DNA from: an uncultured Flavobacteriales bacterium
GTDB taxonomy: Bacteria; Bacteroidota; Bacteroidia; Flavobacteriales_D; Sanyastnellaceae
Direction: 5' to 3'
DNA length: 64,000 nucleotides
Assembly: GCA_938082505.1 (NCBI GenBank)
Contig: CALLLH010000021.1
Span: forward strand, 1-64,000
In this document: in pieces, positions 1 to 64,000 of the stretch
Layout of the letters: every line of letters begins with the position of its first letter
Numbering within the stretch: position 1 is the first letter of the stretch
Position numbers and translations under genes: made by a program
Notes under the pieces: generated by a model
What the model was told of the DNA's origin: nothing
What the model saw: only the letters and a program-made list of their open reading frames with translations
Databases searched by the model: none

Positions 1-2036
1 CGGATTTCGGGGTTGACCTGACCGGTGAGGTCGCGCATCTCCCGGTAGAAGGCGGGTTGCCAATACCAGCCGCCGGCGAGGTTGAACACCACGTCGCGCA
101 GGAGGCGGTTGCCCAGCGAATCGGTGCCCATCACCCATTTGGGCTTCCACGAGGCGTGGAGGCGGGGTCCGCCCACGGTCTGCCCGTTGAACGTCCAGTG
201 GTGCAGGCGGGCGCCGGCGTGGAGCACCCACTCGCTGCCGTCGGTCCAATTGCCCTTCCAGGTGTCCTGGGCGTATGCCATCAAGCGGCTGGATGCGGTG
301 CGGTTCTCGGTGCGGACCACGTCCTGGAGCAGGATCTGCTGGAAGGGGCGGTCGTTCGGGTCGGTGTAGCCGATGACGTCGGCGGGGTGGGGGACGATGT
401 AGCCCGCGCTGTCCACGAGCTCCCATTCATTCAGCGTATCGTCGATGATCTCGTGGCGGACCTGTGCCCCCCATTCGGTCATGTGGGCCTCCTTGTCCCA
501 GACGAATGAACCGCGGACGCTTCCGTTGAGCACCGTCGCCTTGAGGTTGTTGCGGGCGTGGTTCAGAAAGTAACCGACGCCTTGCAGGCCCAGCGCTTCT
601 CCGAATGCATCCGAGCCGGGGTCCCGCTCCAATTGGCTCAGGTAGTAGCCGCCCAGGATGTCGAACGTCTCCTCCTCATCGGTGCGGAATGCCGAGGCGA
701 TGAAGCGCACCCGCGAGGTGGGCGTGACCCGGTCGGCGGCCAGCGCCGCAAACCCCGTGCGGTACTGGGTGACCTCCTGGCCGTCGAAGTATACCGTCAG
801 GCGCAGCGCCTCGTTGATGGTGCCCACATTGGTCTCCCGCGTCTGCGGAATGAACTGGTACTTGTTCTGGGCGACTGTGGCGAGGACCTGCAGTTCCCAC
901 GGGCCGTAGCCGTCCGGGTCGTAGGTCACGTAGCCCTGCAGGTCGGTGTAGACCGGGCGGTATTCCCCGCTCTCGTCGAGGCTGCCCAGCACGTAGCCGT
1001 TGTTGCGGTAGCGCAGGCCCATGTTGTACGTCCAACGCTTGTCCTCCGAGACGTCCTCCGCCTGGAACTGTGCGCCGAGCAGGCTCACCTGCGCCCGTCC
1101 CGCAAACCCCTGAGGCCGCCGGTAGTTGATGTCGAGCACCGAGCTCATCCGGTCGCCGTACTTCGATTCGAAGCCGCCCGCAGAGAAGCGGATGGACTGG
1201 ATCATGTCGGGGTTCGGGAAGGACAATCCCTCCTGTTGGCCCGCCCGCACGAGGAAGGGGCGGTAGACCTCGATGCCATTGACATACACGAGGTTCTCGT
1301 CAAAGCTGCCTCCACGCACATTGTAGGCGCTGGACAGCTCACTGGTGAAGTTGACCGGGGCCTGGATGAGCAGGTCCTCCACGGTGCCCCGGACGCTGGG
1401 GACCCGCGATGCGATGCGCGGATCGATCCGTTGCACGGGGGAAGTCCGCGTTTCATCGGCCTGCACTTCGGCCTGGTTCAGGGCGACACCCGCCTTCAGG
1501 ATCACGTCGATCCGCGTGCCCTCTGGGGTCGGCATCACCTTTCGGGTGACCGGGTCGTAGCCGATGAAAGAAAAGCGGATGGTGACCTCTCCTGGTTCGC
1601 GGAGGGGCAGGTCGTACAATCCCTCGGAGTCCGTGACGGACGCGGAGCGGCTGCCCATCGGCAGGACGGTGGCCCCGGGCAGGGGGACGCCCTGAGCGTC
1701 CGTGACCCGGCCGTAGACCCGGTAGGTCTGGACTTCGGGCTGCATCTGGGCATTGACACGGGTTCCTCGAAGGGATGGCCTGGCCGTCATCAGCATATCC
1801 CGGTATCCGGGGGCCGAGAAGGTCAATGCAAACGTCGACGTGTCCCGGAGCAGGATGTCATAATGGCCATCACGGTCCGAGGTCCCTGTTTCCACGCCGG
1901 AAGCTGTGACCGTGACGTTCTCCATGAGGAAGCCTTCTTCATCCAGTACACAACCATGGACCCAGTACTGGGCAGAGATGGACATGCACAGGGTCAAGCT
2001 GAGCAACAGGGAGAGGCCAAGGGAGCGCACGGACAT
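1..2036 (-). CDS. TonB-dependent outer-membrane receptor, SusC-like (partial, C-terminus off the left edge)
   Basis: The ATG at 2036 opens a frame that stays open to the window edge (about 678 codons). The first ~23 residues are a signal peptide ending SISAQ. Two carboxypeptidase-regulatory-like beta-sandwich domains follow: residues ~24-100, and ~105-190 with the typical GRVTDAQGVPLPGATV start. Next comes a TonB plug domain with the SAYNVRGGSFDENLVYVNG stretch and then the beginning of the beta barrel. Such receptors import large substrates using TonB energy; the substrate cannot be told. No SusD partner is visible on this side. The gene follows the small regulatory-like gene (2071-2727) by 34 bases and is probably co-transcribed with it. 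The N-terminal fold domains and plug are clear; the barrel is cut off. Confidence 0.88.
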   Translation of the reverse strand, partial: MSVRSLGLSLLLSLTLCMSISAQYWVHGCVLDEEGFLMENVTVTASGVETGTSDRDGHYDILLRDTSTFALTFSAPGYRDMLMTARPSLRGTRVNAQMQPEVQTYRVYGRVTDAQGVPLPGATVLPMGSRSASVTDSEGLYDLPLREPGEVTIRFSFIGYDPVTRKVMPTPEGTRIDVILKAGVALNQAEVQADETRTSPVQRIDPRIASRVPSVRGTVEDLLIQAPVNFTSELSSAYNVRGGSFDENLVYVNGIEVYRPFLVRAGQQEGLSFPNPDMIQSIRFSAGGFESKYGDRMSSVLDINYRRPQGFAGRAQVSLLGAQFQAEDVSEDKRWTYNMGLRYRNNGYVLGSLDESGEYRPVYTDLQGYVTYDPDGYGPWELQVLATVAQNKYQFIPQTRETNVGTINEALRLTVYFDGQEVTQYRTGFAALAADRVTPTSRVRFIASAFRTDEEETFDILGGYYLSQLERDPGSDAFGEALGLQGVGYFLNHARNNLKATVLNGSVRGSFVWDKEAHMTEWGAQVRHEIIDDTLNEWELVDSAGYIVPHPADVIGYTDPNDRPFQQILLQDVVRTENRTASSRLMAYAQDTWKGNWTDGSEWVLHAGARLHHWTFNGQTVGGPRLHASWKPKWVMGTDSLGNRLLRDVVFNLAGGWYWQPAFYREMRDLTGQVNPEI

Positions 2037-2070
2037 GTGAACGGAAGGACGCCGCGGATGTTGCACGGCG

Positions 2071-2727
2071 TCAGCGTTTGCGGTAGTCCCCGTTGCGCAG
2101 GGCGTTGATGAACTGGCCCCAGGCAAGTGGGTTCAGCAGCGAGACGGGCATCATCCCTCCCTGATAGCCCGCCATTTCAGCCTGACGCGCCTGCAGGGTG
2201 CGGAAATTCTCCGACGGACTCGTTCCCATTTCTGCCATGCGGTCATACAGTGCCATGGGGTCGAAATCGAGATTGCGTCGGGCCCGTTCGCGGGCGTCGG
2301 CTTCGAGACGGAGGGCGAGGAATTCCTGCTTGAAACGCTCACGACTGGGCCAAGGGTAAATGCGCGCCTCGTCCATCAGGACCGTATCGACCCCCAGCGG
2401 CTGGACGACGCTCATGCGGTCCGGCATCTCCTGTCCCGTCAAGTCGGGAACGACCAGCAACCCGTCGTTCAAGCCGATGGCGCTGAAGCGGATGGTGTCG
2501 CCCACCCGGGCCGGAATGGCGAAAAAGCCGTACTCGTCGGTGATCGTGCCGCGCTGGTCGCGGGTCCGGTAGACCGTAGCAAAGGGAATGGGCCCCAATG
2601 AGTCGCCTTCCACGACAACACCGGTCAACTGCACAACCAATGGAGCTGCAGCGGTGTCCGTCTGGGCTTGGAGTCCCCCTGCAAACAGCATCAGCACGGG
2701 AACAGCCAGGCGAAATGGAATCGGCAT
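2071..2727 (-). CDS. Secreted protein with a carboxypeptidase-regulatory-like domain
   Basis: A 218-residue exported protein. I chose the ATG at 2727 rather than an upstream in-frame start because a TAnnTTTG promoter element lies just 5 bases before it and because the signal peptide then begins correctly (MPIPFRLAV...GLQAQ). Residues ~35-120 look like a CarboxypepD_reg-like beta-sandwich (VVVEGDSLGPIPFATVYRT, then a TDEYGFFAIPARVGD turn). This domain is commonly found at the N-terminus of TonB receptors or in stand-alone form beside them. The C-terminal ~90 residues are charged and unrecognised. The TonB receptor lies directly downstream, so a shared transcript and an accessory surface role are likely but inferred. 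Confidence 0.75.
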   Translation of the reverse strand: MPIPFRLAVPVLMLFAGGLQAQTDTAAAPLVVQLTGVVVEGDSLGPIPFATVYRTRDQRGTITDEYGFFAIPARVGDTIRFSAIGLNDGLLVVPDLTGQEMPDRMSVVQPLGVDTVLMDEARIYPWPSRERFKQEFLALRLEADARERARRNLDFDPMALYDRMAEMGTSPSENFRTLQARQAEMAGYQGGMMPVSLLNPLAWGQFINALRNGDYRKR

Positions 2728-2732
2728 GGGCC

Positions 2733-2740
2733 CAAAGTTA
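2733..2740 (-). promoter_or_regulatory. -7 promoter element TAACTTTG
   Basis: Matches the Bacteroidota sigma-A -7 consensus TAnnTTTG on the minus strand, 5 bases before the ATG at 2727. No clear -33 TTG is seen. It implies a nearly leaderless mRNA. Confidence 0.6.
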
Positions 2741-2768
2741 GCAGGGCCGGCCGGTCCACCATGGAAAT

Positions 2769-4367
2769 TCACATCGCTTGGGCGGTCTTGAACTCCGAAG
2801 TCGTGTGGAAAGTGATCTCGGGGAAGTTGCCCTGTTCCATGTCGAGCAGGAACTTGGAAGGGGAGAGGTAGACATCATTGCCGTCCTTGTCCACCGCCAT
2901 TTCGGACACCTTGAGCCGCTTGAATTCCGCAATCTTCTCCTCGTCACCGGTGAGCCAACAGGCTTTGTGGAAGCGCTTGGGAATGAAGCTTGCCTTGGCG
3001 CCGTACTCGTGCTCGAGTCGGTACTGGATGACTTCGAATTGAAGTTCGCCGACCGTGCCGACCACTTTCCGGTTGCCCGGATTCATGATGAACAGTTGCG
3101 CGACCCCCTCGTCGGTCAGCTGCTGTATGCCCTTTTCGAGCTGCTTGGACTTCATCGGGTCGTCGTTTTGCAGCTCCTTGAAGATCTCCGGTGAGAAACT
3201 GGGAATCCCTTGGAATTGCAGGTCTTCACCCTCGGTCAGGGTGTCGCCGATCTTGAAGTGGCCCGTATCGTACAGGCCGACCACATCGCCCGGGTAGGCC
3301 TCGTCCACCACCGCCTTGGCCGAGGCCATGAAAGTGGCGGGGTTGGAGAATTTCAGCTTCTTTCCGAGGCGCGTGTGGGTGTAGAACTCACCGCGCTTGA
3401 ACGTGCCGCTGCACACGCGAAGGAAGGCGATGCGGTCGCGGTGCCGCGGGTCGATGTTGGCGTGGATCTTGAAGATGAAACCGCTGAACTTGTCTTCTTC
3501 GGGCAGGATCTCGCGCTGCGTCGTCTGCCGGGGTCGCGGAGTTGGCGCAATGCGAATGAACGAGTCCAGCATTTCCTGCACACCGAAATTGTTGACGGCC
3601 GAGCCGAAAAAGACCGGAGCGACCTCACCGCGGGCGTAGGCCTTCATATCGAAGACATCGTAGACACCTTCGACCATTTCAACATCCTCACGCAGTTGGG
3701 CGGCGTGCTCATCGCCCACGAGTTCGTCGATGGAAGGGTCGTCGAGTCCCGTGATGTTGAGCAGGTCTTCCGTAACGCGTTGCTTGTCCGATTGGAACAG
3801 GCGGAGCGTGCTGTCGAACAGATTGTACACCCCCTGGAAAGTGTGGCCTTGGCTGATTGGCCACGACAATGGCTTCACCTTGATGTCCAGCTTCTCCTCC
3901 AGTTCATCGAGCAGGTCGAATCCATCGCGCCCCTCGAGGTCCATCTTGTTGATGAAGATGATGACGGGGGTGTTGCGCATGCGGCAGACTTCCATGAGGC
4001 GCTCGGTCTGGGCCTCGACCCCCTTGACGCAGTCGATCACGAGGATGACGCTGTCCACTGCGGTCAACGTCCGGTAGGTGTCCTCCGCGAAATCCCGGTG
4101 GCCCGGCGTGTCGAGCAGGTTGATCAGGCTGTCCTTGTACTCGAAGGCCATCACCGAGGTGGCCACGGAGATTCCCCTTTGGCGCTCGATGTCCATGAAG
4201 TCGGACGCCGCTGTCTTCGTGATCTTGTTGGACTTCACCGCACCGGCCGTCTGTATGGCCCCCCCGAACAGCAGGAATTTCTCCGTCAACGTGGTCTTGC
4301 CAGCGTCCGGGTGGCTGATGATGGCGAAGGTCTTGCGCCGAGCGATTTCCTGGGTCAATGCGGCCAT
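2769..4367 (-). CDS. prfC: Peptide chain release factor 3
   Basis: A 532-residue translational GTPase that recycles RF1/RF2 from the ribosome after peptide release. All GTPase motifs are present: G1 SHPDAGKTT (18-26), the RGIS switch I region (64-67), G3 DTPGH (86-90), and G4 NKMD (140-143). The C-terminal part carries the RF3-specific domain, and the length fits bacterial RF3 (about 525-530). The start at 4367 is supported by a -7 promoter element 7 bases upstream. The gene is monocistronic or leads into the TonB-receptor pair 41 bases downstream, which has its own promoter element. Confidence 0.97.
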
Positions 4368-4374
4368 GGCGCCG

Positions 4375-4382
4375 CAAAATTA
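4375..4382 (-). promoter_or_regulatory. -7 promoter element TAATTTTG before prfC
   Basis: TAATTTTG on the minus strand, 7 bases before the prfC ATG. It lies in the 17-base gap between the glycosyltransferase stop and prfC. Confidence 0.6.
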
Positions 4383-4384
4383 GC

Positions 4385-5563
4385 CTACCCCGCCTCCTTG
4401 GGCATCAAAATGGAATGCCAACGTTCCAGCAGTTGTTCCCTTTGGTGCTGGGCGATGTAATCCTGTCCCGCTTCGATGCGCGGTGGCATGGCATCGGGAT
4501 GATTGCGGAGGGTAAGGAGGGCTTCCGCCAAGGCTTGGGCGTTGCCGGCGGGGAAAGTCCAGCCCCGGCCGCCCCCCAGCAGCTCTGCCGTCCCCCCTGT
4601 ATCCGTGCCGATGATGGCACAGCCTGCGGCCATGGCCTCGAGGGTGACCGAGCCTACGCTCTCTTGCGTGGAGCACACGGCGACCACGTCTGCTGCGATG
4701 AAGGCATTTCTGGGAAAGTTGGCGTAGGGCCGGAAGTGAACGCGCCATTGGAGTTCGTGGTCCCGAACATAGGACCGCACCTCGTCGAAAAAATCGCTGA
4801 ATGTATCCAACGTGGGGTCGCCGACAATCAGGGCGTGGACATCGGGGGGCAAGTCCCGCAGGGCCGCGACAAGCACATCCTGCCCTTTCTTCCGGTCGAT
4901 CCGTCCGACGAGGGTGACCACGAAGGACTCCTGTGAGAGGCCCAGTTCAAGGCGGGCCATGCGTTGCCGCTGGATGCGGTCTACAATGGGGGCGAACCAA
5001 GGGTCGTCGAGGCCCAGCGGTACGACATGGACCAAGGTGGGTTTCAAGGGCGTATTGCCGCAGACCTGCGTCTTGAGCCATTCGAGCGGGGCCACCCAAG
5101 CGTCGATCGCACCATAGCGCCAGCGGTGGTACAGTGACCGTTTCGGCTTCGGAATCTGCATTCCCTGTTGGAAGACCAGGCGGGTGCGTCCGCCCAGCAG
5201 ACCGATGATGCGCCGCGCGATGGAGGAAGTATCAAGGTCGCGCGGGTCCCTGATCCAGAGCCAATCCGCGCGGTAACGGATGAGGCGCGTCGCGCGGTGC
5301 ATTGCAGTGGCCAGCGCGAGGTACCGACTGCCTCTGCGTATCGTGCGGCAATCGATTGTCTCCGACTGTGCTTCCTCCGAATGGATGTGGGCCAGCGAAG
5401 CCTCGTGCAGAGGCGAGTCTTCTACACAGAGGATCCGGACGATGTGTCCCGCGCCGGCCATCCAACGCGCGTGCCGCAGCAGGTTCATTTCCAGCCCGCC
5501 CCATCCTTCGGACGTGGACAGGAATACGAGCCTCATAGGACCGTGCGCGAGCGAATCCATCAT
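4385..5563 (-). CDS. Glycosyltransferase family 4 protein
   Basis: A 392-residue GT-B glycosyltransferase. The N-terminal half has a Rossmann-like opening (MRLVFLSTSEGWGGLEMNL) typical of acceptor-binding domains. The C-terminal half has the nucleotide-sugar site: FVVTLVGRIDRKKGQD and the E-x7-E element in ESVGSVTLEAMAAG. It probably adds a sugar to a lipid-linked or envelope glycan; donor and acceptor are unknown. The start overlaps the upstream dehydrogenase stop by four bases (ATGA), so the two are co-translated, although a functional link is not obvious. A second ATG immediately follows the first. Confidence 0.88.
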   Translation of the reverse strand: MMDSLAHGPMRLVFLSTSEGWGGLEMNLLRHARWMAGAGHIVRILCVEDSPLHEASLAHIHSEEAQSETIDCRTIRRGSRYLALATAMHRATRLIRYRADWLWIRDPRDLDTSSIARRIIGLLGGRTRLVFQQGMQIPKPKRSLYHRWRYGAIDAWVAPLEWLKTQVCGNTPLKPTLVHVVPLGLDDPWFAPIVDRIQRQRMARLELGLSQESFVVTLVGRIDRKKGQDVLVAALRDLPPDVHALIVGDPTLDTFSDFFDEVRSYVRDHELQWRVHFRPYANFPRNAFIAADVVAVCSTQESVGSVTLEAMAAGCAIIGTDTGGTAELLGGGRGWTFPAGNAQALAEALLTLRNHPDAMPPRIEAGQDYIAQHQREQLLERWHSILMPKEAG

Positions 5564-6306
5564 CCCATGAAATCAGGCCGGATGGTGATGTCCGAGATGA
5601 TGCCTTCTCCTCGGGCTTCGATGGCTGCCAGCACCTGTCGGGCCACGAATTCTGGGGCCATGCCTTCACGGAATCCCGGGCGGTACTGTTCGAGCAAGGC
5701 CGTGTCGCGGGTCTGTTCGATGAAAGCGGTGTCGACCGCACCCGGACAGATGGTGGTGGAGGCCACCTTGGACTTCAGGTCCTGGCGAATGGCTTCCCCG
5801 AGGGCGAGGACTGCGTGCTTGGTGGCGCAGTAGACGCCGCTGTTCGGAAAGACGTTGCGCGAGGCGACCGAGCCGATGTTGATCACGAGGCCTTGGCTGG
5901 CCATGAGGTGGGGGAGGCAAGCATGCAACGTGATGAGGACCCCCTTCACATTGACATCAACCATGGTCATCCAATCTTCCAGATCGGCCTGGTCAAGCGG
6001 TGAGAAGACACCGAGTCCCGCATTCGGGATGGCCACGTCGAGCTTTCCGAATTCCTGGACGCATTGGTGGACGGCGGCCACCTGAGCCGAGCGGTCGAGG
6101 ACGTCCAATTCCATGGTGACCATGCGGCCGCCCCCTTGAGAATCGGCATGGGCCTGCTCCGCAACCGCGTCCAACATCTGCTTGCGTCGGGCCGTCGCGA
6201 AGACCTGGTGCCCATGGGCGACGAGCATCCGAGCAGTGGCGGCACCAATGCCGCTGCTTGCTCCGGTCAGGAAGATGACCCGGGAGGATGTGGAATCAGT
6301 GTTCAT
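5560..6306 (-). CDS. Short-chain dehydrogenase/reductase (SDR) family oxidoreductase
   Basis: A 248-residue classical SDR: NAD(P)-binding TGASSGIG near the N-terminus, the NAG motif (PNAGLG), a catalytic Ser in NIGSVAS and the YxxxK pair in YCATKHA. It resembles the YdfG/3-hydroxy-acid dehydrogenase group, but the substrate is not determinable. The ATG at 6306 was chosen over the longer frame (to 6348) because a TACTTTCG promoter element ends 4 bases before it and because the longer frame would run through that promoter. The downstream glycosyltransferase is translationally coupled. Confidence 0.9.
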   Translation of the reverse strand: MNTDSTSSRVIFLTGASSGIGAATARMLVAHGHQVFATARRKQMLDAVAEQAHADSQGGGRMVTMELDVLDRSAQVAAVHQCVQEFGKLDVAIPNAGLGVFSPLDQADLEDWMTMVDVNVKGVLITLHACLPHLMASQGLVINIGSVASRNVFPNSGVYCATKHAVLALGEAIRQDLKSKVASTTICPGAVDTAFIEQTRDTALLEQYRPGFREGMAPEFVARQVLAAIEARGEGIISDITIRPDFMG

Positions 6307-6310
6307 GCAA

Positions 6311-6318
6311 CGAAAGTA
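6311..6318 (-). promoter_or_regulatory. -7 promoter element TACTTTCG
   Basis: A TAnnTTTG-like element (one mismatch) on the minus strand, 4 bases before the SDR ATG at 6306. Confidence 0.5.
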
Positions 6319-6334
6319 CCGCCAACGGGTTCCT

Positions 6335-7900
6335 TCAACCGGTGACAAGCAGGATGAAACGTCCAGCCCGATTGCTGGACCGGCTTGAAAGACGGCCGAA
6401 GAGCATGCCTCCGGTCAATGGAGACACCTGCAGCGCGAGGAGGCCGGATTCCCCGGAGTCCACTTTTCCTGCGGCGATGGTGTGGCCAGCGGCATCGAAA
6501 AGTTCAAATTCCAAAGGTCCCGCCAGATCAGCGCAGCGGAGTTGGACGAGGGTATCGCCGACGCGGGGCCATCCGATCACCGAAAGTTCGAGCGGGCCCG
6601 CAGCGGGCACGCTGGAGGCCAGGCATTGGAGCAAGTCCTCCCGCAACGCGCTGAAGACGTCCTGCTCCACCGCGTAGAATGCACTGGACGGCCCCGGGGC
6701 GTAGCCATCCCACTTTCCATTGGTGATGAAGGCGAAATTCCACCCGCCTCCAGGCGCCGCATAGGCATCGCTGACCAGGCCGTACGCTTCACCCGGGTGG
6801 CCCATGAAAGGGGCCACCGGAACATCCGGGATGACCATGTCCTCACCGTAGCCACTGGCGGCCAGGTGCAATCCGCTCGACCATTGGTTGAACAGGCCAT
6901 AGTGGTTGTCGCCGTTCGGAGCTTCAGTGTCCATGGTCCACTGGATGGCATGGAAATCAGCCAGAGTGGAGGGGGCGATGAAGGTCATTGGCACACCCGT
7001 GGCATCCGGGGCGCTGCCCGTACTCCAGAGGTGAGCCAGGCGGGTGAGGTCCCGAGCGCTGATGCGCAGACCGCCTTGCGGTGCGAAGCCGACCGCATTC
7101 AACCCCGGCATGTATCCTGACCAATCGGCGCTGTTGGGCATCTGTCCATTGAAATCATCCGCCTGCGGCACCCAGGCACCATCGACCTGGCGGTACAATA
7201 CGGCGAGGTCGCCCACGTCTTCCAGGTCCTGGACCTGGAAGCCACCGTCGATTCCGTAGGGGGCCAACAGCAAGGCATTCATCAGCTGGTCGAAACGCAT
7301 TCCGGATGCGGCCTCCAGGACGGTGGCCGCAACGCCATAGTTCAGGTTGGCGTATTGGAACCAACCACCGGGCGGCGCTGGCCCCCACATGTCGGCGGTA
7401 TGGAACGGCCCATCTTGTGCGAGCACCGAGGCAAGCGGGGGAACATTGGGGATGCCTGCATACGTCGCTGTCAGAAACTCGGCGTAGCCTTCACCATCCC
7501 GGATGCCGGAGGTGTGGGTGAACAGGTGACGCAGGGTCAATGCCACTTCGGGATGGCCCGGATGGGAAGGAGGATCCTCAAGGTAGTTGCCGATGGGGGT
7601 ATCGAGGTCTACGGTGCCCTGTTCTGCGAGCTTGGCCCCCGCCAATGCCACGATGGCCTTGCTGATGGAGGCGATCCTGAATGTCGTCTCACCGTTCACG
7701 GGAAGCTTCCGGGAGACGTTGCGCAGGCCTGAATGATGGTCGGTTGAGATGGCACCTCCGCATCGGGTGACCACACTCATGCCGGCAAGTTGATGGGCAA
7801 CCCGAATGGAGTCAAACACCGTCGCTTGAGCCTGAATTGCAAGGGTCAATGCCATGTTGCACAGCAGCAGGCAGAGCGTGTGGGCAGCCTTGGGCGGCAT
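6335..7900 (-). CDS. Secreted serine hydrolase, beta-lactamase class C/PBP family, with T9SS-type tail
   Basis: A 521-residue protein with an N-terminal signal peptide (ending IQAQA). The class C serine-hydrolase fold shows the S-x-x-K nucleophile motif SISK (78-81), a Y-x-N element in YANLNYG and an HPGEAYG region near the usual third motif. The family includes D-aminopeptidases, esterases and PBP4-like enzymes; the substrate is unknown. The last ~85 residues (PLELSVIGWPRVGDT ... LFDAAGHTIAAG ... GRFILLVTG) have the beta-strand pattern of type IX secretion sorting domains, so export to the surface or medium is likely. The ATG at 7900 is preferred over an upstream TTG because a TACCTTCG element ends 3 bases before it. 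Confidence 0.85.
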   Translation of the reverse strand: MPPKAAHTLCLLLCNMALTLAIQAQATVFDSIRVAHQLAGMSVVTRCGGAISTDHHSGLRNVSRKLPVNGETTFRIASISKAIVALAGAKLAEQGTVDLDTPIGNYLEDPPSHPGHPEVALTLRHLFTHTSGIRDGEGYAEFLTATYAGIPNVPPLASVLAQDGPFHTADMWGPAPPGGWFQYANLNYGVAATVLEAASGMRFDQLMNALLLAPYGIDGGFQVQDLEDVGDLAVLYRQVDGAWVPQADDFNGQMPNSADWSGYMPGLNAVGFAPQGGLRISARDLTRLAHLWSTGSAPDATGVPMTFIAPSTLADFHAIQWTMDTEAPNGDNHYGLFNQWSSGLHLAASGYGEDMVIPDVPVAPFMGHPGEAYGLVSDAYAAPGGGWNFAFITNGKWDGYAPGPSSAFYAVEQDVFSALREDLLQCLASSVPAAGPLELSVIGWPRVGDTLVQLRCADLAGPLEFELFDAAGHTIAAGKVDSGESGLLALQVSPLTGGMLFGRLSSRSSNRAGRFILLVTG

Positions 7901-7903
7901 GCC

Positions 7904-7911
7904 CGAAGGTA
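7904..7911 (-). promoter_or_regulatory. -7 promoter element TACCTTCG
   Basis: A TAnnTTTG-like element on the minus strand, 3 bases before the ATG at 7900. It lies in the 22-base gap after apaG. Confidence 0.45.
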
Positions 7912-7922
7912 ACAAGACCGGT

Positions 7923-8330
7923 TCAACTCAGCACCCAGGGGACTTCGAGCTGGAAGGTCGGAATTTCCACCTCGATCATGGCGGACTTGGGACGCAAGTT
8001 GGATTTGACCTTATAGACGCCCGACATGATGCCCAAAGGACTGGTCAGGTCGCAAGCGCTGTCGTATTCGAAAACCCGTCCCGGCAGGATCTCAGGTTGG
8101 ACACCGACGATCCCGGTGCCTTCCAGGTCGCGGACGTGGCCGATGGAATCCACGATGTGCCATTGCCGCTTCATCACCTTGATGCCGTGGTGGCTTCTGT
8201 TCTCGATGGTGACCCGGTAGGAAAAGATGTATCTGCGCTCCAGGGGCTTGGAGAATTCGGGCTCGAATCGGCTGCGCACGTGGACCCTGATTCCCTCGGT
8301 TGTGGCGCGGTATACTCTTGTCCGGTGCAT
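7923..8330 (-). CDS. apaG: ApaG domain protein
   Basis: A 135-residue single-domain protein with the ApaG/DUF525 fibronectin-like fold. Visible family features are the FSYRVTIENRSHHGIKVMKRQWHI strand region, VRDLEGTGIVGVQPEI (the conserved GxGVVGxxP-type turn), and SPLGIMSGVY near the C-terminus. ApaG is linked to Co2+/Mg2+ homeostasis in enterobacteria and also occurs as a protein-binding domain in F-box proteins; the biochemical role here is not known. Length is close to the family norm (about 125-130). The preceding 47 bases contain no gene. Confidence 0.93.
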   Translation of the reverse strand: MHRTRVYRATTEGIRVHVRSRFEPEFSKPLERRYIFSYRVTIENRSHHGIKVMKRQWHIVDSIGHVRDLEGTGIVGVQPEILPGRVFEYDSACDLTSPLGIMSGVYKVKSNLRPKSAMIEVEIPTFQLEVPWVLS

Positions 8331-8377
8331 GCCTACAAGTTAATGCATAACGTAGACAAAAGCTAAATAATAATCGT

Positions 8378-9658
8378 TCAATTCGAGTTCAGTACGGATT
8401 CCATGCCGATGATCCTGTCCTCACCGTCCGGCCCTGGTGCGTGAACGAAGACCGTGTATTGATTGGGCGTTGTCGCGTGGTCCGCCTCGAAGGCGTGGTG
8501 GGAAACGCCATCGTCGATGGTGACATAGCGGTAGTCATACCAGCCTTGCTTCATCAAGCGGGTCAGGTTGTACTCCTGACGGTCCACATCATACGCCATC
8601 AGGAATCCCGGGTCGAGCGCCCAGCCGGTGAGACCTCCAAACACGAAGACTTCGGGGACATCCCCGAAATCCCTGTGCTCCAGTCGGAAATTCACCTCGA
8701 GGTAATCAGAGGTCAATTCGACATCGTCGAACCGGTCGTTGTGGACCGTGAACGCACCCTTGAGGTCGGGACGGCTCGTCTGCAATCGGAAGCGCCGTGA
8801 GGCATCCTTGCCGAGCTGCACCTTCCACAGGGGACCCTGGCCACTTTGGGATTCTCGAATGGCGTCAATGCCGGGAGCGAGGTAGGCCAAACTCTTGAGG
8901 TCGGCAGAGCGCCACCGGTCCGAACCTGGAAAGGTCAGGTTTGCATCCTGGTCGAAGCGCACGACATCACCCCTCACCACCGAAGCCTTGATGTCGATGC
9001 CCTCCTGCGTCCAATCCACATTCCTCAATGCCGATAGGCGGATGTCCACCATGGGCACCGACCAGCGGTGCCCCGGAGGCAGGGTGACCTCGACTTCCAG
9101 CCGCTGATGCGTGGGCACCCGGTCGGCCTCGAAGGGCCGTTTGAGGGTGATGTCGACATCCGCCAACCGCTCATAGACGACGAATCTTCGGATGAGGACC
9201 ACATTCTCAGGATCCCCTTCCTCGTGGACGACAAGCAGATAATGGCCGCTGCGTGTGGGACGCAGGTCATCGGAGGGGATGGAGGTGTTGACGTGGGTAA
9301 AGGGAATGCTCGTGCCGAAACTCGACTCCGCATTGTCGAGTCTGGCCGGGGACCACCCATCGATGAAGTCCCATTGGGTCAGGTCAGAAGCCCGACTCCA
9401 GTCCGCCGCGCAGTGGACGAGTTGCAATGCGTACTCGGGCCATTCGTCGGAGAGGTCATCAAACTTCAGCAGGAGGGGAGCGTCTCCATTGAGGTCAAGG
9501 AAAGGACCGCCCAATGGAGCTCCTTCCGGGTGCAGCCGCACCGAGCCGATGTGCGGAGCCGTGTAGGCCACGGGAACCTGTTGCCCCAGGGCTGCACCGC
9601 CCCATGTCGCGCAGCACGCGACGAACAACAGGGTGGTGAAGTGGTGAGGTGCCGTCAC
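8378..9658 (-). CDS. Type IX secretion system plug protein (DUF5103 family)
   Basis: A 426-residue exported protein (signal peptide ending ALGQQ). The N-terminal T9SS-plug domain is recognised by the YALQLVHCAADWSRASD and SGHYLLVVHEEGDPENVVLIRRF stretches. The C-terminal part has a beta-sandwich with VFGGLTGWALDPGFLMAYD and YRYVTIDDG. Plug proteins close the periplasmic or extracellular side of the SprA translocon channel, so this gene is direct evidence that the organism runs T9SS. The start is GTG at 9658, supported by TACTTTTG ending 4 bases upstream. It is divergent from nqrA. Confidence 0.85.
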   Translation of the reverse strand: MTAPHHFTTLLFVACCATWGGAALGQQVPVAYTAPHIGSVRLHPEGAPLGGPFLDLNGDAPLLLKFDDLSDEWPEYALQLVHCAADWSRASDLTQWDFIDGWSPARLDNAESSFGTSIPFTHVNTSIPSDDLRPTRSGHYLLVVHEEGDPENVVLIRRFVVYERLADVDITLKRPFEADRVPTHQRLEVEVTLPPGHRWSVPMVDIRLSALRNVDWTQEGIDIKASVVRGDVVRFDQDANLTFPGSDRWRSADLKSLAYLAPGIDAIRESQSGQGPLWKVQLGKDASRRFRLQTSRPDLKGAFTVHNDRFDDVELTSDYLEVNFRLEHRDFGDVPEVFVFGGLTGWALDPGFLMAYDVDRQEYNLTRLMKQGWYDYRYVTIDDGVSHHAFEADHATTPNQYTVFVHAPGPDGEDRIIGMESVLNSN

Positions 9659-9662
9659 GCTT

Positions 9663-9670
9663 CAAAAGTA
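9663..9670 (-). promoter_or_regulatory. -7 promoter element TACTTTTG
   Basis: A consensus TAnnTTTG on the minus strand, 4 bases before the GTG start at 9658. It helps decide for that start. Confidence 0.6.
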
Positions 9671-9755
9671 CCCTTCCTGTGCCTCTGCACTTGCCCTTGT
9701 GGACAATGGAAGTCAGTCGAGGCCCCCACCGCATGTCCAATGGTGCTCTGAGCAG

Positions 9756-9763
9756 TACATTTG
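9756..9763 (+). promoter_or_regulatory. -7 promoter element of the nqr operon, TACATTTG
   Basis: A perfect TAnnTTTG, 28 bases before the nqrA ATG. This is the only such element seen ahead of the seven-gene nqr-apbE operon and the longest leader among the promoters noted here. Confidence 0.6.
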
Positions 9764-9791
9764 CGGCGCAAATTCAGCACGTACACGCGAA

Positions 9792-11147
9792 ATGCCTGCA
9801 TCCGTCAAGATCCGGAAGGGCTTGGACATCCGCCTTAAGGGCCATGTCCAAGGTGCACCCCACGTCCTTCCATCCGCAGACCGCTTTTCCATTCACCCCA
9901 CGGACTTCCATTGTCTCGTGCCGCGCATGGCGGCCAAGGCAGGGACCGAGGTGAAGGCAGGAGAGGTCATTTTCACTGACAAGAAACACCCTGAAATCAA
10001 ATTCGTCAGCGGCGTTTCAGGTACGGTTCAGGAACCGGTGCGCGGTGAGAAGCGCCGCATCATGCGCGTGGACGTCCTGCCCGACGGAGGTGGGGCTGTG
10101 GAGCACGCCAGCCTGGACCCCACCAATCCTGATGGTGCCGCGGTCCGCGCAGCATTGCTCGAGCGGGGGTACTGGCCCATGCTCCGGCAGCGGCCGTTCG
10201 ATGTGATGCCCGCTCCTGACAGCGCACCGCGTGACATTTTCGTCAGTGGTTTCGATACGGCTCCGCTCGCCCCGTCGGCGGCCATGGTGCTGGAGGGACG
10301 CATGGATGGGTTCCGTGCAGGTTTGGCGTTTCTCAATGCCCTGCTCGACGGCGGCCGCAAGGTGCAGCTCGGCGTGAGGACAGGGGACACGACCTTCGAT
10401 AAGGTCACCGAGGCGGACATCACCGCATTCTCCGGTCCCCATCCGGCAGGCAACGTCGGGGTCCAGATTCACCAGGTATGCCCGCTGAACAAGGGAGAAG
10501 TCGTGTGGACAATCGGGATGCAGGATGTCGCCAACATCGGTGATGGACTGATGTCGGGCCGCTATGTCGGCCAGCGCACGGTCGCCTTGACGGGTTCCCG
10601 TTCCCAGCCGGCGCTCTTGCAAACGAACATCGGTACGCCGCTCGCCCACATCATCAAAGACCGGGTCCTCACGGATGGGACACGCGTCATTTCCGGCAAT
10701 GTGCTGACGGGAACCGTGCGCGGTGAGGAAGGCGGACTTGGATTCCATGACCAACAGGTCACATGCATTCCCGAAGGAAACGAGCCTTTGTTCTTCCTGA
10801 CGAAGGGTTGGCTCGGTCCGGGCTTCGACAAGTTCAGCGCGTCCCGCGCCTTCCCGACATGGCTGATGCCCAAGGGGAAGGAGTACGACTTGAACACCAA
10901 CAACAATGGTGAGGAGCGTGCCTTCGTGGTCAGCGGTCAGTACGATGCCGTTTTCCCATTCGATATCTATCCTGTCCAATTGATCAAGTCCATCATGGTC
11001 GGAGACATCGACCGGATGGAGAAGTTGGGCATATATGAAGTGGCACCCGAGGATTTTGCTTTGTGTGAATACGTGTGCACCTCCAAGATCGCCGTCCAGG
11101 ATATTGTCCGCAATGGACTCAATCAGATGATCGAGGAATTCGCCTGA
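9792..11147 (+). CDS. nqrA: Na+-translocating NADH:quinone reductase subunit A
   Basis: A 451-residue cytoplasmic peripheral subunit of the sodium pump. The protein begins MPASVKIRKGLDIRLKG, the conserved NqrA opening; the frame extends upstream but that extension is spurious. Family signatures include the HPTDFHCLVPRMAAKAG region, GDTTFDKVTEADITAFSGPH, and KEYDLNTNNNGEERAFVVSG. NqrA contributes to ubiquinone binding and the structural base of the complex. It is the first gene of nqrABCDEF-apbE; nqrB follows after 28 bases. Confidence 0.96.
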   Translation: MPASVKIRKGLDIRLKGHVQGAPHVLPSADRFSIHPTDFHCLVPRMAAKAGTEVKAGEVIFTDKKHPEIKFVSGVSGTVQEPVRGEKRRIMRVDVLPDGGGAVEHASLDPTNPDGAAVRAALLERGYWPMLRQRPFDVMPAPDSAPRDIFVSGFDTAPLAPSAAMVLEGRMDGFRAGLAFLNALLDGGRKVQLGVRTGDTTFDKVTEADITAFSGPHPAGNVGVQIHQVCPLNKGEVVWTIGMQDVANIGDGLMSGRYVGQRTVALTGSRSQPALLQTNIGTPLAHIIKDRVLTDGTRVISGNVLTGTVRGEEGGLGFHDQQVTCIPEGNEPLFFLTKGWLGPGFDKFSASRAFPTWLMPKGKEYDLNTNNNGEERAFVVSGQYDAVFPFDIYPVQLIKSIMVGDIDRMEKLGIYEVAPEDFALCEYVCTSKIAVQDIVRNGLNQMIEEFA

Positions 11148-11175
11148 ACCAGCAACCGAGAGAAAGAAGAATACC

Positions 11176-12420
11176 ATGAAGGCACTGCACAAACTCGTCG
11201 AGGAGCGCGTCAAGCCCAACTTCACCGGAGAGGGCAAGTTGAAGCGCTTCTGGGTTGTCTTTGACGCCCTGGAGACGTTCCTCTTCACCCCCGGCCACAC
11301 CACAGCCAAGGGGGTGCATGTTCGCGACGGCATCGACCTGAAGCGGACCATGTTCCTGGTCATCCTGGCCATGGTGCCCGCACTGCTGTTCGGGACCTGG
11401 AACATCGGCCACCAGTACTACCTGAGCCTGGGGGACATCACTGCGGCCGATCCCTGGAACGCCATGCTGTTCGACAAGCTCATCGTCGGCGCCATCAAGG
11501 TGGTCCCGCTGATTGTGGTCAGCTACGCCACCGGTCTCGGCATTGAATTCGTCATCGCAGGCATGAACGGACACGCCATCAATGAGGGCTTCCTCGTGAG
11601 TGGCATGCTCATCCCGCTCATCATGCCGGTCGATGTACCCCTTTGGATGGTCGCTGTGGCCACGGCATTCGCGGTGCTCATCGCCAAGGAAGTCTTCGGG
11701 GGTACAGGCATGAACATCCTGAATGTGGCGCTCACGGCGCGGGCGTTCCTGTTTTTCGCCTATCCGAAGCAGATGTCCGGAGAAATCTGGATTCACGATG
11801 TCATGGCCTCCAAGGCCGGCGGCGTCCTGGCCGATGGATACACCGGCGCTACGGCCCTCGGTCACCTTGCCAACACGGTGGGTCAGCCGGTGCAAGGTGA
11901 GGTCTCCAACGGGGTCATGGCCATGTTCGCCGACGGCGGCCTGTTCTCCCTCATGAACTGCTTCATCGGCACCATCCCCGGCTCGGTGGCCGAGACCAGC
12001 GCCCTCGCTGCCCTGATCGGTGCGGCCATCCTCATCTGGACGGGCATCGGCAGCTGGCGCATCATCTCCAGCTTCATCGTCGGTGGCCTCGTCATGGGCG
12101 TCATCTTCAACCAGCTGGGGCTCAATGCCTACATGACCATCGGACCGGTCCACCAGATCGTGATGGGCGGCTTCATGTTCGGTGCGGTCTTCATGGCCAC
12201 CGACCCGGTGAGCGCAGCCCAGACGAACACGGGCAAGTGGATCTACGGATTCCTCGGCGGCTTCTTCTCCATCATGATCCGCGTCTTCAACCCAGCCTAC
12301 CCGGAGGGCGTCATGATGGCCATCCTGTTCATGAACGTCATGGCACCCACCATCGATCACTACGTCATCGAAGCCAACGTCCGTCGCCGAGAGAAGCGAC
12401 TCACCGCCGCTGTTGCCTGA
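11176..12420 (+). CDS. nqrB: Na+-NQR subunit B
   Basis: A 414-residue integral membrane subunit with about ten hydrophobic helices. It carries covalently bound FMN: the acceptor threonine is T226 in DGYTGATALG, which matches the known S/T-G-A-T flavinylation motif modified by ApbE. A second signature, GTGMNILNVALTARAFLFFAYP, is present, as is the characteristic N-terminal LFTPGHTT. NqrB contains the sodium path and the quinone site. An ApbE gene is encoded at the end of the operon, which fits. Confidence 0.97.
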   Translation: MKALHKLVEERVKPNFTGEGKLKRFWVVFDALETFLFTPGHTTAKGVHVRDGIDLKRTMFLVILAMVPALLFGTWNIGHQYYLSLGDITAADPWNAMLFDKLIVGAIKVVPLIVVSYATGLGIEFVIAGMNGHAINEGFLVSGMLIPLIMPVDVPLWMVAVATAFAVLIAKEVFGGTGMNILNVALTARAFLFFAYPKQMSGEIWIHDVMASKAGGVLADGYTGATALGHLANTVGQPVQGEVSNGVMAMFADGGLFSLMNCFIGTIPGSVAETSALAALIGAAILIWTGIGSWRIISSFIVGGLVMGVIFNQLGLNAYMTIGPVHQIVMGGFMFGAVFMATDPVSAAQTNTGKWIYGFLGGFFSIMIRVFNPAYPEGVMMAILFMNVMAPTIDHYVIEANVRRREKRLTAAVA

Positions 12421-12440
12421 CCCAATCCGAAAGCTGAACC

Positions 12441-13181
12441 ATGGCATTCAACAAGAACTCCAACGGATACACCTTCCTCTTCGCCATCGTCATGGTGGTG
12501 TTGGTGGGGGCCATCCTGGCGTCATTGAGCTTGTCGCTCAAGCCACTGCAGAAGGCCAACGAGGCCGAGAAGAAGATGATGAACATCCTCGGCGCCATCG
12601 GCGTGCCGAGCGAACGCGGGGCGGTCGAGTCCGTCTTCGCCGAGTATGTCACCGAGCGCATCTCCATCGACAGCGAAGGCCGTCAGGTCAACACCATGAG
12701 TGGCGAAGTGGACCCGACGAATGCGGGTGACCCCTTCAACATCGATGTGCAGAAGGATTTCCGCAGCAAGGCCCCGGCCAGTGAACTCGATTTCCCGCTG
12801 TTCGCCTGCCGGAAGGATGGGCAGGACCTCTACGTGGTCCCGGTCGTCGGCAAGGGACTATGGGGCCCGATCTGGGGCTATGTCGCCCTCGAGTCCGACA
12901 TGGAGACCATCCATGGTGCTGTGTTCGACCACAAGACGGAAACACCGGGACTCGGCGCCGAAATCAAGGAAGGATTCTTCCAAACACCGTTCAAGGGCAA
13001 GAAGATCAGCAAGGTCGCTCCCCACTTCGCCGTGGTGAAGGGCGGTGCGCCGACCACCGAGTACAGTGTGGACGGCATCACCGGAGGTACGATCACCTCC
13101 AAGGGGGTGGGTGAGATGGTCGACCGGACCATGGGCATCTACCTCAAGTTTTTCCAATCCGCTCCGAAAGCACAGAAGTGA
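12441..13181 (+). CDS. nqrC: Na+-NQR subunit C
   Basis: A 246-residue subunit with one N-terminal transmembrane helix (residues ~10-32) and a periplasmic FMN-binding domain. The flavinylated threonine is expected at T217 in the sequence TGGTITSKG, where the more usual form is SGAT; the central alanine is glycine here. The domain also shows GLWGPIWGYVALESDMETI, typical of FMN_bind proteins. Its stop codon shares one base with the nqrD start. Confidence 0.95.
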   Translation: MAFNKNSNGYTFLFAIVMVVLVGAILASLSLSLKPLQKANEAEKKMMNILGAIGVPSERGAVESVFAEYVTERISIDSEGRQVNTMSGEVDPTNAGDPFNIDVQKDFRSKAPASELDFPLFACRKDGQDLYVVPVVGKGLWGPIWGYVALESDMETIHGAVFDHKTETPGLGAEIKEGFFQTPFKGKKISKVAPHFAVVKGGAPTTEYSVDGITGGTITSKGVGEMVDRTMGIYLKFFQSAPKAQK

Positions 13182-13873
13182 TGAGCACCGAAACGACCAC
13201 CGCAGTCGAGAAGAAGGAGTCGCTGTTCTCGAAGAAGAACCGCAAGCTCCTGACCGATCCGCTCGACGACAGCAATCCCATCACGGTGCAGGTGCTCGGC
13301 ATCTGTTCCGCCCTCGCCATCACGGTGCAGGTGCAGCAGGCCGTCATCATGTCCCTCGCCGTGCTCTTCGTGATGATCGGCGGCAACGTCATCGTCTCCC
13401 TCATGCGGAACATCATTCCGGACCGCATCCGCATCATCGTCCAGCTCGTCGTGATCGCCTCCCTCGTGATTATCGTGGACGAGGTGCTCAAGGCTTACAG
13501 CCCGGACATCTCCGAGAAGCTGTCCGTCTTCGTCGGCCTCATCATCACCAACTGCATCATCATGGGCCGCCTCGAGGCGTTCGCCCTCGGCAATAAGCCC
13601 GGGCCAGCCATGCTCGACGCGGTGGGCAACGCCATGGGGTACGCCTGGATCCTGTTGGCCGTGGCCCTCGTGCGTGAGGTGTTCGGCAGCGGCGCCATCA
13701 GCTTCCCGGGTATGGGACAGGTGAAGTTCCTGCCTGATAGCTGGTTCTACGCCAATGGCGGCTTCTACGAGAACAACAACCTGATGATCCTGCCTCCGAT
13801 GGCCCTCGTGACCGTCGGTGTGATCATCTGGATCCAACGCGCCCGCAACCGCAGCCTCATCGAGGAGAACTGA
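13181..13873 (+). CDS. nqrD: Na+-NQR subunit D
   Basis: A 230-residue membrane subunit of the NqrDE/RnfAE fold with six predicted helices. NqrD and NqrE pair to hold an iron centre inside the membrane. Recognisable stretches are [20 protein letters not shown] and [23 protein letters not shown]. The ATG at 13181 overlaps the nqrC stop by one base, so translation is coupled; a GTG one codon earlier is less likely. Confidence 0.96.
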
Positions 13874-13887
13874 TCAAAGAACTGACC

Positions 13888-14502
13888 ATGGAATACCTCA
13901 GCATTTTCGTCAAGGGGATCTTCGTCGAGAACATGATCTTCGCCTACTTCCTGGGCATGTGTTCGTACCTCGCCGTCTCCAAGACGGTGAAGACGGCCGT
14001 CGGCCTTGGATTCGCCGTCATTTTCGTACTCGGCATCACCGTGCCGATCAACTACCTCCTCGAGAACTTCGTCCTCAAGGAGGGCGCCCTGACCTGGCTC
14101 AGCCCGGAATACGCCACCGTAGACCTCAGCTTCCTCAGCTTCATCATGTTCATCGCGGTCATCGCGTCCATGGTACAGCTCGTGGAGATGATCGTCGAGA
14201 AGTTCGCGCCTGCCCTGTATGGCGCCCTCGGTATTTTCCTTCCGCTCATCGCGGTGAACTGCTCCATCCTCGGGGGTGCCCTGTTCATGCAGGAACGCCA
14301 GTACCCGAGCATCGGTGAGGCCACGGTATTCGGGCTCGGTTCCGGCGTGGGCTGGTTGCTGGCCATCGTGGCCATCGCCGCCATCCGCGAGAAGATCCGC
14401 TACAGCAACATCCCGGATCCGCTCAAGGGATTGGGCATCACCTTCATTCTGACCGGCCTCATGGGCATGGCCTTCATGGCCTTCATGGGCATTGAAATCT
14501 GA
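13888..14502 (+). CDS. nqrE: Na+-NQR subunit E
   Basis: A 204-residue membrane subunit, an inverted-topology relative of NqrD. It shows the conserved opening [20 protein letters not shown] with the membrane cysteine that helps bind iron, and the second conserved cysteine in [20 protein letters not shown]. Fourteen bases separate it from nqrD. Confidence 0.97.
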
Positions 14503-14513
14503 GCGTAGAAGAC

Positions 14514-15809
14514 ATGACCACCACAATTCTTCTCACCATCGCGTTCTTCCTGGCTGTCATCCTATTGCTGGTCAGCCTGCTTCTGTTCGCGAAGTCACGG
14601 CTGTCGCCGAGCGGCAAGCTCACCCTGGTCATCAATGGCGAGCGGACGCTCGAGGTTGACGGCGGCAGCACGCTGCTGACCACGCTGGGCAACGCGGGAG
14701 TCTTCCTGCCTTCTGCCTGCGGCGGTGGCGGCACCTGTGTGCAGTGCCGTTGTCAGGTGCCGGCTGGTGGAGGGACAATCCTTCCGACGGAGGAGCCCCA
14801 CTTTTCGCGCAAGGAAATTGCAGACCACTGGCGATTGGGTTGCCAGGTGAAGGTCAAGGAGGACATGGAAATCCAAGTCCCCGAGGAAGTCTTCGGCATC
14901 AAGAAATGGGAGTGCGAGGTCGTTTCCAACTACAACGTCGCCTCCTTCATCAAAGAGTTTGTCGTGCGCCTGCCCGACGGTGAATCGCTGGACTTCGAGG
15001 CCGGAGGATACATCCAGGTGGATGTGCCCACCACGGTCGTCGAATACAAGGACATCGACATCACCGCGCACCCTGAGCACCACAAGGACCCGAACACCTT
15101 CCAGAGTGAGTGGGACAAGTTCGGCTTGTGGGACCTCAAGATGGTCAACGACGAGCCCATCGTCCGCGCTTACTCCATGGCGAACCACCCGGCGGAGGGC
15201 AACATCGTGATGCTCAACATCCGGATCGCCACCCCGCCGTGGGATCGGGCCCGCAACGCCTGGATGAACGTCAATCCGGGCATCTGTTCGAGCTTTGTCT
15301 TCGGATGCAAGCCGGGCGACAAGTGCACCATCAGTGGCCCCTACGGCGAGTTCTTCATCAAGGAGACCGATGCCGAGATGGTCTACATCGGCGGTGGAGC
15401 GGGCATGGCGCCGATGCGCAGCCATTTGTTCCACCTGTTCCACACGGTGAAGACCGGCCGGAAGGTGACGTTCTATTACGGCGGGCGTTCCCGACGGGAG
15501 TTGTTCTACCTCGACGATTTCCGGAAGATTGAACAGGAGTTTCCCAACTTCAGTTTCCACGTGGTGCTCAGCGATCCCACGGAGGAGGACAATTGGAACG
15601 AGAAGAAGAGCATCGACGATGACGGTGACGGATTCCTCGGGTTCGTGCACAATGCCGTCATCGAGCATCACCTCAAGCCGCACGAGGCCCCGGAGGACAT
15701 CGAATTCTATTTCTGTGGTCCGCCGCTCATGAACCAGGCCGTGCTCAAGATGTGCGACGACTGGGGTGTGCCGCCGGAGAACGTGGCCTTCGACGATTTC
15801 GGAGGATGA
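14514..15809 (+). CDS. nqrF: Na+-NQR subunit F, NADH-oxidising FAD/2Fe-2S subunit
   Basis: A 431-residue electron-entry subunit. It has one N-terminal membrane helix (residues ~4-26), then a plant-type ferredoxin domain with cysteines C69-x5-C75-x2-C78 and a fourth in LGCQVKV. The FAD domain follows, with RAYSMANHP (the RxYS FAD motif), and then an NADH domain with [14 protein letters not shown] and [10 protein letters not shown]. Length matches the family. It overlaps apbE by four bases. Confidence 0.97.
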
Positions 15810-16921
15810 TGTTCCGTTTGCAACATTCAGGGAAAACCGCCAGCCATGTGCTGGCGGTCCCGTTTGTGGCCGTCGGGCTGTCTTTCGGCTGCGGTGGAGG
15901 TCCCGATGCCGAAACGACCGCGGGACTCCAGGAGCATCGGGGAGAAGCGCAGGGGACGACCTACTCCATCAAGTATGTGGCAGAAGCTGACGCCCGGTTG
16001 GACGATGCCGTGTTCGAGAATGTACTCGAGATGGTGGACCGCGAGGTCAACCTGTGGCGTCCGGATAGCCGGATCAACGCCATCAATGACTGGGGGCGAT
16101 CGGATTCCCTGTTTGGCTTCGTGGACTCGACGCAGATCATCGGACCCTTGTGGGCCCTTTCCGAAGAGCTGCACGGGCTGACCCGAGGTGCCTTCGATCC
16201 GACCGTGAAGCCCCTTGTCGAGCTGTGGGGATTCGGCCTTTCCGAGATGGGAAATGTGGATGGAAATGCCGTAGACAGCGTGATGGCTTTCGTCGGCATG
16301 GTGCCCGACCGCTTCGACATGAACGAGGAGGAGGAAAACGGACATTACAAGGCCACATGGGTGCGCAAGGGGGATGGCCGCGCTGCGCTTGACTTCAATG
16401 CGGTGGCCCAGGGGTATACCGTGGACTTGCTGATGGAGGCCCTGCGGGAGCGGGGGATGGAGAATGCGATGGTCGAGCTTGGGGGAGAGGTTTCCTGCAG
16501 GGGAAACAATGCGTTCGGAGAACCCTGGCGGATTGCCGTCGATCGCCCTGTGGAGGGCAGCGATCAGGCGGACCGCTCATTCGAGCTTGTGGTGGAGGTC
16601 CGGGACAGGGCGATCTGCACCAGTGGGAGCTACCGCAAATTCCATGAGGTGGACGGCCGAAAAATCAGCCACACCATCGATCCGGGAACGGGATGGCCAG
16701 CGGCCAACGGACTGTTGAGTGCCACGGTGATGGCACCCACAGCGGCCTATGCGGATGCCCTGGCGACGGCATTCATGGTCATTGGTGCCGACCAGACCCG
16801 GGGCTTCCTGTCGTTGTACCCTGAACTTCAGCTGGATGTGCTGCTGATGTCCGATGATGGGGAGGGCGGCTATGACGTCTGGACCTCTCCGGGATTCGAC
16901 GCCGTGTCCCAACGGCCCTGA
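15806..16921 (+). CDS. apbE: FAD:protein FMN transferase (flavin-modifying lipoprotein)
   Basis: A 371-residue ApbE. It transfers FMN from FAD to threonines of exported proteins, here most likely NqrB T226 and NqrC T217 from the same operon. The start is the ATG at 15806 that overlaps the nqrF stop (ATGA). The N-terminus is a lipoprotein signal with lipobox LSFGC, so C29 is the lipidated residue. Family motifs include [48 protein letters not shown] and [11 protein letters not shown]. Being a lipoprotein places it on the periplasmic side, where the flavinylated domains are. Confidence 0.96.
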
Positions 16922-16923
16922 AT

Positions 16924-17136
16924 TCAGGCGCCCTCAGGAAGTTCTTCCTGCTTGCAGCGGTCACCCCGGCTGGCCCCACAGATGGAGCAGGAACCATCCT
17001 CACTGTTCAGGAACGGATTGTTGCTGGAACAGGTCCCGCTGAATTCGCCGTCCTTCTTGACGAGGATCTTTATGGCGATACCAGCAACGCCGAGGGCGAG
17101 GAGGCCGATGGCGAGAAAGACAGTCGAGTTGAACAT
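16924..17136 (-). CDS. Small four-cysteine membrane protein, NqrM-like
   Basis: A 70-residue protein. Residues ~4-24 form one hydrophobic helix. The soluble tail contains C36, C50, C53 and C61 within GTCSSNNPFLN and CSICGASRGDRC. Proteobacterial NqrM (DUF539) is also a short single-helix protein with four conserved cysteines that delivers iron to the NqrD/NqrE site. Similar small proteins sit next to apbE in other Bacteroidota nqr loci as far as I recall. It lies convergent to apbE with two bases between the stop codons, and has its own promoter element. NqrM function is inferred from topology, cysteines and position, not from clear sequence identity. Confidence 0.65.
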   Translation of the reverse strand: MFNSTVFLAIGLLALGVAGIAIKILVKKDGEFSGTCSSNNPFLNSEDGSCSICGASRGDRCKQEELPEGA

Positions 17137-17140
17137 GCGT

Positions 17141-17148
17141 CAAAGTTA
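17141..17148 (-). promoter_or_regulatory. -7 promoter element TAACTTTG before the NqrM-like gene
   Basis: A perfect TAnnTTTG on the minus strand, 4 bases before the ATG at 17136. Confidence 0.6.
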
Positions 17149-17225
17149 AGGGGTCATGAATTCCCGAAACAGTGGTATATATGTGCTTTTAGTGGGATGA
17201 AACAAATGATTCGATAGAATAATAG

Positions 17226-17254
17226 TTGTATTCGTCGAAGGCTTTGTATCTTTA
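17226..17254 (+). promoter_or_regulatory. Promoter of the 573-residue secreted protein, with an embedded near-palindrome
   Basis: A TTG at 17226-17228 and TATCTTTA at 17247-17254 are separated by 18 bases, close to the Bacteroidota -33/-7 arrangement. The spacer contains TTCGTCGAA (17231-17239), an odd-centred palindrome whose reverse complement differs from the two ATCGACGAA copies before the giant gene at 26990 by one base. The surrounding intergenic stretch (17150-17273) is visibly AT-richer than the coding DNA. Confidence 0.5.
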
Positions 17255-17273
17255 AGGTTCCAGATTCCTTCAC

Positions 17274-18995
17274 ATGGTATTGAAAAGTTTGCTCAGGGCC
17301 ATTCCGTTGCTTTCCGCCGCGTTAGGATTTTCCGGGATGGCGCATGCACAGGACTGTGGATGCCTGCCCTTGGAGCAGCGGAGCATCATTACCCTGACGG
17401 ACAATGCGGGTTCCGGCACGGGAACCCAAACACTCTCGTGCGACAACATCTACTTGCTGGATGGTTTCGTCTATGTCAATGCCGGGGATGTCCTGACCAT
17501 CGAGCCCGGCACCGTCATACAGGCAAAGGAGGGGCAAGGTGCATCGGCGAGTTGCCTCATCGTTGCACGTGACGCCCAGATTCTGGCCGACGGAACAGCG
17601 GACTGCCCCATCATCTTCACCTACGAGGGCGATCCGCTCAACGGCTCAACACCGTACAACACGCAAGGGCTCTGGGGAGGTGTGATCATCAATGGCAACG
17701 GCATACTGAACACATATTATCCTTCCAGTGCGGGATTCGGTGACGATTGGGCCGAGGGCATTGCCGATTCCTCAGGCGAGGGCCGGGATCTCTACGGCGG
17801 GCTGGACAATGCGGAATCAAGCGGCACCCTCCGTCACATCTCCATTCGCCATGGTGGAAGCGAGATGCCCAATCCCCCGGTCAATTTCCAGAACGTCATC
17901 AATGGCGACGAGACGAATGGCCTGAGTCTGAATGGCGTGGGATCCGGTACCATTGTCGAGCACATCGAAATCGTGTCCACATTGGACGATGGCCTCCAGA
18001 TCATGGGGGGCGCCGTCAACCTCAAATACGTCGCGGTGGCATTCAGTACCGAAGACAACCTGGAGTACGACCAGGGGTGGGTTGGGGACATGCAGTTCTT
18101 TTTCTCATTGCTGGACCAACCGGCCAAATCGGGAGAGCATGGGTTCGACCTGGAGGGGGACGATTTCGAATTTCAGGATGTGACCTTGAGTTTCCTGCCC
18201 TACACCAATCCCCAGATCGCCAACTTCACGAGCATCGGCCACGATCAGGCGACCGCCGTGCGCTGGCACAATGGCGGCGGTGGAAGGCTGTACAACGGCA
18301 TTTTCCAGCATTGGGATTTCGGCATCGACTTCGAGGACAATGATCCTTGCGATGCTTACGAGCTCTTTCTCTTCGGTGAACTCGAAATCCACAACAATCG
18401 ATTCTGGAATGTGGGAGACAGCCTCGCCCTGGACACGATGATCCTGTATGAGGGCCCGGTGTGGAATGGCAACATGCAGATCCAGAATCATTTCGTGGCC
18501 AACAACAACGTGGGGGCGGACCTGGGAATTGACGATACGTTCGAAGCATTGGCCGGCTTCATCACTTCAGGCATTGATCCGATTCCTTCGGTGGCCGACT
18601 CGATTCCAGCGGAGCACCAGCCCGTCGGCACCTTCTTCGATCCTGTGGACTACACCGGAGCATTCTCTCCGGATGGTCCCAACTGGTTGGCCGGATCGTA
18701 CCTCGACCAGATGGGCCTGTTCTATCTGGGTGACATTCCAGGCTGCATGTATGCTTGGGCGTGCAACTATAGCCCGGCAGCCAACCTGGACGATGGCTCC
18801 TGTGACATTGTATCCTGCGGTGGATGCAAGTACCCGGACGCTGCGAATTTCAATCCGGCCGCCCTGTTCGACGATGGAACCTGCGTGTGGAATGCCGTTG
18901 CCAACCCGTGTCCCACCGATGTGGATGGAGACGGTACGACGGGCGTGAACGACCTGCTCGAGATTCTGTCACTCTTCGGCGCGAGCTGCGGCTGA
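17274..18995 (+). CDS. Secreted protein with two cysteine-rich repeats and a dockerin-like C-terminus
   Basis: A 573-residue exported protein. The signal peptide (residues 1-26) ends SGMAHAQ. Residues ~30-480 are one large beta-rich region (LTIEPGTVIQAKEGQG, LWGGVIINGNG, EHIEIVSTLDDGLQIMGG) that reads like a right-handed parallel beta-helix; such domains appear as adhesins or glycan lyases. Then come two copies of the ~25-residue cysteine-rich repeat (WACNYSPAANLDDGSC and a second ending LFDDGTC), also found ~39 times in the protein at 26990. The end (DVDGDGTTGVNDLLEILSLFG) is a single dockerin-like calcium loop plus helix, also shared with that protein. No canonical T9SS tail is evident. Function is unknown; surface adhesion or polymer binding is plausible. 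Confidence 0.8.
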   Translation: MVLKSLLRAIPLLSAALGFSGMAHAQDCGCLPLEQRSIITLTDNAGSGTGTQTLSCDNIYLLDGFVYVNAGDVLTIEPGTVIQAKEGQGASASCLIVARDAQILADGTADCPIIFTYEGDPLNGSTPYNTQGLWGGVIINGNGILNTYYPSSAGFGDDWAEGIADSSGEGRDLYGGLDNAESSGTLRHISIRHGGSEMPNPPVNFQNVINGDETNGLSLNGVGSGTIVEHIEIVSTLDDGLQIMGGAVNLKYVAVAFSTEDNLEYDQGWVGDMQFFFSLLDQPAKSGEHGFDLEGDDFEFQDVTLSFLPYTNPQIANFTSIGHDQATAVRWHNGGGGRLYNGIFQHWDFGIDFEDNDPCDAYELFLFGELEIHNNRFWNVGDSLALDTMILYEGPVWNGNMQIQNHFVANNNVGADLGIDDTFEALAGFITSGIDPIPSVADSIPAEHQPVGTFFDPVDYTGAFSPDGPNWLAGSYLDQMGLFYLGDIPGCMYAWACNYSPAANLDDGSCDIVSCGGCKYPDAANFNPAALFDDGTCVWNAVANPCPTDVDGDGTTGVNDLLEILSLFGASCG

Positions 18996-19012
18996 CCCCA
19001 TGCCCCATGCCC

Positions 19013-20116
19013 TCAATTTGCAGGGCGAGATGGGGCTGCTTGACCGGGCTGCCAAGCCAATCCCACGCTGGGATGATGCGCCCGGAAGCCATGCGTGTGC
19101 AGGATGATTCCCGACCACCATCCGTCCATCAATTGAACCCTGAACACGACCCTGTTATAGTGCGGTTCCTCGGGTTGCCAGCGCTTGAGATAGCGGCCGT
19201 GCATGAAATCGAGCTGTATCCGTGTGAACCGGAGCTGGAATCCACCGTGGAAGGAGGCACCGAAGGCCGAAGGCCGAAACAGGGCCAGGGCCCCGGTGAT
19301 GAAGCCCACCCTCGACCGACCTCCAAACCGGTGATCCGCCCCCACCTCAAGTACATTTTCCCGATCCGCGAGGGGAGAAGGTTGGCGGCGACCTACCCCC
19401 ACATGCAGCAAGTGCCCACCGATGGGCGGCGGCAGGACGTCAATGGCCACTGGGACATCTTCCTCGCGTCGTGCTTTCCTTGTGCGGAGCAGGAGGGAAG
19501 ACACCCCAAGGGTGAAGACGTTGGTGCCCAGGTTGGGCTGCGTGAACGAAGCGTTGCTTTGGTGGTCCAACCTCAGGTGGAAGCCGATTCTATCCTGAAT
19601 TCTGTGGCTCGCCAAAGCGGGCAACCAGTGCACCCCAAGCTGGGCAGCACCGTTCAAGGGTGAGCCGATGACGATGCGTTCCCTGCCATCGGCATCGCTT
19701 GCGCTCCAGGGCAGCTCCGTCCATCCCAAGCCGCCGCCGATCCGGATGTGCCATCGGCCCGACAGCCGCAGATCGGCAAAGGCCAACGCGGCGATCTGCT
19801 GACCGACGTGCAGGTCTGCACCGGTGGAGATCCAATGCAAGGAGAGTCCCCACCTCGGATCGTGCCGGAAATGAGACCATGTGCCTTGGGCCTTTCGCGA
19901 CCATGTGATGTCCAGGCGCTCGGCATGGCCGTTGACAAGGGCCCGCATCGCGGTGCGGTGCGGAGCGAGGAACCCGCCTCCGGCACCGAAGCACCACAGC
20001 GAGGGATGTTCGCTTTGGGGCGATTCCTGGCCGAACAGGGGATTGCACAAGCCCATACTGACCAGGAGGAGGCCGGGAATCAAGATCAACCGAAAGTGTT
20101 GGCGCAAAGCGGACAC
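19013..20116 (-). CDS. Acyloxyacyl hydrolase / PagL-like lipid A deacylase family protein
   Basis: A 367-residue outer-membrane protein. The frame extends far upstream, but that part is antisense to mazG, so I place the start at GTG 20116, which gives a clean signal peptide (LILIPGLLLVSMGLC...LFGQ). The body matches the Bacteroidota acyloxyacyl-hydrolase family: the opening GGGFLAPHRTAMRALVNGH, an ITWSRKAQGT strand, PRWGLSLHWISTG, and the catalytic-type H-x-S in LDHQSNASFTQPNLGTN (PagL uses His and Ser in this spacing). PagL removes the 3-O acyl chain of lipid A. The C-terminus (~150 residues) adds further strands. The exact start is uncertain. Confidence 0.7.
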   Translation of the reverse strand: MSALRQHFRLILIPGLLLVSMGLCNPLFGQESPQSEHPSLWCFGAGGGFLAPHRTAMRALVNGHAERLDITWSRKAQGTWSHFRHDPRWGLSLHWISTGADLHVGQQIAALAFADLRLSGRWHIRIGGGLGWTELPWSASDADGRERIVIGSPLNGAAQLGVHWLPALASHRIQDRIGFHLRLDHQSNASFTQPNLGTNVFTLGVSSLLLRTRKARREEDVPVAIDVLPPPIGGHLLHVGVGRRQPSPLADRENVLEVGADHRFGGRSRVGFITGALALFRPSAFGASFHGGFQLRFTRIQLDFMHGRYLKRWQPEEPHYNRVVFRVQLMDGWWSGIILHTHGFRAHHPSVGLAWQPGQAAPSRPAN

Positions 20117-20133
20117 AGCCCAAAGGTGCCGCT

Positions 20134-20141
20134 TAATTTTG
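20134..20141 (+). promoter_or_regulatory. -7 promoter element TAATTTTG before mazG
   Basis: A perfect TAnnTTTG, 5 bases before the mazG ATG at 20147. It decides against the longer upstream frame. Confidence 0.6.
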
Positions 20142-20146
20142 GACCC

Positions 20147-21004
20147 ATGCCGCATCAAGACGCCATCGAAAGACCGCACCTGCCTACGGAGACGGGAAAA
20201 CATTCCCGTGAAGAGAAGCTCGCGGCCTTCGGTCGGCTGCTGGACATCATGGATGACCTGCGCGAACGCTGTCCTTGGGACCGCAAGCAGACGTTTGAAT
20301 CCCTGCGGCACCTGACCATTGAGGAAACCTACGAATTGGCGGATGCCATCCTGGATAACGACCTGGACGAGGTGGGCAAGGAGGTCGGTGACCTCATGCT
20401 CCACATGGTGTTCTACAGCAGGTTGGGTTCGGAGGCTGGCCGGTTCGATGCGGCCGATGTGCTCCACGGCATCTGTGACAAGTTGGTCCACCGCCATCCC
20501 CACATATACGGGGACGTGGAAGCGGCCACCGAGGATCAGGTCAAAGCCAACTGGGAGAAGATCAAACTCAAGGAAAAAGGGGGGGGTCAATCCGGACCTA
20601 AAGGGGTGCTCGACGGGGTGCCACGGAGCCTCCCCTCCATGGTGAAGGCGCAGCGCATCCAGGAAAAAGTGCGCGGGGTCGGGTTCGATTGGGACCATGC
20701 TGGACAGGTCTGGGAGAAAGTCCAGGAGGAGTTGGGCGAGTTGCGCACCGAAATCGACAACCAATCGGACCGCGTGGCCGATGAGTTCGGGGATGTCCTG
20801 TTCGCATTGATCAATTACGCGCGATTCCTGGACGTGAATCCCGATGAGGCCCTGGAGCGCACCAACCGCCGGTTCAAGGCCCGCTTTGAGGAAATGGAGC
20901 GGCGCATCGCCATTGCAGGCGAGGATCTGGCCAGCATGCCCCTTCAGGAAATGGACCGGTATTGGGACGCCGCGAAAGAGGCCCTGGGACAAACCGATGC
21001 ATGA
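20147..21004 (+). CDS. mazG: Nucleoside triphosphate pyrophosphohydrolase MazG
   Basis: A 285-residue protein with two MazG domains, as in the full-length enzyme. The first shows CPWDRKQT (42-49) and the metal-binding helix IEETYEL. The second has RVADEFGDVLFALINYARF with the E-x-x-D metal ligands. The enzyme hydrolyses NTPs to NMP and pyrophosphate, cleaning aberrant nucleotides or lowering (p)ppGpp. The start at 20147 is supported by the promoter element just before it. Its stop overlaps the following lipoprotein gene by four bases. Confidence 0.95.
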   Translation: MPHQDAIERPHLPTETGKHSREEKLAAFGRLLDIMDDLRERCPWDRKQTFESLRHLTIEETYELADAILDNDLDEVGKEVGDLMLHMVFYSRLGSEAGRFDAADVLHGICDKLVHRHPHIYGDVEAATEDQVKANWEKIKLKEKGGGQSGPKGVLDGVPRSLPSMVKAQRIQEKVRGVGFDWDHAGQVWEKVQEELGELRTEIDNQSDRVADEFGDVLFALINYARFLDVNPDEALERTNRRFKARFEEMERRIAIAGEDLASMPLQEMDRYWDAAKEALGQTDA

Positions 21005-21762
21005 TTGAGGCAGTGGGACGTCACGTGGCCGGTATTGCGGCTTTGTTGCTGCTGACGGCCTGCAACCGGGAGGGGGCAGGTTGTTGGACCGGTTTGGGTG
21101 ATGCGGATTCCCTGGTGCTCATCCTGTCCGAGGAAATTGACAGGGTGACGGTCACTGACCGCATCGATGTCACTTGGATTCCCTCGGATGGCACAGCCGA
21201 ACAGCGGCTTTCTTGGAAGGCGGGATCCGGCATGATGCAGGGCTTGACGGCCGAAGTCCTCGATGGGGAGCTCATGCTCTCGGACCGCAACACCTGCCGC
21301 TGGGTGAGGCCGCTTGATGCCGTGCCTTCCGTCGTCCTCGAGGGGCTGGACTGTCGAGAGTGGCATTTGGAGGGCCAGGGCAGCTTTGCGATGGGGGACA
21401 CCTTGCACGGCGGAGACCTCCGGGTATTCGGCGATGAAATGTCGGCCGATGCGCGCCTGCTGTTTGACGGGGACACCCTCCAGGTGAGAATGCCCAACGG
21501 CATCGGGGATGTGAGTGTTTCCGGACGGGCTGCAAGGTTGCGCAGTTTCAGGTCCGGCTTTGGCGATTTCGATGGAAGCGGCTTGGAGGCAGCCCAGGTC
21601 CTGTTCCATCACGCCGGCCTGGGTGACGCCCAACTCAATGCGGTGCAATACCTCTTTCTGGAGGTGGCCGGCACCGGGAATACCTACCTCGAGGCGGAAG
21701 CCGCGGAACAGGTGGTCCTCTTCTTGGAGGGGGGTACGGGAGAGGTTCTGATCGGGCCTTAA
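21001..21762 (+). CDS. Lipoprotein with a head-GIN (DUF2807-like) domain
   Basis: A 253-residue protein beginning at the ATG (21001) that overlaps the mazG stop. The N-terminus is a lipoprotein signal with lipobox LLTAC. The rest resembles DUF2807/head-GIN putative auto-transporter adhesins: an opening EEIDRVTVTDRIDVTW, followed by alternating short beta strands such as LRVFGDEMSADARLLFDGD and GTGNTYLEAEAAEQV that predict a right-handed beta-helix. Anchored to a membrane on the outer side; function unknown. Convergent with the SGNH hydrolase, sharing a TTAA at the two stops. Confidence 0.75.
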   Translation: MIEAVGRHVAGIAALLLLTACNREGAGCWTGLGDADSLVLILSEEIDRVTVTDRIDVTWIPSDGTAEQRLSWKAGSGMMQGLTAEVLDGELMLSDRNTCRWVRPLDAVPSVVLEGLDCREWHLEGQGSFAMGDTLHGGDLRVFGDEMSADARLLFDGDTLQVRMPNGIGDVSVSGRAARLRSFRSGFGDFDGSGLEAAQVLFHHAGLGDAQLNAVQYLFLEVAGTGNTYLEAEAAEQVVLFLEGGTGEVLIGP

Positions 21763-22538
21763 TCCAGCAATTGATCCTCTACGTCCTCGACGAAGGAGGC
21801 CACCCAAGCCGAATACTGCACCGCACTGGGGTGCAGGCCATCCGGAGCCACCCAGCCTTCCGAAGCCGGCCATTGCTGGGAGATGGGCGTGATGTTGTAA
21901 TGGGCAATGCCCGCCTCCAGCGTCAGAGACATGCAGGCTGCATTGAACTGGGCCAGATCCTGTGAAATGGTGGATTGGTTGCCCTGGCCGAAGGGCGTAT
22001 AACCGTAATCCGGAATGCTCACCACGAACACGCGGTCAGCTTGTCCCCCTGCGAGTCCCACGGCCCGCTCGAGCAACGCGGCGAACTCGATTTCATAGGC
22101 CTCCAGGGACAGGCCTTGATATTGATTGTTCACCCCGATCAGCAGGGACACGAGGTCGAATTGTGCGGTGTCGATCTGTTGGGCATCCATGGCGTTGTCG
22201 AGGTTGGCCGTGGTCCACCCTGTGGTGGCGATGATCTGTGCCGGAGCGAAATAGGTGTCCGGCAACCTGAGGACGAGGGAGTCCACGAGTTGGTTTGGCC
22301 AATCACCTTCCGAGGGCACACTCTCGCCGATGGTGTAGCTGTCCCCCAATGCGAGGTAACGGACCGTGTCGGGCGCTGAGGTTGAATTTCCCTCCTCGTT
22401 CTCTCCGGAACCCTCCTCTGCGGGGGGAGCGACCGTAGGGGTGACCAAAGGGTGCTCATCCTGGTCGACCATTTCAGGGGAACAGGCCCCCATCAAGACG
22501 AGGGGCAGGCACCAGGGGAGGAATTTGACGGTCAGCAT
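21759..22538 (-). CDS. SGNH/GDSL-type esterase lipoprotein
   Basis: A 259-residue lipoprotein (lipobox LMGAC). After a Pro/Glu-rich linker it has the SGNH hydrolase blocks: GDSYT with the nucleophilic Ser (block I), GVNNQY with the Asn (block III), and DGLHPS with the Asp/His pair (block V). Such enzymes deacylate lipids or acetylated glycans; the substrate is not evident. ATG 22538 was chosen over a TTG nine codons upstream because it places the signal peptide correctly. It is the last gene of the ffh-folD-ribD-transporter run. Confidence 0.85.
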   Translation of the reverse strand: MLTVKFLPWCLPLVLMGACSPEMVDQDEHPLVTPTVAPPAEEGSGENEEGNSTSAPDTVRYLALGDSYTIGESVPSEGDWPNQLVDSLVLRLPDTYFAPAQIIATTGWTTANLDNAMDAQQIDTAQFDLVSLLIGVNNQYQGLSLEAYEIEFAALLERAVGLAGGQADRVFVVSIPDYGYTPFGQGNQSTISQDLAQFNAACMSLTLEAGIAHYNITPISQQWPASEGWVAPDGLHPSAVQYSAWVASFVEDVEDQLLD

Positions 22539-22561
22539 GGGTAAGAGGAATGGAGGAGGGC

Positions 22562-23464
22562 TCAATCCGACTGCAGCAGGAGCAGGAGTGCCGTGGTGGC
22601 GAGAAACCAGCCCAACAGGTTACGCAGGCTCGGACGTTCCGAGAAGAAAATCATGCCCGCCAAGGAAGTCGCCAGGACGACCCCGAGGTTGTTCATGGGA
22701 ACGATGGCTGAACGGGAGAGGGGCATGTAATGGTAGGCCGAGAGCAGGAAGAACAGGGAGCCGACATTGATGATGCCGAGGATGACGCCCCCTGTGATGG
22801 TGGCGCGGTCGAGTTGAGGCTTGGAGCCAGGGAGCAAGGCCCAGCGTCCCGTCCCGATCATGGCGGCCATGACAAAAGGAATCGAGGCAAAGGCCAGTCG
22901 GTCCTCATCGCTCGTCATGTGTTCCGGGGTGGAGAACCATCCGAAACCGAGGTCGATCAGGCCGGATCCGAGAAAAACGATGGCCGGCAGGACCCATGTG
23001 GCGACAGGCGCGGAGGGGACTCCTCCCGGGGATGGGTCATCCGAGGCCTTTGCCTTGGATGGTGTGCTGGCATACCACACCGCGGGAAAGGCCAGCAGGA
23101 TGGCCGCCCCCTTGTGCCATGTAAAGCCGTCGGCCGGATCCATCAGGATGAAGACGAGCATGGGCAGCACCATGGACATCTTCGTGGCGATGGCCACCAC
23201 GCCGAGCCCCAACTGCTGGGTGCACTCGCCGATTTTCCGGAACATGTACAGGAAGATGACCCCCATGGCCATTCCCGCAAAAGTGCTGGGTTCGCCAAGC
23301 CTGGACCAGGCATGTGCCGGGCCGGCCATGGCGATGGCCATGGTGGCGGCCACGAGGTAATTGATGACGATGGCGTCCTCGAGACGCACTTTGAACCTCG
23401 GGAACAGCCTGAAGCAACTGAACATGAGGGTCTGGACGAAGATGCAAAGGCCTAGGGCGATCAT
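22562..23464 (-). CDS. DMT-superfamily (EamA-type) transporter
   Basis: A 300-residue membrane protein with about ten hydrophobic segments arranged as two repeats. The start at 23464 (MIALGLCIFVQ) gives a four-base ATGA overlap with the ribD stop, which is more convincing than the longer frame. The C-terminal repeat has PLSRSAIVPMNNLGVVLATSLAG followed by FFSERPS, a common EamA pattern. The N-terminal repeat has YMFRKIGECTQQLGLGVVAIATKMSMVLPM. Transported substrate unknown; its neighbourhood with ribD might hint at a metabolite exporter, but this is weak. Confidence 0.82.
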   Translation of the reverse strand: MIALGLCIFVQTLMFSCFRLFPRFKVRLEDAIVINYLVAATMAIAMAGPAHAWSRLGEPSTFAGMAMGVIFLYMFRKIGECTQQLGLGVVAIATKMSMVLPMLVFILMDPADGFTWHKGAAILLAFPAVWYASTPSKAKASDDPSPGGVPSAPVATWVLPAIVFLGSGLIDLGFGWFSTPEHMTSDEDRLAFASIPFVMAAMIGTGRWALLPGSKPQLDRATITGGVILGIINVGSLFFLLSAYHYMPLSRSAIVPMNNLGVVLATSLAGMIFFSERPSLRNLLGWFLATTALLLLLQSD

Positions 23465-24573
23465 GAGGGCAAAGGAAGGGACAATGAGGGGGGCGGAGCA
23501 CACGTTGCCCATTCGGCGGAATTCCTGCGGACCCAATACTCCGCGGTGTCTTCTCCGAACGGGTGTACTCCACGGAGCATGGACAAGGAGGTGGGCATTG
23601 CGGGTGCTGCGATCCCGCCCGACACGGCGCGGGGTGACCGGCACCACCGGAATTCATCCCACAAATCAGAGGCCAGGAATCCCTCGAGGGTAGCAGGACC
23701 GCCTTCGATGAGCGCACTGCGGCAGCCGGCGTCCTGCAGGAATTCCAACACCGCTGGGGCGGCATCGCATCCAGCCCCGGCGATGCGGGTCACGTGGTTC
23801 GGAAGGTTGGCAGGTCCCCCGAGGACGGTGGCCCTGGGGTGGGACCAGACCCGAGCCTCCGGAGAAGTCCGGCCTGAGGGGTCGATGACGATGGGCATGG
23901 GGTCCCGTCCGGAGGCTTCCCGGACATTGAGCAGGGGATCATCGACCACGACGGTTCCTGCACCGACGACGATGGCCTCCTCCTCGGCCCTCCAGAAATG
24001 GGTCAGGCCCCGGAGCGCAGGGGCCGTGATGGCCAGGCTGCCCCTTTGGCCTTCCACCCGGGGAGGGTCCGCAAATCCGTCAGCGCTCACGGCGCATTTC
24101 AGCACCACCCACGGGCGGTTCCGCTCGAGAGAGGAAAGGAAGCGCCGGTTCAACCACCGTCCTTCGGGAAGGGACGCCATGACATCCACTTGGATGCCGG
24201 CCTGGCGCAGCCGGGCGATGCCCGAACCGGACACCCTCGGATCGGGGTCCTCCATGCCGATCACCACCCTTGGAATGCCGGAGTCGAGAATCCTCTCGGT
24301 ACAGGGAGGGGTCCGCCCATGGTGGCTGCAAGGTTCAAGGGTGACATAAGCAACCGAAGAGGCCAGCCTCGGGTCGTCCGGGCTCAAGGTGTTCAATGCG
24401 GCCACTTCCGCATGATCGCCCCCGACAGCTGCGTGCCAACCGGTCGCGATGGCTTCCCCACCGTGCACCACGACACAACCCACACGCGGGTTGGGCGAAG
24501 CCCCGAGTCGACCCCGTTCGGCCTCCCGCAGGGCCAGTTTCATCCAGGATGCGTCCAGTTTGTCCGGGGTCAT
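23461..24573 (-). CDS. ribD: Bifunctional riboflavin biosynthesis deaminase/reductase RibD
   Basis: A 370-residue enzyme for the second and third steps of riboflavin synthesis. The N-terminal zinc deaminase has HAE (54-56) and PCSHHGRTPPC (81-91), which are its zinc and catalytic residues. The C-terminal reductase begins near WVVLKCAVSADG and includes VGAGTVVVDDP and SALIEGGPATLEGFL. ATG 24573 lies two bases after the folD stop. The C-terminal end overlaps the transporter start. Flavin supply fits with the FMN/FAD-rich Na+-NQR elsewhere in the window, although it is not adjacent. Confidence 0.95.
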   Translation of the reverse strand: MTPDKLDASWMKLALREAERGRLGASPNPRVGCVVVHGGEAIATGWHAAVGGDHAEVAALNTLSPDDPRLASSVAYVTLEPCSHHGRTPPCTERILDSGIPRVVIGMEDPDPRVSGSGIARLRQAGIQVDVMASLPEGRWLNRRFLSSLERNRPWVVLKCAVSADGFADPPRVEGQRGSLAITAPALRGLTHFWRAEEEAIVVGAGTVVVDDPLLNVREASGRDPMPIVIDPSGRTSPEARVWSHPRATVLGGPANLPNHVTRIAGAGCDAAPAVLEFLQDAGCRSALIEGGPATLEGFLASDLWDEFRWCRSPRAVSGGIAAPAMPTSLSMLRGVHPFGEDTAEYWVRRNSAEWATCAPPPSLSLPLPS

Positions 24574-24575
24574 GG

Positions 24576-25490
24576 TCAGTGTGCGCCCGCCGAACGGCGT
24601 GCGGCCACCAAAGTATTGCGCAGAAGACTCACGATGGTCATGGGGCCTACACCACCGGGAACTGGCGTAATCCAGCTGCATTTCGGCGCGACCGATGCGG
24701 TGTCGACATCCCCTTTGAGCCGAAAGCCCCTTTTGGCGGAGGCATCCTCGACCCGGGTGATGCCCACGTCGATGACCACAGCGCCTTCCTTGACCATGTC
24801 GGCCTTGACCATGCCGGGAATGCCCACGGCAGCGACCAGGATGTCGGCTTCCCTGCAATGGGCCGCGAGGTCGCGCGTGCGGCTGTGACACAACGTCACG
24901 GTGCAATTGCCGGGATTGCCGCTGCGGCTGAGCAGGAGGGACATCGGAGTGCCGACGATGCTCGACCTGCCGATCACCACGGCATGGCGACCTGCGGTCT
25001 CGATGCCATGGCGCTCCAGCAAGGTCATGATTCCCGCTGGAGTGGCAGGAATGAAGCCCGGGAGTCCCAGTGCGAGGTTGCCCATGTTGGAAGGGTGGAA
25101 GCCATCCACATCCTTGTGGGGCGCAACCGCTTCGATGATGGCCTGATCGTCAATGTGGGCGGGGAGGGGGAGCTGGACGATAAACCCGTCGATTCCCGGG
25201 TCTTCATTCAGGCCGTGAACGATGGCGATGAGCTCCTCCTGCGTAATGTCATCCGGCTTCTCGATGAGCGTGCTTTGAAAGCCCACCCGGGCGCAGCTTT
25301 TCACCTTGTGGTCCACATAGGTCCGGCTGGCGCCGTCCTGTCCCACGAGCACGGCCGCGAGGTGCGGAGCCCTGTTGCCCTGGGACACCCAATCCGAGAC
25401 TTCGGCAGCAATCTCCTGTTTGATCTTCTCGGACAGCGCTTTGCCATCGAGGATGTGCGCTTGATCAGTCGCTTCCGTCATCCCGACCAT
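24576..25490 (-). CDS. folD: Methylenetetrahydrofolate dehydrogenase/cyclohydrolase FolD
   Basis: A 304-residue bifunctional enzyme that oxidises 5,10-methylene-THF to 10-formyl-THF. Visible hallmarks are the YVDHKVKSCARVGF region with the catalytic Lys, DGFIVQLPLPAHID, the nucleotide-binding GRSSIVGTPMSLLL, and PVPGGVGPMT near the C-terminus. The ATG at 25490 shares its A with the ffh stop (TGATG). It sits between ffh and ribD in the same operon. Confidence 0.97.
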   Translation of the reverse strand: MVGMTEATDQAHILDGKALSEKIKQEIAAEVSDWVSQGNRAPHLAAVLVGQDGASRTYVDHKVKSCARVGFQSTLIEKPDDITQEELIAIVHGLNEDPGIDGFIVQLPLPAHIDDQAIIEAVAPHKDVDGFHPSNMGNLALGLPGFIPATPAGIMTLLERHGIETAGRHAVVIGRSSIVGTPMSLLLSRSGNPGNCTVTLCHSRTRDLAAHCREADILVAAVGIPGMVKADMVKEGAVVIDVGITRVEDASAKRGFRLKGDVDTASVAPKCSWITPVPGGVGPMTIVSLLRNTLVAARRSAGAH

Positions 25491-26848
25491 CACCTAGGCA
25501 TGCGCATGCCTCCGGGCATCCCGCTCCGGGACATCATCCCGGCCAACCCCCGGCGGTTGCCACTGCCGCTCATCGCCTTCATCATCTTCTTCATCTCGCC
25601 AAACTGCTTGAGGAGTTGGTTGACTTCCTGGACACTGGTTCCACTGCCATGGGCAATGCGGCCTTTGCGGCTGCCGTTCAACATGTCCGGTTGTTTGCGC
25701 TCCTCCGGCGTCATGGAGCGGATGATGGCTTCAATGTGCTTGAAGGCATCGTCGTCAATGTCCACGTCCCGAAGGGCCTTGCCCATTCCGGGAACCATGG
25801 CAAGCAGGTCCTTGACATTGCCCATCTTCTTGACCTGCTGCACCTGTTCAAGAAAGTCTTCGAAATCGAAGCTGTTCTTGCGGATTTTCTTCTGGAGCTT
25901 GAGCGCACTTTCTTGGTCGAATTGTTCCTGGGCCTTCTCCACGAGGGTGACCACATCGCCCATTCCCAGTATCCGCTGGGCCATCCTGTCCGGGTGGAAT
26001 GGTTCCAGCGCCTCTGGCTTTTCGCCGGTTCCGACGAACTTGATCGGCTTGCCCGTCTCCTCGCGGATGGACAGGGCAGCACCACCCCGGGTATCGCCGT
26101 CCATCTTGGTCAGGATCACCCCGTCGAAGGCAATGCGCTCGTTGAATGCTTGGGCTGTCCGCACAGCGTCCTGTCCGGTCATGGCATCCACGACGAACAA
26201 GGTTTCCGAAGGCTGGACCGCCTCCTTGATGCGGGCGATTTCCGCCATCATCTCCTCATCCACGGCAAGCCTGCCCGCGGTGTCGACAATGACCACGTCA
26301 TTGCCATGGCTTCTCGCGTGGCGCAGGGCTGCCTTGGCGATTTCCACGGGGTTCTTTTGCTCCCGTTGGGTGAACACATCGACGCCGACGCGTTTCGCCA
26401 TGACCTCCAATTGGTCGATGGCCGCAGGGCGGTATACATCGCAGGCTACAAGGAGGGGACGCTTGCCCATCTTCGTCCTGAGGTGAAGGGCGATTTTGGC
26501 CGTGTGGGTGGTTTTGCCTGAACCCTGCAAGCCACTCATCAGAATCACGGCGGGCTTGCCTTTGATGTTGAGCTCCGTATGGGAGCTGCCCATGAATTCA
26601 GCCAGTTCCTCCTGGGTGATTTTGACCAGCAGTTGACCCGGCTTGACTGAAGTCAGGACTTCTTGGCCCAGAGCCCTGTCCTTGACGCGGTTGGCAAACC
26701 TTTTCGCTACGCTGTAATTGACATCCGCTTCAACCAGTGCACGCCTGATTTCCTTGGCCGTTTCACCGATATTGGCTTCCGTGATGATGGCTTCCCCGCG
26801 AATGCGCTGGAATGCCTTTTCAAAGCGATCACTGAGGTTTTCGAACAT
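25490..26848 (-). CDS. ffh: Signal recognition particle protein Ffh
   Basis: A 452-residue SRP54 GTPase that targets nascent membrane proteins. The N domain is followed by the G domain with GLQGSGKTT (106-114), DTAGRL and TKMDGDTRGGAAL. The C-terminal M domain is methionine-rich (GMGKALRDV, MKKMMKAMSGSG, ending GMPGGMRMPR). A promoter element lies 7 bases before the ATG. It is the first gene of a five-gene operon ending with the SGNH lipoprotein. Confidence 0.98.
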   Translation of the reverse strand: MFENLSDRFEKAFQRIRGEAIITEANIGETAKEIRRALVEADVNYSVAKRFANRVKDRALGQEVLTSVKPGQLLVKITQEELAEFMGSSHTELNIKGKPAVILMSGLQGSGKTTHTAKIALHLRTKMGKRPLLVACDVYRPAAIDQLEVMAKRVGVDVFTQREQKNPVEIAKAALRHARSHGNDVVIVDTAGRLAVDEEMMAEIARIKEAVQPSETLFVVDAMTGQDAVRTAQAFNERIAFDGVILTKMDGDTRGGAALSIREETGKPIKFVGTGEKPEALEPFHPDRMAQRILGMGDVVTLVEKAQEQFDQESALKLQKKIRKNSFDFEDFLEQVQQVKKMGNVKDLLAMVPGMGKALRDVDIDDDAFKHIEAIIRSMTPEERKQPDMLNGSRKGRIAHGSGTSVQEVNQLLKQFGEMKKMMKAMSGSGNRRGLAGMMSRSGMPGGMRMPR

Positions 26849-26855
26849 TGCGTGG

Positions 26856-26863
26856 CAAAGTTA
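26856..26863 (-). promoter_or_regulatory. -7 promoter element TAACTTTG before ffh
   Basis: A perfect TAnnTTTG on the minus strand, 7 bases before the ffh ATG. Confidence 0.6.
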
Positions 26864-26932
26864 GCGCGTCATGCCGGGCGCCAACGTTGGCGGGGTATTC
26901 GGTGACGTGTAGTCGACCAGAGGAAAAAAAAT

Positions 26933-26961
26933 ATCGACGAATAGCGCATATCATCGACGAA
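26933..26961. repeat. Pair of direct repeats ATCGACGAA, candidate operator
   Basis: Two exact copies of ATCGACGAA at 26933-26941 and 26953-26961, spaced 20 bases start-to-start (about two helical turns), directly upstream of the -7 element of the giant gene. A related TTCGTCGAA lies in the promoter spacer of the gene at 17274, whose product shares domains with this one. A regulator binding to both is inferred. Confidence 0.45.
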
Positions 26962-26967
26962 ATTGTG

Positions 26968-26975
26968 TAATTTAG
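26968..26975 (+). promoter_or_regulatory. -7 promoter element TAATTTAG before the giant gene
   Basis: One mismatch to TAnnTTTG, 14 bases before the ATG at 26990. There is no -33 TTG at the expected spacing; the direct repeats occupy that place instead. Confidence 0.45.
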
Positions 26976-26989
26976 AGGAGCTTAACTGC

Positions 26990-29900
26990 ATGAACATGCG
27001 CTTTCAACTGTACTCCCTCGCTTGTTTGCTGGTCTCCTTCATTGGTGCAGCATCCGCCCAAAACGCCTGCTATGACTTCGCTGGCGACACTGCAGGCTTC
27101 CACCTTTCCGTGGAAACCTACGCCACTGATGTGGTGGGTGGAATGACAACATACCGCGTCTTTTTGTCCACTCCGGACACAAATGACTTCGTATCAGCCT
27201 GCATTGGCGATGCGACGAATCCGTTGTTCCTGAACACAACGACGTCCTTTTACCAGGATCCGTTGGGTGGAACGACTGCGGCGTCCATCAATCCATTGTA
27301 CTACGGGCCGTTCCCCAACGCCGAATTCGACAGTTGGGTGACCATCGGCATTGCTGAACAGCCCGTTCTCAGTGCTGGAGAAACGGACGTTTCAGTGCTG
27401 GTCGATCCGAACGTCCCCTCGTGGGAAATCGGTTTCGGAGCCGGAGGGAATGTGGACATCGGCTCGCCCATCGGGGGGGGCTGGTATATCCTGCCGAGCA
27501 GCGCAAACGGTGTTTCGGGAGCAGACCAGAAGGTCCTGCTCGCTCAATTGACCACGGATGGGGAGATCAGTGGTCAGTTGTACGTGCAGATTTTTCCGAA
27601 TGGAGAGCAAGCTCAGTTGATCGAGACCACCTTCAGTTTTGCTACCACCACTTGCGGAGCAACCGGCTGCATGGACAGCAGCGCATGCAATTACGATGCT
27701 TCCGCCACGAGCGATGATGGCTCCTGCACCTATGCACAGGCCAACTTCGACTGCGACGGCAACTGCCTGACCACGCCCACTACATTCAATGTGGACATGT
27801 CCTGCAGCGGTGAGACTTTCTCTACTGTGCACGTGACCGGTCCGTGGTGTGGATGGTGCGGTGCCGAATCCTACAACACCCTCAGTGACGAGGATGGGGA
27901 CGGAGTCTATTCAGTTTCGGTCTGTATCCCTGCTGGAGACGTCGAGTACAAGTACATGATCGACAACTGGGCCGGACAGGAGAACCTCATTGATGATGCA
28001 CAATCGGGTGGGGCCTGCGCCGCCGTGACCGATGCCTCGACCTATGCCAACCGTCTGACGGCTTCAGGCTCTTCGACCAATGACACCTATGGCAGCTGCC
28101 TGACCTGCGACGAGCAGGCCGCAGCCGACCTCGGTTGCACGGATGACGATGCGACCAATTACAGCGCAGCGGCTTCCACGGATGACGGTTCCTGCATGTA
28201 CAACGTCACCTTCCAGGTGGACATGAGCCAGTCAGGCATGGCTTCCGGAGATGTGGCCTACATCAATGGCACCTTCAACGCTTGGTGCGGTGACTGCAAT
28301 CCACTCGACGACTCCGATGGCGATGGCATCTGGACTGCGACGCTGCCGTTGCCTCCGGGGGTGGTGGAATACAAGTTCACCATCAACGGATGGAGTGCCC
28401 AGGAGGAGCTCAGTGTAGGCTCCGCTTGTGACTACAATCCGACGGATGGCTTCGCCAATCGCGGTTTCGAATTGATTGATGCCCCATTGACCCTCCCATT
28501 GGTATGCTACAACAGCTGCTCTGTATGTGCCGAGGACATCGAAGGTTGCATGGACTCGACCGCTTCCAACTACAATGCGGATGCGACGGTGGCCGGTACC
28601 TGCCAGTATTCCGTGACGTTCCGTGTTGACATGGGCAACTTCGGCGGCTCATTCGGCGCCGTGAACGTCAACGGCTCCTTCAATGGATGGTGCGGCGCTT
28701 GCAACCCGATGACCGCAGTAGGAGATGATGTCTATGAGGTGACCCTCAACATCAGCGCCGATACCATTGAATACAAGTTCACCCTCGATGGCTGGTCCCA
28801 ACAGGAGGATTTGACTCCGGGCACTTCATGCACGAGCACAATCGATGGCTTCACGAACCGGAGCCTCGTGGTCAACAGCCCCCAGGACCTCGCCACCGTA
28901 TGCTGGAACAGCTGTGAGGCATGTGTTGACTTCCCGGGTTGCATGGATTCCTCTGCGGTCAATTACGACAGCACGGCCCTGATTGACGACGGGTCCTGTC
29001 AGTACACCGTGACCTTCCAGGTAGACATGGGCCAATACGGCCTTGACGAAGGGGACGTGGTCTACGTGAACGGCACCTACAATGGATGGTGCGGCACCTG
29101 CAATCCCATGGACGACAGTGATGGAGATGACGTTTGGAGCCTGACCGTCAATATTGGCGAAGGACTGCAGGAGTACAAGTTCACCATCAACGGGTGGACG
29201 GTCGACGAGCAATTCGACGGCTCGGAATCCTGCACGACGGCTCCTGCCGAGTTCGTGAACCGCGTCATCGATGTGACCGGAAATGCGACCTTGCCTGCGG
29301 TGTGCTGGAACAGCTGTGACGCATGCCCGGTTCCCGGTTGTACCGACGCGAACGCCTGCAACTTCATGCCTTCCGCCGATCAGGAGGACGGCAGCTGTAA
29401 TTTCTGCTGTGCCGCTTTGGGCAGCAACTTTGCCGGATATGGCCTCGAGCAGGAAATCGTTTCCCATGACGGCATTCCCGGAATGAAGACGTACCGTTTC
29501 TATATCACCACGCCCAATGCGGATGATGTGGTCAGCGCCATCAGCGGCGATTCCGACCTTCCGACCTTCGTGAACACCACGACTTCCTTCTATCAGGATG
29601 CTTCGGGTGGTTTGTTCCCCAATGGCATCAACCCCATTCTGTTCGGAGACTTTCCCTCCTTGCAGTTCGACAGCTGGTTGACCATCGGAATCGATCAGGC
29701 TCCCGATGTGGCCGCAGGAGAAGCCGCAATTTCATTGGCCGAAGCCGAGAGCTGGAGCACCGAGTTTGAAAGCGGCCAGAGTTTCGCCATCGACGGATTC
29801 TTCGGAGGTGCCTGGTATGTGACCAGCGACAACAGCAATGGCCTCGCAGGTGATGATCACAAAGTCCTCTTGGCCCAGCTGACCACGGATGGAGAACTGA

Positions 29901-32900
29901 GCGGACAATTCGTCGTGCAGGTTTTCCCGAATGGAATTGGCGATGGCCTGGGCGACATGGTAACCCTCACTTTCGGTCCCCATACGGATACGGAAGCACC
30001 GGCCTTTACTTCGGTTCCCCTCGATGTGACCGTGTCGTGCAGCGATGCACTGCCCACCGGAGAAGCCCAGGCGACCGATGCCTGCACGGAGGTGAGCATT
30101 TCCATGGAGGAGACCACCACGGGTGATGGATGCAATGGCACCGTCGTGCGCACGTTCACGGCCACCGATGTTGCCGGGAATTCCTCCACGGCGACATGGA
30201 CCATCACGATTCAGGATGATCAAGCGCCCACCTTCACGGCACCCGCGGATGTTGCCGTCAACTGCGGCGACGACCTTTCTCCGGCCAATACTGGGGATGT
30301 CACGGATGCCGCGGATTGCAACACCTTCAGCATCACTTACAGCGATGCCAACTTGTTCAATCAGAATCCCTGCGTGGGCGAGGGCATTGCTCGGACCTGG
30401 AGGGTGGAGGATGCCTGCGGCAATGAAGCCGTGAAGATCCAGGTCATCATGGTGAACGATGCGGCCGCTCCGACGTTCGTTGAGGTTCCCGCGGATACGA
30501 CGATTTCTTGCGATGCGGCTGTGCCGACCTCTGATGTAGTGGCCGCCGATGATTGCGGCAGTGTCTCCACGAGCCAGTCCGACGAGGTGGTCGAGGGAGA
30601 ATGCGATGGTGCTTCCACCATCCTGAGGACCTTCACCGCCCAGGATCCCTGCGGCAACACCAGCTCTTACGTTCAGACCATTTCCATCATTGACACCGTG
30701 GCGCCGACCTTTACGAATGTCCCCGCCGACGTGACCTACAGCGTCTATGATGACGTGCCAGTGGTCTTGGCCGAAGCTTCGGACAACTGCAGCGCCGCCA
30801 CGGTTCTGTACGAGGATGATCTCGACGCCAGTGCCAATGAATATGCGACCTTGATCCGCACCTTCACCGCGGTGGATGCCTGCGGAAACTCGGCCACCGC
30901 CGTTCAGACAATCACGGTACTCGAAGTACTCGGCTGCATCGATCCCCTTGCCTGCAACTTTGAAATAGGCGCCACAGCGGATGACGGCAGCTGCGACTAC
31001 TGTTCCTGTGATGGGGTGTTCCCACCTGCGGGTCCATTCGGCCTCGAAATCGATACGATCGAGGGAGGAATCGATGGCATGACCACTTACCAGGTGTTCA
31101 TTACCCTCGAAAATGCCGATGATTTCGTCAGCTCAGTGACCGGCGACTCCAGCAACCCCAGTTATGTGCGCACGAGCACTGCGTTCCATCAGGATGCGCT
31201 TGGATCGGCCAACGCCCACGGCATCAATGCCCTGGTGGTGGATGCGTTCCCCGCCCTGGCCTATGACAGCTGGGTGAGCATTGGCTTGAATTCGGCTGCC
31301 AATCCGGCCGACGGAGAAGGAGAAGTCTCCCTCGTGGAGGGTGAGCCCTGGGTCAGTGCTTTCGAAGCCGGTGGAGACATCGACCTGACCGGACAATATG
31401 GCGGTGGATGGTTCATCCTCAATGGCGCTTCCAATGGAAGCGCAGGCGATGGACTGCGCGTACTGCTCGGACAATTCACGACCGATGGCGTGTTCAGTGG
31501 CCAGCTCTATGTTCAGGTCTTCCCGCAAGGAGACGGCACGAACATGCAGTTCCAGACGTTGCGCTGGGGTGAGCCGCAGTGCGGCTGTCAGTTGGAGAAT
31601 GCGTGCAACTACGATCCTTCCACGGCCTACACCGACAATGACAACTGCCTGTATCCCGAGGACATCTACGGGGCTGTCCATTTCGATTGTGATGGCGCTT
31701 GCCTCAACGACAGCGATGGTGATGGCGTGTGTGACGAGGATGAAGTTCCGGGTTGTACCGACGATACGGCGTGCAACTATGCCGAGTCTGCTACTGACGA
31801 TGACGGATCATGTGAATACCCGCCTTACGGATACGAGTGTGATGGTTCCTGCATCTCCGACGGGGACAATGACGGCATCTGTGACTTGAATGAGGTTGCC
31901 GGTTGCAACCTGCCCAGTGCGTGCAACTACGATGCCGCGGCGACCGAGAATGATGGCAGCTGCACCTTCGACTGCTACGGCTGTACCGACAGCACCGCAG
32001 GCAACTTCGACGCGGGCGCATTGCTTGACGATGGCAGCTGCCAATACGGCGGTTGTACCAACAGCAATGCCATGAACTATGATGCGGATGCTGACTTCAA
32101 CGACGGATCCTGTCTGTTTGCCGGCTGTACGAATGTGTTGGCCTGCAACTTCACGCAGGGAGCCAACTTCGACGATGGTTCCTGTGACCTGCTGTCCTGC
32201 GCCGGATGTACGAACAGCCTGGCTTGCAACTATGATTCGACTGCTACGCTGTCTGACGGCAGCTGTGAGTTCTTCTCATGCCGTGGTTGCATGGAGGCCG
32301 GTGCCGTGAATTATGACGCCACAGCCACGATTGACGATGGTTCCTGCCTCTTCGGCGGATGTCTCGACCCAGGGGCCAGCAACTATGACGCCACGGTGGA
32401 CTTCAGCGATGGCACCTGTCAGTACGATGGTTGCACGAATCCACTGGCTTGCAACTTCGACATCAATGCCAACGTGAACGATGGCACTTGCGAGTTTGCT
32501 TCATGCTCCGGTTGCATGATCACATTTGCCTGCAACTATGATCCGGAGGCCACCATCCAGGTGGACAGTGCCTGTGACTTCTATGGTTGCTGTGGCGATC
32601 CTGCCGCCGACAACTATGAGGTGGGTGTTGCTGACTTCCTGACCTATGGTTGCACCTACGGAGGTTCTGCACCCATGGTGGAAGCCGTGGGATGTGAATT
32701 GCCCTTCGCGTGCAACTTCGGCGATGCCGTGAACGACTGTGAGTTCTCATCCTGCGCTGGATGTACGGAAGCGCTCGCCTGCAATTTCGATTCGACAGCC
32801 ACGATCCCCGTTACCTGTCTCTACCCTGAGGACATTTTCGGTGTGGACTATGTCGACTGCATGGGTGACTGTTTGACCGACACCAACGCCAATGGCCTCT

Positions 32901-35900
32901 GTGATGAGGTCGAGGTGAGCGGTTGCACGAATCCCCTCGCTTGCAACTACGACGCCCTCGCGACTTTCGATGATCAATCCTGTGACACGTTGAGCTGTTA
33001 CGGTTGCACAGACTCCGGTGCGTGCAACTACGACGCCTCGGCCACTCAGAACGACGGCTCCTGTGACTATGTGACCTGCTTCGGTTGCATGGATGCCACT
33101 GCGTGCAATTATGATGCGAGTGCCATCTACAGTGACGGCTCCTGCAACTATGCACCAGGGCCCTTGCTGGACTGCAATGGAGACTGCATCAACGACGGCA
33201 ACAACAATGGCATCTGCGACGAGCAGGAGACACTTGGTTGCATTGACATCAATGCCTGCAACTTCGATGCCGATGCCACCTTCAACGATGGCTCATGCGA
33301 ATACTTGAGTTGCACGGGTTGCACCAACGCTTCCGCCTGCAACTATGATGCATCCGCGACCATCAATGATGGGGGCTGTGAATTCACCAGCTGCTTGGGC
33401 TGTACGGATGCCACGGCCTGCAACTATGATGCGGACGCCACCCAAAGCGATGGCAGCTGCACCTACCCCGTGCCGGAGTACGACTGCAATGGAGACTGCC
33501 TCTTGGACACCGACGGTGACGGCATTTGTGATCCCTTCGACGGCAACTTCAGCGGTTGCATGGACCCCATTGCCTGCAACTATGCTCCGTTGGCCGATGA
33601 GGACGATGGCTCCTGTGATTTCTGCAGCTGTGCGGGATACACCTCGGACCTGCCGCAGTATGGCGTGGAAATCGAGGAGTACGCCACCAACGGCATCTCC
33701 GGTTACATCACCTACCGCGTGTACATCACGTTGCCGAATGCTACGGACAAGGTGAGTGCGATCACGGGTCAGACCGCGAACCCTACATACGTAGAGACCA
33801 CGGGTGACTTCTACCAGCACCCCAATGGCGGTGTCTTCCCCAATGGCATCAACCCCATCCTCTACAACTTCGTACCCGAGATTGAGTTCGACAGCTGGTT
33901 CACCATCGGTATCGATGCTGCTCCTGTCAGCGCGAACGGTGAAGGCAACATTCAAGGCCTGCCCGAGCCCGACCCCTGGAGCTCATTGTTTGAGAGTGGT
34001 TCCGGTTTCTCGATCGATGACATCATCGGTTCCGGTTGGTTCGTCAACCCGGACGTGACCAACGGAATTGCGGGCGACGACAACAAGGTCCTGCTCGCCC
34101 AGTTGACCACCAACGGTGAACTCAGCGGACAGTTCTATGTCCAGGTGTTCCCAGAAGGCAACAACGTCAACCAGGAGCGCGTCACCCTGACCTTCGGAGG
34201 CAGCCAGTGCGGCTGTACGGATGTCACGGCATGCAACTTCTCCGCAAGCGCCATCATCGATGACGGCAGCTGCTACTATCCCCAGTTCGGATATGGCTGC
34301 GACGACGTCTGTCTGTTCGACAGTGAGGCGCCCCAGTTCACGGAAATCCCCGTGGATATCAATGTGAGCTGCACGGCCGACATCAGTGTGGTCATGCCCG
34401 CGGCCACCGACAACTGCGACCAGGATTTGACCTTCACCTACAATGACGAGATCATTGACGGCCCTTGCGGTGAGACCTTCGACATCATCCGGACGTACAT
34501 CGTCACCGATGACTTCGGTTATGCCGATACCGTATCCCACGTGATCCATGTGGTGGATGAGCAGGCTCCGATCTTCACGAACGTCCCCGCAAACGCCACC
34601 TTGGAATGCGGTGATCCCCTCCCGACCAACCAGGCCGTGGCTGTGGACAACTGCAATGGCGTCACCATCACACATGCTGATGAAATGACCGTCACGGGTT
34701 GCGGCAACTCAGGCACCCTGGTCCGCACCTGGTATGCCGAGGATGCGTGTGGCAATGTGAACGAGGCTGCGACGACATACACCATCGTGGACAACACGGC
34801 TCCGGCCATCGCTGATGTCCCAGCCAACCTGACGATCGGATGTGAGGAAGACTATGACTTCCCGAACCCGACGGCGAGTGATGCCTGTGGAAGTGTGGAG
34901 CTTTCCGAGGAGATGACCGTGCTGGATGGTGGATGCCCGAACAGCTACACGATCGTCCGGACTTTCACGGCCATCGACGCCTGTGGCAACTTCAGCCAGG
35001 CCGTGCAGAGTGTGACCGTTGTGGATGATGACGCTCCAGTGTTGGCCGGCTTGCCTGCCGACCTGACGCTCGAATGCGGAGATGCCATCCCTGAGACAGG
35101 CGTAACGGCGGAGGATGCCTGCGCCGGCACCATGGAAGTCACTTATTCCGACGTGGAAGTGACCTTGGATGCCTGTCAATATCAGGTGGTCCGGACTTTC
35201 GCAGCAACGGATTCCTGCGGCAATACGGCCACACATGATTGGACGATCACATTCGAGGACACCACGGCTCCGACCTTCACGGCTCCTGAGGATGTGACAC
35301 TCGACTGCTCCGACGACATCAATCCGGCCAATGCGGGTGATGTGTCCGACGAAGCGGACCTGTGCGATGCTGCACCGGGTGTGAGCTACACTGACGTCGT
35401 GACCGATGGCGTGTTCTCTCTTGAGGGCATGACCGCCGACCTGCGCGTTGAGCTCCGCCTTGACAACCTGGCTGCCTTCCCGCGCGTGCTGGAGGCAAAC
35501 GGCGTCACCATCGGCAGTGGCATGGAATTGACCTTGGCTGATCAGATTTCCAACCCGCTCAACTTGCGCGGTGCCTTGGAGATCGACATCACGGGCAACC
35601 AGATTGGTTTGTCTGTAGCCGACGTCATCGGTGCCGAGAGCTATGACTACATCGAAGTGCGCATCAGCAACATTTCTGGTGCGGGCGTCATCGGGGCGAA
35701 CATCGACCAGGGCAACCTGCTGAGTGACGCCGCTTCTGCTGACTGGGTTGTATCGACACTGGCCAATGAAATTGTGTTGGTCCTCGATGAGGTGGATGGC
35801 GCTACGCTCTCCATCCAGGATGGTGGCTCGGCTTCCTTGGCCGCTTTGAGTCCAATCAACTGCTTGACCGACAACATCATCACCCGTACATGGACGGTGA

Positions 35901-38230
35901 CCGATGCCTGTGGCAACAGCACATCTGACGTGCAGGTCATCACCTTGCAGGACATGACGGCTCCGGTCTTCGACTTCGCGCCGGCAGACCAGACTTTGGA
36001 TTGCGCTGCTGATTATGCGCTCGAAATGGCCACGGCCACGGATGCCTGCACGGGTGTCACGGTGACCTATGTGGACAGTGAGAGCTTCCCTTGCACTGGT
36101 AGCCGTGTCATAGAGCGTGTCTTCACGGCAGTGGATGGTTGCGGAAATTCGACCACCCACCTCCAGACGATCTCATTCCTCGATACCACGGCTCCGACGT
36201 TCACCGCAACGCCTGAGGATCTGTCACTCGAGTGCAGCGATGCGCTTCCCATTACTTCTGCTGAAGCGAGCGATGATTGTGGTTCCGTGACGGTGACCTA
36301 CGCTGATGAGACCGTGGCAGGAGACTGCTCCGGCAACTTCACCGTACTGCGCACCTTCACCGCTGAGGATGGCTGTGGCAACAGCAGCACGTACCTGCAG
36401 ACCATCGTGTTTACGGACACGACCGCGCCGGTTGTGACCTCTGCACCTGCCGACACGAGCTATGCCGTTTTTGCAGGTCAGACCATTCCTGTGGAATTCC
36501 CGGAGGCGGAAGATGCCTGCGGCACCGTGGACATGACGTTCGTTGATGTTTGCACGGAGCAGGAACTGGGTGGTTACACCGCCGTCAGGACCTTTACCAT
36601 CACCGATGATTGCGGCAATGCCACGGAGGTGACCCAGTCGGTGACGGTGACCTTTGCCCTCGGCTGTGACGATCCTGTGGCGGTCAACTATGATCCGACC
36701 GCGATGGCGGGTGATGGTTCCTGTATCTATGCCGGTTGTACCAACCCGGATGCCCTCAACTTCAACCCGCTTGCGGACGAGGACGATGGCTCCTGCCTGG
36801 TGGTTGACATTGAAGGCTGCACCGATCCAGTGGCATGCAACTACTTCGAGGCGGCCAATGTGGACGACGGTTCCTGCGATTACTGCAGCTGCCTCAGCGC
36901 GCCTGTGATTGACGGCTACAGCGTCGAACTCGAGACTGTTGCCGTGGATGGTGTGCCCGGAATGACCACTTACCGCCTGTATGTCACGATGGTCAATCCG
37001 ACCGACGTACTGTCCAGTGTCGTGGGTGAGGATGGACTCGAGACCTACATCAACACGACGTCCTCGTTCTACCAGGATCCGTTCGGTGGTGCGCTCGGTC
37101 AGAACGTGAACCCCATCTTGTTCAGTTTTGCGCCCTTGCTGCAGTATGACAGCTACGTGACCATCGGATTGACCCAGGCTGCAGATGTTGCGGCCGGTGA
37201 AATCGAGGTGACGGCAGTGGAGAGTTCTGGAGCCAATTGGATCGCGCCTTTCGAGGCCGGTGGCAACGTTGCAATCGATGGAGCCTTTGGCGGAGCCTGG
37301 TTCACCCTCAATGGTGCGACCAACGCTGTGGCCGGCGACGACTTGCAGGTCCTGCTCGGTCAGTTCACCACCGGAGGTACGCTCAGTGGACAGATCAGCT
37401 TGCAGATCTTCCCGGAGGGCAACGGTGACAACGATGTCATCATCACATTCCCCATCGGCAACAGCACTTGCGGTTGTACCGATGAAACCGCATGCAACTA
37501 CAGCGCAGACGCCACCAATGATGATGGCAGCTGTGAGTATACCGGAGTCTATGATTGCGACGGTGAGACCTGCATGAACGATGTGGACGGTGATGGCATC
37601 TGCGATGAGCTCGAGGTGCCTGGTTGCACGGACGGTACGGCATTGAACTACGCGGCCGGTGCTTCCGACGACGATGGCTCCTGCCTCATCCTCGGCTGCA
37701 TGGATCCGGCGGCGGACAACTATGACGCCACGGCCAACGTGGAAGGGGAGTGCACCTATCCGAACGAGGGTTGTACAGATGCATCAGCGGTCAACTACGA
37801 CGGAACCGCACTTGTGGATGATGGCTCCTGCCTGTTCCTCGGTTGCATGGATCCCGAAGCGGACAACTACGATGCGAATGCGAACGTCAGTGGTTTCTGT
37901 TCCTACCCGGTGGAGGGCTGTACCGATGCGGCAGCGGCCAACTATGACGACACGGCCATCATCAACGATGGAAGCTGTCTCTATCCGGGTTGTACCGACC
38001 CGACGGCGTTGAACTACGATCCTGCCGCAAACTTCGATTCGGGTTGCATCCTGCCGTTGGTGGGCTGCACCGATCCGCAGGCCGAGAACTACAACCCGCT
38101 CGCCAACACCAATGACGGCTCTTGCGAGTACACGCCGCCTTGTCCGGGTGACCTCAATGGTGACGGTACGATCAACATCAACGACCTGTTGGACTTCTTC
38201 CAGATCTACGGATCGGACTGCCCACAGTGA
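26990..38230 (+). CDS. Giant secreted mosaic protein with cysteine-rich, HYR-like and carbohydrate-binding-like modules
   Basis: A 3,746-residue exported protein; the signal peptide ends FIGAASAQ. I chose ATG 26990 since the upstream in-frame ATG would overlap the promoter. Five module types are visible. A: ~190-residue domain, five copies. B: ~110-residue beta-sandwich (VTFQVDM...YKFTINGW) resembling starch-binding-type carbohydrate-binding modules, four tandem copies. C: ~25-residue cysteine-rich repeat (CTDxxACNYDxxATxDDGSC), about 39 copies, some followed by calcium-loop inserts such as DSDGDGVCDEDE. D: ~78-residue HYR/immunoglobulin-like repeat (APTFTxxPADVTxxC...VRTFTAxDxCGN), 12 copies. 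E: dockerin-like end (DLNGDGTININDLLDFFQIYG). No catalytic domain is seen. It is probably a calcium-stabilised surface or matrix protein; export by T9SS is possible but no canonical tail is seen. Confidence 0.85.
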   Translation: MNMRFQLYSLACLLVSFIGAASAQNACYDFAGDTAGFHLSVETYATDVVGGMTTYRVFLSTPDTNDFVSACIGDATNPLFLNTTTSFYQDPLGGTTAASINPLYYGPFPNAEFDSWVTIGIAEQPVLSAGETDVSVLVDPNVPSWEIGFGAGGNVDIGSPIGGGWYILPSSANGVSGADQKVLLAQLTTDGEISGQLYVQIFPNGEQAQLIETTFSFATTTCGATGCMDSSACNYDASATSDDGSCTYAQANFDCDGNCLTTPTTFNVDMSCSGETFSTVHVTGPWCGWCGAESYNTLSDEDGDGVYSVSVCIPAGDVEYKYMIDNWAGQENLIDDAQSGGACAAVTDASTYANRLTASGSSTNDTYGSCLTCDEQAAADLGCTDDDATNYSAAASTDDGSCMYNVTFQVDMSQSGMASGDVAYINGTFNAWCGDCNPLDDSDGDGIWTATLPLPPGVVEYKFTINGWSAQEELSVGSACDYNPTDGFANRGFELIDAPLTLPLVCYNSCSVCAEDIEGCMDSTASNYNADATVAGTCQYSVTFRVDMGNFGGSFGAVNVNGSFNGWCGACNPMTAVGDDVYEVTLNISADTIEYKFTLDGWSQQEDLTPGTSCTSTIDGFTNRSLVVNSPQDLATVCWNSCEACVDFPGCMDSSAVNYDSTALIDDGSCQYTVTFQVDMGQYGLDEGDVVYVNGTYNGWCGTCNPMDDSDGDDVWSLTVNIGEGLQEYKFTINGWTVDEQFDGSESCTTAPAEFVNRVIDVTGNATLPAVCWNSCDACPVPGCTDANACNFMPSADQEDGSCNFCCAALGSNFAGYGLEQEIVSHDGIPGMKTYRFYITTPNADDVVSAISGDSDLPTFVNTTTSFYQDASGGLFPNGINPILFGDFPSLQFDSWLTIGIDQAPDVAAGEAAISLAEAESWSTEFESGQSFAIDGFFGGAWYVTSDNSNGLAGDDHKVLLAQLTTDGELSGQFVVQVFPNGIGDGLGDMVTLTFGPHTDTEAPAFTSVPLDVTVSCSDALPTGEAQATDACTEVSISMEETTTGDGCNGTVVRTFTATDVAGNSSTATWTITIQDDQAPTFTAPADVAVNCGDDLSPANTGDVTDAADCNTFSITYSDANLFNQNPCVGEGIARTWRVEDACGNEAVKIQVIMVNDAAAPTFVEVPADTTISCDAAVPTSDVVAADDCGSVSTSQSDEVVEGECDGASTILRTFTAQDPCGNTSSYVQTISIIDTVAPTFTNVPADVTYSVYDDVPVVLAEASDNCSAATVLYEDDLDASANEYATLIRTFTAVDACGNSATAVQTITVLEVLGCIDPLACNFEIGATADDGSCDYCSCDGVFPPAGPFGLEIDTIEGGIDGMTTYQVFITLENADDFVSSVTGDSSNPSYVRTSTAFHQDALGSANAHGINALVVDAFPALAYDSWVSIGLNSAANPADGEGEVSLVEGEPWVSAFEAGGDIDLTGQYGGGWFILNGASNGSAGDGLRVLLGQFTTDGVFSGQLYVQVFPQGDGTNMQFQTLRWGEPQCGCQLENACNYDPSTAYTDNDNCLYPEDIYGAVHFDCDGACLNDSDGDGVCDEDEVPGCTDDTACNYAESATDDDGSCEYPPYGYECDGSCISDGDNDGICDLNEVAGCNLPSACNYDAAATENDGSCTFDCYGCTDSTAGNFDAGALLDDGSCQYGGCTNSNAMNYDADADFNDGSCLFAGCTNVLACNFTQGANFDDGSCDLLSCAGCTNSLACNYDSTATLSDGSCEFFSCRGCMEAGAVNYDATATIDDGSCLFGGCLDPGASNYDATVDFSDGTCQYDGCTNPLACNFDINANVNDGTCEFASCSGCMITFACNYDPEATIQVDSACDFYGCCGDPAADNYEVGVADFLTYGCTYGGSAPMVEAVGCELPFACNFGDAVNDCEFSSCAGCTEALACNFDSTATIPVTCLYPEDIFGVDYVDCMGDCLTDTNANGLCDEVEVSGCTNPLACNYDALATFDDQSCDTLSCYGCTDSGACNYDASATQNDGSCDYVTCFGCMDATACNYDASAIYSDGSCNYAPGPLLDCNGDCINDGNNNGICDEQETLGCIDINACNFDADATFNDGSCEYLSCTGCTNASACNYDASATINDGGCEFTSCLGCTDATACNYDADATQSDGSCTYPVPEYDCNGDCLLDTDGDGICDPFDGNFSGCMDPIACNYAPLADEDDGSCDFCSCAGYTSDLPQYGVEIEEYATNGISGYITYRVYITLPNATDKVSAITGQTANPTYVETTGDFYQHPNGGVFPNGINPILYNFVPEIEFDSWFTIGIDAAPVSANGEGNIQGLPEPDPWSSLFESGSGFSIDDIIGSGWFVNPDVTNGIAGDDNKVLLAQLTTNGELSGQFYVQVFPEGNNVNQERVTLTFGGSQCGCTDVTACNFSASAIIDDGSCYYPQFGYGCDDVCLFDSEAPQFTEIPVDINVSCTADISVVMPAATDNCDQDLTFTYNDEIIDGPCGETFDIIRTYIVTDDFGYADTVSHVIHVVDEQAPIFTNVPANATLECGDPLPTNQAVAVDNCNGVTITHADEMTVTGCGNSGTLVRTWYAEDACGNVNEAATTYTIVDNTAPAIADVPANLTIGCEEDYDFPNPTASDACGSVELSEEMTVLDGGCPNSYTIVRTFTAIDACGNFSQAVQSVTVVDDDAPVLAGLPADLTLECGDAIPETGVTAEDACAGTMEVTYSDVEVTLDACQYQVVRTFAATDSCGNTATHDWTITFEDTTAPTFTAPEDVTLDCSDDINPANAGDVSDEADLCDAAPGVSYTDVVTDGVFSLEGMTADLRVELRLDNLAAFPRVLEANGVTIGSGMELTLADQISNPLNLRGALEIDITGNQIGLSVADVIGAESYDYIEVRISNISGAGVIGANIDQGNLLSDAASADWVVSTLANEIVLVLDEVDGATLSIQDGGSASLAALSPINCLTDNIITRTWTVTDACGNSTSDVQVITLQDMTAPVFDFAPADQTLDCAADYALEMATATDACTGVTVTYVDSESFPCTGSRVIERVFTAVDGCGNSTTHLQTISFLDTTAPTFTATPEDLSLECSDALPITSAEASDDCGSVTVTYADETVAGDCSGNFTVLRTFTAEDGCGNSSTYLQTIVFTDTTAPVVTSAPADTSYAVFAGQTIPVEFPEAEDACGTVDMTFVDVCTEQELGGYTAVRTFTITDDCGNATEVTQSVTVTFALGCDDPVAVNYDPTAMAGDGSCIYAGCTNPDALNFNPLADEDDGSCLVVDIEGCTDPVACNYFEAANVDDGSCDYCSCLSAPVIDGYSVELETVAVDGVPGMTTYRLYVTMVNPTDVLSSVVGEDGLETYINTTSSFYQDPFGGALGQNVNPILFSFAPLLQYDSYVTIGLTQAADVAAGEIEVTAVESSGANWIAPFEAGGNVAIDGAFGGAWFTLNGATNAVAGDDLQVLLGQFTTGGTLSGQISLQIFPEGNGDNDVIITFPIGNSTCGCTDETACNYSADATNDDGSCEYTGVYDCDGETCMNDVDGDGICDELEVPGCTDGTALNYAAGASDDDGSCLILGCMDPAADNYDATANVEGECTYPNEGCTDASAVNYDGTALVDDGSCLFLGCMDPEADNYDANANVSGFCSYPVEGCTDAAAANYDDTAIINDGSCLYPGCTDPTALNYDPAANFDSGCILPLVGCTDPQAENYNPLANTNDGSCEYTPPCPGDLNGDGTININDLLDFFQIYGSDCPQ
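27065..27655 (+). repeat. Module A, copy 1 of the giant protein
   Basis: About 195 residues. Landmarks shared by all copies: a TTSFYQD motif, a FDSWVTIGI motif and QLTTDGEISGQLYVQIFPNG. I do not recognise a named domain. Confidence 0.7.
27775..29323 (+). repeat. Block of four module B (carbohydrate-binding-like) copies
   Basis: Copies at about 27775-28110, 28200-28530, 28611-28923 and 29004-29323, each separated by one cysteine-rich C repeat. Shared landmarks: VTFQVDM, a NGxxNxWCGxCNPM turn, DDxDGDxxW, and EYKFTINGW. The fold resembles CBM20/48-like starch-binding modules. The first copy is the most divergent. Glycan binding is inferred. Confidence 0.65.
29413..29985 (+). repeat. Module A, copy 2
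   Basis: Landmarks TTTSFYQDASGG, QFDSWLTIGID and AQLTTDGELSGQFVVQVFPNG. It separates the B block from the first HYR-like block. Confidence 0.7.
29989..30930 (+). repeat. First HYR-like block, four tandem copies
   Basis: Copies begin near 29989, 30214, 30457 and 30690, each ~78 residues, each opening with D-x-x-AP-x-FT-x-x-P and closing with VRTFTA-x-D-x-x-GN. HYR domains are immunoglobulin-like adhesion modules. Confidence 0.75.
31008..31590 (+). repeat. Module A, copy 3
   Basis: Landmarks TSTAFHQDALGS, AYDSWVSIGL and GQFTTDGVFSGQLYVQVFPQG. It is the most diverged copy around the FYQD motif (FHQD here). Confidence 0.7.
31585..33640 (+). repeat. Array of about 21 cysteine-rich C repeats
   Basis: Tandem units of ~24-27 residues with the core ACNYDxxAxxxDGSC, two to three cysteines per unit. 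Four units carry ~25-residue calcium-loop extensions (for example near 31690, 31850, 33180 and 33490). Some units lack the central ACNY cysteine (AGNF, AMNY, AVNY, ASNY). Two units around 32520-32690 are irregular. The DNA of the units is diverged, so this is an old expansion. Confidence 0.8.
33640..34205 (+). repeat. Module A, copy 4
   Basis: Landmarks TGDFYQHPNGG, EFDSWFTIGID and AQLTTNGELSGQFYVQVFPEG. Confidence 0.7.
34321..36660 (+). repeat. Second HYR-like block, eight copies, one with a large insertion
   Basis: Copies begin near 34321, 34555, 34790, 35023, 35257, 35950, 36180 and 36415. The copy starting at 35257 is interrupted at about 35395-35880 by ~160 unrelated residues before it closes with the normal TRTWTVTDACGN. 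The others have the standard ~78-residue length. Confidence 0.75.
36895..37470 (+). repeat. Module A, copy 5
   Basis: Landmarks NTTSSFYQDPFGG, QYDSYVTIGL and GQFTTGGTLSGQISLQIFPEG. It precedes the last C-repeat array. Confidence 0.7.
37470..38130 (+). repeat. C-terminal array of eight cysteine-rich C repeats
   Basis: Eight units ending just before the dockerin-like tail. Several lack the ACNY cysteine (ALNY, AVNY, AADNY, AENY), so they probably form one disulfide each. The first unit has a calcium-loop extension (DVDGDGICDELE). Confidence 0.75.
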
Positions 38231-38278
38231 TCAAACGCAATTTTCCAATACCAACTCCGTGAATGATACGGAAGGAAC

Positions 38279-38307
38279 GGGGTGCCCAATGGGCGCCCCT
38301 TTCTGTT
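38279..38307 (+). terminator. Rho-independent terminator after the giant gene
   Basis: A nine-pair stem (arms 38279-38287 and 38291-38299, including one G-T wobble) with a three-base loop AAT, followed by a T-rich tail TTTCTGTT. It sits between the giant gene stop and the DUF493 promoter. Confidence 0.8.
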
Positions 38308-38317
38308 GTTGGGAGGG

Positions 38318-38325
38318 TACCTTCG
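38318..38325 (+). promoter_or_regulatory. -7 promoter element TACCTTCG
   Basis: A TAnnTTTG-like element 4 bases before the DUF493 ATG at 38330. It fits the terminator just upstream and decides against the longer frame from 38282. Confidence 0.5.
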
Positions 38326-38329
38326 CGGC

Positions 38330-38602
38330 ATGAAGGACGAGGAACTGGACGGGCTTCGGGCGCGCTTGGATGCCCACCACGATTGGCCATCCGAGTACAT
38401 GTTCAAGTTCATCTCGCCGAACGAGCTGCAGCGGGTAGAGGCCATTCTCGCCGTGTTTCCGGAGGGGACGCCGGTGGAGCGCAAATTGAGTGGCGGAGGC
38501 AAATACATCTCGCTGACCATCCGCGAGGTCGTAACCGATGCTGATGCCGTCTTCTCCCGCTATCGACAGGTACAGGCCATCGGTGGCATCTTTGCACTCT
38601 GA
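38330..38602 (+). CDS. DUF493 (YbeD-like) family protein
   Basis: A 90-residue ferredoxin-fold-like small protein. Family features: WPSEYMFKFISPN near residue 20, SGGGKYISLTIREVVTDADAVFSRY, and the closing IGGIFAL. YbeD-like proteins are thought to be regulatory, acting beside lipoate ligase LipB in some bacteria; no such neighbour is here. Followed after 10 bases by a small membrane protein. Confidence 0.9.
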   Translation: MKDEELDGLRARLDAHHDWPSEYMFKFISPNELQRVEAILAVFPEGTPVERKLSGGGKYISLTIREVVTDADAVFSRYRQVQAIGGIFAL

Positions 38603-38612
38603 ACCCGGCTTC

Positions 38613-38951
38613 ATGCAAACGCTCGATCTGTTGTCCCAAGTGCTGTTCGTGGCATTGATGGCCATGTTGCTGTACGTGCTGTACAAGCGGTTCGTCAGGA
38701 TGTTGACCCGGGATCGGCTTCACGGGGTCTATGCCCAGATCACCTCATGCGCCCTCGCTGAGAATGGCCGGCTGTTGGTGGCGGTTGAATCCGCGGAGGA
38801 AAGTGCATGCACCCTGAAGTGGAATGGGGGAGAGGAGACGTTTGATTGTCCCAAGGGCCGCAAGGAATATGTGTTTGAACTCGGCAAGGGCGACGCCTTC
38901 GAGCTCGAGTTCAACTTTCCGAATCAGGTCATCCGGCGCAGGGTGAGGTGA
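38613..38951 (+). CDS. Small membrane-anchored protein of unknown function
   Basis: 112 residues from ATG 38613 (10 bases after the DUF493 stop). One hydrophobic helix at residues ~8-25 is followed by a ~85-residue soluble domain with alternating strands (GRLLVAVESAEESACTLKWN, ending VIRRRVR). I do not recognise the family. The frame could start 25 codons earlier, but that would overlap DUF493 without support. Probably co-transcribed with DUF493. Convergent with argS (one base apart). Confidence 0.6.
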   Translation: MQTLDLLSQVLFVALMAMLLYVLYKRFVRMLTRDRLHGVYAQITSCALAENGRLLVAVESAEESACTLKWNGGEETFDCPKGRKEYVFELGKGDAFELEFNFPNQVIRRRVR

Positions 38952-38952
38952 A

Positions 38953-40740
38953 TCACATGCGCTCCGGGAGGGCGATGCCAAGCAGCTGCATGCCGGTATA
39001 CAGGCAGCGGGTGAAACGCTCCGTCAGCACCAACCGCAAATCCCTGGTTTTCGGATCATCCGCCCCCAGGATGGGGTGTTCCTGGTAATAGCTGCTGTAA
39101 GCTTTGGTCAGATCGTAGCACCAATTGGCCACCAAGGAAGGGTTGTAAGCTTCAGCAGCCTCTCCAATGACGTCAGGGAGGTCGTGGAGCAATCCCACCA
39201 GCTCCATCTCATCGGCTCCCGGTGCAGCAATTGCTGTCGAGGGCAGGGGGATCCCTTCCGCAGTGGCTTTGCGCAGCACACTTCTTCCCCTGACGTAGTT
39301 GAACAGAATGAAGGGGCCGGTATTGCCATAGAAGTCGATGGAAGCCTTCGGGTCGAACATCATGTTCTTCTTGGGGTCCACCTTGAGCAGGAAGTACTTC
39401 AGGGCACTGAGTCCGACCCGTTCGAAGACTTCGCGTTGCTCATCCGGACCCAACCCTTCCAGCTTTCCGGCCTCCAGGGCAATGTCCCGGGCGATGCCGA
39501 ACATCGCTTCCATGAGGTCGTCCGCATCCACCACTGTGCCTTCTCGCGACTTCATCTTTCCCTCGGGCAGTTCCACCATGCCATAACTGAGGTGATGGCA
39601 ACGCTGGGCCTGAGGAAAACCGAGCTTTTCCAACACGAGGAACAGCACTTTGAAGTGGTATTCCTGCTCGTTTCCGACGGTGTACACCTGCCGGTCGAGA
39701 TCGGGATAGTCCTGAAAGCGAAGCAGGGCCGTACCGATATCCTGGGTCATGTAGACAGCCGTTCCGTCGCTTCGCAACAGCAGCTTGCGATCGAGGCCGT
39801 CCCCGGTCAAGTCGATCCAGACGGCCCCGTCTTCAGTGCGCTCGAACACCCCATTTTCAAGGCCTTCCAGTACCCTGTCCTTTCCGATGAGGTAGGTGTC
39901 ACTCTCGAAGTAAAGCTTGTCGAATTCAACCCCCATGGTGGCATAGGTGGCGTCGAACCCTGCATAGACCCAGCCATTCATGGTCTTCCAAAGCCCTACC
40001 GTGTCGGGGTCCCCCTGTTCCCAGAGGCGCAAGGTCTCTCGGGCCTCGACGAGGATGGGGGCATCCTGTTCCGCCTCTTCCTTGGGCAGGCCGGCAGCCA
40101 ACCGCTCGGAAACCTCTGCCTTGAAGGCGCGATCGAAAGCGACGTAATACTTGCCGACCAGCTTGTCGCCTTTCATGCCGGACGATTCCGGAGTCTCACC
40201 GTTTCCGAATCTGCGCCAGGCGACCATGGACTTGCAGATGTGGATGCCGCGGTCATTGACGATCTGGACCTTGGTCACCGTGTGGCCTTTGGCTTCCAGA
40301 ATCCGGCTGACGGAATGGCCCAGGAAATTGTTGCGGAGGTGACCGAGGTGCAGGGGTTTGTTCGTGTTGGGGGAGCTGTACTCCACCATTACGTGAGGGG
40401 CACTTCCTCGCGGTGCGGCACCATAGTTAGGCCCTGCGGATTCATGGAGCAACCAATGGCTCCAGTGGTCTGCTGCGATTTCCAGGTTGAGGAAACCCTT
40501 GACCACATTGTAACCGGTCACGGGCCCTTCCGCAGCCACCATTGCCTTTCCCATCGCTTCAGCGGTGGCATCGGGTGCGGCCTTGCTGTGTCTGGCCAGC
40601 GGGAAGCAGACCAACGTGCGCGCTCCTGCAAATTCCTTGCGGGTCTTCTGGATGCTGAATTGTTCCGGGGGCAGCTCAGTTCCGCACACTTGCCTGAATG
40701 CGGCGGAAGCAATGGACTGGAGCTGATTGTCGAGGCGCAT
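38953..40740 (-). CDS. argS: Arginyl-tRNA synthetase
   Basis: A 595-residue class I synthetase charging tRNA-Arg. The N-terminal Add-1 domain is followed by the HIGH-type signature HLGH (131-134, in NKPLHLGHLRNN). Other blocks are NDRGIHICKSMVAW and the KMSK-like GKMKSREG. The C-terminal DALR anticodon-binding domain ends with FTRCLYTGMQLLGIALPERM. Its ATG at 40740 lies two bases after the CtlX-like gene stop, so argS is the last gene of an operon with two guanidino-modifying enzymes. Confidence 0.97.
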   Translation of the reverse strand: MRLDNQLQSIASAAFRQVCGTELPPEQFSIQKTRKEFAGARTLVCFPLARHSKAAPDATAEAMGKAMVAAEGPVTGYNVVKGFLNLEIAADHWSHWLLHESAGPNYGAAPRGSAPHVMVEYSSPNTNKPLHLGHLRNNFLGHSVSRILEAKGHTVTKVQIVNDRGIHICKSMVAWRRFGNGETPESSGMKGDKLVGKYYVAFDRAFKAEVSERLAAGLPKEEAEQDAPILVEARETLRLWEQGDPDTVGLWKTMNGWVYAGFDATYATMGVEFDKLYFESDTYLIGKDRVLEGLENGVFERTEDGAVWIDLTGDGLDRKLLLRSDGTAVYMTQDIGTALLRFQDYPDLDRQVYTVGNEQEYHFKVLFLVLEKLGFPQAQRCHHLSYGMVELPEGKMKSREGTVVDADDLMEAMFGIARDIALEAGKLEGLGPDEQREVFERVGLSALKYFLLKVDPKKNMMFDPKASIDFYGNTGPFILFNYVRGRSVLRKATAEGIPLPSTAIAAPGADEMELVGLLHDLPDVIGEAAEAYNPSLVANWCYDLTKAYSSYYQEHPILGADDPKTRDLRLVLTERFTRCLYTGMQLLGIALPERM

Positions 40741-40742
40741 GG

Positions 40743-41702
40743 TCAAGAGACGTGGGTTGGAAGGAAAACTTCGGCGATCATGCAACGAACCGAGCCACCG
40801 CCGAGCCTTTCAATCGTCGGAATGGGCGCGTGAACAAGGCGGGCGTGTTGTTCCAATGCTTCCCGCTGCTCGGCCGTAAAGGCATGGAAGGCGGCGGATG
40901 ACATGGCGATGAGGGGTTCGCCTGCGTTGTTTCTGACTTCAAGGACGTTGCCTGCAAAACCGTTGACTTGCTCAGCAGAGATGAGGACCACGCTCCTGCC
41001 TCCCCCTTCGAGGGTGTCCAGCACGTGCATCCGTTCCTCCGGGTCGGGGATGATGTCAGCACAGACCACAGCCCAATCCGAGCCAATGGCGAGCATGACA
41101 TTGGTGTGGTAGATCGGGGCTTCGGTATCTCCCGTGGTCTGCATGGCAGTGAAGGCGAGCAGGTCGTAGTCAAAGGCCTCACAGAAATGGGCCGCTGCCT
41201 GATGGTCTGTTCTCGGGCCTATAGCGGCATAGGCCACTTTGCCAACCCGGTCGAGAATGAGACTGCCCGTACCCTCGAGAAAGACACCGTGCTCTTCGAA
41301 TTCGGTGAAATCGACCAGGGACTCCAGCACTACGCCATGGTCAGCCACGAGGCTGTGCAACAGGGATTCTCTCCGCTCCTTGCGCCGATTGGGGGCGAAC
41401 ATGGGATAGAGCCCCACCCGTCCATCCCCATGGAAACTGACCCAATTGTTGGGGAACAGGGCATCCGGGGTATCCGATTCGGCATCCGCATCGTACACGG
41501 CCACCGTGACACCTGCCGAACGGAGGGCTTCCACGACGCCGTCAAACTCATCCTGGGCCGAGCCTTCGACATCGTCGGACGGTCCGTCCTGTTGCTGATA
41601 GGCATTGTTGATGGCCGTCTGCTCATTCATACGGAAGGCGGCCGGCCGGATCATCATCACCAGGTTGGTGGATTGGGCCATGAGGGGAATGGAGGAATCC
41701 AT
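40743..41702 (-). CDS. CtlX-like citrulline utilisation hydrolase (guanidino-modifying enzyme)
   Basis: A 319-residue member of the amidinotransferase/arginine-deiminase superfamily (alpha/beta-propeller fold). Family motifs: PNNW (84-87), FLEGTGSLILD (141-151), YHTNVM (198-203), and the catalytic cysteine C307 in GGGSVRCMIAEV. These correspond to the CtlX type annotated in citrulline utilisation. ATG 41702 is chosen as it gives an 11-base gap to the preceding gene; an alternative is 41681. It cleaves a guanidino or ureido group, but the exact substrate needs testing. Confidence 0.85.
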   Translation of the reverse strand: MDSSIPLMAQSTNLVMMIRPAAFRMNEQTAINNAYQQQDGPSDDVEGSAQDEFDGVVEALRSAGVTVAVYDADAESDTPDALFPNNWVSFHGDGRVGLYPMFAPNRRKERRESLLHSLVADHGVVLESLVDFTEFEEHGVFLEGTGSLILDRVGKVAYAAIGPRTDHQAAAHFCEAFDYDLLAFTAMQTTGDTEAPIYHTNVMLAIGSDWAVVCADIIPDPEERMHVLDTLEGGGRSVVLISAEQVNGFAGNVLEVRNNAGEPLIAMSSAAFHAFTAEQREALEQHARLVHAPIPTIERLGGGSVRCMIAEVFLPTHVS

Positions 41703-41713
41703 GGGAAGGATAA

Positions 41714-42628
41714 TCAGTCTTTCCTCAGCAGGGGAAGGGTGGTACATCGGAACAATCCCCCCATCCGCCCCACCTGATCGTAGGCGCAATCGAGCAGGCG
41801 GTATCCCAGCCCCTGCAGTTCTTCGCCAAGGCGCTTGAAGGAGGGGTCGATGAGCAAGGTGTCCGGACCTACATGCAACAGGTTGGACTGCAGCATCGCA
41901 GCCTCATCGACAGAGATGTTGACAAGTCGTAAATGCCTTTTTTTCAAGAAGTTAAGTTGACTTGGATCGATGAAGGCTTCAGGGCAGACGATGGCCTCGC
42001 CTCCGCCCAAGGGCATGTAGGCGCAATCGAGGTGGAGGGCACTGCGCAGCGGATCGTAATCGTCCTTGTGCAACTCGATGGGCACGATTTCCCGGTTGGG
42101 AAATTGGGCCGCGAGGAAATCAAGGGCAACGGTGTGTGTGCGGGCCACCCTGAGTCCACGCCACTCTGGCTTCCGGGTCACGCCGACGAGCAGGGCATCG
42201 TCCAGCACGATCACGTCGCCGCCCTCCAAGTGGACTCCTTCCGGAAGTTCGTGCACCGGATGCCCATCGAGGATGGGCGCTATGCCTTGCCACTCCTGGC
42301 TGCGTTGTTCGATGGTGCGGGATTGGATGAAAGTCTGGTCGATGACCATGCCGATATCCCGCGTGAAGATTTGCTCTACATCCACCAGGTCTGCGGGACG
42401 CAGTACCTCGACTCCAATATCCTCGAGCAACCGGGAAAGCCCATCCAGCTGTCGCTCGACAGCCGCGGATCCGGGAAAGGTCCCTTGCTCGAGGTGTTGG
42501 CGGGAGATGGGGTCAATGGCGGTTTCCAGCGAGGGCAGAGGGCCTGTCGAGCGGCCATGGCCCACCACCACCGTTCTCAATGGAGCCCACTCATTGGGAA
42601 TCCCCAATTCATGCGGTCCCAATCTCAT
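41714..42628 (-). CDS. Arginine-deiminase-superfamily hydrolase (DDAH/ADI-like)
   Basis: A 304-residue second enzyme of the superfamily, only distantly similar to its neighbour. All expected active-site elements are there: FTRD (88-91), LEGGD (134-138), the H-x-D in HLD (199-201), and the nucleophile C295 in GGLFRCTTLPL. The HLD motif and EGGD are closer to arginine deiminase/dimethylargininase than to CtlX. Candidate substrates are arginine, methylated arginine or a related guanidine. ATG 42628 overlaps the lipoprotein stop by four bases. Confidence 0.8.
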   Translation of the reverse strand: MRLGPHELGIPNEWAPLRTVVVGHGRSTGPLPSLETAIDPISRQHLEQGTFPGSAAVERQLDGLSRLLEDIGVEVLRPADLVDVEQIFTRDIGMVIDQTFIQSRTIEQRSQEWQGIAPILDGHPVHELPEGVHLEGGDVIVLDDALLVGVTRKPEWRGLRVARTHTVALDFLAAQFPNREIVPIELHKDDYDPLRSALHLDCAYMPLGGGEAIVCPEAFIDPSQLNFLKKRHLRLVNISVDEAAMLQSNLLHVGPDTLLIDPSFKRLGEELQGLGYRLLDCAYDQVGRMGGLFRCTTLPLLRKD

Positions 42629-43470
42629 CTTCCGCTGACCTTGGGGCGTTCTGCCAGCACGCCGTACATCTCGCAGTGTTGTTGGACAGCCGCGACCGCG
42701 GCCGAATCCATGACGGCGACCGCCTCGGGTACCGCTTGCCAACCGTCATTCAACCAACGAATTCCTCCCTTGTGGACGGAGTCCGGTGAACCGGCCCTCA
42801 CCGCATACAGCCAGCGGTTGGCCTCTGCCGTGATGTGACGGCGCATGACTGTGTCCCCGGCGGCATCCACGTAGGTGGTGTCCCGATAGACGATGGTGGC
42901 ACCCGGGTATCGATCACCAAGGGTGCGTCCAAAATTCTTGTAATTGCCCGTCCAGCGTTTCTGGAAGACCATATGGTGACGCAGGCGGACCTCCGCCAAA
43001 CAGATGTCGTAAACCTCGCCTTGCTCGAATGGCGAGGCATAGAGCAGGGTCCAATGGTCAAACCTCGTCGTCACGCCGATGCTGTCCCATTGATGCCACA
43101 TCCTCACATAGAGGTCCAAGGTGGAGTCGGTGGGAAAGGTTTCGGGGATGTAATAGTTCTCGAAATGCTGGCGGTATTCGCCTTCGTTGTTCGAGCGCAT
43201 GAAGCCGAACAGGTCTTCCTTGAATTCGGCATAGTCTTCTTCGGTGAGATAGACGGCCGCGGTATCGGGGAAATGGACCTCTGTCGGAGCCGACATGTAC
43301 TCGGGGTGCAGGAAGTCCTGGTAATCCATGCCCTCAGCCGCTGTGCCTCCCGAGCGAAGTGGACCATTTCCATTGCAGCCCGCCAATGCAGCCAATCCTA
43401 AGATCAGTCCGCCATGGATAAAGAGCACGACGGGGCTTGGAATCAAGGTGAACTGACGCTCTTTCCGCAT
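42625..43470 (-). CDS. Lipoprotein of unknown function upstream of the guanidino-hydrolase genes
   Basis: 281 residues with a lipoprotein signal (lipobox ALAGC, lipid anchor at the Cys). The rest is rich in aromatic and charged residues (MWHQWDSIGVTTRFDHW, YKNFGRTLGDRYPGATIVYR) with no recognised domain. Its stop overlaps the ADI-like gene, so it is co-translated with it. Role unknown; perhaps sensing or binding a ligand outside the cytoplasmic membrane. Confidence 0.7.
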   Translation of the reverse strand: MRKERQFTLIPSPVVLFIHGGLILGLAALAGCNGNGPLRSGGTAAEGMDYQDFLHPEYMSAPTEVHFPDTAAVYLTEEDYAEFKEDLFGFMRSNNEGEYRQHFENYYIPETFPTDSTLDLYVRMWHQWDSIGVTTRFDHWTLLYASPFEQGEVYDICLAEVRLRHHMVFQKRWTGNYKNFGRTLGDRYPGATIVYRDTTYVDAAGDTVMRRHITAEANRWLYAVRAGSPDSVHKGGIRWLNDGWQAVPEAVAVMDSAAVAAVQQHCEMYGVLAERPKVSGR

Positions 43471-43475
43471 GGAGG

Positions 43476-43483
43476 CAAAGATA
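43476..43483 (-). promoter_or_regulatory. -7 promoter element TATCTTTG of the guanidino-hydrolase/argS operon
   Basis: A perfect TAnnTTTG, 5 bases before the ATG at 43470. It is the only such element seen before the four-gene run lipoprotein, ADI-like, CtlX-like, argS. Confidence 0.55.
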
Positions 43484-43509
43484 GCCGCCTGAGCCCTGAG
43501 GCCGGTGCT

Positions 43510-44133
43510 TCAGTTGGGAAAGAACCCCCCCTTGATGTGCAATTCTTGTTGGAGCACCAAGATGGTCCATCGCAGCACGCTGTCGAGGAATGCGGCCCGG
43601 TCTGGCCCTTGTGCCGTCAACAGCCGGTGCTTGTGGGCGGGGGGGAGCCCCAGCCAACCCGTCAGATCCTCGATGGTCACATCCGGAAGAGATTCCACAT
43701 CCACATCTTTTTCCTTCAGCAGGTCCTTGATGTCGGAAATGCGCACGAGGTGACCATCAGTCAGGGGTTCTGACAAGTCCATCCGCCGCTCGACCACATC
43801 TCCACCGGGATAAGGCTTGGGCTCGAAAACGGAAAGGAACCGCGTGGTTTCGAAATGCCCTACGCACTCCACGACGATGTCCTTCCGTCCGCCCGGATGG
43901 ACTTTCCTGACTTCAACCAATCGCGCCAGGGTACCTGTGGAAGCAGTGACGTCATCATAGTGGAATGGGATTCCGAAACGGTTGTCTTCCTCCCTGCCGG
44001 CGGTCAGGGCAGTTTCCAACTCGCCCACCAACTGGCGGTACCTCGGTTCAAAGATGTGCAGTCCGGTCCTTTCTCCCGGCAGGAGGAAGATTCCCAAGGG
44101 GAACAATGGCAGAGTGAATGACCGCGCTGACAT
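43510..44133 (-). CDS. LON peptidase N-terminal (substrate-binding) domain protein
   Basis: 207 residues containing only the Lon-N/PUA-like domain, without the AAA or protease parts. Signature: LPLFPLGIFLLPGERTGLHIFEPRYRQL near the N-terminus, and the later VVECVGHF strand. Stand-alone Lon-N proteins are widespread; some act as substrate adaptors, but the function here is unknown. ATG 44133 was preferred over the frame start at 44154. Confidence 0.85.
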   Translation of the reverse strand: MSARSFTLPLFPLGIFLLPGERTGLHIFEPRYRQLVGELETALTAGREEDNRFGIPFHYDDVTASTGTLARLVEVRKVHPGGRKDIVVECVGHFETTRFLSVFEPKPYPGGDVVERRMDLSEPLTDGHLVRISDIKDLLKEKDVDVESLPDVTIEDLTGWLGLPPAHKHRLLTAQGPDRAAFLDSVLRWTILVLQQELHIKGGFFPN

Positions 44134-44177
44134 CCCATTCAATATACGGGACAAATCGCGTTCGGTTCAATCGGCGC

Positions 44178-45689
44178 TCAGCCTGGATTGACGCCGAACC
44201 AGAGGGGGGCTCCATTGCTGTCCAACCCTTCCAGCAGGATGCCGCGCTGGCCGGATCGTCCAGCCTGTTCCAGGGCATGGATCAAATCCTCCACGCCTTG
44301 GACCGGGGTGTTGTCAACCGCGGTGATCACCATTCCTTTCGTCACCCCAGCGTTGCGGAATGGACCTGGGCCCACCTTGAGGACGAGGACCCCCTCCAGA
44401 CCATCCTGTGCCGGTTTCACCAGACAGCCGAACACCGAGGCGGCCGCATCTTCATCGGAGTCTCCGGTCCCTTCTGGAGCATCCGGAAGCAGTCCGTCCC
44501 GCCGCCCCAACTCGACTTCGAACGAGAGGACCCCACCATCCCTCCACACCTGGACTGAAGCAGTCTGGCCCGGCCTGAACCGGCTGACCCTCTCCAGCAA
44601 CTGGGGGATGGAGCCCGTCTCGGTGCCTTCAACGGAGAGGATGACATCGCCAACCTGGATGCCGGCCTGCTCCGCACCACTGTGGTCGTTCACGTCGGCG
44701 ACGAGCACACCTGCCACCGCGGGAAGGTCGAGCCTCCCGGCCATGGACTCATCCACCGGACGGACGTTCACGCCGAGGTAGGCCCTCTGTACTGTGCCGA
44801 ATTCGATGAGATCCCGGGCCACCTTTCCCGCAAGGTTGGCCGGAACCGCAAAGGCATAGCCCGCATAGCTTCCCGTTCGGGAAGCGATGGCCGTATTGAT
44901 CCCGACGAGCTGTCCCTCAACATCCACCAATGCACCGCCACTGTTGCCGGGATTCACGGCAGCATCCGTCTGGATGAAGCTCTCCACAGGAAAGAGTGAA
45001 CGGTCATAATCAGGTCTGAGGAGCTGGATGTCCCTTGCCTTGGCAGATACAATTCCTGCCGTGACCGTGCTGGTCAGGTCGAAGGGATTGCCCACGGCGA
45101 GCACCCAATCGCCGATTTGCACGGCGTCGCTGTCTCCCCATTCCATGGGGCTGAGGCCTTGGCCTTCCACCTTGAGCACCGCGATATCCGTGGTTGGATC
45201 CGAACCGACGAGGGCCGCTGCCATGGTTCGGTTGTCATTGAACCCGACTTCGATGACATCAGCCCCTTCGATGACGTGGTGGTTCGTGACGATGTAGCCA
45301 TCCTCGCTCATGACCACACCGCTTCCCGACCCTTGCTGTATGCTGCCGCCTTGCTGCTGGGGTTGGAAATAACCGGGCCAGCCAAACCACCCTCCTGAAG
45401 CGGGTAGCCGTTGCGCAGTCCTGACATGGACCACCGCATCGAGGGCCTTGTTGGCTGCCTTGCGGAAGTTCATCGGAACACTGGTGCCCATGGCCCCGCC
45501 AAACGCAGGGGGCGGTCCAGGGGGCAAGGTCGAGACCGCCGAAGGAGGGTGCTTCATGACGGCCGGTGAAATGACCGCTTCCCGCGCGGCATTCTGATGG
45601 TCTTCAGCTGTAATCAAGAGTGCGGATACCGCCCCTGCCACGGAGGAAAGGAGAACGGAAACCAACAGGAGGGTGGAAGATGTCTTCAT
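44178..45689 (-). CDS. Deg/HtrA family periplasmic serine protease
   Basis: A 503-residue trypsin-like envelope protease for misfolded proteins. The signal/anchor (LLLVSVLLSSVAGAVSALLI) is followed by a Pro-rich stretch. Catalytic triad: H138 (TNHHVI), D168 (TTDIAVLK) and S250 (VNPGNSGG). Two PDZ-like domains follow, the first around residues 300-395 (AGVLVADVNDHSGAEQAGI), the second around 415-500 (AGVTKGMVITAVDNTPVQG). The second PDZ is preceded by a Glu/Asp-rich linker. A perfect inverted repeat covers its start codon (see the entry at 45688), which suggests repression or structure-based control. Confidence 0.95.
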   Translation of the reverse strand: MKTSSTLLLVSVLLSSVAGAVSALLITAEDHQNAAREAVISPAVMKHPPSAVSTLPPGPPPAFGGAMGTSVPMNFRKAANKALDAVVHVRTAQRLPASGGWFGWPGYFQPQQQGGSIQQGSGSGVVMSEDGYIVTNHHVIEGADVIEVGFNDNRTMAAALVGSDPTTDIAVLKVEGQGLSPMEWGDSDAVQIGDWVLAVGNPFDLTSTVTAGIVSAKARDIQLLRPDYDRSLFPVESFIQTDAAVNPGNSGGALVDVEGQLVGINTAIASRTGSYAGYAFAVPANLAGKVARDLIEFGTVQRAYLGVNVRPVDESMAGRLDLPAVAGVLVADVNDHSGAEQAGIQVGDVILSVEGTETGSIPQLLERVSRFRPGQTASVQVWRDGGVLSFEVELGRRDGLLPDAPEGTGDSDEDAAASVFGCLVKPAQDGLEGVLVLKVGPGPFRNAGVTKGMVITAVDNTPVQGVEDLIHALEQAGRSGQRGILLEGLDSNGAPLWFGVNPG

Positions 45690-45717
45690 TCGGAAATCGT
45701 GGGATTTGTTTCCGAAT
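45688..45717. repeat. Perfect 9-base inverted repeat overlapping the Deg start codon
   Basis: Arms ATTCGGAAA (45688-45696) and TTTCCGAAT (45709-45717) separated by 12 bases. The near arm includes the first two bases of the ATG. As RNA it could form a hairpin hiding the start codon; as DNA it looks like an operator for a dimeric regulator. Confidence 0.5.
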
Positions 45718-45783
45718 TAACACGATGAACCCGCCCTTCGTGCCCGGCAGAGTCTTAAGAAATCCTATGGGAGCGCATGGAAG

Positions 45784-46191
45784 TCAGGAGGGGAGCTTCC
45801 GCATGACCAGGCCATAGATGAATGTGCCCAGCAAAGCCCCGACGATGGCGATCAGAACTGGAACATAACCGGCTCCGAACGAGATGAACAGCGGTCCGGG
45901 GCAGGCGCCCGTGATGGACCAGCCCATACCGAAAACGGCACCTCCAAAGAGGTATCGCTTCCAGCCGGCCTCGTACTGGTAGATGTCGAAGGGCCTTCTA
46001 TTTCGGGTTTTCCAGTCAAACTTCCGGGCGAGTAGATTGAACAGGATGCCCAGGCCCATGGCAGCCCCGATCACACCATACATGTGGAATGAATCGAACA
46101 GGAACATCTCCTGAATGCGGAACCAGCTGATGATCTCGCCCATGGTCAGGGTGATGCCGAAAAGGACACCCAAAATGAAAATTACTGGCAT
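45784..46191 (-). CDS. YeeE/YedE-type sulfur transporter, half-size subunit 1
   Basis: A 135-residue membrane protein with about four helices. The family's cysteine motif is present in [19 protein letters not shown]; YeeE-type proteins take up thiosulfate through a chain of such cysteines. It matches one half of the full-length (about 350-residue) transporter. Its start lies one base after the stop of the second half-size gene upstream. Confidence 0.85.
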
Positions 46192-46192
46192 G

Positions 46193-46756
46193 TCAGAGCA
46201 GGGGTAAGATCAGGGGTAGGACGAAGTGGGTGATGGTCAGGCCTCCGATGAAAAAACCCACCACCGCGATGAGGCTTGGCCATTGCAACGAGCTCAGGCC
46301 ACTGATGGCGTGACCGCTGGTGCAGCCGTTCGCCCATCGGGTTCCGAAGCCGACCAACATGCCGCCGAAGAGCAGCAGGAGGATGGTCAAGGGGTGGGAC
46401 CAAACGTCAGTGCCGAACAGAAGCACAGGATTGAATGCAGTTCCGGCATCTTCGATTCCCATGGCCTGAAGCTGCGACACAGTGTCTGGGCCCAGGGCCG
46501 CAGGGCCCGGCGCGAGCAGCAAGAAACGGGCCACTGCCCCCCCGAGAACCGTTCCCGCGACAAAAACGAGATTCCAGGTTTGCGACTTCCAATCGAATCG
46601 GAAATAATCGGCCAGCTTGCCTGCGCCGGCGATGCTGCACATGGTCCGGAGATTCGAGCTGAGGCCCAAACGTTTTCCGGTCAGAAGCAGTGCTGCCATC
46701 ACGAAGGTGATGGCGGGCCCAGCGACATACCAGGGCCAAGGAGAAAGATGAAACAT
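46193..46756 (-). CDS. YeeE/YedE-type sulfur transporter, half-size subunit 2
   Basis: A 187-residue membrane protein. The matching cysteine motif is GFGTRWANGCTSGHAISGLS, and another conserved cysteine is in LRTMCSIAGAG near residue 40. With the following 135-residue gene it makes up both halves of a YeeE-like transporter. ATG 46756 (MFHLSPWPW) is chosen since it comes 8 bases after the oxygenase stop. Confidence 0.83.
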   Translation of the reverse strand: MFHLSPWPWYVAGPAITFVMAALLLTGKRLGLSSNLRTMCSIAGAGKLADYFRFDWKSQTWNLVFVAGTVLGGAVARFLLLAPGPAALGPDTVSQLQAMGIEDAGTAFNPVLLFGTDVWSHPLTILLLLFGGMLVGFGTRWANGCTSGHAISGLSSLQWPSLIAVVGFFIGGLTITHFVLPLILPLL

Positions 46757-46764
46757 GCGGCTGA

Positions 46765-47667
46765 TTATTTCAATCCGATTTCGCGGAGCCTGTGGTCGAG
46801 GAATTCCTCTGCCGTCCATTGCGGATAGGCCTCATGGTCTCCCATGATCGGATCCAAGGGCATGGTGCCTACGGGATGAAGGAAGAAGGGCAGACTATAC
46901 CGGGATTGACTCCTCAGCGGTCCGGGAGGAAGTACCACCCTGTGCGTGGTGGAGCGCAATACACCTCCCGACAGATTCTGCAGCATGTCGCCCACATTGA
47001 CGGTCAGGGTTCGGGCATGGGCCCTGACAGGAATCCAATCCCCTTCTCTGTCGAGGACCTCCAACCCATCCGCTGAGCTGCCCACAAGCAGGGTGATCAG
47101 GTTGATGTCTTCGTGGCTGCCCGCCCTGGGGGCATCGTCCGGGGCATCGGGTGCGGGCGGGTAATGGAGCACGCGAAGAATGCTGTTTCCCCCCTCGACG
47201 AAATGTTGGAAATAGGCGCGGTCCAAATCGAGGGAGATGGCTACAGCCTCGAGCAGGCGGGCCGCCAAACCTTCCAAGGTGGAATACAGGGACCGGCCTT
47301 CCGAGACGAATTCGGGGACTTCGGGACAATCCGGTTGGTTGTAGCGAACCTGGGCGAAATGGTAGAACTCCTTGAGGTCGGCACGCGCATCGTCCTTGGC
47401 ATGCTCCTGACCGAATGGGGTGTACCCGAAATTTCCGCCGACGCCGGCCATGCTCGCCTCCCGCTTCGCCTCATCATCCAGTTCGAAAAACTGCTCGGCC
47501 GCCTTGTACGTGCTGGCAATCAGGGATTCGTCGAGTCCGTGGCCTTCAAGGGTAACAAATCCAAAAGTCTCGAAGGCATCGCGCAGGGCTGCGGGGAACG
47601 AACCCTTGGATTCCGGATCGCCTGCAAGGAATCCGGCAACATTCAGAACGGGAATTGCCTTGTTCAT
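46765..47667 (-). CDS. 2-oxoglutarate/Fe(II) oxygenase, isopenicillin-N-synthase family
   Basis: A 300-residue non-haem iron enzyme. Iron ligands are H185, D187 (HED in AGSHEDINLITLL) and H242 (STTHRVV). The 2-oxoglutarate-binding R-x-S is R256/S258 (SRYSLPFF). N-terminal domain opens MNKAIPVLNVAGFLAG. The family hydroxylates or cyclises small molecules; the substrate is unknown. ATG 47667 is supported by the promoter element 4 bases upstream. It is followed by the two YeeE-like genes at gaps of 8 and 1 bases, so these three form an operon. Confidence 0.88.
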   Translation of the reverse strand: MNKAIPVLNVAGFLAGDPESKGSFPAALRDAFETFGFVTLEGHGLDESLIASTYKAAEQFFELDDEAKREASMAGVGGNFGYTPFGQEHAKDDARADLKEFYHFAQVRYNQPDCPEVPEFVSEGRSLYSTLEGLAARLLEAVAISLDLDRAYFQHFVEGGNSILRVLHYPPAPDAPDDAPRAGSHEDINLITLLVGSSADGLEVLDREGDWIPVRAHARTLTVNVGDMLQNLSGGVLRSTTHRVVLPPGPLRSQSRYSLPFFLHPVGTMPLDPIMGDHEAYPQWTAEEFLDHRLREIGLK

Positions 47668-47671
47668 GACT

Positions 47672-47679
47672 CGAAAATA
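47672..47679 (-). promoter_or_regulatory. -7 promoter element TATTTTCG
   Basis: A TAnnTTTG-like element (one mismatch), 4 bases before the oxygenase ATG at 47667. Confidence 0.5.
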
Positions 47680-47698
47680 AGCACCATGGGGCCTCTTG

Positions 47699-48919
47699 TC
47701 ACGAAGTCCCGGCATGGAATTTCAGCAATGCAACCAAGGTCACAGAAGCGGCCTTCCATGTGAAATGGTCCGCCACGAGGGTTTCCGCCTCCTTGCCCAT
47801 TTGGTCCAATGCCGCTTGGTCCGCGCCCAATCGGAGGAGTTCCGTCGCAAAGGACATGGCATCCTCTGCTGTGGCAGCGGCCGATCCGACAGGGGCTCCG
47901 AGGGCGGCCAGTGCCCTGGGTGTGGTCACGCAGGCCCGCCGCAGGGCCATGGCTTCGAGCAATTTGTTCTGCAGACCGGTGTTGACCAGCATGGGGGCGA
48001 CGAAAATCGGGGCGGCCATGTAGGCCGAACGGATGTCGTCCACATCACCGATCACGTCGATGTGGGCGGAGTCCAAGGCCAAGACTGCTGCGGAGGGCTG
48101 GGCGCCGCATATGAGCAAGGTGAGGGGCTTTCCCGCCAAACGAGCGAAAACGGGGGCCACTTCCTGCGCGAGGAATTTCGCAGCAACGATGTTCGGCGCA
48201 TAGCCCAGATTGCCGCAGAAAGCGGCATCGTAAGCCTTCCTTCCCGGGAGTGGGGCAGGCCTTGCATCGGGAGCGAAAAAGCCTGTGTCCACCCCATTCG
48301 GAACGACATGGATGTTGCTGCGATCGGGGTGGGGCAGCAGTTGTCTGTCCTGTTCCGAAATGATGGTGCAGGCGTCGAAATACTGGGGCATGCGATGCTC
48401 GTAACGCAGCAGGCGACGTCCTTCCTCCTCGAGCAGGGGCCGCTTCCACCATGGGGCGCGTTCTGCCTCCCGCTCCGCTCCGGCGTGGAGCGTGTCCATG
48501 ATGTCCAACACATGGGGCACGGCGTCGAGGTCCTTGACATATTCGGCCGTTCGCACCATCTGGGCGAGCAACACATCCGGAGCGCCTGACATGATTTCAG
48601 AGCGGATGCGGCGGACCAATTTTCTTTCCGTGAACAACAGAACCTGGAATGGCCGCCTCGAGAACAGCGACCAACCCATTCTGAAGAGTGCCTTGATCCA
48701 GCTGAGCTGGTGGACGCTGACGCGTTCACATCTCGATTGCACAGCGCGGAGTTCCTCCCCGGAAATGCGCCGGAAGGAAAGGCAGTGAAGGTCAATGGAG
48801 AAGTGCTCGTGGAGCACCCCGAGCTGATGATAGATCCGAAGGCGATCCCCCTTGTTCAGGGGAAGCGGGAACCGCGGCGTCAGGACCGCCAACCTGGGTT
48901 TTGTGGCATCAGAGGACAT
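47699..48919 (-). CDS. Glycosyltransferase (GT4-like)
   Basis: A 406-residue GT-B enzyme. The N-terminal domain begins LAVLTPRFPLPLNKGDRLRIY, a frequent acceptor-site opening. The C-terminal domain has NIHVVPNGVDTGFFAP, AFCGNLGYAPN and the TGLQNKLLEAMALRRA region with the conserved glutamate. ATG 48919 overlaps the upstream glycosyltransferase end by 11 bases. Donor and acceptor unknown; probably acts on an envelope glycan. Confidence 0.85.
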   Translation of the reverse strand: MSSDATKPRLAVLTPRFPLPLNKGDRLRIYHQLGVLHEHFSIDLHCLSFRRISGEELRAVQSRCERVSVHQLSWIKALFRMGWSLFSRRPFQVLLFTERKLVRRIRSEIMSGAPDVLLAQMVRTAEYVKDLDAVPHVLDIMDTLHAGAEREAERAPWWKRPLLEEEGRRLLRYEHRMPQYFDACTIISEQDRQLLPHPDRSNIHVVPNGVDTGFFAPDARPAPLPGRKAYDAAFCGNLGYAPNIVAAKFLAQEVAPVFARLAGKPLTLLICGAQPSAAVLALDSAHIDVIGDVDDIRSAYMAAPIFVAPMLVNTGLQNKLLEAMALRRACVTTPRALAALGAPVGSAAATAEDAMSFATELLRLGADQAALDQMGKEAETLVADHFTWKAASVTLVALLKFHAGTS

Positions 48920-50123
48920 GCTTGCCGTAGAATTCAAGCAGATCAGCTCCGATTTTGACCCGATCGAATCCGTCGAAGGCCGCCTTTTTTCCGGCTTCCG
49001 ACAACAGCTTGAGGCGTTCGGGTTCTCGAAGGAGGGCGATGAGGACTTCCCCAAACCGGTGAGGTTCGGCTTGAATCACGGCGTCACCATCCATCAATTC
49101 CAGCCCATGCAGGCCGACTGAGGTGGAGGCCACAGGAATCCCATGACTCATGGCCTCGACCACTTTTACCCTGATTCCAGCGCCGCGCAACAGGGGCACC
49201 ACCAGCAGGTCGTGCTCACCTGAGAAGGCCCGAGCGTCCTCCACTTCACCGTGGTTGTGCACACCCTCGATGCCGGCCCATGAGGAGCGGGCGAGGCCTT
49301 TCCCTGCCAGGTGCAATTCGGCGCGGGGATGAGCGGCGCGTATGGCGGGCCAAACGGTGGCCACGAACCACTCCACACCTTCCTTGTTGGGGCCCCAATC
49401 CATGGCCCCGAGATGGAAGAGCTTGATGGGGTCTCCGGCAGCTGGAAACTTGCGTGCCCTGGGTTTCACTGGTGTGGATTGCCCGTCGATGCCGAACCCT
49501 GCGACGTGCAGGGGGCCGGAATAGCCCCAATTCCTGTAGCCCGTCGATTCCTTTGAACTGATGGCGACAATGGAGTCCACTTCTTCCAGCACCGATTTCT
49601 CATAGCGTTCGAGTGTCCGCGTCAGGTGCCGGATGATCAGTCGGTTCATCGGGTTTCGCGTGGCCTTCCATCGCTGTTCCCATATCTGGAATTCGTGGTT
49701 GTGGCTCCTGAGCGAAATCAGCGCGGTTGGCGCATGCATCCTGATGGTCTCGATGTAGGGCGTGGTGTACAGGCTTTCGAGGTGCACCACGTCATAGCGC
49801 TGACGCGACAACACCCGCTTGAGGACCATGGCAAACTGGTGACTGTAGAACCGGCTGATGTTGTAGGACTCTCCATTCATCAGGGCGATGTAAGCGTCGC
49901 GAACGTCGAGGCCGGTCTCGAGTGGAACGCCTTCGATGCCGGTTTCCTCGATGTATTGCTCATCCAGTTCTTTCAGCTGTAGGGGGTGCTTTCGGGTGAA
50001 GGCAGTCAAGACCTTCACCTGGGCTCCATTGCCGATCAGGCCTGTCGTGATGGAATCAATCGCGAGGCAACCGCCATCAATGGTGGGACGAGGAGGCTTG
50101 TGGCAAATCTGGAGGATGCGCAT
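48909..50123 (-). CDS. Glycosyltransferase family 4 protein
   Basis: A 404-residue GT-B enzyme. Landmarks: the opening MRILQICHKPPRPTIDGG, KLFHLGAMDWGPNKEGVEW for the start of the nucleotide-sugar domain, and HDLLVVPLLRGAGIRVKVVEAMSHG with the glutamate pair. It resembles wbuB/GT4 sugar transferases with a capsular or LPS O-chain role. It sits between LptF/G (10 bases upstream) and a second glycosyltransferase, so this is an envelope polysaccharide operon. Confidence 0.87.
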   Translation of the reverse strand: MRILQICHKPPRPTIDGGCLAIDSITTGLIGNGAQVKVLTAFTRKHPLQLKELDEQYIEETGIEGVPLETGLDVRDAYIALMNGESYNISRFYSHQFAMVLKRVLSRQRYDVVHLESLYTTPYIETIRMHAPTALISLRSHNHEFQIWEQRWKATRNPMNRLIIRHLTRTLERYEKSVLEEVDSIVAISSKESTGYRNWGYSGPLHVAGFGIDGQSTPVKPRARKFPAAGDPIKLFHLGAMDWGPNKEGVEWFVATVWPAIRAAHPRAELHLAGKGLARSSWAGIEGVHNHGEVEDARAFSGEHDLLVVPLLRGAGIRVKVVEAMSHGIPVASTSVGLHGLELMDGDAVIQAEPHRFGEVLIALLREPERLKLLSEAGKKAAFDGFDRVKIGADLLEFYGKHVL

Positions 50124-50133
50124 CACAGGTGAT

Positions 50134-51537
50134 CTATCGGCGGGAGCGTAAGCGGGCGATGGGACGCCAAGAGAACTCTCTTGCAGCCCGCAAGTTCAGG
50201 ATGAAGGCCGTGGGAACCATGATGAGGGTGCCAAGCCACATGCCCCATGCAGGGGACAGGGCACCGGACCGCACCATGCGCTCTCCCATGATGGTGATGA
50301 CATAGTAGACCACGAAGAGCAGGATGGCGAGTACCGTGGGCAACCCCAGGCCGCCCTTCCGGATGATGGCTCCCAGCGGCGCACCGATCAGGAACAGGAG
50401 GATGCAGGCGGAAGCGAGGAACAACTTCCGGTGCCATTCGATGGCATGACGGTCGGATAGCGCCCGTTTGGCCCTGCGGTCATCCGCTTGGTTTTGTGCT
50501 GTCTGCGCGGCGTTCCGGATCATGTCAGCTGCGGCATCGTAGACCCGGCGCTCCGCTGAGGGCCCCAATCTTTCCAGCCAATCCGCATGGACCGCAGCCG
50601 GGTCGAGGGCAAATGGACGACCGCTGATGTGGGTGGGCTGGTCCATGCTCCGTTTTCCGAATTCGAGCAAGGATTGCGCAAGATGGCTCCGCTCGCCTTC
50701 CAGCGAGTCAATGGCGGCATCCAGCTGGCCGAGGCTCATCATTTCATAGGCGCGCTTGAACAGCGCCTCATCGGCTTTGGCAAAATCAAGACTGCTCAGG
50801 TCGATTCGAATGCGCTGGGCGTCGAAACGGGTCCGAAGGTGCGGATAGGTGCGGTCGCGCTGACGGATTCCCGGCTCCATGCGCTCTTCGTGGCTCGCTC
50901 CATCCAGGAGGTCGAGCACGAGGAAACGTCCGGTCCTGGACGTGCGCATGGTCCCCGATTCAGCCTCGATCACCAGGCCGGCTCCATCTCGGCTGCCCCC
51001 GTGGTGGTGGATGAGCACTTCTTCCAGCTGTCCGGTCTCCTGGTCCACCTTGGCGGCTCGGATGGCATATCCATCGATGCCGTTGTAGAAGACGCCATCC
51101 TCGAGATTGAGGGTGGGCTTCTTGCGCGTCACACTGTAGAGCAAGGTGCGGAATTTGAGGTTGGCCACCGGCCAGGCATAATTGGCAAAGACGAGTGCGC
51201 CACCGGCAACCAGACACATGGCGATGATGAGGGGGCGCATGATCCGGCCGAGCCGCATGCCCGATGATTTCAGTGCCGTGAGCTCCTGGTGCTCCGCCAA
51301 CGAGCCCAACGTCATGATGCTGCTCATCAGGATGGCCAGCGGAAGGGCGAGGTTGACGAGGCGCGCCGAGGCATAGAGCAGAAGCTCGAGCACGACATGC
51401 AGGGCCAGTCCCTTGCCGATGAGCTCATCGGCATAGACCCAGAGAAACTGCATGTCCAGAAAGAACAAGGCAACCAGAAAGGTGATCACGAACGGGCCGA
51501 GGAATGACCGGAGCAGGAGCCTTGTGGTGCGCTTCAC
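50134..51537 (-). CDS. LptF/LptG family LPS export permease
   Basis: A 467-residue inner-membrane permease of the LptB2FG lipopolysaccharide exporter. It has three N-terminal helices, a large periplasmic beta-jellyroll-type domain (~residues 130-340), and three C-terminal helices (FLASACILLFLIGAPLGAIIRKGGLG, the family's coupling region). Start is GTG 51537, with a TCAATTCG element ending 2 bases upstream. It cannot be told whether it is LptF or LptG. The downstream glycosyltransferases make an LPS role consistent. Confidence 0.85.
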   Translation of the reverse strand: MKRTTRLLLRSFLGPFVITFLVALFFLDMQFLWVYADELIGKGLALHVVLELLLYASARLVNLALPLAILMSSIMTLGSLAEHQELTALKSSGMRLGRIMRPLIIAMCLVAGGALVFANYAWPVANLKFRTLLYSVTRKKPTLNLEDGVFYNGIDGYAIRAAKVDQETGQLEEVLIHHHGGSRDGAGLVIEAESGTMRTSRTGRFLVLDLLDGASHEERMEPGIRQRDRTYPHLRTRFDAQRIRIDLSSLDFAKADEALFKRAYEMMSLGQLDAAIDSLEGERSHLAQSLLEFGKRSMDQPTHISGRPFALDPAAVHADWLERLGPSAERRVYDAAADMIRNAAQTAQNQADDRRAKRALSDRHAIEWHRKLFLASACILLFLIGAPLGAIIRKGGLGLPTVLAILLFVVYYVITIMGERMVRSGALSPAWGMWLGTLIMVPTAFILNLRAAREFSWRPIARLRSRR

Positions 51538-51599
51538 TTCGAATTGACGGTTGCAGTCCTCTAACGGGAGTAAAATCCCTGCCGAGGTGCAAGATTGCC

Positions 51600-51607
51600 T
51601 AATTTTC
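51600..51607 (+). promoter_or_regulatory. -7 promoter element TAATTTTC
   Basis: One mismatch to TAnnTTTG, 19 bases before the peptidase ATG at 51627. The leader is longer than at most genes here. Confidence 0.45.
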
Positions 51608-51626
51608 GCGCCACAAGCCTTGCGCG

Positions 51627-53732
51627 ATGCACAACAATTCCAACATCTCTGGTGGATTCCCCACCCGTTTCCTCGTCTTCATCCTGCCTTTGTTCCTTTT
51701 GGCCGCCTGTACTGGCCCATCCGCCGATTGGGGAGAGGACGGCGAACCCGCTGAAGCCGTGTCATCCTCGGCCAGCGAGCCGGACGACAATGGATTCGTC
51801 TGGCAGACCGAGCAATTCGCTGACCTCAAGATGGTCCGTTACCAGGTCCCGGGTTGGAACAAACTGACAACACAGCAGCGTTGCCTCGCTTATTGTTTGA
51901 CCCAAGCAGGACTGAGCGGACGCGACATCATGTACGACCAGAACAACCGCTACAACCTGCGGGTCCGCCACATGATCGACGAGGCGCACCGGAACTACTC
52001 GGGAGACCGGGGAACGAAGGGTTGGCAGGCTTTCCACACGTTTGCCAAGCGCGTATGGTTTTCGAATGGCATCCACCATCACTATTCCAACGCGAAATTG
52101 GTCCCGGACTGCAGCCGGGCATATTTCGAGCATGTGGTAAAGGAGAGCGGCGTCGAGATGGACGCGGACCTGCGGGAGGCGCTGGACGCCCTCTACGATC
52201 CGACGAGGGAGACGAAAAAAGTAGAGTTGGATGCGGAGAAAGGACTCGTGGAAGCCAGCGCAGTCAATTTCTACGGCCCGAACATGACCACGGCGGAGGC
52301 GCAGGCCTATTTCGATGCCTTTGAGCTCGACCGGAACAAGCCGGTGGAGAAGGGATTGAACAGCCGCCTGGTCAAGGATGCCGATGGCAACGTGGTTGAG
52401 GAGACCTACAAGGTTGGCGGCCTGTATGGCCAAGCCCTCGAGCAGGTGTGCTATTGGTTGGAGCAGGCCCAGCAGTTCGCGGAGAACGACAAGCAGGCAG
52501 CTGCGTTGAGGCACCTGGTGGAGTACTACCGGACGGGCGATCTCGAGAAGTGGAGCCTGTACAACATCAACTGGGTCAACGATACGGAGGGCGACATCGA
52601 CTACATCAATGGTTTCGTGGAGGTCTACAACGACCCGCTCGGTTACACCGGCAGCTACGAGACCATCGTGCAGATCAAGGATTTCGAGGCTTCACAGCGC
52701 ATGTCGGTCATGATGGAAAACGCACAGTGGTTCGAGGACCACATGCCCTTCATGGAAGAGCACAAGAAGCAGGAGGTCGTGGGCATCACATACAACGTCG
52801 TGAACGTGGTCGGCGAGGCCGGCGATGCTTCACCCTCCACGCCCATCGGGGTGAACCTGCCAAACGCGAACTGGATCCGGACCATCCATGGATCGAAGAG
52901 TGTCAGCCTGGGCAACATCATCGACGCTTACGACAAGGCAGGTGGCGGCGGACTCACCGACGAGTTCGCGTTTGACGACGTCGAGAAGATGCGGACCCGC
53001 ACCCATGGTACCCTGGCCGGGAAAATCCACACGGCGTTTCACGAGGTGATCGGGCATGCGAGTGGCCGGCTCGAACCGGGCGTCGCAGAACCTGCGAGCA
53101 CCATCAAGGAATACGCAAGCACACTGGAGGAGGGACGCGCCGATCTTGTCGCCCTGTACTTCATGCTGGACGAGAAGCTCATTGAACTGGGGCTGATCAA
53201 GAATCTCGAAACGGGGAGGAGTGAATACGACAGCTACATCCGCAACGGCATGCTGATGCAATTGCGGCGCCTGGAATTGGGCGAGAACATTGAGGAAGCC
53301 CACATGCGGAACCGGGCCTGGGTGAGCCACTGGGTGATGGAGAAGGCCGCGGAGGACAATTGCATCCGGGAAATCAAGAGGGACGGCAAGACCTACTACA
53401 ACATTGAGGACTACCCGCGCGTACGCGAGCTCTTCGGCGAGCTGCTCCGCGAGGTTCAGCGCATCAAGTCACAAGGGGACTATGAAGCCGCCAAGGCCCT
53501 TGTCGAGGGTTACGGAGTCAAGGTGGACCAGGCCATCCACCAGGAAGTTCTGGACCGTGCCGAAGCATTGGGCATTGCCCCATATGGTGGTTTCATCAAC
53601 CCGGATTTCACCCCTTCTTTCGATGCCGAGACCGGGGCGTTGGTCGACGTCAAGTTGACCTATCCCGACAATTTCACGGAGCAGATGTTGGGCTATGGCG
53701 AGCAATACGGTTTGTTGCCACGCGTCAACTGA
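51627..53732 (+). CDS. Dipeptidyl-peptidase III (M49) family lipoprotein
   Basis: A 701-residue zinc metallopeptidase. The zinc motif is HEVIGH (472-477) followed by EEGRAD (501-506), which give the ligands and catalytic glutamate. The spacing of ~29 residues and the length are right for M49. N-terminal lipobox LAAC (signal LVFILPLFLLAAC) makes this an exported lipoprotein, unusual relative to the cytoplasmic eukaryotic form but found in Bacteroidota. It releases dipeptides from oligopeptide N-termini. It is divergent from LptF/G and has a -7 element 18 bases upstream (TAATTTTC at 51600-51607). Confidence 0.92.
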   Translation: MHNNSNISGGFPTRFLVFILPLFLLAACTGPSADWGEDGEPAEAVSSSASEPDDNGFVWQTEQFADLKMVRYQVPGWNKLTTQQRCLAYCLTQAGLSGRDIMYDQNNRYNLRVRHMIDEAHRNYSGDRGTKGWQAFHTFAKRVWFSNGIHHHYSNAKLVPDCSRAYFEHVVKESGVEMDADLREALDALYDPTRETKKVELDAEKGLVEASAVNFYGPNMTTAEAQAYFDAFELDRNKPVEKGLNSRLVKDADGNVVEETYKVGGLYGQALEQVCYWLEQAQQFAENDKQAAALRHLVEYYRTGDLEKWSLYNINWVNDTEGDIDYINGFVEVYNDPLGYTGSYETIVQIKDFEASQRMSVMMENAQWFEDHMPFMEEHKKQEVVGITYNVVNVVGEAGDASPSTPIGVNLPNANWIRTIHGSKSVSLGNIIDAYDKAGGGGLTDEFAFDDVEKMRTRTHGTLAGKIHTAFHEVIGHASGRLEPGVAEPASTIKEYASTLEEGRADLVALYFMLDEKLIELGLIKNLETGRSEYDSYIRNGMLMQLRRLELGENIEEAHMRNRAWVSHWVMEKAAEDNCIREIKRDGKTYYNIEDYPRVRELFGELLREVQRIKSQGDYEAAKALVEGYGVKVDQAIHQEVLDRAEALGIAPYGGFINPDFTPSFDAETGALVDVKLTYPDNFTEQMLGYGEQYGLLPRVN

Positions 53733-54025
53733 TGGAACCTTTAGATTCCGAGCTTTCAGCGGATTCCACTTCCCGGAGAAAACTGGCGCTCATCGAATCC
53801 CTGGTGGGATTGGATCGGGACGAAGACATCGAAGTCCTTGAATTGGCGATGTCCGTGTTGCAGGAAAACATCAGGGCACGGCAGTTGGTCATCGGCTATC
53901 GTCCTTCGGGCACCCCCGTGCTCAAGCAACGGTTCCTCGACAGGCTTCGTCATACCCTACACGATCTGAATCACAATGAATTCGTCTCTCTCCCGGACCT
54001 CGAGCAGCGCGCTGCCGACTGGTGA
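53732..54025 (+). CDS. Small protein resembling Bacteroidota antitoxins
   Basis: 97 residues; its ATG shares one base with the peptidase stop. The N-terminal half (RRKLALIESLVGLDRDEDIEVLELA) is helical, the C-terminal half (VIGYRPSGTPVLKQRFLDRLRHTL ... VSLPDLEQRAADW) resembles the tail of antitoxins that precede ParE/RelE-like toxins in Bacteroidota. No toxin-like gene follows; the next gene overlaps it by 50 bases and is a secreted LVIVD protein. It may be an orphan or degenerate antitoxin. The assignment rests on remembered sequence pattern only. Confidence 0.5.
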   Translation: MEPLDSELSADSTSRRKLALIESLVGLDRDEDIEVLELAMSVLQENIRARQLVIGYRPSGTPVLKQRFLDRLRHTLHDLNHNEFVSLPDLEQRAADW

Positions 54026-55454
54026 ACCCTGGCTTCGCGCCATCAGTGGGCTGTTTCTGGCACTGCTGGTGCTGCCGTCCCCAATTCAAGCCCAAACACC
54101 CTGTGAGGATGGGCTGGCCGGACAGTACCCCTGCGAGGGCCTGGATCTCATGAGCGTTCGGTCGTTCGAAGAGATGGGAGGAACGCCGCCCGGCAATGGC
54201 AATGATTGCTGGGGCTGGTCCAAGGATGGGCGTGAATTCGTGTTGTTCGGGCGCAGCGATGGAACCTCCATCGTCGAGATCACGGACCCGGTGAACCCGG
54301 TCATGATCGCGGACATTCCGACCGCTTCCGTTCCCAGCCTCTGGCGGGACATCAAGGTGATCGGGGACGTGGCCTACATCGTCAGTGAGGCGGGAGAGCA
54401 TGGACTGCAAATCGTGGACCTTTCGCAGGTCCCCACCATGGAGCCGATGTCGGAGCTGGAAGTCACGGCCCATTACACCGAATTTGGAAGTGCCCACAAT
54501 GTCGTCGCCAATCCGGAGACCCAGTTCATCTACGGTGTGGGGACCAACACCTTTGGAGGTGGACTTCACATTGTGGATGTCTCGGAGCCTGCCTATCCGG
54601 ACCTTGTTGGGGCTTGGGATGAGCAATACATCCACGATGCGCAGGTGGTCGTCTATTCAGGCCCCGATTTGGATTATTTCGGACGCGAAGTCGCCTTTGT
54701 CTTCAGCGGATTCAGTGGATGCCACATCGTGAGTGTGGAGGACAAATCGGACTGTTATGCCATATCGAGCATCGTCAACCCGGAATTCGTGTATCCCCAC
54801 CAGGGTTGGTTGACGGAGGACCACAGGTTTGTCCTGATGAACGACGAGATGGACGAGTCTGCCGGCATTGCCGAATCCACCCGGACGTGGGTCTTGGATG
54901 TCCAGGATCTCGACAATCCTCAGGTGGTCGGGTTTCACGAAGGCAGCCTCTCGGTGACCGATCACAACCTGTACACCCACAATGGCAAGGTGTATGAGGC
55001 GAATTATTACGCCGGAATTCAGGTCCTGGACATCATCGATGCCGCCGGACTGCAGTTCCAGCAGACGGCTTACTTCGACACCAATCCCTTCTCCGATCAG
55101 ACGGGCACTTCGGGCGGTGCTTGGAGTGTGTACCCCTATTTCGAGAGCGGCAACATCGCCATCAGCACGCAAAGCCACCTGTTTGTCGTGGCACCTTCAG
55201 GCGGCATTTCAACATCAGGTGTCGAGCTTGATGCGCCCTCGATGGAAGTCGGTCAGGAAGGAGACATGATCCTGGTCACCTGCCATGGTCAGCACGGGGG
55301 AAACCTCAAAGTCTTTGACTCGGCAGGCCGCATACAGGCAGAGTGGTTGGCCATGGCGGACGTGACCATGCGGTGGACCGTGTCGGATTGGCCTTCAGGG
55401 ATGTACGTGATCCGCGGAAGCGGCGGCGAGCAGCACCGTTTCGTCCTCGACTGA
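53976..55454 (+). CDS. Choice-of-anchor B (LVIVD repeat) secreted protein with T9SS sorting tail
   Basis: 492 residues, signal peptide ending PIQAQ. The middle is made of LVIVD-type beta-propeller repeats: GTSIVEITDPVNPVMIAD, HGLQIVDLSQVP, GGLHIVDVSEPAYPDLVGAW and GIQVLDIIDAAG. The choice-of-anchor B family (TIGR04312) has this form. The end (LKVFDSAGRIQAEW ... SGMYVIRGSGGEQHRF) looks like a type A T9SS sorting domain, so it is secreted and surface-attached. The start overlaps the antitoxin-like gene by 50 bases. Function of these propellers is unknown. Confidence 0.85.
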   Translation: MNSSLSRTSSSALPTGEPWLRAISGLFLALLVLPSPIQAQTPCEDGLAGQYPCEGLDLMSVRSFEEMGGTPPGNGNDCWGWSKDGREFVLFGRSDGTSIVEITDPVNPVMIADIPTASVPSLWRDIKVIGDVAYIVSEAGEHGLQIVDLSQVPTMEPMSELEVTAHYTEFGSAHNVVANPETQFIYGVGTNTFGGGLHIVDVSEPAYPDLVGAWDEQYIHDAQVVVYSGPDLDYFGREVAFVFSGFSGCHIVSVEDKSDCYAISSIVNPEFVYPHQGWLTEDHRFVLMNDEMDESAGIAESTRTWVLDVQDLDNPQVVGFHEGSLSVTDHNLYTHNGKVYEANYYAGIQVLDIIDAAGLQFQQTAYFDTNPFSDQTGTSGGAWSVYPYFESGNIAISTQSHLFVVAPSGGISTSGVELDAPSMEVGQEGDMILVTCHGQHGGNLKVFDSAGRIQAEWLAMADVTMRWTVSDWPSGMYVIRGSGGEQHRFVLD

Positions 55455-55464
55455 GGCGCAGTGC

Positions 55465-56259
55465 TCAGCGGTTGGCAGTGGTTTCGTACAGCCGACGGAG
55501 GAGATCCTTGCCGAGGATGTTCGCGATGAGCTTGCCTTCCACGGCGAGGGAATAGGTGCCTGTTTCTTCGCTCAGCACAAGCGCGACAGCGTCAATCCGT
55601 TCGCTGATGCCCAAGGCTGCCCTGTGACGGGTGCCATATTGGGAGGGCAGGTCGATTCTGCTCGTGACCGGAAGGATGCCCCCCGCCCAGGCGATGCGGT
55701 CCCCATCGATGCAGGCCGCACCATCGTGCAATGGACTCGCCTTCTCGAACAGGGCCACCACCAGGCCTGAAGACACTTTGGCGTCCAGTATGCGCATTCC
55801 TGTGGCGACAGGGGCGGGATCGGCATCGCGCTTGATGACCACCAAAGCGCCCAGTCCCCGCTTTCGGCATTCCTCGAGCCCCTCATGCATGGCCGCCCAG
55901 GCCATGTTCCCATCCGCTGCCGCCTCATCCCTGCCCAACAGGCGCTGGATCCAGGGCGGGCCTCCTTGCAGGAGCTGCCGGTTGCCGATCAGCAGCAGGA
56001 ATTGACGCAATTCCTGTTGGAAGACGATGAGCAGGGCGATGACCCCGAGGCCGATGAACTGCCCCATGACCTCTGCCAGCATGCGCATCTGCAGGGCATC
56101 CACGATCTGGTACAGGAGGTAGATGGCGAGAATCCCAAGGAAAATCCGAATGGCCGCTGTCCCCCGCGTCAAACGGTACAGCTGGTACAGGATGATGGCC
56201 ACCGCAAGGATGTCCAGAATCTGCCAGAGTCCGAGGTTGAGGGCGGGTTGTTCAATCAT
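55465..56259 (-). CDS. cdaA: Diadenylate cyclase CdaA
   Basis: A 264-residue c-di-AMP synthase. Three N-terminal membrane helices (residues ~10-80) are followed by a coiled region and the DisA_N catalytic domain. Catalytic motifs: DGA (179-181, in PLHDGAACID) and RHR (211-213, in GTRHRAALG). c-di-AMP controls potassium and cell-wall homeostasis. Its start overlaps the folP end by 8 bases, so the two are co-translated. Confidence 0.96.
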   Translation of the reverse strand: MIEQPALNLGLWQILDILAVAIILYQLYRLTRGTAAIRIFLGILAIYLLYQIVDALQMRMLAEVMGQFIGLGVIALLIVFQQELRQFLLLIGNRQLLQGGPPWIQRLLGRDEAAADGNMAWAAMHEGLEECRKRGLGALVVIKRDADPAPVATGMRILDAKVSSGLVVALFEKASPLHDGAACIDGDRIAWAGGILPVTSRIDLPSQYGTRHRAALGISERIDAVALVLSEETGTYSLAVEGKLIANILGKDLLRRLYETTANR

Positions 56260-57118
56260 CGTCGCGTTCCCGTCGCGTGGAGGTCAGGGCGTGGTGCAAT
56301 TTCACGCTTTCGGCGGCTTCCGCGACATCGTGTACGCGGAGGATATGCGCACCGCGGTCCAGTGCCCAGGAATTCAAGGCGGTTGTGCCGTTCAAGGCTC
56401 CAGCCGCATCGGTGCCGAGTACTTTGTGGATCATGGATTTCCTGCTGATTCCCACCAGGATGGGCACGCCGATGACAGCAAACCGCTCAAGTTGATCGAG
56501 CAGGATGTAATTGTGGGCGATGGTCTTGCCGAAACCGAAACCAGGATCGATGGCCAATTGCTCGACGCCCTGACCCCTCAGATGGGAAATGCGGGCGTCC
56601 AGGAAATCCAGGACCTCGGCGACCACATCGCCATAGTGGGGGGCGTCCTGCATCGTTTCAGGTGTGCCCTGCATGTGCATCAGGACACAGGGCGCACCGG
56701 ATTCCACGAGGACGGCTTCCATTTCAGGATCCAGCCGGGCCGCACCGATATCGTTGATGATGTCCGCGCCTGCAGCGAGGGCCCTCCGGGCAACTTCGGC
56801 CCGATACGTGTCCACACTGATGGGGAGTGTGGGCATGCAATGCCGGATCTCCTCGATGATCGGCAGGACACGGTCGCACTCGGCGTCGGCATCCAGTGGC
56901 GTGGCGCCGGGTCGGGAGCTTTGGCCCCCGATGTCCACAAGGTCGGCGCCTTCCTCAACCATGCGTTTGGCGAGGACTGCGGCGGCCTTGGCCTGCTGCA
57001 CCCTGCTGCCCGCGTGGAACGAATCGGGTGTCGCATTGAGGATGCCCATGATCCGAGGCCGGCCGAAGTCCAATGTGGAGCTTCCGAAAACGAAGGGAGG
57101 CGGCGGATTGATGGGCAC
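56252..57118 (-). CDS. folP: Dihydropteroate synthase
   Basis: A 288-residue TIM-barrel enzyme that condenses p-aminobenzoate with the pterin pyrophosphate in folate synthesis. Motifs: RIMGILNATPDSF, DIGGQSSRPGATPL, INDIGAARLD, VLMHMQGTPETMQ, FGFGKTIAHNY, and the closing RVHDV. I place the start at the GTG at 57118, because the frame above it (to 57244) begins with TTG and would overlap the divergent DUF1599 gene; this GTG gives the normal N-terminus. It precedes cdaA. Confidence 0.93.
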   Translation of the reverse strand: MPINPPPPFVFGSSTLDFGRPRIMGILNATPDSFHAGSRVQQAKAAAVLAKRMVEEGADLVDIGGQSSRPGATPLDADAECDRVLPIIEEIRHCMPTLPISVDTYRAEVARRALAAGADIINDIGAARLDPEMEAVLVESGAPCVLMHMQGTPETMQDAPHYGDVVAEVLDFLDARISHLRGQGVEQLAIDPGFGFGKTIAHNYILLDQLERFAVIGVPILVGISRKSMIHKVLGTDAAGALNGTTALNSWALDRGAHILRVHDVAEAAESVKLHHALTSTRRERDDD

Positions 57119-57256
57119 TTGTACCGGTGTGGAAAGGGAAGATGCAAAGGAAGCAGGATGGTGTGAAATCGCAGGATCAACTTGTGGGAAAGTGAAGGTG
57201 GCAGGATGGCCAAGACCATTGGCGGGCCGGGGATTGGTGGCCAACTTGCCCTTTCA

Positions 57257-57835
57257 ATGAGCGAGACCGCTTCGACTTCTGAAATTCCCGGTGCTGCCGG
57301 ACGGACTTTCGCCCAATACGATGCCCGTGTGGCCGAATGCCGCGCCCTGTTCCTCGACAAGATGCACGACTACGGGACGGCTTGGCGGGTCCTGCGTCCG
57401 GCATCCCTGACGGACCAATTGTTCATCAAGGCTCAGAGGATCAGGACACTTCAGGAAGGAGCGGAGCGCAAGGTCGATGAGGGCATCCGCCCTGAATTCA
57501 TCGGCATCGTCAACTATTGCATGATGGCGCTGATCCAGCTTGAACTGACCGAGGACAGCCCCATGGACCTGCCGAAGGAGGAGGCCACCGGGCTGTATGA
57601 TGGCATGCTCGCCCGGACCAGGGGGTTGATGGCCAGAAAGAACCACGACTATGGCGAGGCTTGGCGGGACATGAGGGTGTCGAGCCTGACCGACCTCATC
57701 CTGATGAAACTGCTTCGCATCAAGCAGATCGAGGACCTGCAAGGGGGGGCAAAGGTGAGTGAAGGCGTGGATGCGGGCTACATGGACATGGCGAACTACG
57801 CCCTCTTCGCCTTGATCCACCTCGAATCCGCTTAA
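57257..57835 (+). CDS. DUF1599 protein with two tandem domain copies
   Basis: 192 residues from ATG 57257. Two ~60-residue copies of the same domain: KMHDYGTAWRVLRPASLTDQ (residues ~33-52) and KNHDYGEAWRDMRVSSLTDL (~133-152), each followed by an RI-T/K-Q helix. The HDYG motif resembles metal-binding helices of small nucleotide pyrophosphohydrolases, but the role is not established. Divergent from folP; followed by the DoxX-like gene after 86 bases. This order is frequent in Bacteroidota as far as I recall. Confidence 0.85.
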   Translation: MSETASTSEIPGAAGRTFAQYDARVAECRALFLDKMHDYGTAWRVLRPASLTDQLFIKAQRIRTLQEGAERKVDEGIRPEFIGIVNYCMMALIQLELTEDSPMDLPKEEATGLYDGMLARTRGLMARKNHDYGEAWRDMRVSSLTDLILMKLLRIKQIEDLQGGAKVSEGVDAGYMDMANYALFALIHLESA

Positions 57836-57921
57836 TCCACGACAGGCGGTGTTAATCGCCGGTTAATGGAGGTGCGGGGAGCAGGCAAACCGTGCGAACT
57901 TCCGAATCGGAAATCATTGCC

Positions 57922-59301
57922 ATGCGCCACATCCTCCTCTCAGTTGCCAATGTATGCCGCGTCCTCGTGGGGGCGCTGTTCGTCGTTTCAGGCCTGATCA
58001 AGATCAACGATGCCATGGGGTTCATGTACAAGCTCGAGGAGTATTTCGAGCCCGGTGCGCTGAACCTTGAAGCCTGGACGCCTTGGGCACTGGAACTTGG
58101 CATGCTCGCCTCCATAGGGGAGGTTCTGTTGGGCGTGGCCCTGCTCGTGGGGGCGCTGCCCCGGTTGACCACGGCATTGACTGCGGTCCTCATGCTGTTC
58201 TTCACTTGGCTCACCTGGTACACCGACCATTGTGATCCTTTCGGGAGCAAGATCATCGTGGAGCAAGGCATCGAAGTTGAAATCCCGAACCAGTGTGTGC
58301 TCAGTTGCGGTTGTTTCGGCAATGCCATTCCATTGACCCCACATGAGAGCTTCATCAAGGATGTGGTGTTGCTCATTCTGCTGCTCCCCATTCTGCTCAG
58401 CGGCTGGACGGGAGGATACGGCCTCAATGAGCGCAGCCGGTCCATCTGGATGTACACGGGGGGGCTGGCGGTCACGTGGATTTTTGCTGAGACCATGTTG
58501 GAGTGGAGCTTTCCGACGTTGTTCCTCGCCTTGGGGCTGATTGCTGCCGAAGGCGTGCGCCGCAGATGGACTTGGGGAGGCCAGGAATGGGCGATGGCCG
58601 CAGGGGTCCTGCTCGTCGCCTTGGGTTTTCAAGCGTATACGTTGCGGCATCTGCCCGTAAAGGATTACCGGCCCTATGCCGTGGGCGAGGATATCAACCG
58701 GAACATGGCTTCAGCCGATGAGCTCGGGCTCGATCCGCCGGTCTATGACAAGGAAGTGCGGTTCCTCCACCCTGAGACAGGGAAGGACACACTGATCCTC
58801 CAGTCTGCCTACATGGAAGGCAAGCTGTGGCAGGATGAGGGGTTCAAGTCCCGGTTCCCCGAAGCCGATTGGGGCGGGGCAAGGGAGTTCAAGGTGTCCG
58901 ACGGGTATGAGCCGCTCATCTTCGATCTCGATGCCACCGATGGGAACGGGGAGAGCCAGCTCGCCGAATTGCTCGGACCGGGATACACCTTGTTGCACCT
59001 CTCCAAGGACCTCGAGGCTTCCGAAGCCCGGGCCCAGGAAAAGATCAACGGCCTGTTCGCCGAGGCGGCGGCGAAGGGGTTCAGGGTGGCCGCACTGACC
59101 CCGGCCACAGCAGAGGATGCCGAGGCATTCCGGTCGCTGCACGGAGCAGACTATCCTTTCTATTCCACGGACCCCACCGAATTGAAGATCGTGATTCGAA
59201 GCAATCCGGGTGTGGTCCTGATTCGGGATGGTGTCGTCCAGGACAAATGGGCCTGGCGCGATGTGCCCGTTTCCCTGGATGAAATCGACATGGCGGATTG
59301 A
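57922..59301 (+). CDS. BT_3928-like protein: DoxX/MauE membrane domain with thioredoxin-like C-terminus
   Basis: 459 residues from ATG 57922. Residues ~5-230 carry several hydrophobic helices of the DoxX/MauE type: RVLVGALFVVSGLIKINDAMGF (helix 1) and CVLSCGCFGNAIPLTPHESF (a cysteine cluster between helices). The C-terminal ~180 residues have thioredoxin-like strands (YTLLHLSKDLE, GFRVAALTP, PGVVLIRDGVV) without a visible CxxC. A redox or envelope-maintenance role is inferred; substrate unknown. A more upstream start at 57892 is possible. Confidence 0.8.
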   Translation: MRHILLSVANVCRVLVGALFVVSGLIKINDAMGFMYKLEEYFEPGALNLEAWTPWALELGMLASIGEVLLGVALLVGALPRLTTALTAVLMLFFTWLTWYTDHCDPFGSKIIVEQGIEVEIPNQCVLSCGCFGNAIPLTPHESFIKDVVLLILLLPILLSGWTGGYGLNERSRSIWMYTGGLAVTWIFAETMLEWSFPTLFLALGLIAAEGVRRRWTWGGQEWAMAAGVLLVALGFQAYTLRHLPVKDYRPYAVGEDINRNMASADELGLDPPVYDKEVRFLHPETGKDTLILQSAYMEGKLWQDEGFKSRFPEADWGGAREFKVSDGYEPLIFDLDATDGNGESQLAELLGPGYTLLHLSKDLEASEARAQEKINGLFAEAAAKGFRVAALTPATAEDAEAFRSLHGADYPFYSTDPTELKIVIRSNPGVVLIRDGVVQDKWAWRDVPVSLDEIDMAD

Positions 59302-59305
59302 GCGC

Positions 59306-60307
59306 ATGACGATGCGCCGTTGGATCGGGAAATTCTTGCGGGGTGCGGCCGTCTTGTGGGGCAGCTTCACCCTGGTGTTCCTGGTGTTCACCGCCGTGCC
59401 GGATCCGGCGCGCGAATTGGCGGGACAGCAAGCGGACCCGGAGGTGATTGCGGACATCAGGGCGCGCTTTGGGCTGGATCAACCGGCGCATGTCCGCTAC
59501 TGGAATGCCATGCAGGCGCTTTCACCGATCGGCGCGCGGCCAGGCGGCGGTTGGGGCATCCGGTTCCCTTCATTGGGCAGGAGCTATGTCATGCCCGAAA
59601 CGGTGGGTTCCATGTTGTGGAAGGCGCTGCCAGCCACGGTCATACTGGCTTTGGTCGCCCTCGGATTTGCCATTTTGCTGGGCCTGCCCATGGGGTTGTG
59701 GGCGGCGCGGAATCCCGGCGGTTGGTTCGACCGGGTCATTGTGGGCGGGAGTGTGCTCGGCATGAGTGCCCCTTCTTTTTTCATGGCCATCCTCATCGGT
59801 TACGTCTTTGCCGTGCGTTGGGGCGGATGGACCGGTTTGCCCCTCACCGGAAGCCTATGGGATCTGGATTCCGACGGACAGGTTGTGCTGTCCTTGCGCA
59901 ACCTCATCCTACCGGCGTTCACATTGGGGCTGCGCCCACTCGCGGTGCTTTCCCAGCTGATGAGGGGAGCGGCGCTGGATGTGCTCGGTGCGCCCCATGT
60001 GCAGACGGCCCGTGCCTTCGGTGCGGATGAAGGAGAAATCCTGCGCCGACATGTCCTGCGGAATGCGCTCAACCCGGTCGTCACGGCGGCCAGTGGATGG
60101 CTTGCCCAGATGTTGGCCGGTGCGGTGTTCGTGGAATTCGTCTTTGGTTGGAGGGGACTGGGTTTCCTGTTGTTCGAGGCCCTGGAGCGGCACGATCTGC
60201 CAGTGGTGATGGGCGGTGTCCTGACCGTCAGCTTCACCTTCGTGGTCGTGAACGCACTCTCGGACCTGGCCTATCGCTGGTTGGACCCGAGGGCTGCTCA
60301 GGCCTGA
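59306..60307 (+). CDS. ABC transporter permease (DppB/OppB type), solitary
   Basis: A 333-residue inner-membrane permease for peptides or nickel-type substrates. It has six predicted helices, a large loop after helix 1 (~residues 35-110), and the EAA motif region HVQTARAFGADEGEILRRHVLRNAL ending LNPVVTA. The next gene is convergent, and no ATPase, second permease or binding protein is present in the window. Its partner genes are probably elsewhere. Translation start could also be two codons later. Confidence 0.85.
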   Translation: MTMRRWIGKFLRGAAVLWGSFTLVFLVFTAVPDPARELAGQQADPEVIADIRARFGLDQPAHVRYWNAMQALSPIGARPGGGWGIRFPSLGRSYVMPETVGSMLWKALPATVILALVALGFAILLGLPMGLWAARNPGGWFDRVIVGGSVLGMSAPSFFMAILIGYVFAVRWGGWTGLPLTGSLWDLDSDGQVVLSLRNLILPAFTLGLRPLAVLSQLMRGAALDVLGAPHVQTARAFGADEGEILRRHVLRNALNPVVTAASGWLAQMLAGAVFVEFVFGWRGLGFLLFEALERHDLPVVMGGVLTVSFTFVVVNALSDLAYRWLDPRAAQA

Positions 60308-61161
60308 AATTGGGCGGCAACGAGTTCGTTGAGTGCCCTGACGAGTTGCTGTGTGGTCGCGTTGAAATAACGCTTCGTCCGGTAGCTTCCCACCCACCGC
60401 AGGCCTTGCACCGCATTGGACAGGAACACCTCATCCGCGATCAGCAGGTTCTGTGGTGTCAGGTTGCACTCGTAGACCTTCATTCCGGCCTTCAGTGCGA
60501 TGTTGATGACTTCGGTGCGCATGATGCCGGCCGTGGCCCCGCCTTCCAGTCCCGGGGTGTACAGGACGCCATTCGACACCAGAAACAGGTTGGAGGCCGT
60601 ACTCTCGATGATGCCCATCCGGTCGTTCTGGATGAGGGCGGTATCGAGGTTGTTCTCCTGCGCCCAAAGACCACTTTGGATGTAGATGTTGGACGCGATG
60701 TTCTTGAATTTCGTCAAGTGGTTGGGCGTGCACTTCATCTCGGGATAGATGTCGACCGAGAGGCCCTTTTCATTGAGGGTGTATTCCGCTGTGGCGATGG
60801 GTTCTGCCGTCATGACCACATCGAGGTCATTCTCTTGGGGGGAATAGTAACCGAGGCTGCGTCGGCTCAGCGTCATGCGGATGCGGGCACTGCCTTCGAT
60901 TCCCTGGGCTTCGAGTAGGCGGAGGATGTCCTTGCGGATTTCAGCCGGCGTGAAATTCAGAGGGGGATGGATCCTGTGGGCCTTGAGCCCCTCACGCATG
61001 CGCTGGTGGTGACTTTCGAGAAACAGGGGGACACCCCGGGTGACCCGAATGGTCTCAAAAATGCCGTCTGCATAGAGGAACCCGCGATTGCTCAATGATA
61101 TCACGGGGGCGTCCTTGCCATCGAAGGACCGCAGTTCGCTGTTGTACAGGAGAAGCTCCAA
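60298..61161 (-). CDS. Class IV aminotransferase (PabC-like/branched-chain or D-amino-acid type)
   Basis: A 287-residue PLP enzyme with the class IV fold. The PLP lysine is probably K151 (CTPNHLTKFKNIASN); the glutamate in GIIESTASNLFLVSNG (E186) is conserved. N-terminus shows NRGFLYADGIFETIRV. The subtype (aminodeoxychorismate lyase, D-alanine or branched-chain aminotransferase) is not resolvable; PabC would fit with folP nearby. Start is TTG 61161 because a TAATTTCG promoter element ends 4 bases upstream. Convergent and overlapping by 10 bases with the ABC permease. Confidence 0.85.
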   Translation of the reverse strand: MELLLYNSELRSFDGKDAPVISLSNRGFLYADGIFETIRVTRGVPLFLESHHQRMREGLKAHRIHPPLNFTPAEIRKDILRLLEAQGIEGSARIRMTLSRRSLGYYSPQENDLDVVMTAEPIATAEYTLNEKGLSVDIYPEMKCTPNHLTKFKNIASNIYIQSGLWAQENNLDTALIQNDRMGIIESTASNLFLVSNGVLYTPGLEGGATAGIMRTEVINIALKAGMKVYECNLTPQNLLIADEVFLSNAVQGLRWVGSYRTKRYFNATTQQLVRALNELVAAQFQA

Positions 61162-61165
61162 GCTG

Positions 61166-61173
61166 CGAAATTA
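61166..61173 (-). promoter_or_regulatory. -7 promoter element TAATTTCG
   Basis: One mismatch to TAnnTTTG on the minus strand, 4 bases before the TTG start at 61161. It overlaps the TAA stop codon of the GmhB-like gene. Confidence 0.5.
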
Positions 61174-61701
61174 AGCGCCTGCGCTCAGGGGCAGCGACAA
61201 CCATTGTGAAATGGGCGCATTTGGATGCGTCAGGACGCCATTCCTGACCCCGGCACCCAGGGCGCATTCAATGTCTCTTGCCTTGTCCCCGAACATCCAG
61301 CAACGATTCGGGTCAAGCCCATGGCGCGCCAGCGCCCGCTCCACCATCAGTGATCCGGGCTTTCTGCTCAGGCTGCTTCCGAAGTCGGGATGGTGCGGAC
61401 TGTAGAGGATATCGGCAATCGGCGCACCATGCGCCTCGGCGACATTTCTCAGGTGGTCGTGTATTCCGTGGACGTCGTCATGCGTATAGCGCCCTTTGGC
61501 TATACCGCCCTGGTTGGTGATGAGGATCAGCAAATACCCTTCGGAATGCCATGCTTTGAGCGTGTCGAGTACCGTGGGGAGAATGTGGAATTCCTCGAGG
61601 CAGGTCGTGTAGTCCCCGGGATCATGGTTGATGACCCCATCCCGGTCGAGGAGGATGGCAGCTCGGCCCTCCGGGGCCACGGAAGCAATTGAATCGGACA
61701 T
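61171..61701 (-). CDS. HAD-IIIA phosphatase, GmhB-like (heptose 1,7-bisphosphate phosphatase type)
   Basis: A 176-residue HAD phosphatase. Motif I is LDRDGVIN (residues 18-25), motif II is ITNQGGIAKG, motif III LSRKPGSLM, and motif IV MFGDKARDIECALGAGV. Length and motif order match GmhB, which removes the C7 phosphate in ADP-heptose synthesis for LPS core; histidinol phosphatase is the alternative. It lies three bases downstream of the csaA-like gene. Confidence 0.88.
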   Translation of the reverse strand: MSDSIASVAPEGRAAILLDRDGVINHDPGDYTTCLEEFHILPTVLDTLKAWHSEGYLLILITNQGGIAKGRYTHDDVHGIHDHLRNVAEAHGAPIADILYSPHHPDFGSSLSRKPGSLMVERALARHGLDPNRCWMFGDKARDIECALGAGVRNGVLTHPNAPISQWLSLPLSAGA

Positions 61702-61704
61702 CCT

Positions 61705-62055
61705 TTAGGCTATGGGTGTTCCGGGCGCTACCGGTCGTGAAACTTCAAGCAGACTGACGGATTCTCCCTCCACGGCGCCGAGCACAAGGCACGAACTCAT
61801 GTGGCTCCCGACCTGTTTGGGAGGCACATTCACGAGGGCGACGACCTGCTTTCCGCGGAGCGTATCCGCGGCGTAGTCCTGCACGAGTTGGGCGGTCGAC
61901 TTGAGCGTGCCCAACGGTCCGAAATCGATGAGGAGCACGTAGGCGGGCCGCCGCGCGCCCTCCAGGGGTGTGGCGGATTGTACTGTGCCCACCCGCAGGT
62001 CGCAGGCAGCGAAATCGGCGGGGGCGATCGTCGCCTTGGAATCCATGTGCATCAT
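61705..62055 (-). CDS. csaA: tRNA-binding domain protein CsaA
   Basis: A 116-residue OB-fold protein. Landmarks: FAACDLRVGTVQSATPLEGARRPAYVLLIDFG, and LVNVPPKQVGSHMSSCLVLG. CsaA is a tRNA-binding or protein-export chaperone; its exact role here is unclear. The -7 element TATTTTCC (62072-62079) lies 16 bases upstream. Precedes and is probably co-transcribed with the GmhB-like gene; divergent from the mutase. Confidence 0.9.
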   Translation of the reverse strand: MMHMDSKATIAPADFAACDLRVGTVQSATPLEGARRPAYVLLIDFGPLGTLKSTAQLVQDYAADTLRGKQVVALVNVPPKQVGSHMSSCLVLGAVEGESVSLLEVSRPVAPGTPIA

Positions 62056-62071
62056 GAAGACGTTCTGTGCG

Positions 62072-62079
62072 GGAAAATA
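62072..62079 (-). promoter_or_regulatory. -7 promoter element TATTTTCC
   Basis: Two mismatches from TAnnTTTG on the minus strand, 16 bases before the csaA start at 62055. Support is modest. Confidence 0.35.
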
Positions 62080-62094
62080 GGGTCGCGGGCCGGT

Positions 62095-62102
62095 TAACTT
62101 GG
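62095..62102 (+). promoter_or_regulatory. -7-like element TAACTTGG before the mutase
   Basis: TAnnTTGG, one shift from the TAnnTTTG consensus, 4 bases before the ATG. Position matches the pattern seen at other genes. Confidence 0.4.
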
Positions 62103-62106
62103 CGCC

Positions 62107-64000
62107 ATGGAAGAGTCAATTCACGCAGCGGATTCGTGGACGGATTGGGTGGATGCGGTCAAGGCCCAATCGAGGGGAGGTGACGTCACCCTGCATACGG
62201 AGTTGGACGGTGAGATTCAATGTCCGGTCTTCCATCCCGCGCGTCCTGTGGGCTCCATCCTTTCGGAAGCCCCCGATCCATGGAGGATCCGGGGTACCGT
62301 CGACTCTGCGGCCGCGGTGATGGCCGCCTTGGAAGGAGGGGTGGAGGTCCTGCGCTGCAAGGGGTGTCTCGATCCTGCGCGCTGGATGGAGGGGGTGGAA
62401 AAAGCCTACGTCGAGATCGAATTCTTCGGTGGAACGGACGTGTCGACATTGGCCGAGACCGACACCCTTCCCATCAGTGGGGGGGTGCTGATCGACGCGT
62501 GGTCGGCAGCTTCCATGGACGCCATCCGCCATCATTCCGAAGCCGTGGACCGTCATGCTCCCCGAAAGGGACTCAGGACCGTGGCCCTGACCGATCCGAG
62601 GTTGGCGGGCGGGAACTGGTCCACTTCCGCATCACTGGCGTTGCTGGTCAAAGCGTGTGCGCGGTTGTCCGAGGCAGCTGGAGGACTGGACCGGGTGTCG
62701 CTCGACGTGGCACTGGATGTGGATCCAATGGTCGGCATGGCCTCGATGGAGGCGATGAAGCGGTTGCTGGCCAGACAATGGGACAGTGCGGTATGGCCCC
62801 GATTGACGGCGGTGTGCAATCCCCGGGCCTTCGGGGCGACGGAAGGCAGGGAGAACCTCGTGAGGCAGTCCATCCAATTGACTGCCGGGGCATTGTCGGC
62901 AGTGGATGCTCTGGATGCGGGTAATTCCATGGCTTCAGAAGTGGCGCCGGAGGACATGGAGAACACAACCAAGTGGGGCCGCAACCTGCTCCACATGCTG
63001 AGGGAGGAGAGCCATTTGGGCGAAGGCCAAGCGGTGGTTTCGCCCTTGGTCGACAGTCTGGCGGATGCCTTTGTTGCGGCAGCGGACCGGTACCTCGAGC
63101 TGTGGTCCGACTTGGAGCCCCACGACATCTGGAACCAGGGGGCTTCGGCCTGGGAAATAGCGCCCTTGCGCCTCGAGGAACCCCTTCCTGTGGACGGGGG
63201 TGCCGGTATTTGGGAGGGGCACGGAGCAGGGGTCCATCCCTTCCTCCGGGGACCCTATGCCAGCATGTATACCAGCCGGCCCTGGACCATCCGACAGTAT
63301 GCAGGTTTCAGCACGGCGCAAGAGTCCAATGCGTTCTACAGGCGCAATCTGGCGGCAGGGCAGAAGGGATTGAGCGTGGCTTTCGACCTCGCCACCCACA
63401 GGGGATACGACAGCGATCATCCCCGCGTCTCAGGAGATGTCGGAAAAGCCGGAGTGGCCATCGACAGCGTGGAGGACATGAAACTGTTGTTCGAGGAAAT
63501 CCCATTGGATGCCATGTCTGTCTCCATGACGATGAATGGGGCAGTATTGCCCGTGATGGCGTTCTATATCGTGGCCGCGGAAGAGCAGGGTGTGCAGGCC
63601 ATGCAGCTCTCTGGAACGATACAGAATGACATCCTGAAGGAGTTCATGGTGAGGAACACCTTCATCTATCCGCCTTCTCCGAGCATGCGCATCATCAGCG
63701 ACATTTTTGCCTACACGGCGGAGCACATGCCGAGGTTCAACTCCATCAGCATATCCGGCTACCACATGCAGGAGGCCGGGGCGACACCTGAGCTCGAGCT
63801 GGCCTATACCATCGCCAATGGTCTGTCCTACGTCAAGGCCGGGGTGGAAGCGGGATTGGATGTCGACGATTTTGCGCCGCGCCTCAGCTTTTTCTGGGGC
63901 ATTGGAATGGACCTTATTTCCGAAGTGGCCAAACTGCGCGCGGGCCGCTTGCTCTGGGCCCGGTGGATGGCGGAATTCAACCCGCGCAACCCCCGGTCCT
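62107..64000 (+). CDS. Methylmalonyl-CoA mutase with a MutA-like N-terminal half fused to the MutB catalytic domain (partial, C-terminus off the right edge)
   Basis: 631 codons without a stop. Residues ~1-355 resemble the N-terminal part of the small subunit MutA (TIM-barrel type, without the cobalamin part), and the catalytic MutB domain begins immediately ([10 protein letters not shown] at 379-388, the substrate-tyrosine region). Later blocks are [40 protein letters not shown] and GYHMQEAGA with the conserved histidine. The enzyme turns methylmalonyl-CoA into succinyl-CoA using B12 (propionate metabolism). The B12-binding domain would lie beyond 64000. A TAACTTGG element ends 4 bases before ATG 62107. 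Confidence 0.85.

Follow-up and report, generated by a model that had tools for sequence, protein, structure and literature searches.

Anatomy of the giant protein and its locus

The window, i.e., the whole stretch of 64,000 nucleotides analysed here, carries an ORF for a giant modular protein of 3,746 aa and a second gene whose product ends in the same type of C-terminal tail (Table 1). The giant frame starts with ATG at 26990 (an alternative TTG start at 26963 is also open) and stops at 38228-38230. It is intact over 26990-38230 with no internal stops, as an earlier sequence-only reading of this DNA had claimed, and the chance of 3,746 stop-free codons, computed with the frame's own base composition, is ~10^-58.

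Table 1. Features of the giant protein and of the second tail protein in the window
Feature	Positions	Strand	Basis
Second tail protein, 573 aa; tail 18909-18992	17274..18995	+	genome tail search
Giant protein ORF	26990..38230	+	3,746 aa, translated frame
Sec signal peptide-like N-terminus	26990..27061	+	about 24 aa, read by eye
A module 1	27062..27661	+	alignment of A modules
B module 1, CBM48/AMPK1_CBM-like; best X25 stretch, protein 289-328	27773..28117, approximate	+	Pfam + local HMM
B module 2, CBM48-like; best CBM_48 stretch, protein 425-470	28196..28543, approximate	+	Pfam + local HMM
B module 3, CBM48-like	28604..28936, approximate	+	Pfam + local HMM
B module 4, best AMPK1_CBM stretch, protein 687-763	29000..29335, approximate	+	Pfam + local HMM
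A module 2	29402..29989	+	alignment; structure predicted, mean pLDDT 95.5
D block 1, four HYR_4C-type repeats	29996..30931, approximate	+	Pfam + local HMM
A module 3	31001..31579	+	alignment
C repeats, main array, 18 by local HMM	31583..33616	+	regular expression + local HMM
A module 4	33623..34207	+	alignment
D block 2, eight HYR_4C-type repeats (nine by local HMM, one split)	34328..36661, approximate	+	Pfam + local HMM
Insert of ~147 aa in one D repeat	~35411..35851, protein ~2808-2954	+	read from translation
A module 5	36884..37468	+	alignment
C repeats, C-terminal array, 8 by local HMM	37472..38125	+	regular expression + local HMM
C-terminal 'half-dockerin' tail, last 29 aa	38141..38227	+	genome search, alignment, phmmer

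The protein contains 217 Cys, 408 Asp, and 10 Lys residues and is very acidic (computed pI 4.05); its signal peptide-like start, as judged by eye, is MNMRFQLYSLACLLVSFIGAASA-Q. According to the local HMMs, the modules follow the order A-C-B-C-B-C-B-C-B-C-A-D4-C-A-C18-A-C-D9-C3-A-C8-tail. The module counts of the sequence-only reading are reproduced: five A modules (the other four being 39-46% identical to the first), four carbohydrate-binding-like B modules (AMPK1_CBM, PF16561, in four stretches), about 39 C repeats (39 by regular expression, 36 and 37 by local HMM), and 12 HYR-like D repeats (HYR_4C, PF23237, in 12 stretches). Known families, which that reading had assigned to B, D, and in part C, do cover B and D, but the C repeats, with the pattern GC-x-D-x(3)-A-C-N-Y/F ... 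D-D-G-S-C, have no Pfam or NCBIfam match above cut-off in the giant; the same is true for its A modules and tail. Both CBM48/AMPK1_CBM models (PF02922, PF16561) match the B modules above their curated cut-offs (76.1 bits vs 26.8 and 61.3 vs 22.4), so that by family membership these modules are predicted to be carbohydrate-binding-like. HYR_4C matches the D modules with 180.2 bits against a cut-off of 27. These families are building blocks of the giant and do not define the protein. The local D HMM reports 13 matches, the surplus being ascribed to one D repeat split by the ~147-aa insert, which had been overlooked and has no family assigned. The NCBIfam LapB_rpt_80 and GlgB-type models were rejected with scores below their cut-offs.

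The Pfam, NCBIfam, and PDB sequence searches found no enzyme domain in the giant, and none was found in three scanned A-module paralogues either.

The model of A module 2 is a confident beta-sandwich (pTM 0.91). Foldseek reports nothing for it at E<=0.001 (the top row has E 0.009), and therefore no fold family is claimed for A. The best rows belong to MSCRAMM-type adhesins (staphylococcal and streptococcal), followed by complement, cohesin, and other beta-sandwiches. A Pfam scan of 56 A modules gave 18 families at E<=1, each in one to three members with a best E of 0.004, which were taken as chance; Pfam cohesin models match neither these 56 modules nor the giant. With A, the locus defines an unnamed domain family with a confidently predicted structure. 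As for the C-repeat/tail segment, its model (mean pLDDT 80, pTM 0.43) is only moderate at the tail, with 73-77 there and 59 for the last five residues, and its fold rows (MPEG-1, EF-hands, and dockerins) are all weak, with E>=2.2.

The giant gene is flanked by ffh and argS, and ribD and a dimethylarginine hydrolase gene follow further out; this arrangement is found in 11 other loci too (L082, L084, L090, L092, L094, L097-L099, L108, L110, and L133), where Ffh is ~60% identical to that of the window. The window neighbours, namely a redox protein, ApbE, a PagL-like protein, a weak EamA match, RibD, Ffh, ArgS, and DDAH, are ordinary. In two genomes of the same genus the frames measure 3,782 and 3,822 aa, each having five A matches; together with the preserved ffh-argS order, these similar lengths rule out a broken frame or an assembly artefact. 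The orthologues in other genera were compared by our local module HMMs. Ten of the 11 loci keep the plan A...A-D4/5-C-A-C(n)-A-C-D7-9-C2-tail, in which A and C modules replace B, and the remaining one (L084) keeps the B modules and has no D. Since both plan and locus are shared across genera, the group has conserved the giant gene while its module content changed, and the ffh-argS locus is home to a conserved secreted protein of giant size.

Public genomes yielded 71 loci with relatives of the A module. All of these genomes are metagenome-assembled, and almost every one bears the label Flavobacteriales, Crocinitomicaceae, Cryomorphaceae, or Bacteroidetes. L129, labelled Chryseobacterium gleum, has a giant-like A-module frame beside ffh, and L121, labelled as a euryarchaeote, has such a frame with a partial argS match; both labels look wrong. 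In L083 and L100 the giant's frame is in three pieces in each assembly. The window's own genome encodes on contig C29 (L068, 275-13444) a protein of 4,390 aa with five A modules, ~109 C repeats by local HMM, and the same tail. It has no Pfam match at E<=0.01 and is an even more repetitive relative of the giant.

The C-terminal tail and the proteins that carry it

The tail is a 28-residue single EF-hand bracketed by Cys, with Cys-1, Asp-4, Asp-15, and Cys-27 invariant in 30 aligned tails. The dockerin-like end noted earlier is thus present as the last 29 residues of the giant, but it is a genome-wide C-terminal tag rather than just another module. With these 29 residues as a query, 72 places were found in the own genome at E<=10. 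Fetched stretches contain 70 of the 72, giving 52 proteins for examination, and in 51 of them the motif stands at the extreme C-terminus, the final Cys being 0-3 residues from the end (one of these 51 meets a contig edge before the stop). The sole exception is L042 71-742, which has the motif near the N-terminus, after a signal peptide (frame residues 44-71).

Among 44 examined tails, a single repeat is present in 21 and a pair in 23. When all 52 proteins are typed, L042 included, a C repeat lies within 60 residues of the end in 21 of the 26 single-type ones. A signal peptide-like start was assigned by a crude rule to 37 of the 45 tail proteins with a start codon, a rule that is loose because 5 of 10 comparison proteins of the window also pass it, some of which look membrane-bound or exported. 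For two relatives from another genus of the family, all 20 tails from the best-scoring rows lie at the end of their proteins, and in one genome an identical 28-letter tail ends five different genes.

A domain scan covered 49 tail proteins, i.e., all but the giant, the 4,390-aa C29 protein, and L042. They match 51 and 59 families, for which the first 25 names of each were considered. Among the matches listed are GH16, GH81, alpha-amylase, M43, reprolysin-type, and endonuclease I domains, as well as lysyl oxidase, FG-GAP, and choice-of-anchor B. The NCBIfam GC-type dockerin NF041540, a model of anchored proteins, matches 7 of the 49, and the double form of the tail is therefore partly named already; a search for 'GC-type dockerin' in the open-licence subset of the literature gave no matches. 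The 573-aa protein of the window has no Pfam match at E<=0.01 and no NCBIfam match at E<=0.001. One of the 49 proteins matches the model of the T9SS sortase PorU (best E 1.1e-12). On contig C2 of the relative G044, six tail frames at 734-791 kb and three at 2751-2771 kb lie ~7-20 kb apart, several of them 2,000-3,300 aa long, which suggests arrays of tail-protein genes.

Exchange with the T9SS type A domain and distribution

The own genome encodes SprA/Sov, and the genome-wide sorting-domain search, which covered type A (TIGR04183), reports 45 matches, 40 of them over cut-off. None of the 45 overlaps with the 52 tail-motif proteins. On the giant, TIGR04183, TIGR04131, and NF033708 have no match to E 1, and neither Pfam nor NCBIfam has a model that matches its tail.

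Proteins with A modules occur with both ends. The collection contains 90 frames (89 without the window's own), three of which are from own-genome loci; after setting aside 25 that run off contigs and 3 duplicates, 31 distinct frames end in a tail according to the local profile and 30 do not. At E<=0.01, 0/31 tail ends match any NCBIfam model, and 23 of the 28 scanned non-tail ends (of 30) match TIGR04183. The five ends without it are presumably the four from L083 and L100, the loci with broken frames, and that of L128, where C repeats come last. Three A frames of the own genome have TIGR04183 (C7, C12, and C21:77020), the C7 match being below cut-off. A known sorting model for the tail is thus rejected for the giant and for the 31 tail ends of its relatives.

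The same alternation is seen in M43 proteases. Among 48 frames, 10 have tail ends and 22 have T9SS-like ends; 9 extend past the edge of their locus, and the other 7 match neither local profile. The sample was chosen rather than random (30 best-scoring loci, 20 picked stretches mostly from own-genus genomes, and three own-genome tail loci). L177, an own-genome protease that ends in a T9SS domain, shares 57-63% identity in the catalytic region with L036, L054, and L063 of the same genome, which have tail ends. The two swaps are not wholly independent, since two of the latter three show one weak A-like match. The tail thus alternates with the type A domain, which supports an equivalent role. As for PorP/SprF shuttle genes next to tail genes, the candidate was dropped: by coordinates, none of the seven homologues adjoins a known tail gene, the nearest being ~5 kb from one.

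The tail is nearly restricted to one family. In a draw of 150 genomes from the order, the tail profile at E<=0.001 matches 39/41 genomes of the window's family vs 10/109 others, with one or two matches each in the latter, and A modules are present in 41/41 vs 9/109. At least 40 tail matches were counted in 26 of the 41 family genomes; all such genome counts rest on draft genomes, and the numbers of matches are lower bounds. In a phylum-wide draw with a threshold of E<=1e-5, 3 of 395 genomes have the tail, and one of these three, with a single match, lies outside the family. TIGR04183, by comparison, is found in 149 of the 150 genomes of the order. Over the 41 family genomes, tail and T9SS-domain densities are opposed (rho -0.61), and over 17 genus means rho is -0.47 (p 0.06), both values being from loose first-look counts with kinship ignored.

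Cohesin PF00963 has no match at E<=1 in the own genome and is found in 0/6 genomes of its genus; within the family, 9/61 genomes have it at E<=0.001, 5 of them over cut-off. A canonical cohesin-dockerin pair was therefore rejected for want of a PF00963 match in genome and genus.

Sorting, docking, and other readings of the tail

In the reading that we favour, with a probability of about 0.5, the giant is a secreted scaffold or adhesin with an undescribed C-terminal sorting or docking tag. The protein would be exported by Sec and then fold with calcium and disulfides. Its five A beta-sandwiches and four carbohydrate-binding modules would provide binding surfaces, and the HYR-like and Cys-rich repeats would act as rigid spacers. 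The last 28 residues, a putative calcium-binding EF-hand loop and helix with a Cys at each end, would serve as the sorting or attachment tag, in the role that sister proteins give to their T9SS type A domain. Most likely, this tag would be read by its own receptor or its own T9SS shuttle and so bring the protein, once exported, through the outer membrane and/or to the surface, and at the cell surface the giant may work as a scaffold or adhesin.

Like the T9SS sorting domains (TIGR04183, TIGR04131, NF033708), the tail is C-terminal and occurs on enzymes and adhesin-like proteins; most tail proteins have a Sec signal-like start, SprA is encoded in the genome, and the tail exchanges with type A. 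Unlike them, it is a 28-aa Cys-bracketed EF-hand, and T9SS models find no match in the 31 A-module proteins' tail ends. Passages of PMC12618676 and PMC10202324 on these signals distinguish types A, B, and C, of which A and B each have a shuttle to themselves, type A being ~100 aa and Ig-like and type B 150-235 aa. An additional signal that uses a dedicated shuttle would have a precedent in this. As a sorting signal, the tail would be unusually short, since T9SS signals are ~100 aa or longer according to the corresponding part of PMC12618676. The non-terminal motif of L042, the 7/48 M43 frames with neither end, and the lack of a PorP/SprF homologue beside any known tail gene also count against sorting. 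In addition, the tails may bind rather than sort, because about half of them are double and dockerin-like and 7/49 proteins match the GC-type dockerin.

If the sorting or docking reading is correct, a short calcium-loop tag that replaces type A on enzymes and adhesins would represent a new class of sorting or docking signal. In each genome, dozens of protein ends would then have a function, and this in a little-studied group whose 71 public relatives are without exception metagenome-assembled genomes. At the level of search listings, the open-licence literature yielded no description of a tail of this kind with T9SS, Flavobacteriales, Planctomycetes, or marine Bacteroidetes.

A possible, though rather doubtful, alternative is that the tails are half or whole dockerins binding a cohesin-like receptor, by which enzymes and structural proteins would be assembled on a surface scaffold, in the manner of cellulosomes or of the proposed 'planctosome'. 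The giant's tail has the calcium-loop and helix motif of type I dockerins, and phmmer aligns it with both halves of the CelS dockerin 2y3n (whole-sequence E 0.0016, the single stretches being not significant). Dockerins are among the weak fold rows of the tail segment (E 5.8-9.7), two repeats are present in 23/44 tails, and the seven NF041540 matches point the same way. The giant's own tail differs from type I dockerins in having one repeat instead of two, its Pfam scan to E 1 lists no dockerin, NF041540 is absent from its NCBIfam matches to E 1, and PF00963 is missing from the own genome and five others of the genus.

As for the receptor, it could be the A modules of the giant and of the T9SS-domain proteins. 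A is the obvious candidate because it co-occurs with the tail (41/41 and 39/41 family genomes, as well as 8 of the 10 tail genomes outside the family), and the two densities are correlated over the 41 family genomes (rho 0.72, first-look counts). This co-occurrence, however, proves little alone, since A and tail are often in the same protein, which by itself could cause it. Cohesins make up 4 of the best 50 Foldseek rows for A, but these rows are weak (E 0.12-0.22) and no match of A to cohesin is significant. Docking, moreover, leaves the outer-membrane crossing of tail proteins unexplained.

It is unlikely that the tail is a calcium-clamped end cap against C-terminal unfolding and proteolysis, with neither sorting nor a binding partner. 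A closed Cys-calcium loop is plausible as a cap, and neither the PF00963 search nor the inspection of PorP/SprF neighbours revealed a partner. Against a cap stand the zero overlap with the type A domain, the replacement of type A on related M43 and A-module proteins, and the identical tails on five genes of one genome, which suggest a shared partner.

Quite improbable is a cellulosome-like surface assembly that lacks classical cohesins, in which A modules would be the tail receptors, the giant a five-receptor adaptor scaffoldin, the T9SS-ended A proteins anchors, and some fifty tailed proteins (proteases, glycosidases, nucleases, and others) the cargo. The giant's layout of five A modules, four carbohydrate-binding modules, and a dockerin-like tail does resemble an adaptor scaffoldin and thereby also speaks for docking in general. 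In comparison with cellulosome or planctosome scaffoldins, the giant has four CBM48-like modules but only a half-dockerin tail, and no Pfam cohesin modules. The 'planctosome', proposed in the part of PMC6461901 devoted to it as a cohesin/dockerin protease complex of freshwater Planctomycetes, likewise has a dockerin-bearing adaptor with an HYR domain and reprolysin-type peptidases as cargo; it differs by belonging to another phylum and by its recognisable cohesins, none of which are found here by PF00963. Were this assembly real, it would amount to a docking system that originated in a single family of Flavobacteriales or is mostly limited to it.

Least probable is the view of the sequence-only reading that the giant is a surface fibre or matrix protein whose tail is just another module without its own role: although the protein is repetitive, very acidic, Cys-rich, and has no enzyme domain found, the same tail ends dozens of other proteins, enzymes included, which already weakens it. 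The more general part of that proposal, a calcium-bound, disulfide-rich surface or matrix protein, fits the data.

The macrophage protein MPEG-1 appears in both the fold and the sequence searches of window positions 37763-38227, over ~23-28 residues. Its fold rows are weak (E 2.2-3.5, 50-56% identity over 25-28 columns), phmmer places it on a C repeat with E 0.27, and the likeness of the C repeats to it is probably due to convergence.
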